Assembly: GCA_007845205.1 (NCBI GenBank)
Contig: SDRK01000001.1
Location: forward strand, 1 to 37,081
Origin: TM7 phylum sp. oral taxon 350
Lineage (GTDB): Bacteria > Patescibacteriota > Saccharimonadia > Saccharimonadales > Saccharimonadaceae
Length of the DNA stretch: 37,081 bases
Direction of reading: 5' to 3'
A model generated the notes under the pieces. That model did no database searches. It saw only the letters and a list, made by a program, of their open reading frames with translations, and was not told the origin of the DNA. Both the position numbers and the translations under genes were made by a program. Positions within the stretch are counted from its first letter, which is position 1. The number at the start of each line of letters is the position of its first letter. Shown in pieces: positions 1 to 37,081 of this stretch.

Positions 1-236
1 GGATCAAGGGTTTTTAGTTTATCTTCGCTTAGTTCTTTAGGGTAATAGCCGTTTTGCTTATAATATCCTTCTTCTAATGAATAATAAATTGCGTTTATGG
101 AAATCTTTCGCATTTTATCTGATTCAATTTGGTGATGTTCTCTTAGTTGCTCGGTAATAATGAAAAATGCTACACCTAAAAAGACTATAACTACGACTAG
201 CTCTAAAATTGTAAAACCTTGTTGTTTTCTCTTCAT
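1..236 (-). CDS. Type IV prepilin-like protein (3' end cut off by window edge)
   Basis: Reads leftward from the ATG at 236 and runs off the window, giving 78 residues. It opens MKRKQQG/FTILELVVVIVFLG: a short basic leader, the G/F prepilin peptidase site, glutamate at +5 of the mature protein and a hydrophobic N-terminal helix. That is the class III signal peptide of type IV pilins and type II pseudopilins. The visible part of the mature region (residues 27-78) is charged and contains several Tyr, as in pseudopilins. Expected role is as a subunit of a pilus or pseudopilus assembled at the cytoplasmic membrane. The ATG lies 8 bases after a TATAAT box with no Shine-Dalgarno, so the mRNA is probably leaderless. 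Major versus minor pilin cannot be told without the missing C-terminus. Confidence 0.85.
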   Translation of the reverse strand, partial: MKRKQQGFTILELVVVIVFLGVAFFIITEQLREHHQIESDKMRKISINAIYYSLEEGYYKQNGYYPKELSEDKLKTLD

Positions 237-244
237 TAGCTTTA

Positions 245-250
245 ATTATA
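245..250 (-). promoter_or_regulatory. -10 box of the prepilin gene
   Basis: TATAAT on the minus strand, 8 bases before the prepilin ATG at 236. Transcription would begin at or next to the start codon. It lies back to back with the rightward promoter at 273, so the two divergent genes share about 70 bases of control region. Confidence 0.55.
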
Positions 251-272
251 TATCAAAAAGGGGGTTGTTAGA

Positions 273-301
273 TATAATAGAGTTAAGACAGAAAAAGGAG
301 G
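273..301 (+). promoter_or_regulatory. -10 box and strong RBS of the small lysine-rich gene
   Basis: TATAAT at 273-278 is followed by AAGGAGG at 295-301, 5 bases before GTG at 307. The leader would be about 22 bases. The RBS decides the start: upstream in-frame codons from 160 lie on the opposite side of the promoter and antisense to the prepilin. Confidence 0.55.
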
Positions 302-306
302 AAAAC

Positions 307-558
307 GTGACTAAGAAGTCGGAAAATAATGCTGAAATTGAAGTAAAAGAAAAAGCAAAAAAAACTACTAAAGAAGATGGCAAAGCAAAAGCTCTTGATC
401 TAGAACTATTAAAAGATCCAGAAGGTAAAAAGATTAACGAAAAAGATTCAAGCTTCAAATACGAGCCAACTAATTGCGACAACGAAAAGTGTAAAAGCTA
501 TCTTTTAAGCACCACAATGAAAAAAGAAGCAGATTACCAAGTAAAGAGCAAACATTAA
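307..558 (+). CDS. Small lysine-rich protein of unknown function
   Basis: An 83-residue protein from a GTG start preceded by a textbook AAGGAGG. It is dominated by Lys and Glu and has no signal peptide or membrane segment. Two cysteines five residues apart (NCDNEKC, about residues 57-63) are the only distinctive element and could bind metal or form a disulfide; that is inference. The gene is monocistronic: it diverges from the prepilin gene and is closed by the perfect hairpin at 597-623. I do not recognise the family. Confidence 0.6.
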   Translation: MTKKSENNAEIEVKEKAKKTTKEDGKAKALDLELLKDPEGKKINEKDSSFKYEPTNCDNEKCKSYLLSTTMKKEADYQVKSKH

Positions 559-596
559 TAAAAAGCTATAAGAACAGAAGTAAAAATAAAAGAGAT

Positions 597-623
597 AAAA
601 GCGTGACATTATGTCACGCTTTT
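597..623. terminator. Bidirectional intrinsic terminator
   Basis: Perfect 12-bp stem AAAAGCGTGACA / TGTCACGCTTTT with a 3-base loop. The A-tract and T-tract flanks let it work for the gene ending at 558 (+) and the converging gene ending at 712 (-). The remaining bases up to 711 are AT-rich with nothing recognisable. Confidence 0.85.
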
Positions 624-711
624 ATTCACCCCTTGTCAATTAATTTTTCATTGTCTAATTTTAAATGATTCAAAACTAATTTAACTTAACTATTAAATTA
701 TCTAATTAATT

Positions 712-1599
712 CTAGCCTCTACCTTGAAACTCGTCTGAGTCTCTAACCTTACGACCTAGTTTAAAAGCCTCTACAGCATCGTTTAAAAGATTCTTCTCTC
801 GTTCTGGATAGTGTGTATAAGTAAAAGTATAAGTAGTTTCATCACCTTCTGTAGATAAGCGAATCGTACCGTAATTAAATAAGTTTTGCATAATGCCCTT
901 TTGTGAATAGGAAGCATCTTCTATATTGCCTAAGGTAATAGTTTGTTCTCTCTTTGAAAACAATCCATCTCGAATTACTTGAATAACACTCTCATTAGTT
1001 AGATAAAAGTGATTGCTGTTATATACATAAGTTGCTACATATACAAAGGTTGCTAAAAGAATAATAGCAAAAGCAACTATTAATAAAGCTATGTTTGAAA
1101 AGTTATCTGGCAAAATTATTCCAAAACTTGGTAAGAATTCTTGTGCCGATTTAATAAGAAATGGTGATCCAATAACTAATGCCAAAGCATCAATTAATCC
1201 CATGATCCAAATTGGCAAGATCCCTATTGAATATCTCTTAAAAGAAGATATTACGTATTCTTGTTCACTCAAATTAAGATTTGGATACATCCTAATTGAT
1301 TCAGAATGCTTTCTAGCAATTTCAGGTGGTATATCTACATCATGACCTTCTGCTGGACGAGCTAAATAAACTGCTTGTGGCTGAACAGGAGCAGAAGCTG
1401 GAGTTTCTACCACCTGATTTGGCAATACGCTTGACTCTTCACTTCCAGTATCAGCGCCCAAATTTATTGCGTTACTATCAGGGTTAAAATTCGTATTATT
1501 CGCTTTATCTACAAAATTTTCTTTATGCAAATCATCTAGCGAGTAAATAGGCTCACCATTTGCCTTATAAGCAATTGGTTTCTTTTCGTCAAGATTCAT
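712..1599 (-). CDS. PH-domain (bPH2/YdbT-type) membrane protein
   Basis: A 295-residue protein. Residues 1-100 are polar and probably disordered. Two hydrophobic helices follow (roughly 125-150 and 165-192). Then comes a domain of about 90 residues (NHFYLTNESVI..., TITLGNIEDASYSQKGI, NYGTIRLST) with the pattern of bacterial PH-like bPH2/DUF304 domains, which normally face the cytoplasm next to paired TM helices. Function in this family is poorly defined; membrane-stress and lipid-related roles have been suggested. The start ATG sits only 6 bases after a TATAAT box, implying a leaderless transcript. The gene stands alone between the BspA-like gene and a bidirectional terminator. Confidence 0.8.
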   Translation of the reverse strand: MNLDEKKPIAYKANGEPIYSLDDLHKENFVDKANNTNFNPDSNAINLGADTGSEESSVLPNQVVETPASAPVQPQAVYLARPAEGHDVDIPPEIARKHSESIRMYPNLNLSEQEYVISSFKRYSIGILPIWIMGLIDALALVIGSPFLIKSAQEFLPSFGIILPDNFSNIALLIVAFAIILLATFVYVATYVYNSNHFYLTNESVIQVIRDGLFSKREQTITLGNIEDASYSQKGIMQNLFNYGTIRLSTEGDETTYTFTYTHYPEREKNLLNDAVEAFKLGRKVRDSDEFQGRG

Positions 1600-1605
1600 A
1601 CCCTA

Positions 1606-1611
1606 ATTATA
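1606..1611 (-). promoter_or_regulatory. -10 box of the PH-domain gene
   Basis: TATAAT on the minus strand followed by 6 bases (TAGGGT) and then ATG at 1599. This is the spacing at which the start codon itself is the expected transcription start. Confidence 0.6.
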
Positions 1612-1622
1612 CCTATAAGAGT

Positions 1623-3509
1623 CTATAAAGCACGTCTTTTGACTAAAGCTAAGATCGATCCGCCAGTTAGCATCATGACAATTGTTAGATAGGTAATCAT
1701 GTCATCACCAGTCTGAGAAAGTTTATTTCTTTTCTCGCTTTGCTCACCTTCCGCTTTTCTAGCAGGAGATGAAGGTGCAGAAGGCGTAGTAGGAGTTAAT
1801 GGAGCTGGTGGCGTTGGCGGAGTTGGAGGCGTTGGTGGGGTTGAGATTGCTGTCCATTTTGCATATAGCTTTACATCACCAGTTAAAGTTAAAGTGTCTC
1901 CTGCAGAGTAATCCGTACCGCTACCATCTGCCATGGTATTCCATCCAGCAAAAACGTAACCTGTTTTTGCTAAAGTTCCAACATTATTAGCAACAGTCGC
2001 TAAGTCGCCATTCATATAAGTCTCTTGCTCAGGTGGTTTAGTACCCGAAGTTGATCCGTTATCGTCATATGACAAAGATAAATAGTTAACTACATTAATA
2101 GTTAAAGTCTTTGAAAACGTCTGATTAAAAGGAGTAGTGACTTTAATACAAGTAGTTAATGTTGGTGTTTGTTCATAATCTGGTGATTTTGCTAAAGCTA
2201 ACATACTACCGTGTAAGGAGAAATACTCATCATTAGGACCACCACAGAAAGAAAAGCTATATTTATCTGCGGTTAAAGTATATGGTGCTGCAACTATCAT
2301 GCCACCCAAATTAGTACCTATTGGCATGTTCTCATATAAAGTAAACAAGCTAAATAAAGATAAATCGGTTGGCTGAAAATCAGAACAATTATAATTATCT
2401 CCACTAATCGTCCAAAATTTATTTGTAATTAATGATTGCCGTTCATCTTTTGCCAAACAATACTTAAGACCGGTTGCGCCCAAATTAACATTTGACTGTA
2501 AATTAGCTTCTTTATTTTTCCAAGCAATCAAAGTATTTTCATAGTTCTCTCGAGAAAGTCCGGAATTATTAAGCATTCCACCCATATCCGTTACAGCTTC
2601 AATCTTTAAAGCACCTAAAGACTGATCAAAAGCTGTAGCACCAGATAACATCGATCGCATATTAGTTACATGCGAAGTATCTAATCCGTCTAGTGATTGA
2701 TTAAATGCTTTAGCACCGGAAAACATATTAGACATTGAAGTTACGTTAGAAAAATTTAAATTATCTACTGGTTGGTTAAACTTTTCTGCGCCTAAGAACA
2801 TTGCCGTAACGGTATTTAGACTATCTGTGTGCCAAGTATTAATTGGCTGGTCAAATTCTTTTGCCTTATAAAACATCTTGGTCATGTCTGTAACATTTGA
2901 GACATTCCAATTGCTAATAGACTGGTTAAATTTTTCTGCTCCAGCAAATAAGCTATTCATATTAGTAACGTGTGATACATTCCAGTTATTAAAACTAGCT
3001 ACACCAGTAACGTTTTTAGCGTTATTAAACATATAAGACATATCTGTAACATGGGTTAAATCTGGAACGTCTGTAGCTAGAACGTTCATATTAGATGCAC
3101 CATCAAAAGCATGTGAGAAAGACTGCCAAGCAATAGTTCCCCATTGGTCTATTGATACCAACTTAGCTCGGTTACCACCAGACTGGCCAAAGTTTAATTG
3201 TGGCAACGTACCACTCAATCGAATCTTGTAAACACCAGGTGTTCCATAGTTACATGTATAGTCACCAGTTTGTCCAGTAACTATAGCTCCACCAGCTTCA
3301 CACTGCACGTTATAATTTATCCCCGATCCATCAGTTGGTATTACAAAATCCGTACTAGCCGGATTACCACCTAGCCTTGTATCAATTGTCATAACAAAAT
3401 CCGTATCATTGATAGGATCGGCATATGTATTACTAGAAAAAGCCAAAACAAAAGCTAAGGTAGCTACCGACAGGTACGCACCCTTAAAAATCGCTCTACT
3501 AATTTTCAC
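1623..3509 (-). CDS. BspA-like (DUF285) surface protein with InlB B-repeat and LSQTG wall-sorting signal
   Basis: A 628-residue secreted protein. A signal peptide covers residues 1-30 with a likely cut after TYA. Residues of about 130-310 hold at least six DUF285/BspA-type repeats of about 25 residues (pattern NWNVSxVTxMxxMFxxAxxFNQ). A C-terminal InlB B-repeat (Flg_new) lies at about 490-550 (GYVFAGWNTMADGSG...LYAKWT). It is followed by a Pro/Thr stalk with PTPP repeats, then LSQTG at 597, a hydrophobic helix and KRR. The tail has the layout of a sortase substrate with LSQTG in place of LPXTG. BspA-family proteins bind host surfaces or matrix, so adhesion to a host bacterium or mucosa is plausible. 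Start is GTG with AGAGGTG upstream. No sortase is encoded in this window. Confidence 0.85.
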   Translation of the reverse strand: MKISRAIFKGAYLSVATLAFVLAFSSNTYADPINDTDFVMTIDTRLGGNPASTDFVIPTDGSGINYNVQCEAGGAIVTGQTGDYTCNYGTPGVYKIRLSGTLPQLNFGQSGGNRAKLVSIDQWGTIAWQSFSHAFDGASNMNVLATDVPDLTHVTDMSYMFNNAKNVTGVASFNNWNVSHVTNMNSLFAGAEKFNQSISNWNVSNVTDMTKMFYKAKEFDQPINTWHTDSLNTVTAMFLGAEKFNQPVDNLNFSNVTSMSNMFSGAKAFNQSLDGLDTSHVTNMRSMLSGATAFDQSLGALKIEAVTDMGGMLNNSGLSRENYENTLIAWKNKEANLQSNVNLGATGLKYCLAKDERQSLITNKFWTISGDNYNCSDFQPTDLSLFSLFTLYENMPIGTNLGGMIVAAPYTLTADKYSFSFCGGPNDEYFSLHGSMLALAKSPDYEQTPTLTTCIKVTTPFNQTFSKTLTINVVNYLSLSYDDNGSTSGTKPPEQETYMNGDLATVANNVGTLAKTGYVFAGWNTMADGSGTDYSAGDTLTLTGDVKLYAKWTAISTPPTPPTPPTPPAPLTPTTPSAPSSPARKAEGEQSEKRNKLSQTGDDMITYLTIVMMLTGGSILALVKRRAL

Positions 3510-3618
3510 TATTAATTCACCTCTTTTTATTTCTTTAAGTACTTTTATTTTAGCAAATAATGCTTATGCCTTAAAGCAAAATAATCAAGATAAAAATAAA
3601 AAATAAAAAGTCCAATAT

Positions 3619-4617
3619 CTATTTGACCGTGATATGCTTTATAGCTTTTTTAGTTAATTTTCTACCACGAGGCGTCTTTTCAATGAAACCAATTTGAATA
3701 AGATAAGGCTCATAAAAATCTTCAATGGTTGTTATTTCATCACCAGTTAAGGCAGCTATCGTACTAAGACCGACTGGCCTTTCATGGTAGTTTTCATAAA
3801 TACTACCTAGGAGATTTCGATCAGCTGGATCTAGGCCTTTTTCGTCTATTTCAAGTAACTCTAAAGCAAGATTTGCTATCTCTTTTGTAATCTCACCAGC
3901 ATATTTGACTTCAGCATAGTCTCTTACTCTTTTTAAAAGTCTATTAGCAATTCGAGGCGTTAGTCTAGATCGTTTAGCAAGCAAAAGTGAAGCCTGATTA
4001 TCTATATTCGTATTTAAAATACCTGCCGACCTTTCAATAATCTTAGAGATTTCTTCATCATTATAGAATTCTAATCTATGAACTATACCAAACCGATCTC
4101 TTAATGGAGCCGCTAAAGACCCTGTTCTAGTAGTTGCTCCAATTACGGTAAATTTTGGAAGATCTAGTCGTACACTACGAGCTGCCGGACCTTTTCCAAT
4201 CACAATATCCAACTTATAATCTTCCATTGCTGAATAAAGTACTTCTTCTACCGCACGAGATAATCGATGGATCTCATCAATAAACAGAATATCTCCATTT
4301 TGTAAATTAGTTAAGATTGAAGCTAAGTCGCCTGCTCTTTCAATAGCAGGGCCAGCAGTAATTCTAATACTTGACCCCATTTCATTTGCAATCACACTTG
4401 CCATAGTAGTCTTACCAAGACCAGCTGGACCATATAAAAGCACATGGTCAATAGGCTCATTGCGTTTTTTAGCAGCCTCAATTGCTAATTTTAAGTGTTT
4501 TTTTAATCTATCTTGTCCAATATATTCTTTAAAAGTTTGTGGTCTTAAGCTATTTTCAATTCGCTTTTCATCTGAATCTTCATGCTCTTTTGTATCAATA
4601 ATTCGCTCAATAGCCAT
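3619..4617 (-). CDS. ruvB: Holliday junction branch migration ATPase RuvB
   Basis: A 332-residue AAA+ motor that drives branch migration with RuvA. Walker A GPAGLGKT is at 63-70, Walker B with FIDE at 112-115, sensor 1 GATTRTG with an arginine-finger region (PLRDRFG) follows, and the C-terminal winged helix ends in RGRKLT near the terminus. Length matches the family. It lies 14 bases downstream of ruvA on the same strand, so it is cotranscribed as the last gene of yebC-ruvC-ruvA-ruvB. Nothing key is missing. Confidence 0.98.
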
Positions 4618-4631
4618 AATCTAATCTTACA

Positions 4632-5201
4632 CTAATTGCCTTTTAAAGCTCTAGTTACTCGCTCTTCGGTAGAAAGATTAGGATCAATATCACTAAGTGC
4701 TTTAGATGCATCCGATAAGGAATATCCTAAAGCCATCAAAGCTTCTAAAGCATCGTCTTCTTTTGTCACCACTTGACTATTAATCTTAGGTACTACATTA
4801 GGAAGGCCTACTTTATCATGGAGATCTAAAGTAATACGTTCAGCAGTCTTTTTACCAACTCCATTTGCTTTAGCGATAAAACTAGCATCTGATCCCGCTA
4901 TTGCCGAGCGTACGGATTCAATATCCGCTATAGATAAAATTGCCATAGCAGCTTTAGGACCTACCCCCTGAACAGTAATTAAAAGCATAAACACTTTTTT
5001 CGCAGAAAGTGAACTAAAACCAAAGAGTTCTTCAGATTGTTCTCTCACGTGATGGTAGGTATAGAACTTAACATCTTTTTCAAGTAAAGCATCGTCATAA
5101 TCTAAACTAGAAACCAACACTTCATAGCCAACACCATTAACATCAATAATAATTGAACTATCATATTTTTCTACAATCTTTCCTCTTAGCTGTGCAATCA
5201 T
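4632..5201 (-). CDS. ruvA: Holliday junction DNA-binding protein RuvA
   Basis: A 189-residue protein with the standard three parts. The N-terminal OB fold begins MIAQLRGKIVEK and includes VNGVGYEV. Two helix-hairpin-helix motifs follow (VQGVGPKAAMAILS and ANGVGKKTAERITLDL), and domain III (about 145-189) would contact RuvB. It forms the tetrameric platform on the four-way junction. It is separated from ruvC by 62 AT-rich bases, the largest gap in the operon, so an internal promoter is possible but none is convincing. Confidence 0.97.
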   Translation of the reverse strand: MIAQLRGKIVEKYDSSIIIDVNGVGYEVLVSSLDYDDALLEKDVKFYTYHHVREQSEELFGFSSLSAKKVFMLLITVQGVGPKAAMAILSIADIESVRSAIAGSDASFIAKANGVGKKTAERITLDLHDKVGLPNVVPKINSQVVTKEDDALEALMALGYSLSDASKALSDIDPNLSTEERVTRALKGN

Positions 5202-5263
5202 TATTTTTGTCTATTCCCTTTACTATTCTATTAATAATTGAATCAACTTAATTTAATTAGTTA

Positions 5264-5776
5264 TTAAACCGTTGGCGTTTGTTTATCTAAACCATATCTT
5301 GCCATAAATTGGTAAGTAATCGCAGCAGCTAATGCATCGGCAGCATCGTCCGGTTTTGGAATCTCCTTTAGCTTTAAATGCTCTCTTACCATTTCTTGTA
5401 CTTGTTTTTTATTTGCTCTACCATACCCAGTTAAAGTTTGTTTAATTTGCATTGGTGTATATTCTGCTAAAAATAGTTCCGCTTGTCTTGCCGCTAGCAT
5501 CACCACACCCCTAGCATGAGAGACACCAATACCGGTAGTAATATTACGAGAGAAATAAAGCTTCTCAATAGATAAAACCTCTGGTGTAGTCTCTTCTATA
5601 ATTTTCGTTATACCTTCATAAATCTCAAGCAACCGATCTTCAAGCGGCGTATGAGCAGGTGTTTTAATTACTCCTGCAGTAATTACTCTAGTACTAGTAC
5701 CATTAATTTCAATAACACCAAAACCTAAAATTCCCGTTCCTGGATCAACACCAAGAATTCTTAAAGGTCTAGCCAT
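5264..5776 (-). CDS. ruvC: Crossover junction endonuclease RuvC
   Basis: A 170-residue Holliday junction resolvase of the RNase H fold. Acidic catalytic residues are in the expected places: D11 in GVDPGTG, E71 in SIEKLYFSRN, D144 and D147 in KPDDAADALA. Its ATG overlaps the last base of yebC, consistent with translational coupling. It cuts junctions that RuvAB has positioned. Confidence 0.97.
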   Translation of the reverse strand: MARPLRILGVDPGTGILGFGVIEINGTSTRVITAGVIKTPAHTPLEDRLLEIYEGITKIIEETTPEVLSIEKLYFSRNITTGIGVSHARGVVMLAARQAELFLAEYTPMQIKQTLTGYGRANKKQVQEMVREHLKLKEIPKPDDAADALAAAITYQFMARYGLDKQTPTV

Positions 5777-6501
5777 TATTCACCTAAATCAACTTGAAAA
5801 TCTGCATTTGAATGGACATTTAAGACATCATCCAAATCATCTAGTGCATCCATAATGCGAATAATTTTATCCGCAGTTTCTTTATCCGTAACTGGTACAT
5901 CATTTTTTGCAACATAACGAAGTTCAGCTTCTTCAACAGTTAGTCCCTGATCTTCAATTGCTTTTTTAACCTTCATTAAATCTTTAGCATCAGTAACTGC
6001 TTCAATCATTTCGTCTTCTTCATTAGCATCTGTAGCACCAGCATCTAAAATTGCAAGTAGAGCATCATCACCAGTAGCTTTTACTGTAATTACACCTTTG
6101 CGATCAAATTGGAACATCACACTTCCAGAATCAGCCACAGTACCACCATTTTTCGTTAAAGCATGACGCACTTCAGGAAAAGTACGATTCTTATTGTCAG
6201 TAGCCGTTTCAATGATTAACGCTACACCACCTGGTGCGTAACCTTCATAGACTATTTCTTCTAAAGTTGCTGCGTTTTTATCTTTTACCCGATCAATTGC
6301 CCTTTGAATATTAGAGTTAGGCATATTTGCTTGCTTAGCTTTTTCAATTACCATTGCAAGGCTTGGATTCATATCTGGATCAGTACCGTTTCTAGCGGCA
6401 ATTGCTATCTGATTACCAATCTTAGTAAAAACTGCACCACGTTTCGCGTCATTAGCGCCTTTTTGTCTCTTAATCGTCGACCATTTGCTGTGTCCTGACA
6501 T
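5776..6501 (-). CDS. yebC: YebC/PmpR family protein (TACO1-like)
   Basis: A 241-residue protein starting MSGHSKWSTIKRQKG, the family signature, with conserved GYAPGGVALIIE near residue 95. YebC proteins bind DNA as transcription regulators, and the TACO1/YebC2 branch helps ribosomes through proline stretches; which applies here is unknown. The ATG at 6501 is preferred over an in-frame TTG at 6507 because GGAG is 9-10 bases upstream of the ATG but too close to the TTG. yebC beside ruvCAB is a common bacterial arrangement. Confidence 0.95.
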   Translation of the reverse strand: MSGHSKWSTIKRQKGANDAKRGAVFTKIGNQIAIAARNGTDPDMNPSLAMVIEKAKQANMPNSNIQRAIDRVKDKNAATLEEIVYEGYAPGGVALIIETATDNKNRTFPEVRHALTKNGGTVADSGSVMFQFDRKGVITVKATGDDALLAILDAGATDANEEDEMIEAVTDAKDLMKVKKAIEDQGLTVEEAELRYVAKNDVPVTDKETADKIIRIMDALDDLDDVLNVHSNADFQVDLGE

Positions 6502-6550
6502 AATCAAGGTCTCCTAAAATTATTACTTTACTTATATTTTTCTTTATTAG

Positions 6551-6556
6551 ATTATA
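6551..6556 (-). promoter_or_regulatory. Extended -10 promoter of the yebC-ruvCAB operon
   Basis: TGGTATAAT on the minus strand, an extended -10, about 50 bases before the yebC start. No clear -35 is visible. Confidence 0.55.
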
Positions 6557-6649
6557 CCACTCTAAAATCCATGTAATTTTATCTTGAATCAGCATAATTC
6601 ATATGCTTAAATTAAGGCATAAAACTATATAAAAAATAAAATAAAAAAT

Positions 6650-7228
6650 ATGAAGAAAAAAAGAACAAAAATCATAATAGCCATCCTTGCTGTCGTTTTA
6701 GTTTTGTCAGGAACAACATTTGCTTTTTATAATGCGATAAAACAAAGCGAAGATAACAGCGAAACTAATACATCAACTGTAAAAACAGACGCATCCAAAA
6801 AATCTACTGAAAACAAAAAGACTGAAGATAAAGATAAGAAGAACGATCAAAAACCAACCGAAGAAGATAAATCAAATGCTAAACAAAAAGCAGATTTTCT
6901 AGATAAAGAAAAAGAAACAGAAAATAAACCAGTAGAAAAGCCAAAAAAGCAAACTTTAAATTTAGAAGTTAAAGTCAAAGCAGATCAAACAGTTTTTCTT
7001 GCTAAAATCGGTAACATCTCAAGAGGAACTTGTCACCTAGAGATTAAAGGTAATGGAAGAACAATTAAAAGATCAGCGGATGTAGTGTTTACCCCAGACT
7101 TTTCTTCCTGCGCTGGTTTTTCCATACCTAAAAGCGAACTTAATAGAGGTAGATGGACAGCTTCACTTTCTGTAGATTCACCTACTCACGAAAGTGATCC
7201 AACATCTACTACATTCGAGATAAAATAA
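6650..7228 (+). CDS. Exported or membrane-anchored lysine-rich protein, unknown function
   Basis: A 192-residue protein. A positively charged N-terminus and hydrophobic helix (about 8-28) make a signal anchor or signal peptide. Residues 32-102 are a low-complexity Lys/Glu/Asp/Thr linker. Residues 103-192 look like a small beta domain with two cysteines (GTCHLEI and FSSCAGF, about 125 and 154) that could form a disulfide outside the cell. Its stop overlaps the next ATG by one base (TAATG), so it is coupled to the lysozyme-like protein downstream and probably works with it in the envelope. Family not recognised. Confidence 0.75.
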   Translation: MKKKRTKIIIAILAVVLVLSGTTFAFYNAIKQSEDNSETNTSTVKTDASKKSTENKKTEDKDKKNDQKPTEEDKSNAKQKADFLDKEKETENKPVEKPKKQTLNLEVKVKADQTVFLAKIGNISRGTCHLEIKGNGRTIKRSADVVFTPDFSSCAGFSIPKSELNRGRWTASLSVDSPTHESDPTSTTFEIK

Positions 7229-9321
7229 TGAGTTTAAAATTACCAAAAGCTAAAAAACAACCTCTAATAGTTTTTTCTTCCATCTTTTCTATTGCAATAA
7301 TTGCTAGTGGTTTGTTTTTTGCTGCTCAAAAAACGCTAAATACTTATGCTCTATCCGCAGATCGTTGGCGAGCTGGTGAAATTATTAGTGACAACAATTT
7401 CACTAATAGTAACAGCATGAGCGAAGAAGATATTCAACGCTTTTTAGACTCCAAATTAGACTGTGACCTTTATGGTGAACGTCCAGCATATGAGTATGGA
7501 TCAAATGAAAAACGTGCTGTTTTTGCAAGAAAAATAAAAGGTTGGCCTGGCCCTCCTTATGTCTGTCTCAACAAATATTATGAAGTACCAAAATTCGAAG
7601 CTGGCGGTGGTATGCCAGCAAGCAATTTCGATAATCCTACTGCAACTCCACCAGCTGGATCTAAAAGTGCAGCTTGGATTATTAAAGATGCTGCTAATCG
7701 CTTCAATATCGATCCAAAAGTTCTGCTTGTTAAGATTGGCACCGAATCTGCAGGACCATTAACTAGAGATAATTGGCCTATGAAAAGCCAATACAAATAC
7801 GCTATGGGATCACACTGTCCAGATAGTGGACCAAATGGATCGGCAAATTGCGATCAAGGATATGCCGGATTCTCGATCCAAATGTATTCAGCTGCAGCTT
7901 TACTTCGTTTCTATCTAGACAACAATGAAAAGCCCTGGTGGAAATATAAAAGACCTTATCAAACTCAAAACATTCTATATAACGTAGTCCAAACTGGATG
8001 CAATGGAAGTGATGTCTACGTAAAAAACAAAGCTACTGCCGCTCTTTACACTTACACTCCTTACCAGCCTAATGAAGCTGCCCTTAATAACATGTATGGA
8101 TTAGGAGATAGATGTAGCGCCTATGGTAACCGTAATTTCTGGTCTACTTATTGGAATTGGTTTGGTGATCCACATGTTAGTGGTTTTGAAAACTTATCCG
8201 ACCCACGTTTATTCCAAGTAAAAGAAGCTACCTATAAAACAAATCTAACTATTCATAAAGACCATGAACAAGATGGTAAATTACCTGTTGGCAAAGTAGT
8301 AAAAATTGTCTCAAAGATCAGAACAGCTAATGACTGGTGTTTTAGAACTGAACACGATCACAATATAGACGTTCCACTCTGTATACCATCTAGTAAGCTA
8401 AAAGAAGTAGATATTGCTTACCAAGATCTTGAAGAGCAAGAAAAAGAAATGACTCTAATTAGAGATATAAGAAAGACTGATTACAGAAGAGAAAGAGATG
8501 CTGGAGATATGATCGGTCGCGGACGTATCATTAAATTTAGCAAGAAAGCGATTGTAAATAATAAAACTTACTACGTGTCAGAAGCCGATTATAATAAACG
8601 AGAAATTGGCATCTCAACATACTTAATGCGACCAGCTTCAAAATACGAAAAAATCACCCCTACTTGGATGTCTACTAACAAAAACACCAATAAAACCTTT
8701 GTTGTAGACGAATCAAATGGACCATACCTGCCTCAAGATCTAGAACGAGTCTTCACATCTAAAACCTTTAACTCAGGAATCTGGTATTACCGTACTGAAA
8801 CAGATGAAAAGCTCAAATTAGATCTTGGAGTATCGATCAACGATCTTACAAAAAAATCTTTCGAAGAATTCGTTAGACCTCGTTGGATGGTAATAAAAAA
8901 TGACACTCAAAAAGTAAATCCATATACTGGCCAAAAAGACAATCTCGTAAATGGTAAGACAAAACTTTACTTTATATCGAAAATAACAATTAACGGCGAA
9001 ACCTACCTTAGAACTAGAGAAGATACCGAACAAAATAGCGATTTTACTATACCAGCAAAAGACGTTACTGAAATTGAATTCGAAGATTTTGCCCGCCCTC
9101 GCAAGTTACAGCTTAAGGCAAACAGTAAAAAATATCACCTTCCAGAAGAAATTACTGTTGGCGATATTCACGAGACCGGACTAACCAGAAAATTCGTCGC
9201 TAAAATGGAATTAAACGGTAATTGGTATTACCAAACAGAAGCAGATCATAGCAGTCATTCATACACCGCCTTTCCTGCAATACTTCTAGAAGAAGTCCCA
9301 GATGATGAACCAGAAGAATAA
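7228..9321 (+). CDS. Secreted lysozyme-like protein with five C-terminal W/YYxTExD repeats
   Basis: A 697-residue protein. A signal anchor lies at about 14-36. Residues 45-315 resemble the actinobacterial/TM7 secreted family that begins RxGxIISDxxFT, has MSEEDIQRFLDSK, a helix carrying glutamate E173 (VLLVKIGTES), CPD, YTPYQPN and CSAYGNRNF...WF, and is lysozyme-fold-like. E173 is the likely catalytic acid by analogy, which is inference. The C-terminal half contains five copies of a motif like WYYRTExD, near residues 368, 445, 519, 591 and 667, about 75 residues apart, each ending a beta-rich module reminiscent of SH3b/GW cell-wall-binding domains. Likely acts on, or docks to, the wall of self or host. 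Coupled by TAATG to the gene before it. Confidence 0.75.
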   Translation: MSLKLPKAKKQPLIVFSSIFSIAIIASGLFFAAQKTLNTYALSADRWRAGEIISDNNFTNSNSMSEEDIQRFLDSKLDCDLYGERPAYEYGSNEKRAVFARKIKGWPGPPYVCLNKYYEVPKFEAGGGMPASNFDNPTATPPAGSKSAAWIIKDAANRFNIDPKVLLVKIGTESAGPLTRDNWPMKSQYKYAMGSHCPDSGPNGSANCDQGYAGFSIQMYSAAALLRFYLDNNEKPWWKYKRPYQTQNILYNVVQTGCNGSDVYVKNKATAALYTYTPYQPNEAALNNMYGLGDRCSAYGNRNFWSTYWNWFGDPHVSGFENLSDPRLFQVKEATYKTNLTIHKDHEQDGKLPVGKVVKIVSKIRTANDWCFRTEHDHNIDVPLCIPSSKLKEVDIAYQDLEEQEKEMTLIRDIRKTDYRRERDAGDMIGRGRIIKFSKKAIVNNKTYYVSEADYNKREIGISTYLMRPASKYEKITPTWMSTNKNTNKTFVVDESNGPYLPQDLERVFTSKTFNSGIWYYRTETDEKLKLDLGVSINDLTKKSFEEFVRPRWMVIKNDTQKVNPYTGQKDNLVNGKTKLYFISKITINGETYLRTREDTEQNSDFTIPAKDVTEIEFEDFARPRKLQLKANSKKYHLPEEITVGDIHETGLTRKFVAKMELNGNWYYQTEADHSSHSYTAFPAILLEEVPDDEPEE

Positions 9322-9345
9322 TTAAAAGAATGATTAAAATGATTA

Positions 9346-9377
9346 ATTAAATAAGAGCCAAATGGCTCTTATTTAAT
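9346..9377. terminator. Bidirectional intrinsic terminator
   Basis: Perfect 14-bp stem ATTAAATAAGAGCC / GGCTCTTATTTAAT with loop AAAT, between the converging genes ending at 9321 and 9417. Confidence 0.85.
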
Positions 9378-9416
9378 ATATTTATCATTTTTATTATGTT
9401 TTTATCATTTTTCTTC

Positions 9417-10499
9417 TTACTTACTCTCAGGTGAAGTAATAAATCTTAGGTTTAGCTCTATATCTCTTACTGCTAAATCTATTTCCTTAGCTTTCTTATA
9501 AGCTTTACGAAGTTCAGAACTAGTTCCAAACTTATCGCTATTTATTAGTGAGCAAAGCGAATCTAATTTCCTTTCTCTAACAAAATCCCCAACTGTAATT
9601 GTCTGATCGACAAGAGATGGAAATAACTCTTTTGCTAAATAATGTTGTTTATGTCCCTTAAACGAAACTGCTAAAACTGGTTTCCTAGTTAGAATTGCTG
9701 CTATCATGCCGTGATATCTACCCGTAAGTACCGCATCGGCTTCACTATAGACATCTAACAACCGTTTTGAATCTTCAATAGTCTCAAAAGCTTCATATCT
9801 ACCACCAGTTAATTCAACTAGTTCTTTACTAAATTCCAAATCTTCTACTGCCTGATTTACGATTATAAAATCAAAATCATCCTTAATTTTTGGTAGCTCT
9901 TTCCTTAGGTATTCACGATACGCCTTGTAATTCTCTTCTAATTTTGGATCAATTTTGTTATTGGTATCATTACCTAATTTCCAATCAGCTAAAGATAATA
10001 AAATCTTTGGCTTATCATGATGCTCTTTTTTTAGTTGAACTGAATCTTTAAGTAAAAAAACTATATCCGATCCAGTAACTAGCCTTCCTTTATAATAAAA
10101 ATCATCTCTAATAATCTTAGAATCTCTTTCACCACGAGTCTCTATCATATCTAAATTTTTGAAAGCGTCTTCATATTTTTTCTTAGCTTCAACTGAAAAA
10201 ACATGTTGTACACCCATACCAAGCATATAAGTAGGAATACCTAAATGTTTTGCTCTTAAGATAATATCTATGTAATTATCTACATTCTCCATTACATAGT
10301 CATAAATTAAGCCGCCACCTCCAATAATAACGATATCGGAAGCCATAATATATTCACGCTTGTGTTGTTGGGTTAAAACAACCTCTACATTATCTATTTT
10401 TTTCTCTAAATACTCTTTTAATGTAACACCAATAAGATCGTCACCAACGTTCCCGCATCCGCTAGCACCAAAGATAGTAATTATCTTCTTTTTATTCAC
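9417..10499 (-). CDS. Polysaccharide pyruvyl transferase family protein (CsaB/WcaK-like)
   Basis: A 360-residue GT-B-like enzyme. It starts with IFGASGCGNVGDD (glycine-rich N-terminal motif) and has VIIGGGGLIYDY at about 57-68. It ends with a GRYHGMIAAILTRKPVLAVSF segment near 262-282, the family's most conserved block. Members transfer pyruvate from PEP onto sugars of cell-wall polymers; in CsaB this makes the ligand for SLH domains. Start is GTG directly after the TAA of the preceding gene, with GAGG upstream. It is the last gene of a three-gene unit with an ABC exporter ATPase, consistent with making or modifying a surface glycopolymer. The actual acceptor is unknown. Confidence 0.88.
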   Translation of the reverse strand: MNKKKIITIFGASGCGNVGDDLIGVTLKEYLEKKIDNVEVVLTQQHKREYIMASDIVIIGGGGLIYDYVMENVDNYIDIILRAKHLGIPTYMLGMGVQHVFSVEAKKKYEDAFKNLDMIETRGERDSKIIRDDFYYKGRLVTGSDIVFLLKDSVQLKKEHHDKPKILLSLADWKLGNDTNNKIDPKLEENYKAYREYLRKELPKIKDDFDFIIVNQAVEDLEFSKELVELTGGRYEAFETIEDSKRLLDVYSEADAVLTGRYHGMIAAILTRKPVLAVSFKGHKQHYLAKELFPSLVDQTITVGDFVRERKLDSLCSLINSDKFGTSSELRKAYKKAKEIDLAVRDIELNLRFITSPESK

Positions 10500-10679
10500 T
10501 TACCCTCGCTTAATTAAATTTAAATATATTCTTTTTAGAGCAAACCTTATGGGAGCTTTATGAATCCTATACATGTTGCTTCTCATGATTTTATATTTGC
10601 TAAGCAAAATCTCATGCTGTTTTTTTAGAAGTTCTTCACCTTCTAATTGAGATAGGTGTCTTACATCCTCATCTTTCAT
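10500..10679 (-). CDS. Small basic protein of the glycan cluster, unknown function
   Basis: A 59-residue ORF filling the exact gap between the ABC ATPase and the pyruvyl transferase. ATG at 10679 is preceded by GGAG, which sits inside the end of the ATPase gene. An in-frame start further upstream would overlap the ATPase and lacks an RBS. The protein is helical, acidic at the N-terminus and strongly basic at the C-terminus (APIRFALKRIYLNLIKRG), which could be a membrane-surface helix. No family recognised. Confidence 0.6.
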   Translation of the reverse strand: MKDEDVRHLSQLEGEELLKKQHEILLSKYKIMRSNMYRIHKAPIRFALKRIYLNLIKRG

Positions 10680-10680
10680 A

Positions 10681-11895
10681 CTAGCTCTCCTCCAACTCAA
10701 TAGAAGGTGTTATTGAAAAATTACTTAAATAGTTTTTAGCAATATCTACTTCTAAACAATTGTCCCAGTTGTCTAAAATAATTCCTCCCTGACTTTCGTC
10801 CATCCTAACTGTCAGATCAATTGAATATGTACCTGAACCAAAGATATTTGGCATTGTTATTTTTAAGGTTTTTTCTTGACCAGCTTTAACAACTATCTTT
10901 TTCTTGCGTTGTTCGGTATTAAATCCAGCTACCAACTTTCCCATAAAATCCATTGCTCGAAGACCAGCAACAATCTCTAAATCCTCGTCAGCATTGGATT
11001 TAAGCTTTAACTCTATTTCTATCTCATCATCAGTTTGTTTAACAACTTTTATTGATTTAGCTTCTACTTTTTTAGATCCCCAACGAGTTTCAACATCATC
11101 TTCTTCGCCATTCTCTTCCTGATCTTTTTCAGCTACATTAAACAACTTCAAATATTGATTTGCTATCTTATTTGCACTTCCTTGGTGCGTTATTTTACCT
11201 TCGTTAATTAAAATAGCTTCAGTACAAAACTCTCGTACCGCACTCATGTCGTGACTAACAAAAATTACTGTTTTATTAGCATTCTTTAAGTCTTTAAAGA
11301 ATCTATAACATTTACGTTGAAAATCAGCATCTCCCACTGCTAAAACTTCATCTACTAACAAGATATCTGCCTGAGACCTAGTAGCAACTGAAAATGCTAA
11401 GCGCACCTGCATACCACTGGAGTAATTCTTAAGTTTCTGATCCATAAAGTCTTCAAGTTCAGCAAACTTTACAATCTCATCATATTTTTCTTCAATCTCT
11501 TTTTTGTTAAATCCAAGTAAGGCACCGTTTAAAAATACATTTTCTCGCCCTGTTAGCTCTGGATTAAAACCAACTCCAAGTTCAATAAAAGGAACTAATT
11601 TTCCTTTATGTTTCACTTTTCCTTTAGTTGGTTGGTAAATTTCTGCCAGGATCTTAAGTAATGTACTTTTACCACTACCGTTACGTCCTAAAATTCCAAA
11701 AAATGCACCTTTTTTAACTTTAAAACTAATACCTCTTAAGGCGTGTTGAGTATCTACTTCTTTATCGTGCTTAGAAAAACTCTTAATAATTGCCGATTTT
11801 ACAGACTGCGATTTATCGTGAGGCAGATAGAAATCTTTATAGACGTTATCTACTTTTAAAACAATCTCTTGTTTTTTCGTTTTCTTCTTTTTCAC
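10681..11895 (-). CDS. ABC transporter ATPase for polysaccharide export (Wzt/TagH-like)
   Basis: A 404-residue protein. The ATPase domain spans residues 1-245, with Walker A GRNGSGKST at 70-78, signature SSGMQ at 159-163, Walker B ILLVDE at 178-183 and H-loop SHD at 214-216. LVPFIELGVGFNPELTGREN is typical of O-antigen/teichoic acid exporters. Residues 265-400 form a C-terminal beta domain like the Wzt carbohydrate-binding module, which selects finished glycan chains. The usual partner permease (Wzm/TagG) is not adjacent: the next gene upstream is divergent. Start GTG with AGGTGGAGA before it. The 187 bases upstream are AT-rich and contain the divergent promoter at 12047. Confidence 0.92.
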   Translation of the reverse strand: MKKKKTKKQEIVLKVDNVYKDFYLPHDKSQSVKSAIIKSFSKHDKEVDTQHALRGISFKVKKGAFFGILGRNGSGKSTLLKILAEIYQPTKGKVKHKGKLVPFIELGVGFNPELTGRENVFLNGALLGFNKKEIEEKYDEIVKFAELEDFMDQKLKNYSSGMQVRLAFSVATRSQADILLVDEVLAVGDADFQRKCYRFFKDLKNANKTVIFVSHDMSAVREFCTEAILINEGKITHQGSANKIANQYLKLFNVAEKDQEENGEEDDVETRWGSKKVEAKSIKVVKQTDDEIEIELKLKSNADEDLEIVAGLRAMDFMGKLVAGFNTEQRKKKIVVKAGQEKTLKITMPNIFGSGTYSIDLTVRMDESQGGIILDNWDNCLEVDIAKNYLSNFSITPSIELEES

Positions 11896-12046
11896 TCTCC
11901 ACCTACTTTAACTATTACTGACATTCTCTTTAGAATAATATCATATAAGAAGATCTAAAAATAAGCCAAAAAAGATAAGGATTATTTAAGTTTTTATAGC
12001 TACCTTCATAGCCTTTATTTATTAGGACAATCCATCCCTCTTATGC

Positions 12047-12052
12047 TATAAA
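12047..12052 (+). promoter_or_regulatory. Extended -10 box of the 12083-14448 operon
   Basis: TGCTATAAA, an extended -10, about 30 bases before the ATG at 12083. The short leader has no strong Shine-Dalgarno. Confidence 0.45.
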
Positions 12053-12082
12053 TATAGATAGGGTAAATAAAAATAAACAACA

Positions 12083-12778
12083 ATGAGTTTAATTGAAATA
12101 GTTGGGGTTATTCTGTTAGCTGGACTCATCCACGCTTCTTTTCAATTAAGCATTTCATCTTTAACTATCCTATCTTCAGGTCACTTAAAACTTTTAAACC
12201 CTAGAAGAAAACTAAGAGCTCTAACTAGATATTTTGTATTAGGTGTAATAACCACAACATTATTATTAATAACCTCATTCACCTATTTATTCTGGATTAA
12301 TTACGAAAATAATCCCGATCCAATGGTCACCGCTATTATTACCGGTTTAGGTGTTGGCCTTGGTGTATCAATATGGGCTTTTTACTACCAACGCTCTAAA
12401 GGCACTGTTTTATGGTTACCAAGAGATATGGCGAGTTTTATATCTAATCGTTCTAAAAAAACAGATAGCCTCTCTGAAGCTTTTGGTCTTGGTATGGTAA
12501 GTGTTATCGCTGAGCTACTATTTATCTTTGGACCTTTATCCTTAGCAGCTATTACCATTACAAAACTAAATCCTAATTACCAAGTACTAGCAATTATTCT
12601 CTACACACTTAGTGCAACTTCTTCCTTAGTACTTGTAGCGATTTTAGTTAATAAAAACGGTAAATTAGCAAAAATCCAAAAATGGCGAGAAGAAAATAAA
12701 AACTTCTTACAATTTATTGCCGGTACTGGGCTAATTATCCTATCTCTGTTTATTTATGTTTTTGAGGTATTGAAATAA
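12083..12778 (+). CDS. Polytopic membrane protein, unknown function
   Basis: A 231-residue protein with about six hydrophobic helices (near 5-28, 48-72, 80-102, 132-160, 168-190, 208-228). Small residues and a GxGxGxG patch (ITGLGVGLGVS) occur in the third helix. Topology is loosely like the LysE/CcdA type, but no diagnostic motif supports that. It heads an operon with the ATP-cone-like protein (12 bases downstream) and the degenerate flavoprotein, and the three probably function together. Confidence 0.75.
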   Translation: MSLIEIVGVILLAGLIHASFQLSISSLTILSSGHLKLLNPRRKLRALTRYFVLGVITTTLLLITSFTYLFWINYENNPDPMVTAIITGLGVGLGVSIWAFYYQRSKGTVLWLPRDMASFISNRSKKTDSLSEAFGLGMVSVIAELLFIFGPLSLAAITITKLNPNYQVLAIILYTLSATSSLVLVAILVNKNGKLAKIQKWREENKNFLQFIAGTGLIILSLFIYVFEVLK

Positions 12779-12790
12779 AGGGGTGCAAAA

Positions 12791-13066
12791 ATGAAAACAA
12801 ATATTTTAAAAATCAATCAAAATAGTAGCGAAGAATTTAAAAAAGGGAAAATCTTTAACGAAGTCTTCGGAGCTTGTTTATCTGCTAGTTGCTTGCAAGG
12901 AGAAGCCGAAACCATTGCTTCACATGTTTGCAATCAGGTAGAAGCTTGGGCTAATCAATTTTCCGAAATTACAGAAGATGATTTAAAAAGAAAAACTGTA
13001 TCTAGTTTGGAAAACTACCAACCAGATGCAGCTTACCTATACCAAAACGAAGCATTAACTATTTAA
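12791..13066 (+). CDS. Small ATP-cone-like protein
   Basis: A 91-residue protein preceded by AAAGGGG. The pattern F.xxKIFNEVFGACLSA...AETIASHVCNQVEAW...ITEDDLKRKTVSSLENYQPDAAYLY resembles the helical ATP-cone fold found in ribonucleotide reductases and NrdR, including the terminal AAYLY helix. The basic N-terminal beta-hairpin that normally starts an ATP-cone is weak here, so nucleotide binding is uncertain. Free-standing ATP-cones are unusual. Eight bases separate it from the flavoprotein gene, whose RBS AAGGAG spans the gap, so the two are coexpressed. Confidence 0.55.
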   Translation: MKTNILKINQNSSEEFKKGKIFNEVFGACLSASCLQGEAETIASHVCNQVEAWANQFSEITEDDLKRKTVSSLENYQPDAAYLYQNEALTI

Positions 13067-13074
13067 GGAGCAAA

Positions 13075-14448
13075 ATGGCAAGACAAAAATTTGATTTCGA
13101 TTTAATAGTTATTGGTTCAGGAGCAGGTGGCTCTGCAGCCGCTACAATATCGGCAGCGCTTGGCAAAAGGGTAGCTATTATTGAAAAAGATGATTTTGGT
13201 GGTGAATCACCCAATCTAGGAGACATCCCAATGTCTGCCATGCTTCAGACGGCTCAAATTTTCGACAGCGCTAAACATGGTGATCGATTTGGTTTAAGAA
13301 CTAACGCCTTAAGCTATAACTATCCATCCATACAAGAATGGAAAAAGTTAGCAGTTAAACGAACTGGCGCTGGTGGCAATCGCAATTATTATGAATCAAA
13401 AGGCATATCAACCTTTAAAGGTATTGCTAGATTTATCACCCCTCATGAAATTACTATCAATAGACGTCATTTGTCGGCAGAAAACTTTCTAATTGCTACT
13501 GGCTCTAATTTCTTTATTCCAAATATTCCAGGCCTTAGCGATGTTAACTTTCATACTATGCATAGTGCCTTAAATATCACTAGACCACCAAAAACCATGT
13601 TTATTATTGGCTCTAATTCTAGAGCGATTGAACTTGCAGAATTATTCTCTACTTTTGGCACAAAAGTTTACTTAGCAGACAGTTCGGCAAGAATCCTGCC
13701 AAACGAAGACGAAGAAGTAGGCCTTCTTTTAGATAAACATCTAAAAGAGGCAAAAGGTATTACTTTTCTAACCCACACTAGAGTACTTGAAGTCTCAAAG
13801 TCTTCTATCACTAAAAGAGTTGTAATTAGGCGTGGCGGTATCGAGCGATCCATTAATGTCGAAGAAGTTGTAGTATGTCTTGGCACTACACCAAATGTCG
13901 ATCTTGGACTAGAAAATGCCGATATTGAATACGATCCAACTGGTATTAAAGTAAATAATTATTTACAAACATCACAAAAACATATTTTCGCAGCTGGTGA
14001 TGTACTTGGAAGAAATTCTGAAACACAAGGTGCCTTAATGGAATCGCGAGTTGTTGCCTTTAATCTTTATCACCGCAATAAGATTATTCCAGACTACTTA
14101 GGGGCGCCAAGAATTACTTGGACAAATCCAAATGTAGTATCAATTGGTATGCAAGAAGACGATTGTCTAAAAAGAGATTTAAAAGTCAAAAAAGCAATTG
14201 CTCCACTAAATACCACGCCAAGATCTAACACAGCAGATTTTAGAGATGGCTTTGTTAAATTAATCGCAGATAAAAATAATGTTATTATCGGGGCCACTAT
14301 CGTTGCTCCAAACGGCGCCGAGATGGCTGGTGAGCTTACTTTAGCAGTAAGACTAGGCATGACAGCAGAACAGCTTAGAGAAACCCCACACGCCTTTTTA
14401 ACCTGGTCTGAAGCTATTCGTATTGCTGCTAGTAGATTAATCAATTAG
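13075..14448 (+). CDS. Pyridine nucleotide-disulfide oxidoreductase-fold flavoprotein lacking the catalytic residues
   Basis: A 457-residue protein with the full lipoamide dehydrogenase/mercuric reductase architecture. The FAD-binding GSGAGGSAA is at 14-22, a second Rossmann domain near 172-205, CLGTTPNVDLG, FAAGDVLG for the FAD ribityl side, and a C-terminal dimerisation domain. The redox machinery is gone: the CxxxxC positions are Ser45 and Asp50 (GGESPNLGDIP). The C-terminal HxHPTxxE motif reads H439-A-F-L-T-W-S-E446, so the catalytic His is Phe. The NAD glycine motif GxGxxG reads G179-S-N-S-R-A184. The frame is intact and codon use matches its neighbours, so it looks maintained rather than decaying. 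It may be a flavin-binding scaffold, a quinone/O2-type oxidase or a sensor; the activity is unknown. Confidence 0.85.
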   Translation: MARQKFDFDLIVIGSGAGGSAAATISAALGKRVAIIEKDDFGGESPNLGDIPMSAMLQTAQIFDSAKHGDRFGLRTNALSYNYPSIQEWKKLAVKRTGAGGNRNYYESKGISTFKGIARFITPHEITINRRHLSAENFLIATGSNFFIPNIPGLSDVNFHTMHSALNITRPPKTMFIIGSNSRAIELAELFSTFGTKVYLADSSARILPNEDEEVGLLLDKHLKEAKGITFLTHTRVLEVSKSSITKRVVIRRGGIERSINVEEVVVCLGTTPNVDLGLENADIEYDPTGIKVNNYLQTSQKHIFAAGDVLGRNSETQGALMESRVVAFNLYHRNKIIPDYLGAPRITWTNPNVVSIGMQEDDCLKRDLKVKKAIAPLNTTPRSNTADFRDGFVKLIADKNNVIIGATIVAPNGAEMAGELTLAVRLGMTAEQLRETPHAFLTWSEAIRIAASRLIN

Positions 14449-14480
14449 TTTTAAAATTAATCGAGATCAAAGCATCAAAA

Positions 14481-14503
14481 AAAACGCTCAAAATGAGCGT
14501 TTT
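14481..14503. terminator. Intrinsic terminator
   Basis: AAAACGCTCA / TGAGCGTTTT stem (10 bp) with AAA loop, T-rich on the 3' side. It ends the flavoprotein operon and could also stop the converging tRNA transcript. Confidence 0.85.
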
Positions 14504-14517
14504 TATAATTTCTAACT

Positions 14518-14595
14518 TGGTAGCGGGAGAAGGATTTGAACCTCCGACCTCTTGGTTATGAGCCAAGCGAGCTAACCAGACTGCTCCATCCCGCG
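14518..14595 (-). tRNA. Initiator tRNA-fMet (CAT)
   Basis: A 78-nt cloverleaf with encoded CCA (minus-strand 3' end at 14518). Anticodon loop CTCATAA. Initiator marks: position 1 is C and faces U72, so there is no Watson-Crick 1:72 pair, and the D-stem has A11:U24 (GAGC/GCTC). The anticodon stem is CTTGG/CCAAG, so only two G:C pairs (30:40 and 31:39) border the loop, with U29:A41 in place of the third G:C that is nearly universal in initiators. The other stems are fully paired apart from one G:U in the T-stem. Confidence 0.9.
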
Positions 14596-14663
14596 ATATT
14601 TACATTACATATAATAGCTATAACGATTTATTTTGTAAAGCTTAATAGGTTTATTAGATAGAT

Positions 14664-15131
14664 TTACTTGTCTTTATTCTTTTCGTCTTTTAGTGGATTC
14701 TCACCGAACAAAAACTTCTTCCATTGAGAAAAGTTACTTTCATCTACTTTAGCAGTATCTTGAAGTAAAACATTCGGACTAATACTAATCTTATCTTCTA
14801 TTTTACTTGCCATTTCACTATTTGGTGGCAATATTAAAACACTTTCACCATTAGTAGCCAAACCCATATTTGTTCTTGCCGATAAATCCTTATATTCATC
14901 TGTCTGGTAATAAGCTTTTTCAAGCTCTAAATTCTCTACTTGTAGCTTAACTAGCTTTAATTGCAACTCTTTTTCTGTTAATTGACGCTGCATTAAATAG
15001 TTTCTTTGCATAGCAGAAATCGATCCCCAAACTGTATAAAAAAAGAAAATGATAATTACAATATAACCTAAAGTATAGATATTGATTTTGTCCTGATGTT
15101 TATTTAAAAAGCCCCACGTCTGATTAATCAT
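14664..15131 (-). CDS. Septum formation initiator (FtsB/DivIC family) protein
   Basis: A 155-residue protein. Short cytoplasmic N-terminus, one TM helix (about 21-40), a leucine-rich coiled coil (about 45-85), then the family block YKDLSARTNMGLATNGESVLILPP. This is the FtsB/DivIC layout of a bitopic divisome protein that links FtsQ/FtsL-type partners. The C-terminal extension of about 40 charged residues is longer than in most homologues. The ATG lies 8 bases after a TATAAT box, so the mRNA is probably leaderless. Confidence 0.85.
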   Translation of the reverse strand: MINQTWGFLNKHQDKINIYTLGYIVIIIFFFYTVWGSISAMQRNYLMQRQLTEKELQLKLVKLQVENLELEKAYYQTDEYKDLSARTNMGLATNGESVLILPPNSEMASKIEDKISISPNVLLQDTAKVDESNFSQWKKFLFGENPLKDEKNKDK

Positions 15132-15139
15132 GTAACTAA

Positions 15140-15145
15140 ATTATA
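15140..15145 (-). promoter_or_regulatory. -10 box of the FtsB/DivIC-like gene
   Basis: TATAAT on the minus strand, with 8 bases to the ATG at 15131. No Shine-Dalgarno lies between, which predicts a leaderless transcript. Confidence 0.6.
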
Positions 15146-15166
15146 GCCGATTCTTTACATCTGGGC

Positions 15167-15172
15167 TATAAT
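15167..15172 (+). promoter_or_regulatory. -10 box of the tRNA at 15193
   Basis: TATAAT 20 bases before the tRNA 5' end, a normal spacing for a short 5' trailer. No -35 of good match is visible. Confidence 0.5.
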
Positions 15173-15192
15173 AGGATCAGCTATTCCTTCGT

Positions 15193-15268
15193 GGGGGTGT
15201 AGCTCATCGGTTAGAGCAGGCGGCTCATAACCACTTGGTAGAAGGTTCGATTCCTTCCACCCCCACCA
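15193..15268 (+). tRNA. tRNA with CAT anticodon (elongator Met, or Ile2)
   Basis: A 76-nt cloverleaf with encoded CCA. Acceptor GGGGGTG/CACCCCC, D-stem GCTC/GAGC (elongator type), T-loop TTCGATT, anticodon loop CTCATAA. CAT can decode Met, or Ile AUA if C34 is modified to lysidine; the sequence alone does not settle it, although elongator Met is the default. The anticodon stem GGCGG/CCACT contains a C29:A41 mismatch and a G27:U43 wobble, unusual for a functional tRNA. Confidence 0.9.
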
Positions 15269-15282
15269 AGTTTAGTAAAAAT

Positions 15283-15316
15283 AAATAAGTAGCATCATGG
15301 CTACTTATTTTTTATT
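15283..15316 (+). terminator. Intrinsic terminator of the tRNA gene
   Basis: AAATAAGTAGC / GCTACTTATTT stem (11 bp) followed by a T-tract, 15 bases after the tRNA CCA end. Confidence 0.85.
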
Positions 15317-15356
15317 CTCATTCTTTATCCGCTTATTATTTTCTATTTCAAAATAG

Positions 15357-15382
15357 AAAACCTCTCGAACCTGAGAGGTTTT
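15357..15382 (-). terminator. Probable terminator of the small gene at 15453
   Basis: AAAACCTCTC / GAGAGGTTTT stem (10 bp) with 6-base loop. On the minus strand it follows the 71-aa gene by about 70 bases and ends in a T-rich run. A second weak hairpin (TTCTATTT / AAATAGAA) lies at 15341-15358. Confidence 0.65.
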
Positions 15383-15452
15383 CCGGCACCTTTTTGTTTT
15401 ATCTATATTCTAAATAGATAACGCTTATGGCGCAAGTATTTTTATCTTAAAC

Positions 15453-15668
15453 TTAAGCTTTTTTCTTCTTTAGAGTTACAAAACCGTTCTTTGGGTTCTC
15501 TACAGGTTCACGATCTTCTGGTAAATCACATGGTTCACCTTTTTCTGAAGTGTCACTCTTAGATAAGAAATAAATTGTTTGCATTCGTCCACCACGTAGT
15601 TCAACTTCTTTTTTGAACAAGTAGTAGCTAACGCCTTTTGAATTTTCATACCTATATGGTGCTGACAT
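15453..15668 (-). CDS. Small conserved-looking protein, unknown function
   Basis: A 71-residue protein with AGGAGG 10 bases before its ATG. It contains VSYYLFKKEVELRGGRMQTIYFLSKS, a compact beta-strand-like pattern, then a polar segment with one Cys (EPCDLPED) and a lysine-rich tail. No signal peptide or membrane helix. Monocistronic, with its own hairpin terminator. I have an impression of similar short proteins in TM7 genomes but cannot name the family. Confidence 0.7.
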   Translation of the reverse strand: MSAPYRYENSKGVSYYLFKKEVELRGGRMQTIYFLSKSDTSEKGEPCDLPEDREPVENPKNGFVTLKKKKA

Positions 15669-15807
15669 TATATGGATACCTCCTATTAAAGATAGTTACG
15701 CTATTAGAGTATATAAAAGAGCTAACAGATGTCAACTCTTTACTTTTCTCTTTCTAATGGTATCTATGTCATTCATCAATTTCTACCTCTGTTTAACAGA
15801 TGTAGAA

Positions 15808-16437
15808 TTAAACACGTGTCTTATAGCGTTTTAATAAAATCTTTAGAATAATTAAGCTTATTGCTCTAGCTAAGATAATAAGCACTATAAGCGCTAAGAA
15901 GATTATTGAAATGCCAGCCGGATCAAAAGAAAGTAGTGATGCATTAAATTCATGGCGATACAAATCAGCTTTTGGTAGTTCTAATGATTCTTCATAAGAA
16001 TGTGCAGCTGGGAATTTTCCCAGTTCCTGATCCACACACTGTACATACGCAAGCGACCAGCTAGAGAATTTTGGCGCGCATACTTCCTGGGCTTTAACAA
16101 AAATATTGCCATGCTCGCCCTCCGCCTTAGAAGCCTTCTCATAAGCTTGTTTTACATCTTCTCTATAGGTTTGTTCCAAAAAGAAAGTACCAGTTGAAGT
16201 ATTCATGTGTGATGCCACAAAACTAGAAAGATCGTAAAGTCCTGATTTTATCCCCGCTAGATCTTTTGCTTTATCACTTTTTAAAACCGCCTCACGACGC
16301 TTACTCATTTCAACGTTATTGATTCTTAAAAAAGTGGCCGAAGCAAAAGAACCAACAAAAAGTAACAAGACTAATTGCCAAGTCTTTATCTTCCTTAAAT
16401 TCTTGATACTTCTTTTGACTTCTTTTCTATTCTCCAC
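15808..16437 (-). CDS. Two-TM membrane protein with extracytoplasmic helical domain
   Basis: A protein of about 209 residues. TM1 lies near 20-38 and TM2 near 173-200. Between them is a helical domain of about 130 residues with two Cys (CAPKF and QCVDQ), which may form a disulfide outside the membrane. The GTG at 16437 is chosen because AGGTGG ends 8 bases upstream; an in-frame GTG at 16449 overlaps that RBS and would lie only about 6 bases from the expected transcription start. It stands alone and diverges from murC. Family unknown. Confidence 0.7.
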   Translation of the reverse strand: MENRKEVKRSIKNLRKIKTWQLVLLLFVGSFASATFLRINNVEMSKRREAVLKSDKAKDLAGIKSGLYDLSSFVASHMNTSTGTFFLEQTYREDVKQAYEKASKAEGEHGNIFVKAQEVCAPKFSSWSLAYVQCVDQELGKFPAAHSYEESLELPKADLYRHEFNASLLSFDPAGISIIFLALIVLIILARAISLIILKILLKRYKTRV

Positions 16438-16461
16438 GAGGAATCCCACCTACTTGTCCTA

Positions 16462-16467
16462 ATTATA
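16462..16467 (-). promoter_or_regulatory. -10 box of the 15808-16437 gene
   Basis: TATAAT on the minus strand, about 25 bases before the chosen GTG. The leader holds AGGTGG. Confidence 0.5.
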
Positions 16468-16525
16468 GCCAAAAGCTTATTCTCTAGCTAGACGCACTCT
16501 AAAAACACTTTTTAGAGGTAGGTGT

Positions 16526-16531
16526 TATAAT
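16526..16531 (+). promoter_or_regulatory. Extended -10 promoter of murC
   Basis: TGTTATAAT, an extended -10, with 9 bases to the murC ATG. No room for a Shine-Dalgarno, so a leaderless mRNA is expected. Confidence 0.6.
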
Positions 16532-16540
16532 CAAGGATAT

Positions 16541-17857
16541 ATGCGTATTTATTTCTCGGGAATCGGTGGTTCAGCAATAGGACCTCTAGCAAGAATTGCC
16601 AAAGATACTGGACATGAAGTATTAGGCAGCGATGAAAAACAAACGCTTGAAACTAAAGAACTAGAGAAAATTGGAATTAAGATCTATTACAACCAAGATG
16701 GAGAATCTCTAAAAGACGAATTTGAAAAACAAAAAATCGATTGTTTTATTCGTAGTAAAGCCATCTCTAATAAAAATCCAGAGTTTAAAATGGCAAAAAG
16801 GTTAAAAATCAAGACCGCTAAACGTGATTATCTTCTCTCTAAAATAATTAAACTATCTAAGCAGAAGCTAATAGCTGTTGCCGGAACACATGGTAAAACC
16901 ACTACCACTAGCATGCTAATCTGGGCGTTTAAAGAACTTGGTATCAAGGTTAGTTATTCAGTTGGTACGACTTTAAAATTTGCTCCAAGTGGTGTTTTTG
17001 AAAAGGATGCTGAATATTTTATCTACGAATGCGATGAGTACGATAAAAACTTCTTGCACTTCCATCCTCATAAGTCACTAATCACGACGATAGACTATGA
17101 TCATTCAGATACTTACCCTAGTATTACTGAATATAAAGATGCTTTTAGCATGTTTATTAACCAATCTAAACAAACCTTTATTTATAGGGAAGATTTCTCT
17201 TACTTAAAAGAAAACCGTGAAATAGAAATTCATGACACTATTGTATCTTTATTAGATAGAACAGACGAAAGTATTAAGAATATAGAGCTACTAGGTAAGG
17301 TTTATCGTCAGAATGCACTACTGGTTTTTGCTTTGATCAAAAATATCTTACCTAATGTAAAAGATGCTAATTTATTAAAAATCATTAATTCTTATCCAGG
17401 ATCTAATAGAAGATTTGAAAAAATCGCAGATAATATCTATTCAGACTATGCTCACCATCCAGCAGAGATTAAAGCAACGATTGAAATAGCTAAAGAGTTA
17501 AATAAGCCAATTAGTGTGGTTTACCAGCCATTTCAAAACCTTAGACAATACGACATCAAGCAAGAATATGCTCATTGTTTCGATGGTATTAATGATCTAT
17601 TTTGGTTAGACACTTATCTTGCAAGAGAACCAAAACGAAAAAAGATTATCGAAAAAGAAGATTTAGCAAAAGAAGTTAAAACCAAACTTAGTCTAAAAAC
17701 AGCAGAACTAGATAATAATTTAGCGGAAGAGATATTAAATTTGGCTAAAACTGAAACCGTAGTATTAATTGGTGCCGGCTCTATAGATAACTGGGCAAGA
17801 GAAAATTTCATTAAAGAGCCACCAAAGATTCTAAAACTACTTAAAAGCAAGTACTAA
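16541..17857 (+). CDS. murC: UDP-N-acetylmuramate--L-alanine ligase (MurC)
   Basis: A 438-residue Mur ligase. The N-terminal Rossmann segment begins IYFSGIGGSAIGPLA, the MurC UDP-binding pattern. The ATP loop AGTHGKTTTT is at 114-123, ECDEYDKNFLHF and TTIDYDHSDTY follow in the central domain, and YSDYAHHPAEIKATI marks domain 3. It adds L-alanine to UDP-MurNAc in the cytoplasm, the first amino acid of the peptidoglycan stem. Mpl, which reloads recycled tripeptide, is a close relative, but the length and motifs fit MurC. It converges with trmB, with only 6 bases between the stops. Confidence 0.88.
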   Translation: MRIYFSGIGGSAIGPLARIAKDTGHEVLGSDEKQTLETKELEKIGIKIYYNQDGESLKDEFEKQKIDCFIRSKAISNKNPEFKMAKRLKIKTAKRDYLLSKIIKLSKQKLIAVAGTHGKTTTTSMLIWAFKELGIKVSYSVGTTLKFAPSGVFEKDAEYFIYECDEYDKNFLHFHPHKSLITTIDYDHSDTYPSITEYKDAFSMFINQSKQTFIYREDFSYLKENREIEIHDTIVSLLDRTDESIKNIELLGKVYRQNALLVFALIKNILPNVKDANLLKIINSYPGSNRRFEKIADNIYSDYAHHPAEIKATIEIAKELNKPISVVYQPFQNLRQYDIKQEYAHCFDGINDLFWLDTYLAREPKRKKIIEKEDLAKEVKTKLSLKTAELDNNLAEEILNLAKTETVVLIGAGSIDNWARENFIKEPPKILKLLKSKY

Positions 17858-17863
17858 ATTAAA

Positions 17864-18517
17864 CTAAATTGGTTTAGCCTTTAGATAATTAATATTCTTA
17901 CCTTCTTTTAAATAACGCTTTTCGTAGCCCGTCTTTATCTTGATATCATCACAACCTTCCATGGCGTGAAGATCTCTCGATTCTTCTACTATTCTCCAAT
18001 CACTATCTATTAGTTGTTCTTTGCCCCATTCAAAAAGCGAATCATTATCCGTCTTTTGTAATAACACTCCAGATTTCTTTAGAACCTTTCTGTACTTATC
18101 TAGAAAATCTGGATGCGTAAGCCGATGTTTCGCTTGACGTTTTTTAGGATAAGGATCAGAAAAAGTAAGCCAAATAGTATCAATAGAATGTGGCTTTAAT
18201 AAATCTAAAAATAAATCCGCTCTAGATCTTACAAAAATAATATTGTTTACTTTTTCTTCTAAAGCTTGTTTTGCTCCGGTATAGAGTCTATCTGCTTTTA
18301 AATCTAAAGCTATTACAAAAGTTTCAGGATGCGCTTTGGCCCAACCAAGCGAAAAGACTCCGTTTCCTGCCCCAAGCTCTAAAGTTATATTTTCATGATC
18401 TAATGCATTTTCTATATTCACTTCTTCTAATTCATAGCAATTAGAGAAATTAGAAAAATTTGCAAACTTATACTTCTTTCTTTTTCTGGTAATAATAAAA
18501 TCGTCTGGATTTAGCAT
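17864..18517 (-). CDS. trmB: tRNA (guanine-N7-)-methyltransferase TrmB
   Basis: A 217-residue class I SAM methyltransferase. The SAM loop ELGAGNG is at 47-53. The TrmB signature DPYPKKRQAKHR is at 121-132. It makes m7G46 in the tRNA variable loop. Length is standard. An AGGT element precedes the ATG. No terminator separates it from the converging murC. Confidence 0.95.
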   Translation of the reverse strand: MLNPDDFIITRKRKKYKFANFSNFSNCYELEEVNIENALDHENITLELGAGNGVFSLGWAKAHPETFVIALDLKADRLYTGAKQALEEKVNNIIFVRSRADLFLDLLKPHSIDTIWLTFSDPYPKKRQAKHRLTHPDFLDKYRKVLKKSGVLLQKTDNDSLFEWGKEQLIDSDWRIVEESRDLHAMEGCDDIKIKTGYEKRYLKEGKNINYLKAKPI

Positions 18518-18578
18518 AACTTTACCTATTTTATTACAATACCTCTTAAAAAATAAAAAGCACCAACCTTTAGAGTGC

Positions 18579-18584
18579 TATACT
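18579..18584 (+). promoter_or_regulatory. Extended -10 promoter of mscS
   Basis: TGCTATACT, an extended -10, with 8 bases to ATG at 18593. Its position rules out the longer in-frame start GTG at 18575, which would overlap the promoter. Confidence 0.6.
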
Positions 18585-18592
18585 TAAACTAT

Positions 18593-19504
18593 ATGCTTAT
18601 GATATTAACTTATCTTAAAACAATTGCCGAAACAGACAGTAACGGCGTAGCTAAGATTGCTCAAGAGATTATTAAAGAGCCAGATTGGTTTAGCACTACT
18701 GGCCTTCCTGCTTTATATGTAGTTATTGGTGGCGTGATTATCTACTATGTAGTTGGTTATATTGCTAGAGTTATCACAATTAGGACCATTAGATCTGGAC
18801 ATAAGAAATGGCACCGTAAAGATATTGAAAAACGTCAAGAAACCGTTGTACCACTAGTTCAAATGCTATGGCGAATTATTTTAGTATCCATAGTTGTTGT
18901 ATCGATAGTAAAGATTGTCTTACCTAACATTGACCTGTCTCCTTTATTTGCTTCCGCTGGTATTATCGGAGTTGCACTTGGTTTTGGCTCACAAACACTA
19001 GTCAAAGACTTTATTACTGGCCTATTTATTATTACTGAGAATCAATTTAGAGCTGGAGATATTGTAACAATTGGTAGTTCTTCAGGAACTGTTGAAAAAA
19101 TTGGTGGTAGAACTACAGTTATTCGTGACGCCGAAGGAAACGTTCACTATATTCCAAACAGTAATATTACTTTAGTAATTAATAAAACTATGGGTTGGAG
19201 TATGGCTAGATTTACCTTAGATGTCGAACCTGACACCGACATTAATCTACTTACAGAGATTATTAATAAAGTTGGTGCTGAATTAGCTGAAGATCCTGAT
19301 TTTGTTAAAAAAATCCAATCACCACCAAAATTCGATGGTATTATTGGAATTACCGGAAATTCAATTAAGATTGTTATTAATGGAAAAACTTTACCATCCG
19401 ATCAATGGTCAGTATCTGGTGAGATGCGTCGTCGTGTTGTCAAAGCCTTTAGAAAGAATGGTATTAAATTAGCAGTTCTACCAACTTTTAATTCTTGTAA
19501 GTAA
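18593..19504 (+). CDS. mscS: MscS-family mechanosensitive channel
   Basis: A 303-residue protein. Three hydrophobic helices lie within the first 145 residues, the last being the pore-lining helix with the small-residue pattern ASAGIIGVALGFGSQTLVKDF. The cytoplasmic beta domain follows (FRAGDIVTIG, GTVEKIGGRTTVIRD, YIPNSN), with an alpha/beta C-terminal domain. It opens under membrane tension to release solutes in hypo-osmotic shock. Predicted leaderless mRNA; monocistronic, closed by the hairpin at 19534. Confidence 0.93.
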   Translation: MLMILTYLKTIAETDSNGVAKIAQEIIKEPDWFSTTGLPALYVVIGGVIIYYVVGYIARVITIRTIRSGHKKWHRKDIEKRQETVVPLVQMLWRIILVSIVVVSIVKIVLPNIDLSPLFASAGIIGVALGFGSQTLVKDFITGLFIITENQFRAGDIVTIGSSSGTVEKIGGRTTVIRDAEGNVHYIPNSNITLVINKTMGWSMARFTLDVEPDTDINLLTEIINKVGAELAEDPDFVKKIQSPPKFDGIIGITGNSIKIVINGKTLPSDQWSVSGEMRRRVVKAFRKNGIKLAVLPTFNSCK

Positions 19505-19533
19505 CCAAAAATATTAAAATTTTAATTAATACA

Positions 19534-19561
19534 AAAATAAGGAGTATCAGCTCCTTATTTT
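19534..19561. terminator. Bidirectional intrinsic terminator
   Basis: AAAATAAGGAG / CTCCTTATTTT stem (11 bp) with a 6-base loop, between mscS and the converging gene ending at 19597. Confidence 0.85.
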
Positions 19562-19596
19562 ATTTAATCTCATTCTTTTACTTTTCTTTTATTTTC

Positions 19597-19998
19597 TTAT
19601 TTAACATCTTCACTAGAATCTTTTTTATCTATACCTAAAGCCTTATCCGACAGAACATCCGAAGCAAAGGATTCTACTGAGGTTGCATCTTTTGCTGCTT
19701 TATCAAATTTCTTCTCAAATTCATCTAAAGATTCTTTATTAATTGGACCAGTATTTGAATATTCTAGTGAATCTTCATCCTCATTTCTTTGAAAAGATTG
19801 TCCTCTAACATCTTTAAAACCAGGGCGGGAAAGATCCACTTGCTCTGCTCCAGTTGCTGAATAAAGCCACATACTAATACAAACAAAAGTTAAAGATAAA
19901 AGAACAGAACCGACAATTAAAATAGCTAACTTCTGGCCTGGTCTAATAAAACATTTTTCAGACAAAGCGTTACTTTTAATAGCTTCTTTTTGCTCCAT
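19597..19998 (-). CDS. Single-TM protein downstream of aspS, unknown function
   Basis: A 133-residue protein. Cytoplasmic N-terminus of about 22 residues, one TM helix (about 24-46), then a charged, probably disordered outer segment rich in Asp, Glu, Ser and Lys. Its ATG overlaps the stop of the preceding gene (TAATG), so translation is coupled to the exported helical protein upstream. Family not recognised. Confidence 0.7.
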   Translation of the reverse strand: MEQKEAIKSNALSEKCFIRPGQKLAILIVGSVLLSLTFVCISMWLYSATGAEQVDLSRPGFKDVRGQSFQRNEDEDSLEYSNTGPINKESLDEFEKKFDKAAKDATSVESFASDVLSDKALGIDKKDSSEDVK

Positions 19999-20537
19999 TA
20001 TTTAGTCTCCAAAATCTGCTTTTTGAATTTTCTAAAAGTCTGTCCATAGTCATTAAGTTGTGTATGTAAGACCAAAACATCTTCATGAACCTTTTTTCGA
20101 GCTTCTCTAGCAGTCTTTAAATGCTTATAAAATTCAACTGGCTCTTTATTACAATCTGTTTTAATAGTTTCCTTTAAAGCGTCTTCATAGCTCTTATAAT
20201 CCATCTTGAATGCAAATAGAGCTTTATCGTAATTAGCAGCAATTGCCACCATAGATGAGCCATCTAAAGAATTAGAAGCTACTCTAGCATTAAATACCGT
20301 AATAAGTCTTTTAGACACTGTCTCATAAGCCTGTCCACGGTTTACTCTCAATACTCCATCCGAAGCATGAAGCTGATTCAAACTAGCAGTTAAAGTAGTA
20401 CAACTTGCCTTAATATTTTCAATCTTTGCCTGATCTAGTCCAAGATCTGTCAGTTCATCTGCTTTTACAATTGACAGATTAAAAGTAACCGTTAAAAAAG
20501 CTACCAGTATAAAACCAATAAAGATTTTTCTAATCAC
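19998..20537 (-). CDS. Exported helical protein coupled to aspS, unknown function
   Basis: A 179-residue protein with a signal peptide (about 1-26, possible cut after VKA). The mature part is almost entirely helical, with two cysteines (SCTTL near 46 and DCNKE near 131) that may pair outside the cell. Start GTG overlaps the TGA of aspS (GTGA). The pairing of an exported protein and a TM protein behind a tRNA synthetase looks like cotranscription without a shared role. I do not recognise the family. Confidence 0.72.
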   Translation of the reverse strand: MIRKIFIGFILVAFLTVTFNLSIVKADELTDLGLDQAKIENIKASCTTLTASLNQLHASDGVLRVNRGQAYETVSKRLITVFNARVASNSLDGSSMVAIAANYDKALFAFKMDYKSYEDALKETIKTDCNKEPVEFYKHLKTAREARKKVHEDVLVLHTQLNDYGQTFRKFKKQILETK

Positions 20538-21937
20538 TTTAAGCCAAGATCCTTTAATTGCCTCTTATCTACAACGTTTGGAGCATCCATTAATAAGTCT
20601 CTTGAGTCACCTGTCTTTGGAAAAGCAATTACATCACGAATCGATGGCTCATTTTGTAAAATCATGATTAATCGGTCTAGTCCCCAAGCAATTCCACCAT
20701 GTGGTGGTGCACCGAATCTAAAGGCCTTTAGCATATGTCCAAAGTTAACCTCAATTGCTTCTTTACTATGTCCAATAATTTCTAGTGTCTTAATGAGATC
20801 ATCTGCTCGATGGTTACGAATTGATCCACCCCCAATCTCATAGCCATTTAGTACGATATCGTATTGACTGGCAATGATATCGCCAATCCTCTCTTTATTC
20901 CTTAGAAGTTCTAAATGTTCGTCAATTGGTGCCGAAAATGGGTTATGTGTAAACGTCCATTCTCCGTATGCCCCATGATGTTCTTCTTTATTAGTTTTTT
21001 CAAACATTGGAAAATCAACAATCCAACAAAAAGCAAGTAAGTTAGGATCGTTTTTATCTAAGCGAATATCTGGTCGGTCAGTACCATATTTTTCCATGGC
21101 CTCTTTATAAGTAATTCTTGGAAATGGTACTTCTTGAATATGTTTTTCAGGATATAAAGTTTCTACAATCTTGATCAAAAGTTTTTCATTAAGTTCCATA
21201 ATTTCTTCTTTTGATACAAAGCTTGCTTCTAAGTCCATTTGAGTAAACTCAGCCTGACGATCTCCTCTAGTGTCTTCATCTCTAAAACAACGAGCAATTT
21301 GGAAATATCTTTCCACACCACCTGTCATTAGAAGTTGTTTAAATTGTTGTGGCGATTGTGGTAATACAAAATACTTACCTTTAGAAAGTCTTGCTGGCAC
21401 AACAAATTCTCTAGCCCCTTCAGGGGTACCTTTTGTAAGATATGGAGTTTCTATTTCATAAAACTCTTCTTGATTTAATTCATCTCGAATTAATTTAATT
21501 ATTTGGTGACGTTTCTTAATATTCTCTGCCATCCGTTCGCTTCTTAAGTCTAAGTATCGATATTGCATTCTTAGTTCTTCTGAAGTCTCACTGGCTTTCT
21601 CTATTTCAAAAACTGGTGTTTCAGAAGTGTTCAAAATTTCAAGCTTTGTTACAGCTAATTCAACTCTTCCAGTAGGAAGATCATCATTAATTTGTTTCTC
21701 ACCACGCGCCTGAACAATACCTTCTAGTTTCACAACATATTCAGAACGCAATTTAGATGCTTGCTTAAAAAGCTCCTGATCTCTGCCAGCCCAAAACACT
21801 GCCTGGATAATTCCAGACCGATCTCTAACATCTATAAAGATTAGTTTTCCGTGATCTCTTCTAGTCTGCACCCAACCTTTGATTTCAACTTTTTCATCGA
21901 GCTTTTTTGTAGTGTCAATAATCCACGTTCTTTTCAC
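20534..21937 (-). CDS. aspS: Aspartyl-tRNA synthetase, bacterial type without GAD domain
   Basis: A 467-residue class II synthetase. The anticodon-binding OB fold is at 1-105. Motif 2 FRDEDTRGDRQAEFTQMD spans 218-235 and motif 3 GIAWGLDRL spans 415-423. Sequence motifs are of the bacterial branch, whose members are about 590 residues because of a GAD insertion of roughly 120 residues after GTDxPD. Here GTDRPDIR (285-292) leads after only about 10 residues into FCWIVDFPMFE (303-313), so GAD is absent while the flanking catalytic core is complete. The function, charging tRNA-Asp, should be retained. The TGA stop shows UGA is a stop codon here. Confidence 0.95.
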   Translation of the reverse strand: MKRTWIIDTTKKLDEKVEIKGWVQTRRDHGKLIFIDVRDRSGIIQAVFWAGRDQELFKQASKLRSEYVVKLEGIVQARGEKQINDDLPTGRVELAVTKLEILNTSETPVFEIEKASETSEELRMQYRYLDLRSERMAENIKKRHQIIKLIRDELNQEEFYEIETPYLTKGTPEGAREFVVPARLSKGKYFVLPQSPQQFKQLLMTGGVERYFQIARCFRDEDTRGDRQAEFTQMDLEASFVSKEEIMELNEKLLIKIVETLYPEKHIQEVPFPRITYKEAMEKYGTDRPDIRLDKNDPNLLAFCWIVDFPMFEKTNKEEHHGAYGEWTFTHNPFSAPIDEHLELLRNKERIGDIIASQYDIVLNGYEIGGGSIRNHRADDLIKTLEIIGHSKEAIEVNFGHMLKAFRFGAPPHGGIAWGLDRLIMILQNEPSIRDVIAFPKTGDSRDLLMDAPNVVDKRQLKDLGLK

Positions 21938-21950
21938 AATTTCTTCCTAC

Positions 21951-22871
21951 TTATCTTTTCGCGATTTTTCTTCCAAGTAATCTTTCTATAATATCTTCAA
22001 GGCACACTAAACCAATAGCCTTCTTTGACTTATTTACTACTATAAACAAGTGTTGGTGACTTCGCAAGAAAGCGCCAAGTGCCTCTTCCAAATTCTTATC
22101 CTGACCAACAAAAAATACGTCTTCCTTCATTAAATCAATCGCTCTTAAACTCTTCGTTTCGCTATTAACCTTAGTTACATCTACTAAGTTTAAAAGTCCG
22201 ATTACTTCTCCTTCACTACGCATCACTGGAAAGATTGTATGTTTAGTTTTATGTAATTCATTTATTACTAATGGGCCTAAAAGTTCATCTCCCCTTATAG
22301 TGACCGCCTCTTCTAGCGGCACCATAATGTCTTTTATAAGCAATTTTTTAAAATCAAAAGAAGCTCGAAGTAAAAGCATCTCATCTTCCAAAAGCAATTT
22401 AGAATTATCTAGTAAATAAAACAGTTCTTCTTTTGAATGAACTTTTAAACTAGACCTCACATTCCTATCTTTAGCCACAAAAAAACTAAGTATGTTGTCG
22501 TATTTATTCGAAAACTTTAATAAAAGCTTTTCATAACGCTTATATAGCTTAAAAGTAAATCCGTTAACAATTTCCTGCCCTCTCAAAAATTCAAGTAAGA
22601 GAACTAAAAATAATTCAAGTAAAACTACAAAAAATAAATTAAAATTAATTGTTACATAAACGGTTAAGATAAAAAACGAAACAAATGTTAATGCTTGAAA
22701 TAAAACTTCTATTTTTGCTTGGTTAAAGAACCGATCAAATTCCAAACTCTTGGTTTTATGAGCCTTCAGCCTATTTACTTCAAAAGCGCTATAGCTCGAC
22801 CTTATAGGTTTTAAACAAGCAAATAATAAAGTTATTAAAAACAAAAACGCTATTATAACTAGCTGTACCAT
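21951..22871 (-). CDS. CNNM/HlyC-CorC-type CBS-domain membrane protein
   Basis: A 306-residue protein. The N-terminal half has hydrophobic helices near 3-22, 55-77 and 80-95 and resembles a reduced CNNM/DUF21 transmembrane domain. Residues 175-300 hold two CBS motifs (DIMVPLEEAVTIRGDELLGPLVINELHKT...FPVMRSEGEVIGLLNLVD, and ...LEEALGAFLRSHQHLFIVVNKSKKAIGLVCLEDIIERLLG), the usual Bateman pair. The C-terminal CorC_HlyC domain of longer relatives is missing. The family is linked to Mg2+/Co2+ transport, with adenine nucleotides binding the CBS pair. It precedes aspS by 13 bases and is probably cotranscribed. Confidence 0.82.
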   Translation of the reverse strand: MVQLVIIAFLFLITLLFACLKPIRSSYSAFEVNRLKAHKTKSLEFDRFFNQAKIEVLFQALTFVSFFILTVYVTINFNLFFVVLLELFLVLLLEFLRGQEIVNGFTFKLYKRYEKLLLKFSNKYDNILSFFVAKDRNVRSSLKVHSKEELFYLLDNSKLLLEDEMLLLRASFDFKKLLIKDIMVPLEEAVTIRGDELLGPLVINELHKTKHTIFPVMRSEGEVIGLLNLVDVTKVNSETKSLRAIDLMKEDVFFVGQDKNLEEALGAFLRSHQHLFIVVNKSKKAIGLVCLEDIIERLLGRKIAKR

Positions 22872-22879
22872 ATGCTTTT

Positions 22880-22885
22880 ATTTTA
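22880..22885 (-). promoter_or_regulatory. Possible -10 box of the CBS-protein/aspS operon
   Basis: TAAAAT on the minus strand with 8 bases to the ATG at 22871, the same spacing as the better -10 boxes of this window. The motif is weak in such AT-rich DNA. Confidence 0.35.
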
Positions 22886-22918
22886 CTTCTTTTAACTCTT
22901 TTAAACGAATTTTTAAGT

Positions 22919-22944
22919 TATAATAACCATTAGTTAAAAGGAGG
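22919..22944 (+). promoter_or_regulatory. -10 box and strong RBS of the DsbA-like gene
   Basis: TATAAT at 22919-22924 and AAAGGAGG at 22937-22944, 3 bases before ATG at 22948. The leader is about 17 bases. Confidence 0.6.
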
Positions 22945-22947
22945 AAT

Positions 22948-23691
22948 ATGGAAAAGAAAAAGTGGATTGTTTTTGCAGTTGTCTGTCTAGCAACTATTGG
23001 TTTTGTATTTTATCTAGCAAAAGATCAGAAGCGTAATCAGGACACCTCAGAAAATATCGATACTTCTAAATATGACATTACAAAATACATTGGACCAAAT
23101 GAAGACAATGGACAAATTGGCGATTTCTATAAAGGCCTTGCTCCAGAAAAGGCAAAACTTACAACTATTGAAGTTTTCGACTCACAATGCCCTGGCTGCG
23201 CTGGACTAAATCCAACCATAGATGGTGTTATGGAAAAATATAAAGACAAAATGACTTATGTATCTCGTAGCATTGTTATCCCAGCACACACTAATTCCTT
23301 AGCCGCTCAAGCCGCTATTATCGCTGGAGGTCTTCAAAACAAATATTGGGAAATGAAAACTGCAGTTCTTGAAAAACAAAATACCTGGGGACTCCAAAAC
23401 ATTGCAGATCGTACCAATACTTTCTATGAAATTGCAAAATCCATTAATATTCCAAATCTCGAACAATTCAAGAGTGATATGTCATCTAGTAGAGTTAAAA
23501 AGAAAATCGATTTTGACACAAAAATCGCCAAATCAGACAAAATGGAAGTCAAAGCCACCCCTTCCATCTTCTTTAATGGAGACAGTCTAAGCGACACTAA
23601 AAAAATGGGATCTAAAGAAAGCCTAGAAACCTTAATACGAGAAAACCTAGAGAAAGTTAAAGTAGATATCAAAGACATTAAGAAGTATTAG
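22948..23691 (+). CDS. DsbA-like thiol-disulfide oxidoreductase, membrane anchored
   Basis: A 247-residue protein. TM anchor at about 5-24, then a thioredoxin fold with the active site CPGC at 81-84, the DsbA-type helical insertion (about 110-190) and the cis-proline loop ATPSIFF near 210. It belongs to the DsbA/BdbD-like group (thioredoxin_4) with Gly in place of the His of E. coli DsbA. It should oxidise thiols of exported proteins; several proteins in this window carry paired extracytoplasmic Cys that would be candidate substrates (inference). Monocistronic with its own promoter and terminator. Confidence 0.88.
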   Translation: MEKKKWIVFAVVCLATIGFVFYLAKDQKRNQDTSENIDTSKYDITKYIGPNEDNGQIGDFYKGLAPEKAKLTTIEVFDSQCPGCAGLNPTIDGVMEKYKDKMTYVSRSIVIPAHTNSLAAQAAIIAGGLQNKYWEMKTAVLEKQNTWGLQNIADRTNTFYEIAKSINIPNLEQFKSDMSSSRVKKKIDFDTKIAKSDKMEVKATPSIFFNGDSLSDTKKMGSKESLETLIRENLEKVKVDIKDIKKY

Positions 23692-23777
23692 TTATCGACC
23701 AATAAAATAGATAATATAATCTAAACATAGAATAAACAAAGAAGATAAAAAAACAAAAAAACAGATAAAAAACAATA

Positions 23778-23810
23778 AAAATAGACCCAAGGTGCCTTAG
23801 GGTCTATTTT
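23778..23810. terminator. Intrinsic terminator
   Basis: AAAATAGACCC / GGGTCTATTTT stem (11 bp), extended by inner AAGG/CCTT pairing, T-rich on both sides. It ends the DsbA-like gene and could serve the minus-strand small ORF at 23847. Confidence 0.85.
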
Positions 23811-23846
23811 ATTTTCCATTTTCTTTGTTAGTTTAACTCTACCTAA

Positions 23847-23936
23847 TTATACAAGGTAAAGTTGCCATTCGGCAGGCACCACATCAACTGCGATCTTTTT
23901 GCGTCGTGACGACACAAATTCGACAGCTATTGACAT
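23847..23936 (-). CDS. Candidate 29-residue small protein
   Basis: Lies in the 430-base gap between the DsbA-like and 8-TM genes. ATG at 23936 is preceded by GGGAG at 8 bases. The peptide reads MSIAVEFVSSRRKKIAVD and ends VVPAEWQLYLV, mixed and protein-like rather than low complexity. The ORF is noticeably less AT-rich than the surrounding spacer and the terminator at 23778-23810 follows it. No homologue known to me. The rest of the gap (23937-24106) is AT-rich, with a stray TATAAT at about 24006 on the plus strand. Confidence 0.4.
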   Translation of the reverse strand: MSIAVEFVSSRRKKIAVDVVPAEWQLYLV

Positions 23937-24106
23937 GTGATTTTCTCCCTTTATTTACTTGTCCCATCTCGACCAATTACTCGCTATTTGTAGGACATGT
24001 AAGCTATAATAACAATCGAAAATATTAGAGTCAAGAAAAAGCATTTTAACGATTAAGAGAAATACATTCTATCCTTACATTTTTATCTCTTATAAAAATA
24101 GATGCG

Positions 24107-24112
24107 TATAAT
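24107..24112 (+). promoter_or_regulatory. -10 box of the 8-TM protein gene
   Basis: TATAAT with 8 bases to the ATG at 24121 and no Shine-Dalgarno; leaderless transcript expected. Confidence 0.55.
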
Positions 24113-24120
24113 GAAAATAT

Positions 24121-24978
24121 ATGATCCAAAAAGACAGTAGTATTAATAATCACCAGAAGATATTAAACATTTTCATTATTTCAGCTTTTCTTACTATTTT
24201 ATTAATGCGAGTTCTTTTTGAATTCTTAACTAAATCTTATTTTCTAACAGATAAACAATTACCACACTCTTTAATTGGCACTTTCCTTATTTGTTTAACT
24301 ATCGTAATTTTCATTACTTATGACAAAGTAAAAGAAAATAAGATTACTTATCTATTAATTACTTTAATGGGAATTGGAGCAGGATTACTGCTAGATGAAG
24401 CTGGACGTTTTTTGACTCATGGTTATAATTACCAATTTTCACCAACATTAGCTATTGCTTACATTATTCTTTTGTTGCTATGGTCGGTCGGCACAATTAT
24501 TAATATTATTAGATATCCGGACTGTCGTCCTAAAAATACTTTTATCTTTAATATCAATCCGATTGTTACGCCGCTAGTTCGTAATATTCTAATTATCTCC
24601 CTATGGCTTTCTGTAATAGCTGGATTCTTTTATTTGTCTTATTTTGCTACTACTTTGGGTGGTAATGCTAGAAACGCAATCTACCCCATGATAGGACCAA
24701 TAAAACCAGTTACGTCAGACACATTAGAATTAATACTGATTCTAATGATTCCAACATTAATTGGTTTATTTGCTGTGCTATTTACCTATTTCCTAGGCTT
24801 TAAAAAACAAGCTATAAAGCTAATTGAATTCTCAGCTTTATTTATTCTTTATATTGCAACGCCAATATTATCTATTACAAAACCATCTATTGCCTATATA
24901 TTTGCAGCACTAACTATTCTTGCTTTAATCATCTTATCTCCAAGAGAAATAAAAACTAAAAGCAAGAAAACAAAATAA
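24121..24978 (+). CDS. Polytopic membrane protein, unknown function
   Basis: A 285-residue protein with about eight hydrophobic helices spread through its length and a lysine-rich C-terminus. Helix 3 carries GIGAGLLLDEAGRFLTHG; acidic and aromatic residues within a membrane helix recall uncharacterised integral membrane proteins with an LxxDExGxxL motif. There is no transporter or enzyme signature I can defend. Monocistronic, ending before the strong bidirectional hairpin at 25075. Confidence 0.75.
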   Translation: MIQKDSSINNHQKILNIFIISAFLTILLMRVLFEFLTKSYFLTDKQLPHSLIGTFLICLTIVIFITYDKVKENKITYLLITLMGIGAGLLLDEAGRFLTHGYNYQFSPTLAIAYIILLLLWSVGTIINIIRYPDCRPKNTFIFNINPIVTPLVRNILIISLWLSVIAGFFYLSYFATTLGGNARNAIYPMIGPIKPVTSDTLELILILMIPTLIGLFAVLFTYFLGFKKQAIKLIEFSALFILYIATPILSITKPSIAYIFAALTILALIILSPREIKTKSKKTK

Positions 24979-25074
24979 AAAGCAACTAAGCAAAAAACAA
25001 GTACAAAAATTAATAAACTAAATAAGTAACAAAAAAATAAGATCAAACAACATTAAGATTAATGATTAACAAGA

Positions 25075-25110
25075 TTAATAAAAGAAGGTCATGTGACCTT
25101 CTTTTATTAA
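25075..25110. terminator. Bidirectional intrinsic terminator
   Basis: Perfect 17-bp inverted repeat TTAATAAAAGAAGGTCA / TGACCTTCTTTTATTAA with a 2-base centre. It overlaps the stop codon of the minus-strand LASTG gene and terminates both converging transcripts. Confidence 0.88.
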
Positions 25111-25355
25111 TTCAAGCCCTTTTTAGCAACCACAGCTACAACTGACATTACCGCAATAATACCGATTGCTAAAATCAAAGATGTCGTTACATCCATTCCA
25201 GTAGAAGCTAGTCTTGTCGTAGTATCAACAGCCTCTACTTCTAGCTTATTTGTTATAACAGTGTAGAAAAACGCCATTATACCCATTATTAGTCCTAGCG
25301 ATAAAACACTTTTAGATAAATCTAAAAGACCACTAAGTCTAGTACGAAGTCTCAT
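25107..25355 (-). CDS. Miniature surface protein with LASTG sorting-like signal
   Basis: An 82-residue protein from ATG at 25355, with GGAGG 11 bases upstream; further in-frame codons to 25454 have no RBS. A hydrophobic helix (about 16-35) acts as signal peptide or anchor. A stretch of only about 15 polar residues (KLEVEAVDTTTR) leads to LASTG at 49-53, then a second hydrophobic helix (57-77) and VAKKGLN. This is the layout of a sortase substrate with almost no mature ectodomain. It could be a pilin-like subunit, a host-facing peptide, or simply a two-TM protein in which LASTG is coincidental. Confidence 0.62.
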   Translation of the reverse strand: MRLRTRLSGLLDLSKSVLSLGLIMGIMAFFYTVITNKLEVEAVDTTTRLASTGMDVTTSLILAIGIIAVMSVVAVVAKKGLN

Positions 25356-25458
25356 TCTTTTAGTACCCTCCACAAAAATAATTAAGACTAACTTCATCTT
25401 ATCATAAATAATCTTTACAAAAAGTCTTGACTTATCCAGAATATACATAACCATAATC

Positions 25459-25487
25459 TTGACTATTATGCTTATTTATGGTAACAT
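25459..25487 (+). promoter_or_regulatory. Promoter of cassette 1
   Basis: TTGACT at 25459-25464, 17 bases, then TAACAT at 25482-25487 with the extended-10 TGG in front. Predicted start near 25494. It diverges from the LASTG gene. Confidence 0.55.
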
Positions 25488-25493
25488 ATATGC

Positions 25494-25747
25494 GTGATGC
25501 AAATCATCACGAACCTAATATTTTTAGCCTTTCTTACCTAAGAAACTAAACTTGTTACGCCCGAATTATGTTTTGAATTATGTGCTCTAAATAAAACAAC
25601 TAAACCAATAAAGCATATAATCCAAAGCATAATCTCGGGTGAGCGAAATGAAACTTTGGAGGGTAGAAAAACTTAAGGGCTTTTTAAGAAGCCCAGAAAG
25701 TCCGGATGGGGGACTGAAACAGAACCCTTCCGGCAGGAAGGCTAAAT
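25494..25747 (+). ncRNA. Structured 5' leader of cassette 1 (putative translational switch)
   Basis: About 250 bases with no ORF. Hairpins in order: GTGATG/CATCAC at the 5' end; a long irregular stem of about 26 bp pairing 25560-25586 with 25612-25639; GGGCTT/AAGCCC (25677-25694); AGTCC/GGACT (25699-25715); CCTTCC-GGCA-GGAAGG (25726-25741). The last hides the RBS AGGAAGG that serves ATG 25748. The segment CCCTTCCGG (25725-25733) can instead pair upstream with CCGGATGGG (25702-25710, one mismatch), which breaks the last two hairpins and frees the RBS. It matches no riboswitch class I know. An independent small RNA ending within the leader is also possible. Confidence 0.6.
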
Positions 25748-26071
25748 ATGTTTAAGTGCCAAGAGATTGATAACAACAAAGTTGCTGAGGAATTGTATGA
25801 ATACAACCTCGCACTATCATCAATCATAACAAATTTAGTAAGAGGAGGTTCGGAAGAGAGTGATGCTCTCGTGAACTTACTAGGAAGCTTACTAAGAAAA
25901 CGGATTTTAAACATATCTGAAAAACAAAAATTAAAAATACAAAAAGAAGTAGAAAGAATAGCCGATGAGCTATTCGAATTAAAATTAAAAGAGTGTACGT
26001 CGGAGGTAACACTAGAAGAAATAGATTATCTTCTCGAGGTTGCCGACAACCTATATACTTTTTTATACTAA
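25748..26071 (+). CDS. Cassette 1 small helical protein, unknown function
   Basis: A 107-residue protein, AGGAAGG 6 bases before the ATG. Almost wholly helical by pattern: no signal peptide, no TM helix, one Cys near each end. The central part is a heptad-like LLRKRILNISEKQKLKIQKE and continues into VERIADELFELK. It is acidic at both ends. The arrangement of a K-rich helix followed by an I/L-xx-I/L helix recurs in the two following cassette proteins, so the three may be distant paralogues. Not recognised. The leader suggests its translation is conditional. Confidence 0.7.
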   Translation: MFKCQEIDNNKVAEELYEYNLALSSIITNLVRGGSEESDALVNLLGSLLRKRILNISEKQKLKIQKEVERIADELFELKLKECTSEVTLEEIDYLLEVADNLYTFLY

Positions 26072-26083
26072 AATAAATATTTT

Positions 26084-26109
26084 GGCCCTCTCACCGGGGT
26101 CTTTTTTTA
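26084..26109 (+). terminator. Terminator of cassette 1
   Basis: GGCCC / GGGTC pairing (5 bp with one G:U) followed by eight T residues, 13 bases after the stop codon. It makes cassette 1 a single-gene unit. Confidence 0.7.
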
Positions 26110-26137
26110 TTGTTATAAAACCTATATCTGTTACAAT
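26110..26137 (+). promoter_or_regulatory. Promoter of cassette 2
   Basis: TTGTTA at 26110-26115, 16 bases, then TACAAT at 26132-26137 with TGT in front (extended -10). Predicted start near 26144. Confidence 0.6.
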
Positions 26138-26143
26138 ATGTAA

Positions 26144-26262
26144 TGCACTTATATTTCGCTTTGAAAGCTACCCCTTCTTCTAGCCTTTAAAGCGGGATAT
26201 AAGGTATCTCGCTAATTATTTTAAAATTTAATTTTTCCGATATAAGGAGAAAGGGGCGAGAT
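26144..26262 (+). ncRNA. Structured 5' leader of cassette 2 with possible pseudoknot
   Basis: About 119 bases. A 13-bp stem pairs 26150-26162 with 26189-26201. Its apical region exposes CCCCTTCTTC (26171-26180), which matches GAGAAAGGGG (26247-26256), the RBS region, at 9 of 10 positions. Independently, TATCTCGC (26205-26212) can pair with GCGGGATA (26192-26199) or, perfectly, with GCGAGATA (26256-26263), which includes the A of the start codon. The first partner also belongs to the main stem. So main stem, anti-start pairing and loop-RBS pairing compete. This is what a translational riboswitch or thermosensor looks like, but no known class fits. Confidence 0.6.
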
Positions 26263-26625
26263 ATGGATTTTCTACCCTTTTGGGAGGCTAATATTACAGA
26301 CTTCGACGATCTATTAGACGAATATGAGTTCGATATTCGTTTCTCTATCATGTTAATGATAGGAAGGAAGCAAAATAGCTTCTTTACAGCTCATTTAGAT
26401 AAGGTTTACGAGGTCTTATCTGAACTAAATAAAAAATCCGTTCTTTTACGTAAAGAACAGCTAGAAGACATCCGTGATATGCTTTATCACGGAAGAGAAA
26501 AAATCGAAAATGCTTTTAATCAGGCAAAAGATGAAGTCCCTGATCATAAGCAATTCTATAACTTAAGAATTCTAAATAATATAGAAGGAAAGGTTATAGA
26601 AAAAATAGACAGTCTGTTAAAATAG
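26263..26625 (+). CDS. Cassette 2 small helical acidic protein, unknown function
   Basis: A 120-residue protein; RBS AAAGGGG 6 bases before the ATG. Acidic N-terminus (FDDLLDEYEFD), then helices with VYEVLSELNKKSVLLRKEQ continuing LEDIRDML, and a C-terminal helix. No Cys, no export signal, no TM. The central K-rich helix and following amphipathic helix resemble cassettes 1 and 3 in pattern only. Not recognised. Confidence 0.7.
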   Translation: MDFLPFWEANITDFDDLLDEYEFDIRFSIMLMIGRKQNSFFTAHLDKVYEVLSELNKKSVLLRKEQLEDIRDMLYHGREKIENAFNQAKDEVPDHKQFYNLRILNNIEGKVIEKIDSLLK

Positions 26626-26634
26626 CCAAACACC

Positions 26635-26661
26635 AAAGTGGAGCGATTGCTCCACTTTTTT
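26635..26661 (+). terminator. Terminator of cassette 2
   Basis: Perfect 10-bp stem AAAGTGGAGC / GCTCCACTTT with tetraloop GATT and a T6 tail, just after the stop codon. Confidence 0.9.
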
Positions 26662-26740
26662 CTTCTCTATTACCGCTTATTCTTGCTTTTAAAGCTTTTT
26701 TATTATATCGTTATAGCGTCTTTAAGATGTACTTTTAATT

Positions 26741-26846
26741 TTGTGCCGGTAGATCTGGAATCTTAAAAATTGTCTAGATCTATCGGTGCAATTATCAAGT
26801 GGAATTCCGCCGGTAGAAAAATTAACCATAGATACGGAGGGATTCT
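26741..26846 (+). ncRNA. Structured 5' leader of cassette 3
   Basis: A 19-bp stem without mismatches (four or five G:U) pairs 26741-26759 with 26773-26791 around a 13-base loop. GCCGGTAGA occurs both in its 5' arm and again at 26809-26817, so the 3' arm (TCTATCGG, 26779-26786) can switch partners. GAATTCC (26802-26808) can pair with GGGATTC (26839-26845), which covers the RBS GGAGGG at 26836-26841. The promoter is unclear; AT-rich candidates lie at 26683-26716. Confidence 0.55.
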
Positions 26847-27188
26847 ATGAATTTTGATACGTCTTTAAAAGAAAACGTCAACGATAATATCGAGGACATC
26901 AAGAATGGTATAGGAGACATATGCCACGCTTTAGTTCTTTCGGGTATAGGGGACCTAGGAAGGATTATAAGAAAGCATAATAATCCTAAATCAAATTTTA
27001 AAGAACCAGTCACGAAAGGAGACTGGAAAAACCTCAGTGACTACGCTGGGAATATAATAGAGCTTACCAGCAACCTTTTAGACAAAAAGGAGCTCTCAAA
27101 AGCAAAACTTAAAAAAATAAATCAACTAGAGGAGATTGCAATCAATCTCCAGTATGTAACAGATTTCATGAATTACCGCCTTGGTTAA
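26847..27188 (+). CDS. Cassette 3 small helical protein, unknown function
   Basis: A 113-residue protein; GGAGGG 5 bases before the ATG. Helical, with a glycine-containing N-terminal third (IKNGIGDICHALVLSGIGDLG), a basic middle and a C-terminal pair of amphipathic helices (NLLDKKELSKAKLKKINQL, then EEIAINLQYVTDFMNYRLG). No export signal or TM helix. Same size and helical pattern as the proteins of cassettes 1 and 2. Not recognised. Confidence 0.7.
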   Translation: MNFDTSLKENVNDNIEDIKNGIGDICHALVLSGIGDLGRIIRKHNNPKSNFKEPVTKGDWKNLSDYAGNIIELTSNLLDKKELSKAKLKKINQLEEIAINLQYVTDFMNYRLG

Positions 27189-27202
27189 TGCATGAAAATA
27201 AA

Positions 27203-27245
27203 AAAACTAATGTGTAGTTTATACGCGTATATACATATTAGTTTT
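27203..27245. repeat. Long inverted repeat after cassette 3
   Basis: AAAACTAATGTGTA (27203-27216) pairs with TACATATTAGTTTT (27232-27245), 14 bp with one G:U. The loop holds the palindrome TATACGCGTATA. There is no T-tract, so it may protect a 3' end rather than terminate. A true terminator follows at 27252. Confidence 0.6.
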
Positions 27246-27251
27246 ATATAG

Positions 27252-27279
27252 AGCGAAACTCCACTTGGTTTCGCTTTTT
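27252..27279 (+). terminator. Terminator of cassette 3
   Basis: AGCGAAAC / GTTTCGCT stem (8 bp) with an 8-base loop and T5, continuing T-rich. It overlaps the 3' remains of the dinD pseudogene on the other strand. Confidence 0.85.
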
Positions 27280-27288
27280 CTTTTTTAT

Positions 27289-27504
27289 AAATGCTTTAAC
27301 TTCTTTTCTTAAATCACCATTTTAAACAATTAAATAACAAGCATATCTCGTAAGTTTATAATCCTTAATAGATTTACTTGTAATTCCAGCTTCCACGATT
27401 TTGCTGACCTCGGCAAAATCGTGTGCTATTTTATGTCCACTATTCTCACAGGCAATCATCGCCCTATCTATAACTTTTTGGAATTTTTCTTAGGTATAAT
27501 CAAA
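27289..27504 (-). pseudogene. dinD: Decayed remnant of dinD (DNA damage-inducible protein D family)
   Basis: Minus-strand reading from 27504 gives FDYT, a stop, then EKFQKVIDRAMIACENSGHK, IAHDFAEVSKIVEAG, DYKLTRYACYLIV, a TAA where the family has CAA (Gln), then NGDLRKEVKAF. This is the conserved core of DinD/BRO-related proteins (usual pattern WxxFQKVIDRAMIACENSG and DYKLSRYACYLIVQNGDPRKEVI). About 70 of the normal 270 or so residues survive, with two in-frame stops and no start or C-terminus. The remnant shows that this region has gained and lost mobile or SOS-type genes. The remaining bases of the gap (27189-27562) hold the repeat and terminator listed separately and otherwise nothing recognisable. 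Confidence 0.85.
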
Positions 27505-27562
27505 CACGACGACAAACTCTCATCGTTTTTCTATAATAACTAGCTTATATATAAACTACTTT

Positions 27563-28234
27563 TTATCTGTCTCTATATTTTTCAATAGAATTCCCTTGCG
27601 AATCTTTCCATTCCATCCACCCGTTGTTAGATTTATCAATGACTACCCAACCAGCACTCGATGGATTCATACATATAATATCTTCTTGTAATATGTTATC
27701 TTTTATTTTTGCATTTCTTCTAATAGAAGGTACATACTTTTTGTCAACATTGCCACAAAGGCTTCCTTTTAATACCGTAAATACTCCATTTTTAACAATG
27801 GCTCTGCCTTTTACTTTTCCAAAGCCTTTTATGTTGCGATTTAATACATATTCTCCATCTGGAATAAATCCTTCATTCATCTTAAGCTTTATTTCCTCTG
27901 TAGATTCTTTAAATACTTCTTTTTTACTTTTATCCTTAGGATAAATTTGCTTACCATCTAAAGAAGCTAATAAAGATTTAGCGATCTCTATATCTAATGC
28001 AAACAGCTCAGTACCAATAATCCTACTTTTGCTAAAAATGTCATGAATAAGCTTTTCTTTATCGTCGTATCCATCCACTTCTATAGCAAACTCTCTTTTT
28101 AGTCCCGTAATATTAGCATATCCATTGCTTTCTAAAAATCTCATTCTATTTTCAAATTGATCATTTCTAGTCTTACCAATCTTAATAAGACCAGGAACAA
28201 CTGTAGTCATCAAATATATTATTCCCTTTGCCAC
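27563..28234 (-). CDS. GIY-YIG nuclease family protein with C-terminal DUF4357
   Basis: A 223-residue protein. The N-terminal T5orf172/GIY-YIG domain (about 1-90) has GIIYLM, PGLIKIGKT and ENRMRFLESNGY, with FDKE-type KEKLIHDIFSKSRI then ELFAL. C-terminally (about 125-220) comes DUF4357, ending GWVVIDKSNNGWMEWKDSQG. Proteins of this build occur in phages, mobile islands and defence contexts; nuclease activity is family inference. GTG start with AGGAG 6 bases upstream and TATAAT at 28253-28258. It is 174 bases from rsmA and next to the dinD remnant, consistent with an island edge. Length is somewhat shorter than many homologues. Confidence 0.85.
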   Translation of the reverse strand: MAKGIIYLMTTVVPGLIKIGKTRNDQFENRMRFLESNGYANITGLKREFAIEVDGYDDKEKLIHDIFSKSRIIGTELFALDIEIAKSLLASLDGKQIYPKDKSKKEVFKESTEEIKLKMNEGFIPDGEYVLNRNIKGFGKVKGRAIVKNGVFTVLKGSLCGNVDKKYVPSIRRNAKIKDNILQEDIICMNPSSAGWVVIDKSNNGWMEWKDSQGNSIEKYRDR

Positions 28235-28252
28235 AACTAACTCCTACTTTGT

Positions 28253-28258
28253 ATTATA
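28253..28258 (-). promoter_or_regulatory. -10 box of the GIY-YIG gene
   Basis: TATAAT on the minus strand, about 18 bases before the GTG. The short leader contains AGGAG. Confidence 0.5.
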
Positions 28259-28408
28259 TCTTTATATCTATCCGCTAAAAACCGCTTAAATAAAAAATAC
28301 AAACTTTAACTTAGCAACGTTAAATTACACCTTTTTAAACCTTAAAGTGGTCGATAATATTAACAGTTTCAGTTAATACTCAAGTCTTTATTATTTATTG
28401 TTCGCTAT

Positions 28409-29194
28409 TTAATTATCTTTTTCTTTTAAGCTCTTAGCTATTTTTAGCCACTCGTCTAAAGATAGGTCTTCAGCTCGTTTGTTTATATCTATATCTAAAG
28501 ATTCTAACCATGATTTAGTTGCCGCCTTATCACCCACTAGACCATTTAAAGAGCTTATCAGTTTCTTACGTTTATTTAAAAATGCTCTTTTTACTGGAAG
28601 CATATATTCAGTTTCTGTTAAATAGTCAGCAAAAATTGGCTTATCATAAAGGTCTAAAAGCACTACTTGTGAATCAACTTCTGGTGGCGGTGTAAATAAT
28701 TCTTTTTCTACAACACCACCTAAAGTAACTTTTGCATAACTTTGCGAAGCAATAGCAAGCACACTAAGATTTCCTGGTTTTTCCGCCATCCTTAATGCCA
28801 CTTCTTTTTGTACTAATAAGACTATTTTCTTAGGCTTATTATTCGCTACTAATAACTTTTCTACTATTTTAGACGTAATGTAATAAGGCACATTTGCCAC
28901 CACCTTATAACCCCTATCTAACTCATCTAAATCATATTTTAAAAAGTCTATATTTATAACTTCTAAATTCTTACCAGGAAATTGTTTAGGCAGATTTTTT
29001 GCTAGATTTTCATCATATTCAACTGCTATTACCTTACCTGCTCTCTTTAAAAGACTAGAAGTTAAGGTTCCAAGCCCCGGGCCAATCTCTAAAACAACAT
29101 CGTCTTTATTAAGATCTGCTTCATCTGCAATGTAATCTAAGATAAATCGATCTTTTAACCAATGCTGACCTAAACTCTTTTTATTCTTTAGCAT
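28409..29194 (-). CDS. rsmA: 16S rRNA (adenine1518/1519-N6)-dimethyltransferase RsmA/KsgA
   Basis: A 261-residue methyltransferase. KSLGQHWL at the N-terminus, SAM loop EIGPGLG at 36-42, catalytic NVPYYIT at 101-107 and TPPPEVDSQVVLL later, all RsmA hallmarks. It dimethylates two adenines in helix 45 of 16S rRNA late in 30S assembly. The ATG at 29194 overlaps the stop of the preceding rpf-like gene by one base (TAATG), which is why it is preferred to an in-frame TTG three codons upstream. Confidence 0.96.
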   Translation of the reverse strand: MLKNKKSLGQHWLKDRFILDYIADEADLNKDDVVLEIGPGLGTLTSSLLKRAGKVIAVEYDENLAKNLPKQFPGKNLEVINIDFLKYDLDELDRGYKVVANVPYYITSKIVEKLLVANNKPKKIVLLVQKEVALRMAEKPGNLSVLAIASQSYAKVTLGGVVEKELFTPPPEVDSQVVLLDLYDKPIFADYLTETEYMLPVKRAFLNKRKKLISSLNGLVGDKAATKSWLESLDIDINKRAEDLSLDEWLKIAKSLKEKDN

Positions 29195-30372
29195 TAATAC
29201 CAACCTGTCGATTTAGAATGAGCTACAGCACCGGCCCAACCGCCATAGCGCCCCTTAACGTATCCATTAGCCCACCTTAATGAATCAACAGGATTAAATC
29301 CATTACCAGGAACCTTAGAACAAGGTAAAGCCTGAGCAAGACCACAAGCACCAGAAGATGCGTTATATGCATTAGGGTTCCAATGACTTTCTTTACCGAT
29401 CAGAAACTCTGCATAGCCCCAATCACCAGGATCGATTCCTGACTGACTAAGCCATTCACTCTTAGAACCGCCACCAGTATAACGCATACTAGTACCAACA
29501 ACTTCAATCTTTGGTGTCATTGGTGTAATTTCAATTGAGTTAATTACTTTTCTATCCGTAACCTCGCCTTTTTCGTTAATTACTGATTCATAAGTAACCT
29601 TTTTTCTGCCATTCTTACCTTCTTGTTTTACATTACGATAATTCATATCATGATTAGCATCACGAATAGTTTCTGTAGTAAAGTTAATATCTTCTTCAAC
29701 AGTTTGAGTATTTACACCAATTCGCCAAATACGAATTAAATCACCATTTAGTTTATCCTTTGGCTGAAAATTAGCTCGATCTTCATCTTTTAATGTAATA
29801 TTTTTCTCTTTTAATAGGTCTTCTAATGTCTCAGCTAAAGAATAAATAGTAGTTTCAGAGCCATATAAGGATATTTTTACTGGACGAGCTCTTCTTACTA
29901 CATAACTAATACCAGTCTTTGCCATTTCAAGCGAGTTGTCTTTTTTAGTATCCACCCGATCTTCTGGTCTTAATTTAATCCCCATTTGCTTGGCTATTTC
30001 CTTACCATCCGAGCTAGCAGTCATGATTCTTTTTCTACTAAAGCCATCTTGCATACTGGCTAAGTGTGCCCGATAAATATTTACCGAATAGGAAGTCGCA
30101 ACAATCTCAGTGTTCTTAGCCGGTTCGACAATATCGGCTTCACTAAGAACAAAACCAGCATCTTTTAAAGCTTCTTCAATAGTCTTTTTATCTGTTAAGA
30201 TCTGGGTGGTTTTACCTTTATCGTAAACAGACAAGATTTTATTAGATCCTGAAACGTCTTTGGCCTTAGCTTTTGGCATCGTAACAAGATAAGCAAATAA
30301 TAAAATAAGTAGTAAAGCTACTAGATATTTCAGGTTATTCTTTATAAACAACAAATATAATTTAGTTTGCAT
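29194..30372 (-). CDS. Rpf/YabE-like secreted wall enzyme: DUF348, G5 and transglycosylase-like domains
   Basis: A 392-residue protein. Signal anchor at about 13-32. Two DUF348 ubiquitin-like units (KTTQILTDKKTIEEALKDAG near 53-72 and ETTIYSLAETLEDLLKEKNI near 173-192). A G5 domain at about 210-285 (INFTTETIRDANH...GKNGRKKVTYESVINEKGEV). The C-terminal lysozyme-like domain has EFLIGKESHWNPNAY with likely catalytic E328, then GACGLAQALP. This is the architecture of resuscitation-promoting factors and B. subtilis YabE, which cleave peptidoglycan. Coupling to rsmA mirrors the rpfB-ksgA gene pair of Actinobacteria. Expected to act on its own or the host wall. Confidence 0.92.
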   Translation of the reverse strand: MQTKLYLLFIKNNLKYLVALLLILLFAYLVTMPKAKAKDVSGSNKILSVYDKGKTTQILTDKKTIEEALKDAGFVLSEADIVEPAKNTEIVATSYSVNIYRAHLASMQDGFSRKRIMTASSDGKEIAKQMGIKLRPEDRVDTKKDNSLEMAKTGISYVVRRARPVKISLYGSETTIYSLAETLEDLLKEKNITLKDEDRANFQPKDKLNGDLIRIWRIGVNTQTVEEDINFTTETIRDANHDMNYRNVKQEGKNGRKKVTYESVINEKGEVTDRKVINSIEITPMTPKIEVVGTSMRYTGGGSKSEWLSQSGIDPGDWGYAEFLIGKESHWNPNAYNASSGACGLAQALPCSKVPGNGFNPVDSLRWANGYVKGRYGGWAGAVAHSKSTGWY

Positions 30373-30401
30373 AAATCAAAAAGGTAGTAATACCTATAAG
30401 C

Positions 30402-30407
30402 ATTATA
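30402..30407 (-). promoter_or_regulatory. -10 box of the rpf-like/rsmA operon
   Basis: TATAAT on the minus strand, 29 bases before ATG at 30372. The leader has a small GGTA/TACC hairpin and no strong Shine-Dalgarno. Confidence 0.5.
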
Positions 30408-30416
30408 GTAAAAAAG

Positions 30417-32546
30417 TCAGATTTTCTCTAGATAAGCGTATTCTAAATTAAGTTTTCTAAGCCCATGATCTGAAAAGTAAATCTCACAAATCACACCATC
30501 GATAGACTTTACTACACCGACTCCAAAGCTTGGACTTCTAACCCGTGTACCAATTTCTAAATCAACTTCTCTATCGTAAATATCTTCGACTAATTCAGTT
30601 CTACCTAGACTTAAGACATTGCTATTCTTCTTAACTTCTTCAGCTCCACCTAAAACAGCATCCGATACAAAGCGGCTAGGATCGGAATAAGTAATATTGC
30701 CAAAACGTAATCTAGATGATGCATAAGTCATATAAAGCTCTTCTTCGGCTCGTGTCATACCAACATAACATAGTCTTCGTTCTTCCTCTAATCCATCTTC
30801 GCCTTCTTGTTCTGCCATAGCGCTAGGAAAAATCCCCTCTTCCATACCAACTAAAAATACTACCTTAAATTCTAGCCCCTTAGCCGCATGAACAGTAATT
30901 AAAGTCACACTTCCTTTTTCAGATTCAAGATCTGAACTAGAAGATAGAGAAATATAAGCCAAGAAGTCGTCTACCGAGACATAAGACTCGGCACTAGAAA
31001 TTAAAGATCCGATATTTTCCATACGCTCTTCATAAGCTAAATCATTTTTAATCTCTAATTCATAATCTACTTTTTTAATTAAAGCTTCTAAAATCTCACT
31101 TGGTTTTGCTCCATTTTTAAGTTCAATGTTTAAATCTCTTAAGGCTTCACCAAGTTTAATCAGATTAGCTTTAGTCTTTGCCTGAAGACCGCTAATATTT
31201 TCTGCCAAAAGTAAAGCATCTATATAGTTTAAATTATTACTGTAGCGATAATCCTCTAATTTTGATTCACCAACCGCCCCAAGCCCTCGTTTTGGTGAAT
31301 TTACAATTCTTGCAAAAGAAGCGCTATCGTCAGGTTGGTAGATTAACCTCAAATAAGCAATTAAATCCTTAATTTCTTTTCGGTCATAGAACTTTAAACC
31401 ACCAACTATCTTATATTTAATACCTCTAGCAATAAAAGCATCTTCAAAATCACGGCTCTGAGCATTCGTTCTATAAAGTACTGCAAAGTGACTAAAATCT
31501 CGCCCATCTTCTAATACCTTATCCTGGATTAAACTAGCAACTTTAGCAGCCTCGTCCCGATCACTACGACAAGCAATAATCTTAATTGGCATACCATCTC
31601 CACAATCTGTCCATAGATGTTTAGTGGTTCGATTCTTATTCTTGTTTATAACACTAGCTGCACCCTTTAAGATGGATCCTGTCGACCGATAATTTTGTTC
31701 TAGCTTTATAACCTTCGCCCCAGTAAAATCATGTTCAAAGTTCAAAATATTTCGAAAATCTGCACCACGCCAAGAATATATAGATTGCCAGTCATCCCCA
31801 ACCACACAAATATTTCGTTTTTCATTTACTAGTAATTTAATCAGCCGATACTGTACATTATTTGTATCCTGATACTCATCGATCATGATATGACGAAACT
31901 TTTTTTGCCATTTTTTTCGGATAGCGGTGGAACGTTCAAACATCCTTAAAGCTTCGAGCAAAATGTCATCAAAATCTAAAGCTTTGGACATATTTTTAGA
32001 GATTTCATATTCCTTATAAATCCTAGCAACCTTTTTCTGGACATCACCATAAGCTAATTCCGCGTATTGCTTTACTGACATTGCTTCATTTTTCGCAGAA
32101 GATATCATACTGGCTACAGTTCTAGCTTTTAATCCAGAATCTAATTTAATTCCTAGCTTCTTCGCAACAGACTTAATTAGTCCTTGTTTATCTGATTCAT
32201 CATAAATAACAAAATTAGAAGGGATGCCAATGCTTTCACCATCTTCACGCAAAAGCCTTACACAAATACCATGAAAGGTTCCCATATAAGGCATAAAAGA
32301 ATAAGAATCTGGATTGCGATTAAGTAGCTCCGCTAAGCGCATTCGCATTTCTTTAGCTGCCTTATTAGTAAAAGTTACTGCTAAAATTTCGTCCGAAGTA
32401 ATATCAGTCTCATGCAACAAATAAGCAATCCGATGTGTTAAAGTTTTTGTTTTTCCACTGCCAGCACCAGCCAAAATTAAAAGTGGCCCCTCAAGAATTA
32501 ATACTGCTTCTTTTTGTTGGTCATTAAGACCATAAGTCATATCCAT
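30417..32546 (-). CDS. pcrA: ATP-dependent DNA helicase PcrA/UvrD
   Basis: A 709-residue superfamily 1A 3'-5' helicase. Q-motif LNDQQKEAV near the start, Walker A AGAGSGKT at 26-33, motif II DEYQDTN, motif III VVGDDWQSIYSWRGAD, motif IV EQNYRS, and VTLITVHAAKGLEFKVVFLVG near 553-573. It lies at the short end of the PcrA range and ends with a compact tudor-like C-terminal domain (GTRVRSPSFGVGVV). It acts in repair, replication restart and removal of RNA polymerase or RecA from DNA. Predicted start ATG 32546 sits 7 bases after a CATAAT box. Confidence 0.96.
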   Translation of the reverse strand: MDMTYGLNDQQKEAVLILEGPLLILAGAGSGKTKTLTHRIAYLLHETDITSDEILAVTFTNKAAKEMRMRLAELLNRNPDSYSFMPYMGTFHGICVRLLREDGESIGIPSNFVIYDESDKQGLIKSVAKKLGIKLDSGLKARTVASMISSAKNEAMSVKQYAELAYGDVQKKVARIYKEYEISKNMSKALDFDDILLEALRMFERSTAIRKKWQKKFRHIMIDEYQDTNNVQYRLIKLLVNEKRNICVVGDDWQSIYSWRGADFRNILNFEHDFTGAKVIKLEQNYRSTGSILKGAASVINKNKNRTTKHLWTDCGDGMPIKIIACRSDRDEAAKVASLIQDKVLEDGRDFSHFAVLYRTNAQSRDFEDAFIARGIKYKIVGGLKFYDRKEIKDLIAYLRLIYQPDDSASFARIVNSPKRGLGAVGESKLEDYRYSNNLNYIDALLLAENISGLQAKTKANLIKLGEALRDLNIELKNGAKPSEILEALIKKVDYELEIKNDLAYEERMENIGSLISSAESYVSVDDFLAYISLSSSSDLESEKGSVTLITVHAAKGLEFKVVFLVGMEEGIFPSAMAEQEGEDGLEEERRLCYVGMTRAEEELYMTYASSRLRFGNITYSDPSRFVSDAVLGGAEEVKKNSNVLSLGRTELVEDIYDREVDLEIGTRVRSPSFGVGVVKSIDGVICEIYFSDHGLRKLNLEYAYLEKI

Positions 32547-32553
32547 CTTCTCT

Positions 32554-32559
32554 ATTATG
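32554..32559 (-). promoter_or_regulatory. Extended -10 box of pcrA
   Basis: TGCCATAAT on the minus strand with 7 bases to the ATG at 32546; leaderless or nearly so. Confidence 0.45.
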
Positions 32560-32573
32560 GCATATAAGCTGAC

Positions 32574-32606
32574 ATATAAATAAGCCTAAATTAGGCTTAT
32601 TTATAT
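32574..32606. terminator. Bidirectional-looking intrinsic terminator
   Basis: Perfect 16-bp inverted repeat ATATAAATAAGCCTAA / TTAGGCTTATTTATAT with a one-base centre. On the minus strand it ends the glycolytic operon, 40 bases after the stop at 32646, before pcrA begins. Confidence 0.8.
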
Positions 32607-32645
32607 TTAATGCATTTTCAATTACTTTTAACTAGATCTACTAAA

Positions 32646-34163
32646 CTAAAACTTATAAAAAGCATATACCGCGCCAGCAGCTGCGATAATTAAGATTAAG
32701 ATTATTGCAAAAACCTTCATCCAACCTTTGCTACTTTTCTTAGCATGACGAATACCATCCATGCCAATTGCTTCCTGGTCATAAATACCAACCACCTGAT
32801 CACTCTTTGGTCTAGTCTCTTTATATTGTCTTGGAATCGAATTACGCTCTATCTGATTCTTTCTTGTATCAATAGGTGATTTCTTAAGCTCTAATGCAGG
32901 TATATCCTGGTATTCCTCCTGTCTATTAACAGGCCTTGTTCCTCTTGAAACTACCATAGGGTCACCAATTGGTCGTTTTTCAACCTTAGTATTTACAAAT
33001 GGTGTAGTATTTAAATCTTCGTTTTCATTTTCAAAATCATTAATGATTGCATCTAAATCTTCATCACCAGACTCAACAGCCTGCTGATGCGACTCAATAG
33101 TTACTGGTTCTGTTTTTCTTAATTCTTCAGATATTGGTTGAATAACCGTCATTGGCTTATGAACTAATTTTTCAGTCTTGTCTGAAGTATCATCTTTTGC
33201 TCTTAATTCATTAGCTCCCAATTGTACATTTGAAGTGTTCTTATAACCTGACATTGGTCTAGACTTTATAAGACTTGGTACAGAAGGCTTAGTTACGCTC
33301 ATTACAGATTGTTTAGGCGCTGGCATTGGTGCTTGCGTTACAACTCTTCTCTGACCTTGACTACCTACATAAGTTCCTGGATTTTTAACACCCATATTAG
33401 ATGGCATACCAACCGGTCTTGTCCTATTTACTTGTGATATGCCAGAACCATTACCAGCCATTGGTGGTCTAGATGGATTAGTCGTAGAAATACTAGCCGT
33501 AGGAACATTAACTGTCGAAGCACTAGCTCTCATAGGTTTTGTTTTATTTGCATCTGATCCTGAACGAACCATATCCATAAAGCGACCACGATTTACTACT
33601 GGTCTTTTCATAGCTTGCTGGTTTACACCAGTATTCGTATTCATATTGTTTCTATTAACAGCACTAATGTTATTAGTACCAACAACATTATTATTAGCAG
33701 TAGGAGCAGAACTAGACATATTAGCTACTGATGTAGTTACATTAGGAGCAACTGGTGCTTTTTGTGTTACAGAATTAACAGGATTTACATTCATTTTAGG
33801 CATAGAATTAGTAACAGAGTTAGAACTAGTCATACTAGATTGAGAACTAGGAACATTATTAACCCTTGATTGTTCTACTGGCTTTTGGTAATTGTAATTC
33901 ATATTAGGCTGAGCCTTAGGTTGAAACTGAGGCTGAGATTGCATAACTCTAGCTTGAGCCTGGTTCTGCATTTGAGACTGGACTGGTGGCTGAGATGAGA
34001 CTACGGCTTGTGGCCTTTGACTAACTTGAGGTCTAGACACTGGACGGTAATTAGAAACTGGAGGACGAGTAATCTTAGTTGGATCTTGGTAATTAACTGG
34101 TCTAGATTGCTTCATTGCCGAATCAACAGCTCGATCTAATTCATCATAATTAAAGTCGCTCAT
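32646..34163 (-). CDS. Disordered Asn/Pro/Gln/Ser-rich protein with C-terminal membrane anchor
   Basis: A 505-residue protein. Residues 1-470 are low-complexity, rich in Asn, Pro, Gln, Ser, Thr and Val, with recurring R-P-V/R-P-x units (VSNYRPVSRPQVSQRP and similar) and acidic patches near 365-390. One hydrophobic helix at the extreme C-terminus (about 482-503, FAIILILIIAAAGAVYAFY) makes it tail-anchored with the disordered part probably cytoplasmic. Its ATG lies inside the end of tpiA (14-base overlap) with AGGAGG in the tpiA coding sequence, so it is translated from the glycolytic operon mRNA. Function unknown. Confidence 0.75.
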   Translation of the reverse strand: MSDFNYDELDRAVDSAMKQSRPVNYQDPTKITRPPVSNYRPVSRPQVSQRPQAVVSSQPPVQSQMQNQAQARVMQSQPQFQPKAQPNMNYNYQKPVEQSRVNNVPSSQSSMTSSNSVTNSMPKMNVNPVNSVTQKAPVAPNVTTSVANMSSSAPTANNNVVGTNNISAVNRNNMNTNTGVNQQAMKRPVVNRGRFMDMVRSGSDANKTKPMRASASTVNVPTASISTTNPSRPPMAGNGSGISQVNRTRPVGMPSNMGVKNPGTYVGSQGQRRVVTQAPMPAPKQSVMSVTKPSVPSLIKSRPMSGYKNTSNVQLGANELRAKDDTSDKTEKLVHKPMTVIQPISEELRKTEPVTIESHQQAVESGDEDLDAIINDFENENEDLNTTPFVNTKVEKRPIGDPMVVSRGTRPVNRQEEYQDIPALELKKSPIDTRKNQIERNSIPRQYKETRPKSDQVVGIYDQEAIGMDGIRHAKKSSKGWMKVFAIILILIIAAAGAVYAFYKF

Positions 34164-34950
34164 CTATCCTCCTTTTTGTTTCTTCTAGTTGCATAAAATG
34201 GGCTTTCTCAACTATTCCACTAAATTGGTAAGCATCTAAACTAGCTCCACCAATCAAGAGGCCATCTACATTATCTACATTCAAATAAACATCTGCGTTA
34301 GAAAGATTAACGCTACCACCGTACAAAATTCGTACATCACTTGCGGCTTCCTGACCAAATAAAGTACGAATTAGAGATCTAATGATTCTTACAGAACGCT
34401 TAACGTCTTCCGCTGAAGCATGTTCACCGGTACCAATCGCCCAAACTGGCTCATAAGCAATAACAATGTTTTTTAAATCTTCTTTTGTAACATCTACCAA
34501 ACTTGAGTACACCTGATCGTGAAGCACCGCTTTAGTCTCATTATCCATTCGTTCCTGTAATGTCTCACCAACACAAATAATTGGCTTGATATGATTACGA
34601 ATAGCAGCTTCAACTTTTTTTCTAACTTCTTTGTCACTTTCCATAAAGATGTTGCGACGTTCAAAATGGCCAACTATTCCGTAATTTACCATACCTCTTA
34701 GCATGTTAGCCGATACTTCACCTGTATAGGAACCACTATCTTTATGATAAAAATTCTGTGCGGCTAATTTTATCTGCCGGTAATTAACTTGTAACGAAAG
34801 TGTCTGCACGGCAAGCATTGTTGGAGCAACCACAACTTCAACGTCACGGTAAACTTTAATTAGCTCAGATAGCTTATGAGCATACATACTAGAATCAGGC
34901 ACATTAAAGTGCATTTTCCAGTTTCCTACAATTAACTTTTTTCTTGCCAT
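34150..34950 (-). CDS. tpiA: Triosephosphate isomerase
   Basis: A 266-residue TIM barrel. Catalytic residues sit at canonical numbers: N10 and K12 (GNWKM), H95 and E167 (YEPVWAIGTG). Loop 6 and the phosphate-binding GGS and GGASL motifs are present. The near-invariant Ser after His95 is Phe here (GHFERR at 94-99). It interconverts DHAP and glyceraldehyde 3-phosphate. Preceded by AAGGA, 35 bases after pgk, and overlapped by the downstream disordered-protein gene. Confidence 0.96.
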   Translation of the reverse strand: MARKKLIVGNWKMHFNVPDSSMYAHKLSELIKVYRDVEVVVAPTMLAVQTLSLQVNYRQIKLAAQNFYHKDSGSYTGEVSANMLRGMVNYGIVGHFERRNIFMESDKEVRKKVEAAIRNHIKPIICVGETLQERMDNETKAVLHDQVYSSLVDVTKEDLKNIVIAYEPVWAIGTGEHASAEDVKRSVRIIRSLIRTLFGQEAASDVRILYGGSVNLSNADVYLNVDNVDGLLIGGASLDAYQFSGIVEKAHFMQLEETKRRIDERL

Positions 34951-34985
34951 ATTCCTTATGTTTAGTTTACCATTTTTACTTTAGT

Positions 34986-36194
34986 TTATGCGTCTAGTAA
35001 AGCCTCAATTCCTGGTAACTTTTTTCCGGACATTAATTCAAGACTTGCACCACCACCGGTTGAAATATGTGTAAAGTTCTTGCCAGATGGCTCCCAATGC
35101 AAAATAAAATCTGTGGTATCCCCACCGCCTAGAATTGAATCTATCTGCTTATTTTTAGCTAATTCTAAAGCAATCCTTGCCGATCCATAAGAGAATTTTT
35201 CAAGCTCTGCTTTACCTACCGTACCATTCCAAATAACAGTACCAGCATTTTTAATAACATCACAATAGATATCGATAGTCCGGTCACCAATATCTAAAGC
35301 AATATCTCCTTGCTTTAAATCATTTACACCAACACTATTACGCGATGCATTCTTACTTTCAGTTTTTGCAACTGCTAAATCTGCTGGCAAATAAATAAAA
35401 TCATGACCTTTATTTTTTTCTTTTACTTTCTTATAAATGCCCTTAATAATGTCAGAAACACCTTCTTCGACATGTGTAGCTTGCATATTGCAGCCTAAAT
35501 TAGCTAAGAAAGTATTAGCCATGTTACCACCAATTAAAATCCGATCCGCTTTATCTATTAATCGGTCAATAATTTCAATCTTATCTTTTACCTTAACACC
35601 ACCTAAAACAGCAACAAGTGGTCGCTTTGGCCTTTGCATAGCTTTGGTTAAGGTAAGATATTCTCGTTCTAGTAAAAATCCTGCTACAGAAGGTAAGAAA
35701 TGGGTAATAGCATCTGTCGAAGCGTGTTTTCTATGCACCACACCAAATCCATCTTCAACAAAATATCTTGCATTCGTACAAGCTACTAAGTCTCTTGCAA
35801 ATTCTAAAGAGTTTTCTTCCTCACGCGGATCAAAACGCAAGTTTTCTAATAAAATAACTGAGTTTTTAGGCAAACGAAAAATCTGAGCCGCCACAACCGG
35901 GCCAGAAGATCCGGAGATAAAAGTTACCTTCCGTCTTAATAGTTCTGCTAATCTAGCAGCTACTGGACGGAGGGATAACTTCTTATCTACACCTTTCGGT
36001 CGGCCTAAATGAGAGATAAGGATGACTTTAGAGCCACGAGAAGATAGATATTTTATCGTATCAAGGCTTGCCCTGATCCGATAATCATCAGCAATCTTTC
36101 CCTTCTCGTCTAAAGGAACGTTATAATCCACCCGAACAAGTACTATCTTGTGATCAAGCGGTACATCCCTAACTGTTTTTTTATAAAAAGTCAT
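34986..36194 (-). CDS. pgk: Phosphoglycerate kinase
   Basis: A 402-residue two-domain kinase. RVDYNVPLD near 21-29, SHLGRPKG near 61-68 and ENLRFDPREEEN are the substrate-side motifs; GNMANTFL, GGGDTT and STGGGASLELMSGKKLPGI belong to the nucleotide domain. It makes ATP from 1,3-bisphosphoglycerate. GAGGGTGGG directly precedes the ATG. It follows pyk by 24 bases in the same operon. Confidence 0.97.
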   Translation of the reverse strand: MTFYKKTVRDVPLDHKIVLVRVDYNVPLDEKGKIADDYRIRASLDTIKYLSSRGSKVILISHLGRPKGVDKKLSLRPVAARLAELLRRKVTFISGSSGPVVAAQIFRLPKNSVILLENLRFDPREEENSLEFARDLVACTNARYFVEDGFGVVHRKHASTDAITHFLPSVAGFLLEREYLTLTKAMQRPKRPLVAVLGGVKVKDKIEIIDRLIDKADRILIGGNMANTFLANLGCNMQATHVEEGVSDIIKGIYKKVKEKNKGHDFIYLPADLAVAKTESKNASRNSVGVNDLKQGDIALDIGDRTIDIYCDVIKNAGTVIWNGTVGKAELEKFSYGSARIALELAKNKQIDSILGGGDTTDFILHWEPSGKNFTHISTGGGASLELMSGKKLPGIEALLDA

Positions 36195-36218
36195 CCCACC
36201 CTCTATTTTTACTTATTT

Positions 36219-37081
36219 TTATTCTACCACACGGACACGAATAGTATCGGTGCCACCAGAAAGTCCAACTTGGCGTCCAGATACTAATACGACACGAGCT
36301 GGAGCTTCGCCTAACATACCCTTATCTTTTTGTTCTTTAGCAAGTAATAAACCAAGCTTATCCCCTTCTGGGCGCACAAAAGACCTGATAGCATAACGTA
36401 AAGCTAATTGACCTGCAACTCTTTTATCTGGAGTAATTGCATAAATTTCAACTGTTGGTCGACAAGATGCTACAGCCATAGCTGTTGCACCAGTTTTTGT
36501 CTCAGCAACAATTGCTTTTGCCTTTAATGTAGCTGCTAAATCAACAGCTGCGTGTGAGATTGAATCTTCAATATCTGATTTTTCTGGAACGCGAACATCC
36601 ACCTGATCGACATTAATGTTATCTTGCGTGTAAAGAATAACATCTCGCATAGCTTTAATAGTCTCAATTGGATATTTTCCACCAGCTGTTTCATCACTAA
36701 GCATTACTGCATCAGCACCTAAAATTACTGCTGTTGCAACATCGCTTACTTCTGCTCTAGTTGGTTCAGGACTATCTACCATTGAAGCCATCATCTGAGT
36801 AGCGACAATTGAAATGCGTCCATATTTACGACAAAGTTCAATAATACGTCTTTGTACGATTGGCACTACAGAAGCCCCAGCTTCAACAGCAAGGTCACCA
36901 CGTGCAACCATTACACCATCACTAGCTTTTACAATAGCCTCTAAGTTTTCTTCTAAAATAGCGGATTTTGTTTCAACTTTTGCAATTACCATTGCTCGTG
37001 AGCCAAGATCTCGCAAACGATTCTTAACTGCAATAACATCATCTGCAGTTTGCACAAAGCTCATTGCTACGTAGTCATAGT
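36219..37081 (-). CDS. pyk: Pyruvate kinase (5' part cut off by window edge)
   Basis: The C-terminal 287 or so residues are visible and the frame stays open to the window end (DYVAMSFVQ at the edge), so the internal ATG at 37064 is not the start. Motifs: GVMVARGDLAVE, IVATQMM, PTRAEVSDVATAV, AVMLSDETAGGKYP, then the C-terminal regulatory-type domain (AIVAETKTGATAMAVAS). It converts PEP and ADP to pyruvate and ATP. It leads, as far as seen, the unit pyk-pgk-tpiA-disordered protein. Small departures from the usual motifs (GDLAVE for GDLGVE, QMMASM for QMLESM) do not touch known catalytic residues. Confidence 0.95.
   Translation of the reverse strand, partial: YDYVAMSFVQTADDVIAVKNRLRDLGSRAMVIAKVETKSAILEENLEAIVKASDGVMVARGDLAVEAGASVVPIVQRRIIELCRKYGRISIVATQMMASMVDSPEPTRAEVSDVATAVILGADAVMLSDETAGGKYPIETIKAMRDVILYTQDNINVDQVDVRVPEKSDIEDSISHAAVDLAATLKAKAIVAETKTGATAMAVASCRPTVEIYAITPDKRVAGQLALRYAIRSFVRPEGDKLGLLLAKEQKDKGMLGEAPARVVLVSGRQVGLSGGTDTIRVRVVE

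Follow-up and report, generated by a model that had tools for sequence, protein, structure and literature searches.

A cysteine-less disulfide-reductase homologue and its cysteine-less membrane partner in Saccharibacteria

A three-gene run in the window

The window, i.e., the whole stretch of 37,081 nucleotides that was analyzed, carries a tight run of three plus-strand genes encoding a 6-TM membrane protein of 231 aa (12083–12778), a free-standing ATP-cone-like protein of 91 aa (12791–13066), and a Cys-less homologue of the class I flavoprotein disulfide reductases of 457 aa (13075–14448), separated by gaps of 12 and 8 bases. As described in an earlier note on this DNA, the flavoprotein ORF is intact, with an ATG at 13075 and a stop codon at 14446–14448; the opposite strand of 13075–14448 is rich in stops. 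A stem-loop of 11 pairs lies just 3′ of the flavoprotein gene (14480–14504, plus strand), and its assignment as a terminator is suggestive only, the pattern scan having returned 3 sites against 2.2 expected by shuffle. The promoter scan gave no signal (8 sites, with 9.4 expected). Just upstream of the three genes, on the minus strand (9417–11895), genes for a polysaccharide pyruvyl transferase and a Wzt-like ABC ATPase were observed.

The window flavoprotein passed the Pfam cut-offs for Pyr_redox_2 (158.2 bits; cut-off 26.1) and Pyr_redox_dim (73.2 bits; cut-off 25.3), and its domain layout is that of the class I flavoprotein disulfide reductase superfamily. A sequence search of the PDB gave as best match the mercuric reductase of Metallosphaera sedula (4ywo, E 1e-63), with lipoamide dehydrogenase 1ebd at E 5e-60. 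The AlphaFold2 model (pLDDT 88.7, pTM 0.85) had its best fold match in the mercuric reductase 5x1y (E 1.5e-43, TM-score 0.91). Fold, FAD motifs, and dimerisation domain are common to the window protein and to class I enzymes such as lipoamide dehydrogenase and mercuric reductase (4ywo/5x1y). We conclude from the sequence that the product of 13075–14448 is an FAD protein with a disulfide-reductase fold, FAD binding being predicted from its intact motifs. It is the sole Pyr_redox_2 match in the window's own assembly, which is 67% complete and also encodes a thioredoxin.

The glycines G14, G16, and G19 of the FAD-binding GSGAGG motif region (residues 8–21; 13096–13137, plus strand) were invariant in the alignments, so this motif persists as had been claimed, and E37, G42, G43, D309, and E446, the Glu of the His-Glu dyad, are retained as well. 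The substitutions listed in the earlier note were recovered in an alignment with 1ebd, 4ywo, and relatives. S45 and D50 sit on the redox cysteines of the former CxxxxC (codons 45–50, S-P-N-L-G-D; 13207–13224, plus strand), F441 and L442 occupy the His-Pro positions of disulfide reductases (codons 441–442; 14395–14400, plus strand), and N181 and A184 align with two glycines of the former GxGxxG of the NAD(P) Rossmann motif (codons 179–184, G-S-N-S-R-A; 13609–13626, plus strand). The redox-active CxxxxC, looked for as the test of a class I enzyme, is thus replaced, and the catalytic His of HPT...E is missing with its Glu kept. Unlike lipoamide dehydrogenase and MerA, the window protein has no CxxxxC, no catalytic His, no C-terminal MerA Cys pair, and no complete set of NAD glycines.

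Mercuric reductase proper was rejected as an identity for this protein (298.7 bits against the cut-off of 454.45 for NCBIfam TIGR02053, with the C-terminal Cys pair and CxxxxC both absent from the window sequence), as was dihydrolipoyl dehydrogenase proper (TIGR01350, 310.2 bits against 408.8), a cut-off that the Cys-bearing relative L197 barely clears (409.1 bits; cut-off 408.8). SthA (soluble transhydrogenase) and PRK07845 (NAD(P)H-quinone dehydrogenase) have altered Cys sites and are a precedent in the same superfamily for non-disulfide acceptors; membership in either was likewise rejected (198 bits against a required 465 and 173 against 479, respectively).

The conservation check proposed in the earlier note for Ser45, Asp50, and Phe441 was made: S45, F441, and L442 were each invariant in 68/68 aligned rows, D at position 50 was found in 67/68, and E446 in 68/68, in a set that was retrieved by a mostly Cys-less query and is not a neutral sample. 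In a broader set of 91 rows, the 66 rows without a full Cys pair had Asp at position 50 in 57 cases, and Ser (39), Ala (10), Asn (7), or other residues (10) at position 45. Position 441 was F or Y in all 25 Cys-bearing rows, and, according to a published study, Phe occupies this position in M. sedula MerA and Tyr in Tn501 MerA, as against the His of glutathione reductase (PMC4500099). Since this Phe is shared with Cys-bearing relatives and with M. sedula MerA, Phe441 is, by this comparison, ancestral, and the missing His is therefore not part of the Cys-loss event. The glycines at 179, 181, and 184 were intact (GGG) in 75/91 rows, and the GNA pattern of the window occurred in 1/91; as judged from the alignment, the loss of NAD glycines is largely the window's own and recent, and with its broken motif this copy may bind NAD(P) less well or in a different manner. 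The proposal that all these elements had changed at once consequently gave way to a layered history, in which an ancestral Phe441 was followed by an older, clade-wide loss of Cys and by a recent loss of Gly.

Both operon partners that had been proposed proved real and conserved, the 6-TM gene being found upstream of the flavoprotein gene in 46/50 loci and the ATP-cone gene in 46/50 (L044 lies at a contig start). Against PF03477 (cut-off 25.8 bits), the window ATP-cone copy scored 18.1 bits and its orthologues L200, L012, and L210 scored 36.0, 35.7, and 22.2 bits, so that L200 and L012 exceed the cut-off of the ATP-cone domain known from ribonucleotide reductases and NrdR. Unlike in those proteins, the ATP-cone is here encoded by a free-standing gene between the membrane-protein and flavoprotein genes.

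The window 6-TM protein contains no cysteine, HASFQLSIS and AELLFIF replacing the DSINPCAIG and VELPCTG of Cys-bearing relatives. In the window's taxonomic family, 0/39 loci have the membrane Cys pair, a conserved HASFQLSVS stretch taking its place, and His17 and His33 are conserved around the former motif. Comparison of the Cys-less 6-TM family with the Cys-bearing family (hhalign probability 98.6, E 9.5e-16) indicates that the two forms are homologous. Cys-bearing relatives match SfLAP (PF11139, E 7e-9) and DsbD (PRK00293, E 2.9e-5), and one Cys-less relative matches DsbD_TM (E 0.0014); the relatives' DsbD matches (E 1e-3 to 3e-5) lie below curated cut-offs, and the window copy gave no match to the DsbD profiles. 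The helical AF2 model (pLDDT 88) had no Foldseek match in the PDB with E under 0.001. VIA-align returned at best unrelated transporters (Z 8.3, a level common for helical bundles) in a list without CcdA, an absence that does not exclude a CcdA relationship, and phmmer with the Cys-bearing TM protein found nothing in the PDB. As the model has no significant PDB fold match, the CcdA link rests on sequence profiles, which identify the 6-TM partner as a probable CcdA/DsbD-like protein stripped of its cysteines, a relationship that is new here and had been missed by the earlier note. In contrast to the CcdA/DsbD family, the window copy has no cysteine and is therefore incapable of dithiol transfer. 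In other Patescibacteria, homologues of the Cys-bearing 6-TM protein are fused to thioredoxin-like CxxC domains (L289, L292) or adjacent to one (L288).

Distribution and selection of the family

A related-locus search with a single-protein query gave no locus, and a search with an alignment query succeeded. The alignment search named the best 80 of 140 loci ranked by similarity to the Cys-less query, and their titles are nearly all Candidatus Saccharibacteria, Saccharimonadia, Patescibacteria, or plain "bacterium". Matches were found in 54/81 genomes, and 50 were taken as true family members after motif reading, comprising 40/49 genomes in the window's taxonomic family and 10/32 elsewhere in the order; these counts exclude other superfamily members (L050, L052–L055, L057, and L058) as well as L056, a repeat of L024. 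In a larger draw, 271/295 genomes of the window's taxonomic family matched at E 1e-20, the matches in at least two of them (G021 and G030) being to paralogues only. At the level of the class, 95/147 genomes matched at E 1e-60, and at the level of the phylum, 29/239 matched at E 1e-80.

CxxxxC was present in 12 of the 50 members, namely 5/40 inside the window's taxonomic family and 7/10 outside. The loss of the cysteines is thus common to a Saccharibacteria clade (35/40 protein-family members in the window's taxonomic family), and the members of this Cys-less family are incapable of dithiol chemistry at the flavin. The window flavoprotein is 55–61% identical to its 18 nearest relatives, and the neighbouring Mur-ligase-like protein is 45–51% identical to its counterparts in 11 genomes of the same taxonomic family. 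The earlier note had proposed that close relatives with normal CxxxxC and HPT motifs would mark a single degenerating copy. Such relatives exist as regards CxxxxC, which is carried by L019, L020, L026, L027, and L033 at 46–55% identity to the window protein, but these have HAFP or HAYP and no HPT.

In parallel, dN/dS was estimated between close pairs of Cys-less relatives. For the flavoprotein, values ranged from 0.011 to 0.074 with a median of 0.048 in the 17 pairs, of 60 tried, that passed the dS filter; 4 of these 17 repeat the same genome under two ids. These values, as well as those of at most 0.106 for the 6-TM gene and at most 0.116 for the ATP-cone gene, are the relatives' only, the nearest relative of the window being about 60% identical. 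The three remaining genes of the module are shown to be under strong purifying selection in the relatives, which upholds the earlier expectation of selection on the protein family. A single degenerating copy is ruled out by the clade-wide distribution of the Cys-less state together with the low dN/dS.

Co-occurrence of the genes, also suggested as a check, was analyzed in 48 hand-picked genomes: 20 without the flavoprotein, taken from the 24 without a match in the draw of 295, 25 taken as flavoprotein-positive, and three exceptions. The 6-TM gene was found in 0 of the 20 absent genomes and in 23 of the 25 positive ones, the other two (G021 and G030) being those that hold only paralogues. In the exceptions G024, G126, and G152, the flavoprotein is present and no 6-TM gene was detected.

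Relatives with intact and partly stripped relays

Outside the window's taxonomic family, Cys-bearing flavoprotein relatives share an operon with a CcdA-like protein carrying NPC...LPC, and the ATP-cone gene is found with them. These forms (DSINPCAIG, VELPCTG) occurred in 5/7 loci with a 6-TM gene outside that family; in the larger set, NPC and LPC were both present in 13 of the 80 rows having a TM protein. Immediately upstream, loci with both Cys pairs encode a secreted protein that is anchored in the membrane and has invariant HxH, CG, and HEH motifs and further Cys, referred to as the HWH protein (e.g., L200:4999-5925 and L197:8628-9512), which has no confident Pfam or NCBIfam family and which, from its sequence, looks metal- or thiol-active. 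It occurs in G507, a genome from a different class, and in Saccharibacteria outside the window's taxonomic family. It was found in 0/151 genomes of that family; a search that detected it in 20/118 genomes of the order, none of them from the window's taxonomic family, served as the positive control. A divergently oriented P-type ATPase gene, its product nearest to Ca-type models, lies next to the intact relay (e.g., L197:9567-12290 and 15 similar loci); wide loci contained it in 16 cases outside the window's taxonomic family and in 0/9 cases within. In G507, outside the class, genes for the secreted protein, a CcdA-like protein, and an ATP-cone protein stand in a row without a flavoprotein gene (L287:779-2473).

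The numbers of cysteines in the flavoprotein and the TM protein, respectively, were 2/2 in 13 of the 91 rows, 0/0 in 57, 2/0 in 5, 1/1 in 1, 1/0 in 2, and 0/1 in 2, with no TM protein found in 11. In a tree built without the trait columns and without L274, an odd 343-aa form, a Cys-less clade of 61 rows (SH-aLRT 99) was nested inside rows with a flavoprotein Cys pair and no membrane Cys (97), themselves inside rows with both pairs. No row of the 61-row clade has both cysteines, and L235 has C45. The basal members L019, L020, L026, and L027, and also L033, all from the window's taxonomic family, retain the flavoprotein pair and have no membrane Cys, and in L022 and L207 the Cys pair is gone and HAFP is still there. 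By parsimony, the flavoprotein pair changed 5 times on the tree and the membrane pair 3 times; an independent-pairs test of linked Cys loss had 2–3 pairs only and no power (sign test p 0.5).

Several genomes hold the relay in partly stripped form. G608 (L275:623-3880) is half-way, with one Cys in the flavoprotein (GEGPNWAC), one in the 6-TM protein (NPY...LIC), and partly changed HWH motifs. G070 (L282) has C45 only, lacks the membrane pair, and encodes an HWH protein from which most histidine motifs are missing. In G064 (L274), the HWH protein is decayed, the flavoprotein is shortened, and a single membrane Cys remains. The order read from the tree suggests that the stripping was stepwise, the secreted protein and membrane cysteines going first and the flavoprotein cysteines later. 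As the flavoprotein changed in the course of this stepwise stripping of the entire relay, by which a whole membrane module was converted, the significance of its change exceeds that of a single odd protein.

Possible function of the stripped module

Motifs and gene neighbours were used to infer an ancestral route, in which NAD(P)H would have reduced the FAD and the electrons would then have reached a secreted Cys/His protein by way of first the CxxxxC pair and then the two CcdA-like membrane cysteines. The lineage leading to the window would have dispensed with the secreted protein and the membrane Cys before it lost the flavoprotein pair. The explanation that we favor, with modest confidence, is that this former transmembrane dithiol relay became a thiol-independent, FAD-based membrane module of Saccharibacteria with the flavoprotein as its FAD subunit. 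In most members of the protein family, the flavin would be reduced by NAD(P)H, and the reduced flavin would hand electrons straight to a non-thiol acceptor; alternatively, the contact of the flavoprotein with its 6-TM partner may change with the flavin redox state. Asp50, at the position of the flavin-side cysteine, would be a conserved new active-site residue, and the ATP-cone protein may make the module responsive to ATP/dATP. A more detailed version, in which the His-bearing 6-TM protein receives electrons or a redox signal from the Asp50-bearing flavin, free of thiols and gated by adenine nucleotides, in most of one taxonomic family, is put forward tentatively and is in itself rather unlikely. 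To our knowledge, such thiol-free coupling is not known for any member of the disulfide-reductase fold.

Among experimentally studied proteins, the closest parallel found is Irc15p of yeast, a homologue of lipoamide dehydrogenase without the Cys pair; according to the excerpted report, it is an FAD-binding protein that accepts electrons from NADH/NADPH and donates them to menadione and dyes, not to disulfides (PMC6296175). Irc15p resembles the window protein in its relationship to lipoamide dehydrogenase, in having other residues at both redox Cys positions, and in not being a disulfide reductase; it differs in its Tyr/Ala at the Cys sites, its retained His-Glu, its eukaryotic origin, and its association with microtubules, and the same excerpt names no 6-TM or ATP-cone partner (PMC6296175). 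With regard to the acceptor, quinone biosynthesis genes were reported as absent from the soil CPR genomes of one study and cytochrome bo3 operons as present in some Saccharibacteria (PMC8407418). No title or abstract opening in the open-licence literature searched dealt with this Saccharibacteria module, which is still a variant of protein families already known.

It is also possible, though distinctly less probable than the module described above, that the flavoprotein is a non-catalytic FAD/nucleotide sensor, i.e., a subunit with a structural or redox-sensing role by which the 6-TM protein is gated, the ATP-cone protein serving as a second sensor. The absence of the catalytic Cys and His, the loss of the NAD glycines in the window copy, the conserved His17 and His33 that surround the site of the former Cys motif in the TM protein, and the retention of an acid at position 50, whereas positions 45 and 441–442 drift in divergent genera, are all consistent with such a role. 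However, GGG in 75/91 rows and E446 in 68/68 exceed the needs of a pure scaffold. A mercuric- or metal-reductase-like enzyme working without cysteines appears improbable: MerA structures are the best PDB matches by sequence (4ywo) and by fold (5x1y), Phe441 is as in M. sedula MerA (PMC4500099), and a P-type cation ATPase adjoins Cys-bearing relatives, but the NCBIfam MerA cut-off was missed (298.7 of 454.45), the C-terminal Cys pair is absent, and in the window's taxonomic family the ATPase was found in 0/9 wide loci and the His/Cys secreted protein in 0/151 genomes. Least probable is slow decay, with the module a chance-kept relic on its way out of reduced genomes, since the lineages without all or parts of the module and the altered NAD motif and long end branch (0.53) of the window copy are outweighed by the matches in 271/295 genomes of the taxonomic family (a few of them paralogues), the median dN/dS of 0.048 over 17 close pairs (4 repeating a genome), new motifs near invariant in 68 rows, and a flavoprotein 55–61% identical to its 18 nearest relatives vs 45–51% for the Mur-ligase-like neighbour (11 genomes).

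Intact, half-stripped, and fully stripped versions of the module are present in related genomes, so that the change can be followed and tested stepwise. Saccharibacteria have tiny genomes, and their energy and redox metabolism is poorly understood; a module that is kept by most of one taxonomic family with its ancestral chemistry stripped stands out as a strong candidate for a core function that has so far escaped notice.

Follow-up and report, generated by a model that had tools for sequence, protein, structure and literature searches.

In the 37,081-nt stretch of DNA from TM7 phylum sp. oral taxon 350 that we analysed (the window), closed translation starts are predicted for three consecutive plus-strand genes, P1, P2 and P3: in the dominant predicted fold of all three leaders, the SD/start region is taken up by a strand lying upstream of it. 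Judging from these folds, we hold the chances to be about even that the leaders close on themselves and control the translation of three lineage-specific small proteins, with a strand relay in leaders 2 and 3. This reading draws in silico on the non-random structure of the leaders, the closure of the SD and start codon, and the robustness of the closed state. The original prediction, made from the bare sequence, had proposed that the leaders share a logic and no primary sequence; closure by an upstream strand in each of them bears this out.

Three tandem units and their proteins

The three genes are flanked by ksgA and by the gene of an uncharacterised membrane protein at 24121-24978 (Table 1), in an assembly of 523,632 bases that is 67% complete and is the sole genome of its genus in our comparison set; the gene content resembles that of Saccharibacteria. 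A hexamer model trained on this genome gave in-frame log-likelihoods per codon of +0.34 (P1), +0.53 (P2) and +0.23 (P3), with -0.55 to -1.35 in the other frames, and the three ORFs are real coding sequence. The proposal of three tandem monocistronic units holds up: there are three separate coding genes, of 107, 120 and 113 aa, each with its own terminator and a structured leader. Terminator-like sites number 14, against 1.5 +/- 1.4 expected. Promoters had also been proposed for the first two units. TG-extended sites are indeed present ahead of both, but promoter-like sites show no enrichment in the region (11 observed, 10.8 expected from shuffles), and the consensus scan found no promoter-like site for unit 3. 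A 25-nt direct repeat (84%) at 26169-26193, in leader 2, and 26671-26695, after the unit-2 terminator, is perhaps the trace of a duplication.

Table 1. Coordinates of genes, leaders, predicted RNA elements and signals (window positions).
Feature	Position	Strand	Details
Promoter-like site, unit 1	25459-25487	+	TTGACT, 17 nt, TG-TAACAT; TG-extended, sigma-70-like; consensus scan
Leader 1	25492-25747	+	~255 nt, 5' end inferred from promoter-like site; MFE -93 kcal/mol
Anti-RBS strand, leader 1	25517-25534	+	Partner strand 25735-25752, about 200 nt away; P 0.86
Upstream ORF, leader 1	25648-25755	+	35 codons (MKLWRVEKLKGFLRSPESPDGGLKQNPSGRKAKYV); stop overlaps P1 start codon (ATGTTTAA)
Local hairpin, leader 1	25702-25733	+	Arms 25702-25710/25725-25733, P 0.86
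SD and start codon of P1	25735-25750	+	Unpaired 0.13 vs 0.49 in shuffles; 1/400 shuffles as low
P1	25748-26071	+	107 aa ORF; SD site; hexamer coding score
Terminator, unit 1	26084-26101	+	Terminator scan
Promoter-like site, unit 2	26110-26137	+	TTGTTA, 16 nt, TG-TACAAT; TG-extended, sigma-70-like; consensus scan
Leader 2	26144-26262	+	~119 nt, inferred 5' end
5' hairpin, leader 2	26148-26203	+	Arms 26148-26170 and 26181-26203
Anti-start strand, leader 2	26203-26213	+	Pairs with 26253-26265, P 0.88
P2	26263-26625	+	120 aa ORF; SD site; hexamer coding score
Terminator, unit 2	26635-26658	+	Terminator scan
Leader 3	26716-26846	+	~131 nt, 5' end uncertain
5' hairpin, leader 3	26741-26791	+	19-nt arms 26741-26759 and 26773-26791, P 0.97
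Anti-RBS strand, leader 3	26794-26812	+	Pairs with SD/start region 26835-26850, P about 0.81
P3	26847-27188	+	113 aa ORF; SD site; hexamer coding score
Terminator, unit 3	27250-27277	+	Terminator scan; loop TCCACTTG

By composition, P1, P2 and P3 are soluble (GRAVY -0.19 to -0.52, best 19-aa window at most 1.09), with no transmembrane-like window in any of them; P1 (pI 4.6) and P2 (pI 4.9) are acidic. Single-sequence modelling gave four helices for P1, with low confidence (pLDDT 53), and three long helices forming a helical bundle for P3, with moderate confidence (mean pLDDT 74). Fold searches with the P3 model returned generic helical bundles only, none with E <= 0.001. P1 and P3 could be distant paralogues, a possible but weak relationship at the sequence level (3.2% of shuffles are as similar). 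Residues 2-73 of P1 resemble LPD28 (Pfam PF18843; E 3.4e-4, 20.6 bits); we rejected P1 as an LPD28 domain protein, since the score lies below the curated cut-off of 27 bits, which no genome of the taxonomic family passes either.

That RNAs and proteins alike fall outside known families, as originally suggested, agrees with our searches of Rfam, Pfam, PHROGs, NCBIfam and PADLOC. P1, P2 and P3 had no match above cut-off in Pfam and none in PHROGs, NCBIfam or PADLOC. Against Rfam 15, two tRNAs alone exceeded the gathering score in the whole window, and a relaxed search gave no credible match. We found no homologues of the three proteins in viral contigs, phage and plasmid collections, the PDB or 121 genomes of the taxonomic family, none of P1 and P2 in the genome contig collection, and none of P2 and P3 in 345 genomes of the order. 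A few protein matches with E of 1e-3 to 1e-2 fell inside longer ORFs and were set aside as chance-like. Single-sequence covariance models detected no relatives of leaders 2 and 3 (198 and 237 genomes); weak matches to the leader 2 model at L059 and L060 were discarded, as no small cassette gene lies there. The DNA patterns of leaders 1 and 3 were absent from viral contigs, and a mobile palindrome (MITE/REP) was rejected, the leaders having no further copy in the genome. The best reading of P1-P3 is that they are lineage-specific small, mostly helical proteins.

A synteny comparison showed that the gene downstream of ksgA differs in 20 relatives. Because the ksgA neighbourhood differs in this way, the three-cassette stretch is a lineage-specific insertion or rearrangement, and may constitute a variable island. 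Downstream of the cassettes, on the minus strand, lies a dinD (DNA damage-inducible protein D) remnant at 27322-27459, which matches PRK11525 (E 1.2e-13) and is marked as a pseudogene by an in-frame stop further on. It is followed, also on the minus strand, by a GIY-YIG/T5orf172-type gene at 27563-28234 that matches the candidate phage-defence family PDC-S57 (E 6.5e-106). Homologues of the N-terminal half of this gene occur in four relatives of the taxonomic family, in differing neighbourhoods and, in two of the four, apparently close to restriction-modification genes; none of the four adjoins comparable cassettes. Of the effector, anti-defence and stress roles suggested originally for the cassettes, only a defence-related one gains any support, from the adjoining candidate defence gene and the possible variable island, and that support is weak.

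Predicted closure of the start sites

Relative to dinucleotide shuffles, the leaders fold with z-scores of -7.69 (leader 1), -4.94 (leader 2) and -6.56 (leader 3), and 0 of 200 shuffles of each did as well; the finding survives this comparison, which had been named beforehand as one that could refute it. Only two other genes in the window have leaders with z < -5. One of these leaders overlaps a tRNA gene on the opposite strand, and the other, which belongs to the divergent gene 25107-25454, consists of leader 1 sequence read on the reverse strand.

In the folding ensemble, every closing helix (P 0.81-0.88) takes in the start codon together with the SD, wholly or in part. When the leader was shuffled and the RBS kept (400 shuffles per leader), an equally closed RBS arose once for leader 1, 26 times for leader 2 and 13 times for leader 3; the p-values for leaders 2 and 3 are modest. 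Closure is retained in the full-length transcripts, where the leader accounts for 65-82% of the RBS pairing and predicted pairing between the 5' and 3' ends is 0.00-0.03. Shifts of the 5' ends anywhere from -25 to +20 nt leave it in place as well, with leader 2 somewhat looser (0.30) at +20. RBS accessibility is 0.12-0.17 at 20-42 C and <= 0.25 at 60 C, and an RNA thermometer was rejected because the RBS stays closed over this range. All of these values come from thermodynamic folding models, which leave out pseudoknots and kinetics.

A genome survey of 128 leaders contained 12 with z < -4, four of which also had an accessibility < 0.3; leaders 2 and 3 are two of these four strongly folded, closed-start leaders, a rare combination in this genome. 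Leader 1 entered the survey with 160 nt only, at which length it scores z -2.6 and accessibility 0.59, and it closes, and so joins this group, once its 5' strand is included. Closed-start structured leaders were found in 1 of 90 and 1 of 83 in the two relatives sampled. Other genes of the source genome also carry strongly folded leaders whose RBS is not specially closed. At L097 5040-6275 (contig C37), two consecutive orphan genes encoding membrane-like proteins of 125 and about 146 aa lie between LysM-type and obg-like genes; each has a terminator of its own and a strongly folded leader (z about -5 and -4.5), with RBS closure no greater than in shuffles. Two function-unassigned genes of the same genome, at L068 311-1096 (-) and L088 1768-2217 (+), have leaders with z of -4.8 and -5.9.

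Predicted routes to opening and rival explanations

We declared every 18-nt stretch of a leader occupied in turn and recomputed the accessibility of the RBS. Capture of an upstream strand is predicted to open the RBS directly in leader 1, by relay in leader 3 and, more weakly, by relay in leader 2. Blocking 25517-25534 in leader 1 raised accessibility from 0.13 to 0.67, and only such direct capture of the 5' strand opened this RBS well; indirect opening was no better than in shuffles (31 of 60 equal). The pairing of 25517-25534 with 25735-25752, absent from the original prediction, is the most important one in leader 1. What had been predicted instead was competition between strands near each RBS. 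All of the complementarities are present, but a single helix dominates each leader and the alternatives have a P of about 0: 0.00 for the hairpin 3' arm 25726-31 with the SD at 25736-41 in leader 1, and close to 0 at equilibrium for 26192-26199/26205-26212 in leader 2 and for 26779-26786/26809-26817 in leader 3. Recast as a latent alternative fold, the competition gains relay support in leader 3 and marginally in leader 2, but none in leader 1.

The ensemble closing helix of leader 3 joins 26800-26810 to 26838-26850 (P 0.81). With arm 26741-26759 hidden, the freed second arm pairs with 26808-26817 and accessibility rises from 0.14 to 0.48, an indirect gain that 0 of 200 shuffles reach; within the folding model, the leader 3 relay is statistically supported. 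When 26148-26170 is hidden in the same way in leader 2, the anti-start strand can pair with 26191-26199, and accessibility moves from 0.17 to about 0.3 (0.31). Eleven of 200 shuffles gain as much, three of 200 from an equally closed start, and the statistical support is marginal. The hairpin loop of leader 2, CCCCTT, has its complement, AAGGGG, in the SD region. An 8-nt complementarity also connects the unit-3 terminator loop (27258-27268) with 26796-26803 in the anti-RBS strand of leader 3; the match, spotted after the fact, occurs in 2 per 1000 shuffles, and its pairing would compete with closure.

We propose that P1, P2 and P3 would each be made from a separate transcript, the 5' leader of which holds translation down by pairing with the SD and start codon of the same mRNA until it is opened. 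The closing strand of leaders 2 and 3 lies just 3' of the long 5' hairpin. Occupation of the first hairpin arm would allow the second arm to capture the closing strand in leader 2 or, in leader 3, to invade the closing helix at its base. Because the freed second arm would remove or invade the closing helix, a binder of the first arm, whether an antisense RNA, a trans RNA or a protein, would turn translation on by strand relay. The long-range duplex of leader 1 could be opened by binding of its 5' strand or, alternatively, when ribosomes read through the upstream ORF that overlaps the P1 start. We infer that the predicted promoters are active, that a trigger exists and that the leaders exert control in the cell. 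A search of the genome, two thirds of which is assembled, found no trans RNA partner by extended complementarity beyond short matches of chance length. Eighteen nucleotides of the leader-1 start region recur in L073, antisense within a gene resembling the ATP synthase a subunit, and we dismissed this as a chance match.

The overlapping ORF raises the possibility that P1 is translationally coupled to 25648-25755, with leaders 2 and 3 using another way. This ORF runs through the RBS helices to end at the P1 start codon, has GGTGAG 4-5 nt 5' of its ATG, and scores above both other frames. Its coding score is nevertheless neutral (+0.03 per codon), and inspection by eye found nothing comparable in leaders 2 and 3; we regard this division of labour as unlikely. 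Autoregulation, in which each helical protein would bind its own leader in ribosomal-protein style and stabilise the closed or the open form, would apply to all three units. One leader per protein with no leader sequence in common is what would be expected if each protein read its own leader, and P1 and P3 are predicted to be small helical proteins. The acidity of P1 and P2, however, is uncommon among RNA binders, and P1-P3 match no RNA-binding family. Control at the level of the RBS, with one leader for each small protein, is a further likeness to ribosomal-protein leaders, whereas the orphan character of the proteins and the lack of any recognised rRNA-site mimic set the present leaders apart. 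On balance, we consider autoregulation rather unlikely.

A non-translatable primary transcript is a hallmark of type I toxin-antitoxin systems (PMC6733600), and the SD is sequestered in the predicted primary transcripts of all three units. Under the logic of hok/sok or AapA/IsoA, an untranslatable toxin mRNA would become open through processing, and an antisense RNA would silence it. As in the toxin mRNAs of hok/sok and aapA/IsoA (PMC6733600), a small ORF with its own terminator occurs here in several units, and the SD is closed by an upstream or distant strand through mutually exclusive pairings. On the minus strand over the P1 start, a promoter-like site (25820-25792) and a terminator-like hairpin (25741-25726) could frame a short antisense RNA, though such promoter-like sites occur at chance frequency. 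P1-P3 are soluble proteins of about 110 aa and not short hydrophobic peptides, and the long-distance pairing of 5' and 3' ends is missing from the predicted transcripts, so units of this type appear very unlikely. Ligand-binding riboswitches of a novel class are more improbable still. The leaders are highly structured and the closing helix resembles an expression platform, but the three consecutive sequences are unrelated, none matches Rfam, leaders 2 and 3 are simple long hairpins and not junctions, and the models of these two leaders found no conserved aptamer-like core in relatives.

Known self-closed leaders and significance

Self-closed mRNA leaders that respond to a trans RNA include that of rpoS, opened by DsrA, and that of hla, opened by RNAIII. 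As in our proposal of self-closed leaders with a strand relay, an upstream inhibitory strand closes the RBS in these mRNAs, and occupying the upstream strand frees it. DsrA and RNAIII, however, capture the inhibitory strand directly, whereas leaders 2 and 3 would relay through a second hairpin arm and have no trans RNA found for them. Synthetic toehold/relay riboregulators also combine arm capture, strand displacement and start codon release; unlike them, the leaders described here are natural sequence and have no defined single-stranded toehold.

According to a perspective on Patescibacteria, the mechanism of differentiation between host-attached and free cells is completely unknown, and regulation of translation probably plays a key part (PMC11665869). 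Three independent, RNA-triggered relay switches in a natural array, each with a sequence of its own and together controlling a set of orphan proteins in an ultrasmall epibiont, would be a candidate for translational control of this differentiation; we rate this broader reading as quite unlikely. The locus offers three neighbouring mRNAs with strongly closed predicted starts, which can be tested with reporters without growing the organism. If the relay is true, adjoining genes of unrelated sequence would carry a natural equivalent of engineered strand-displacement switches.
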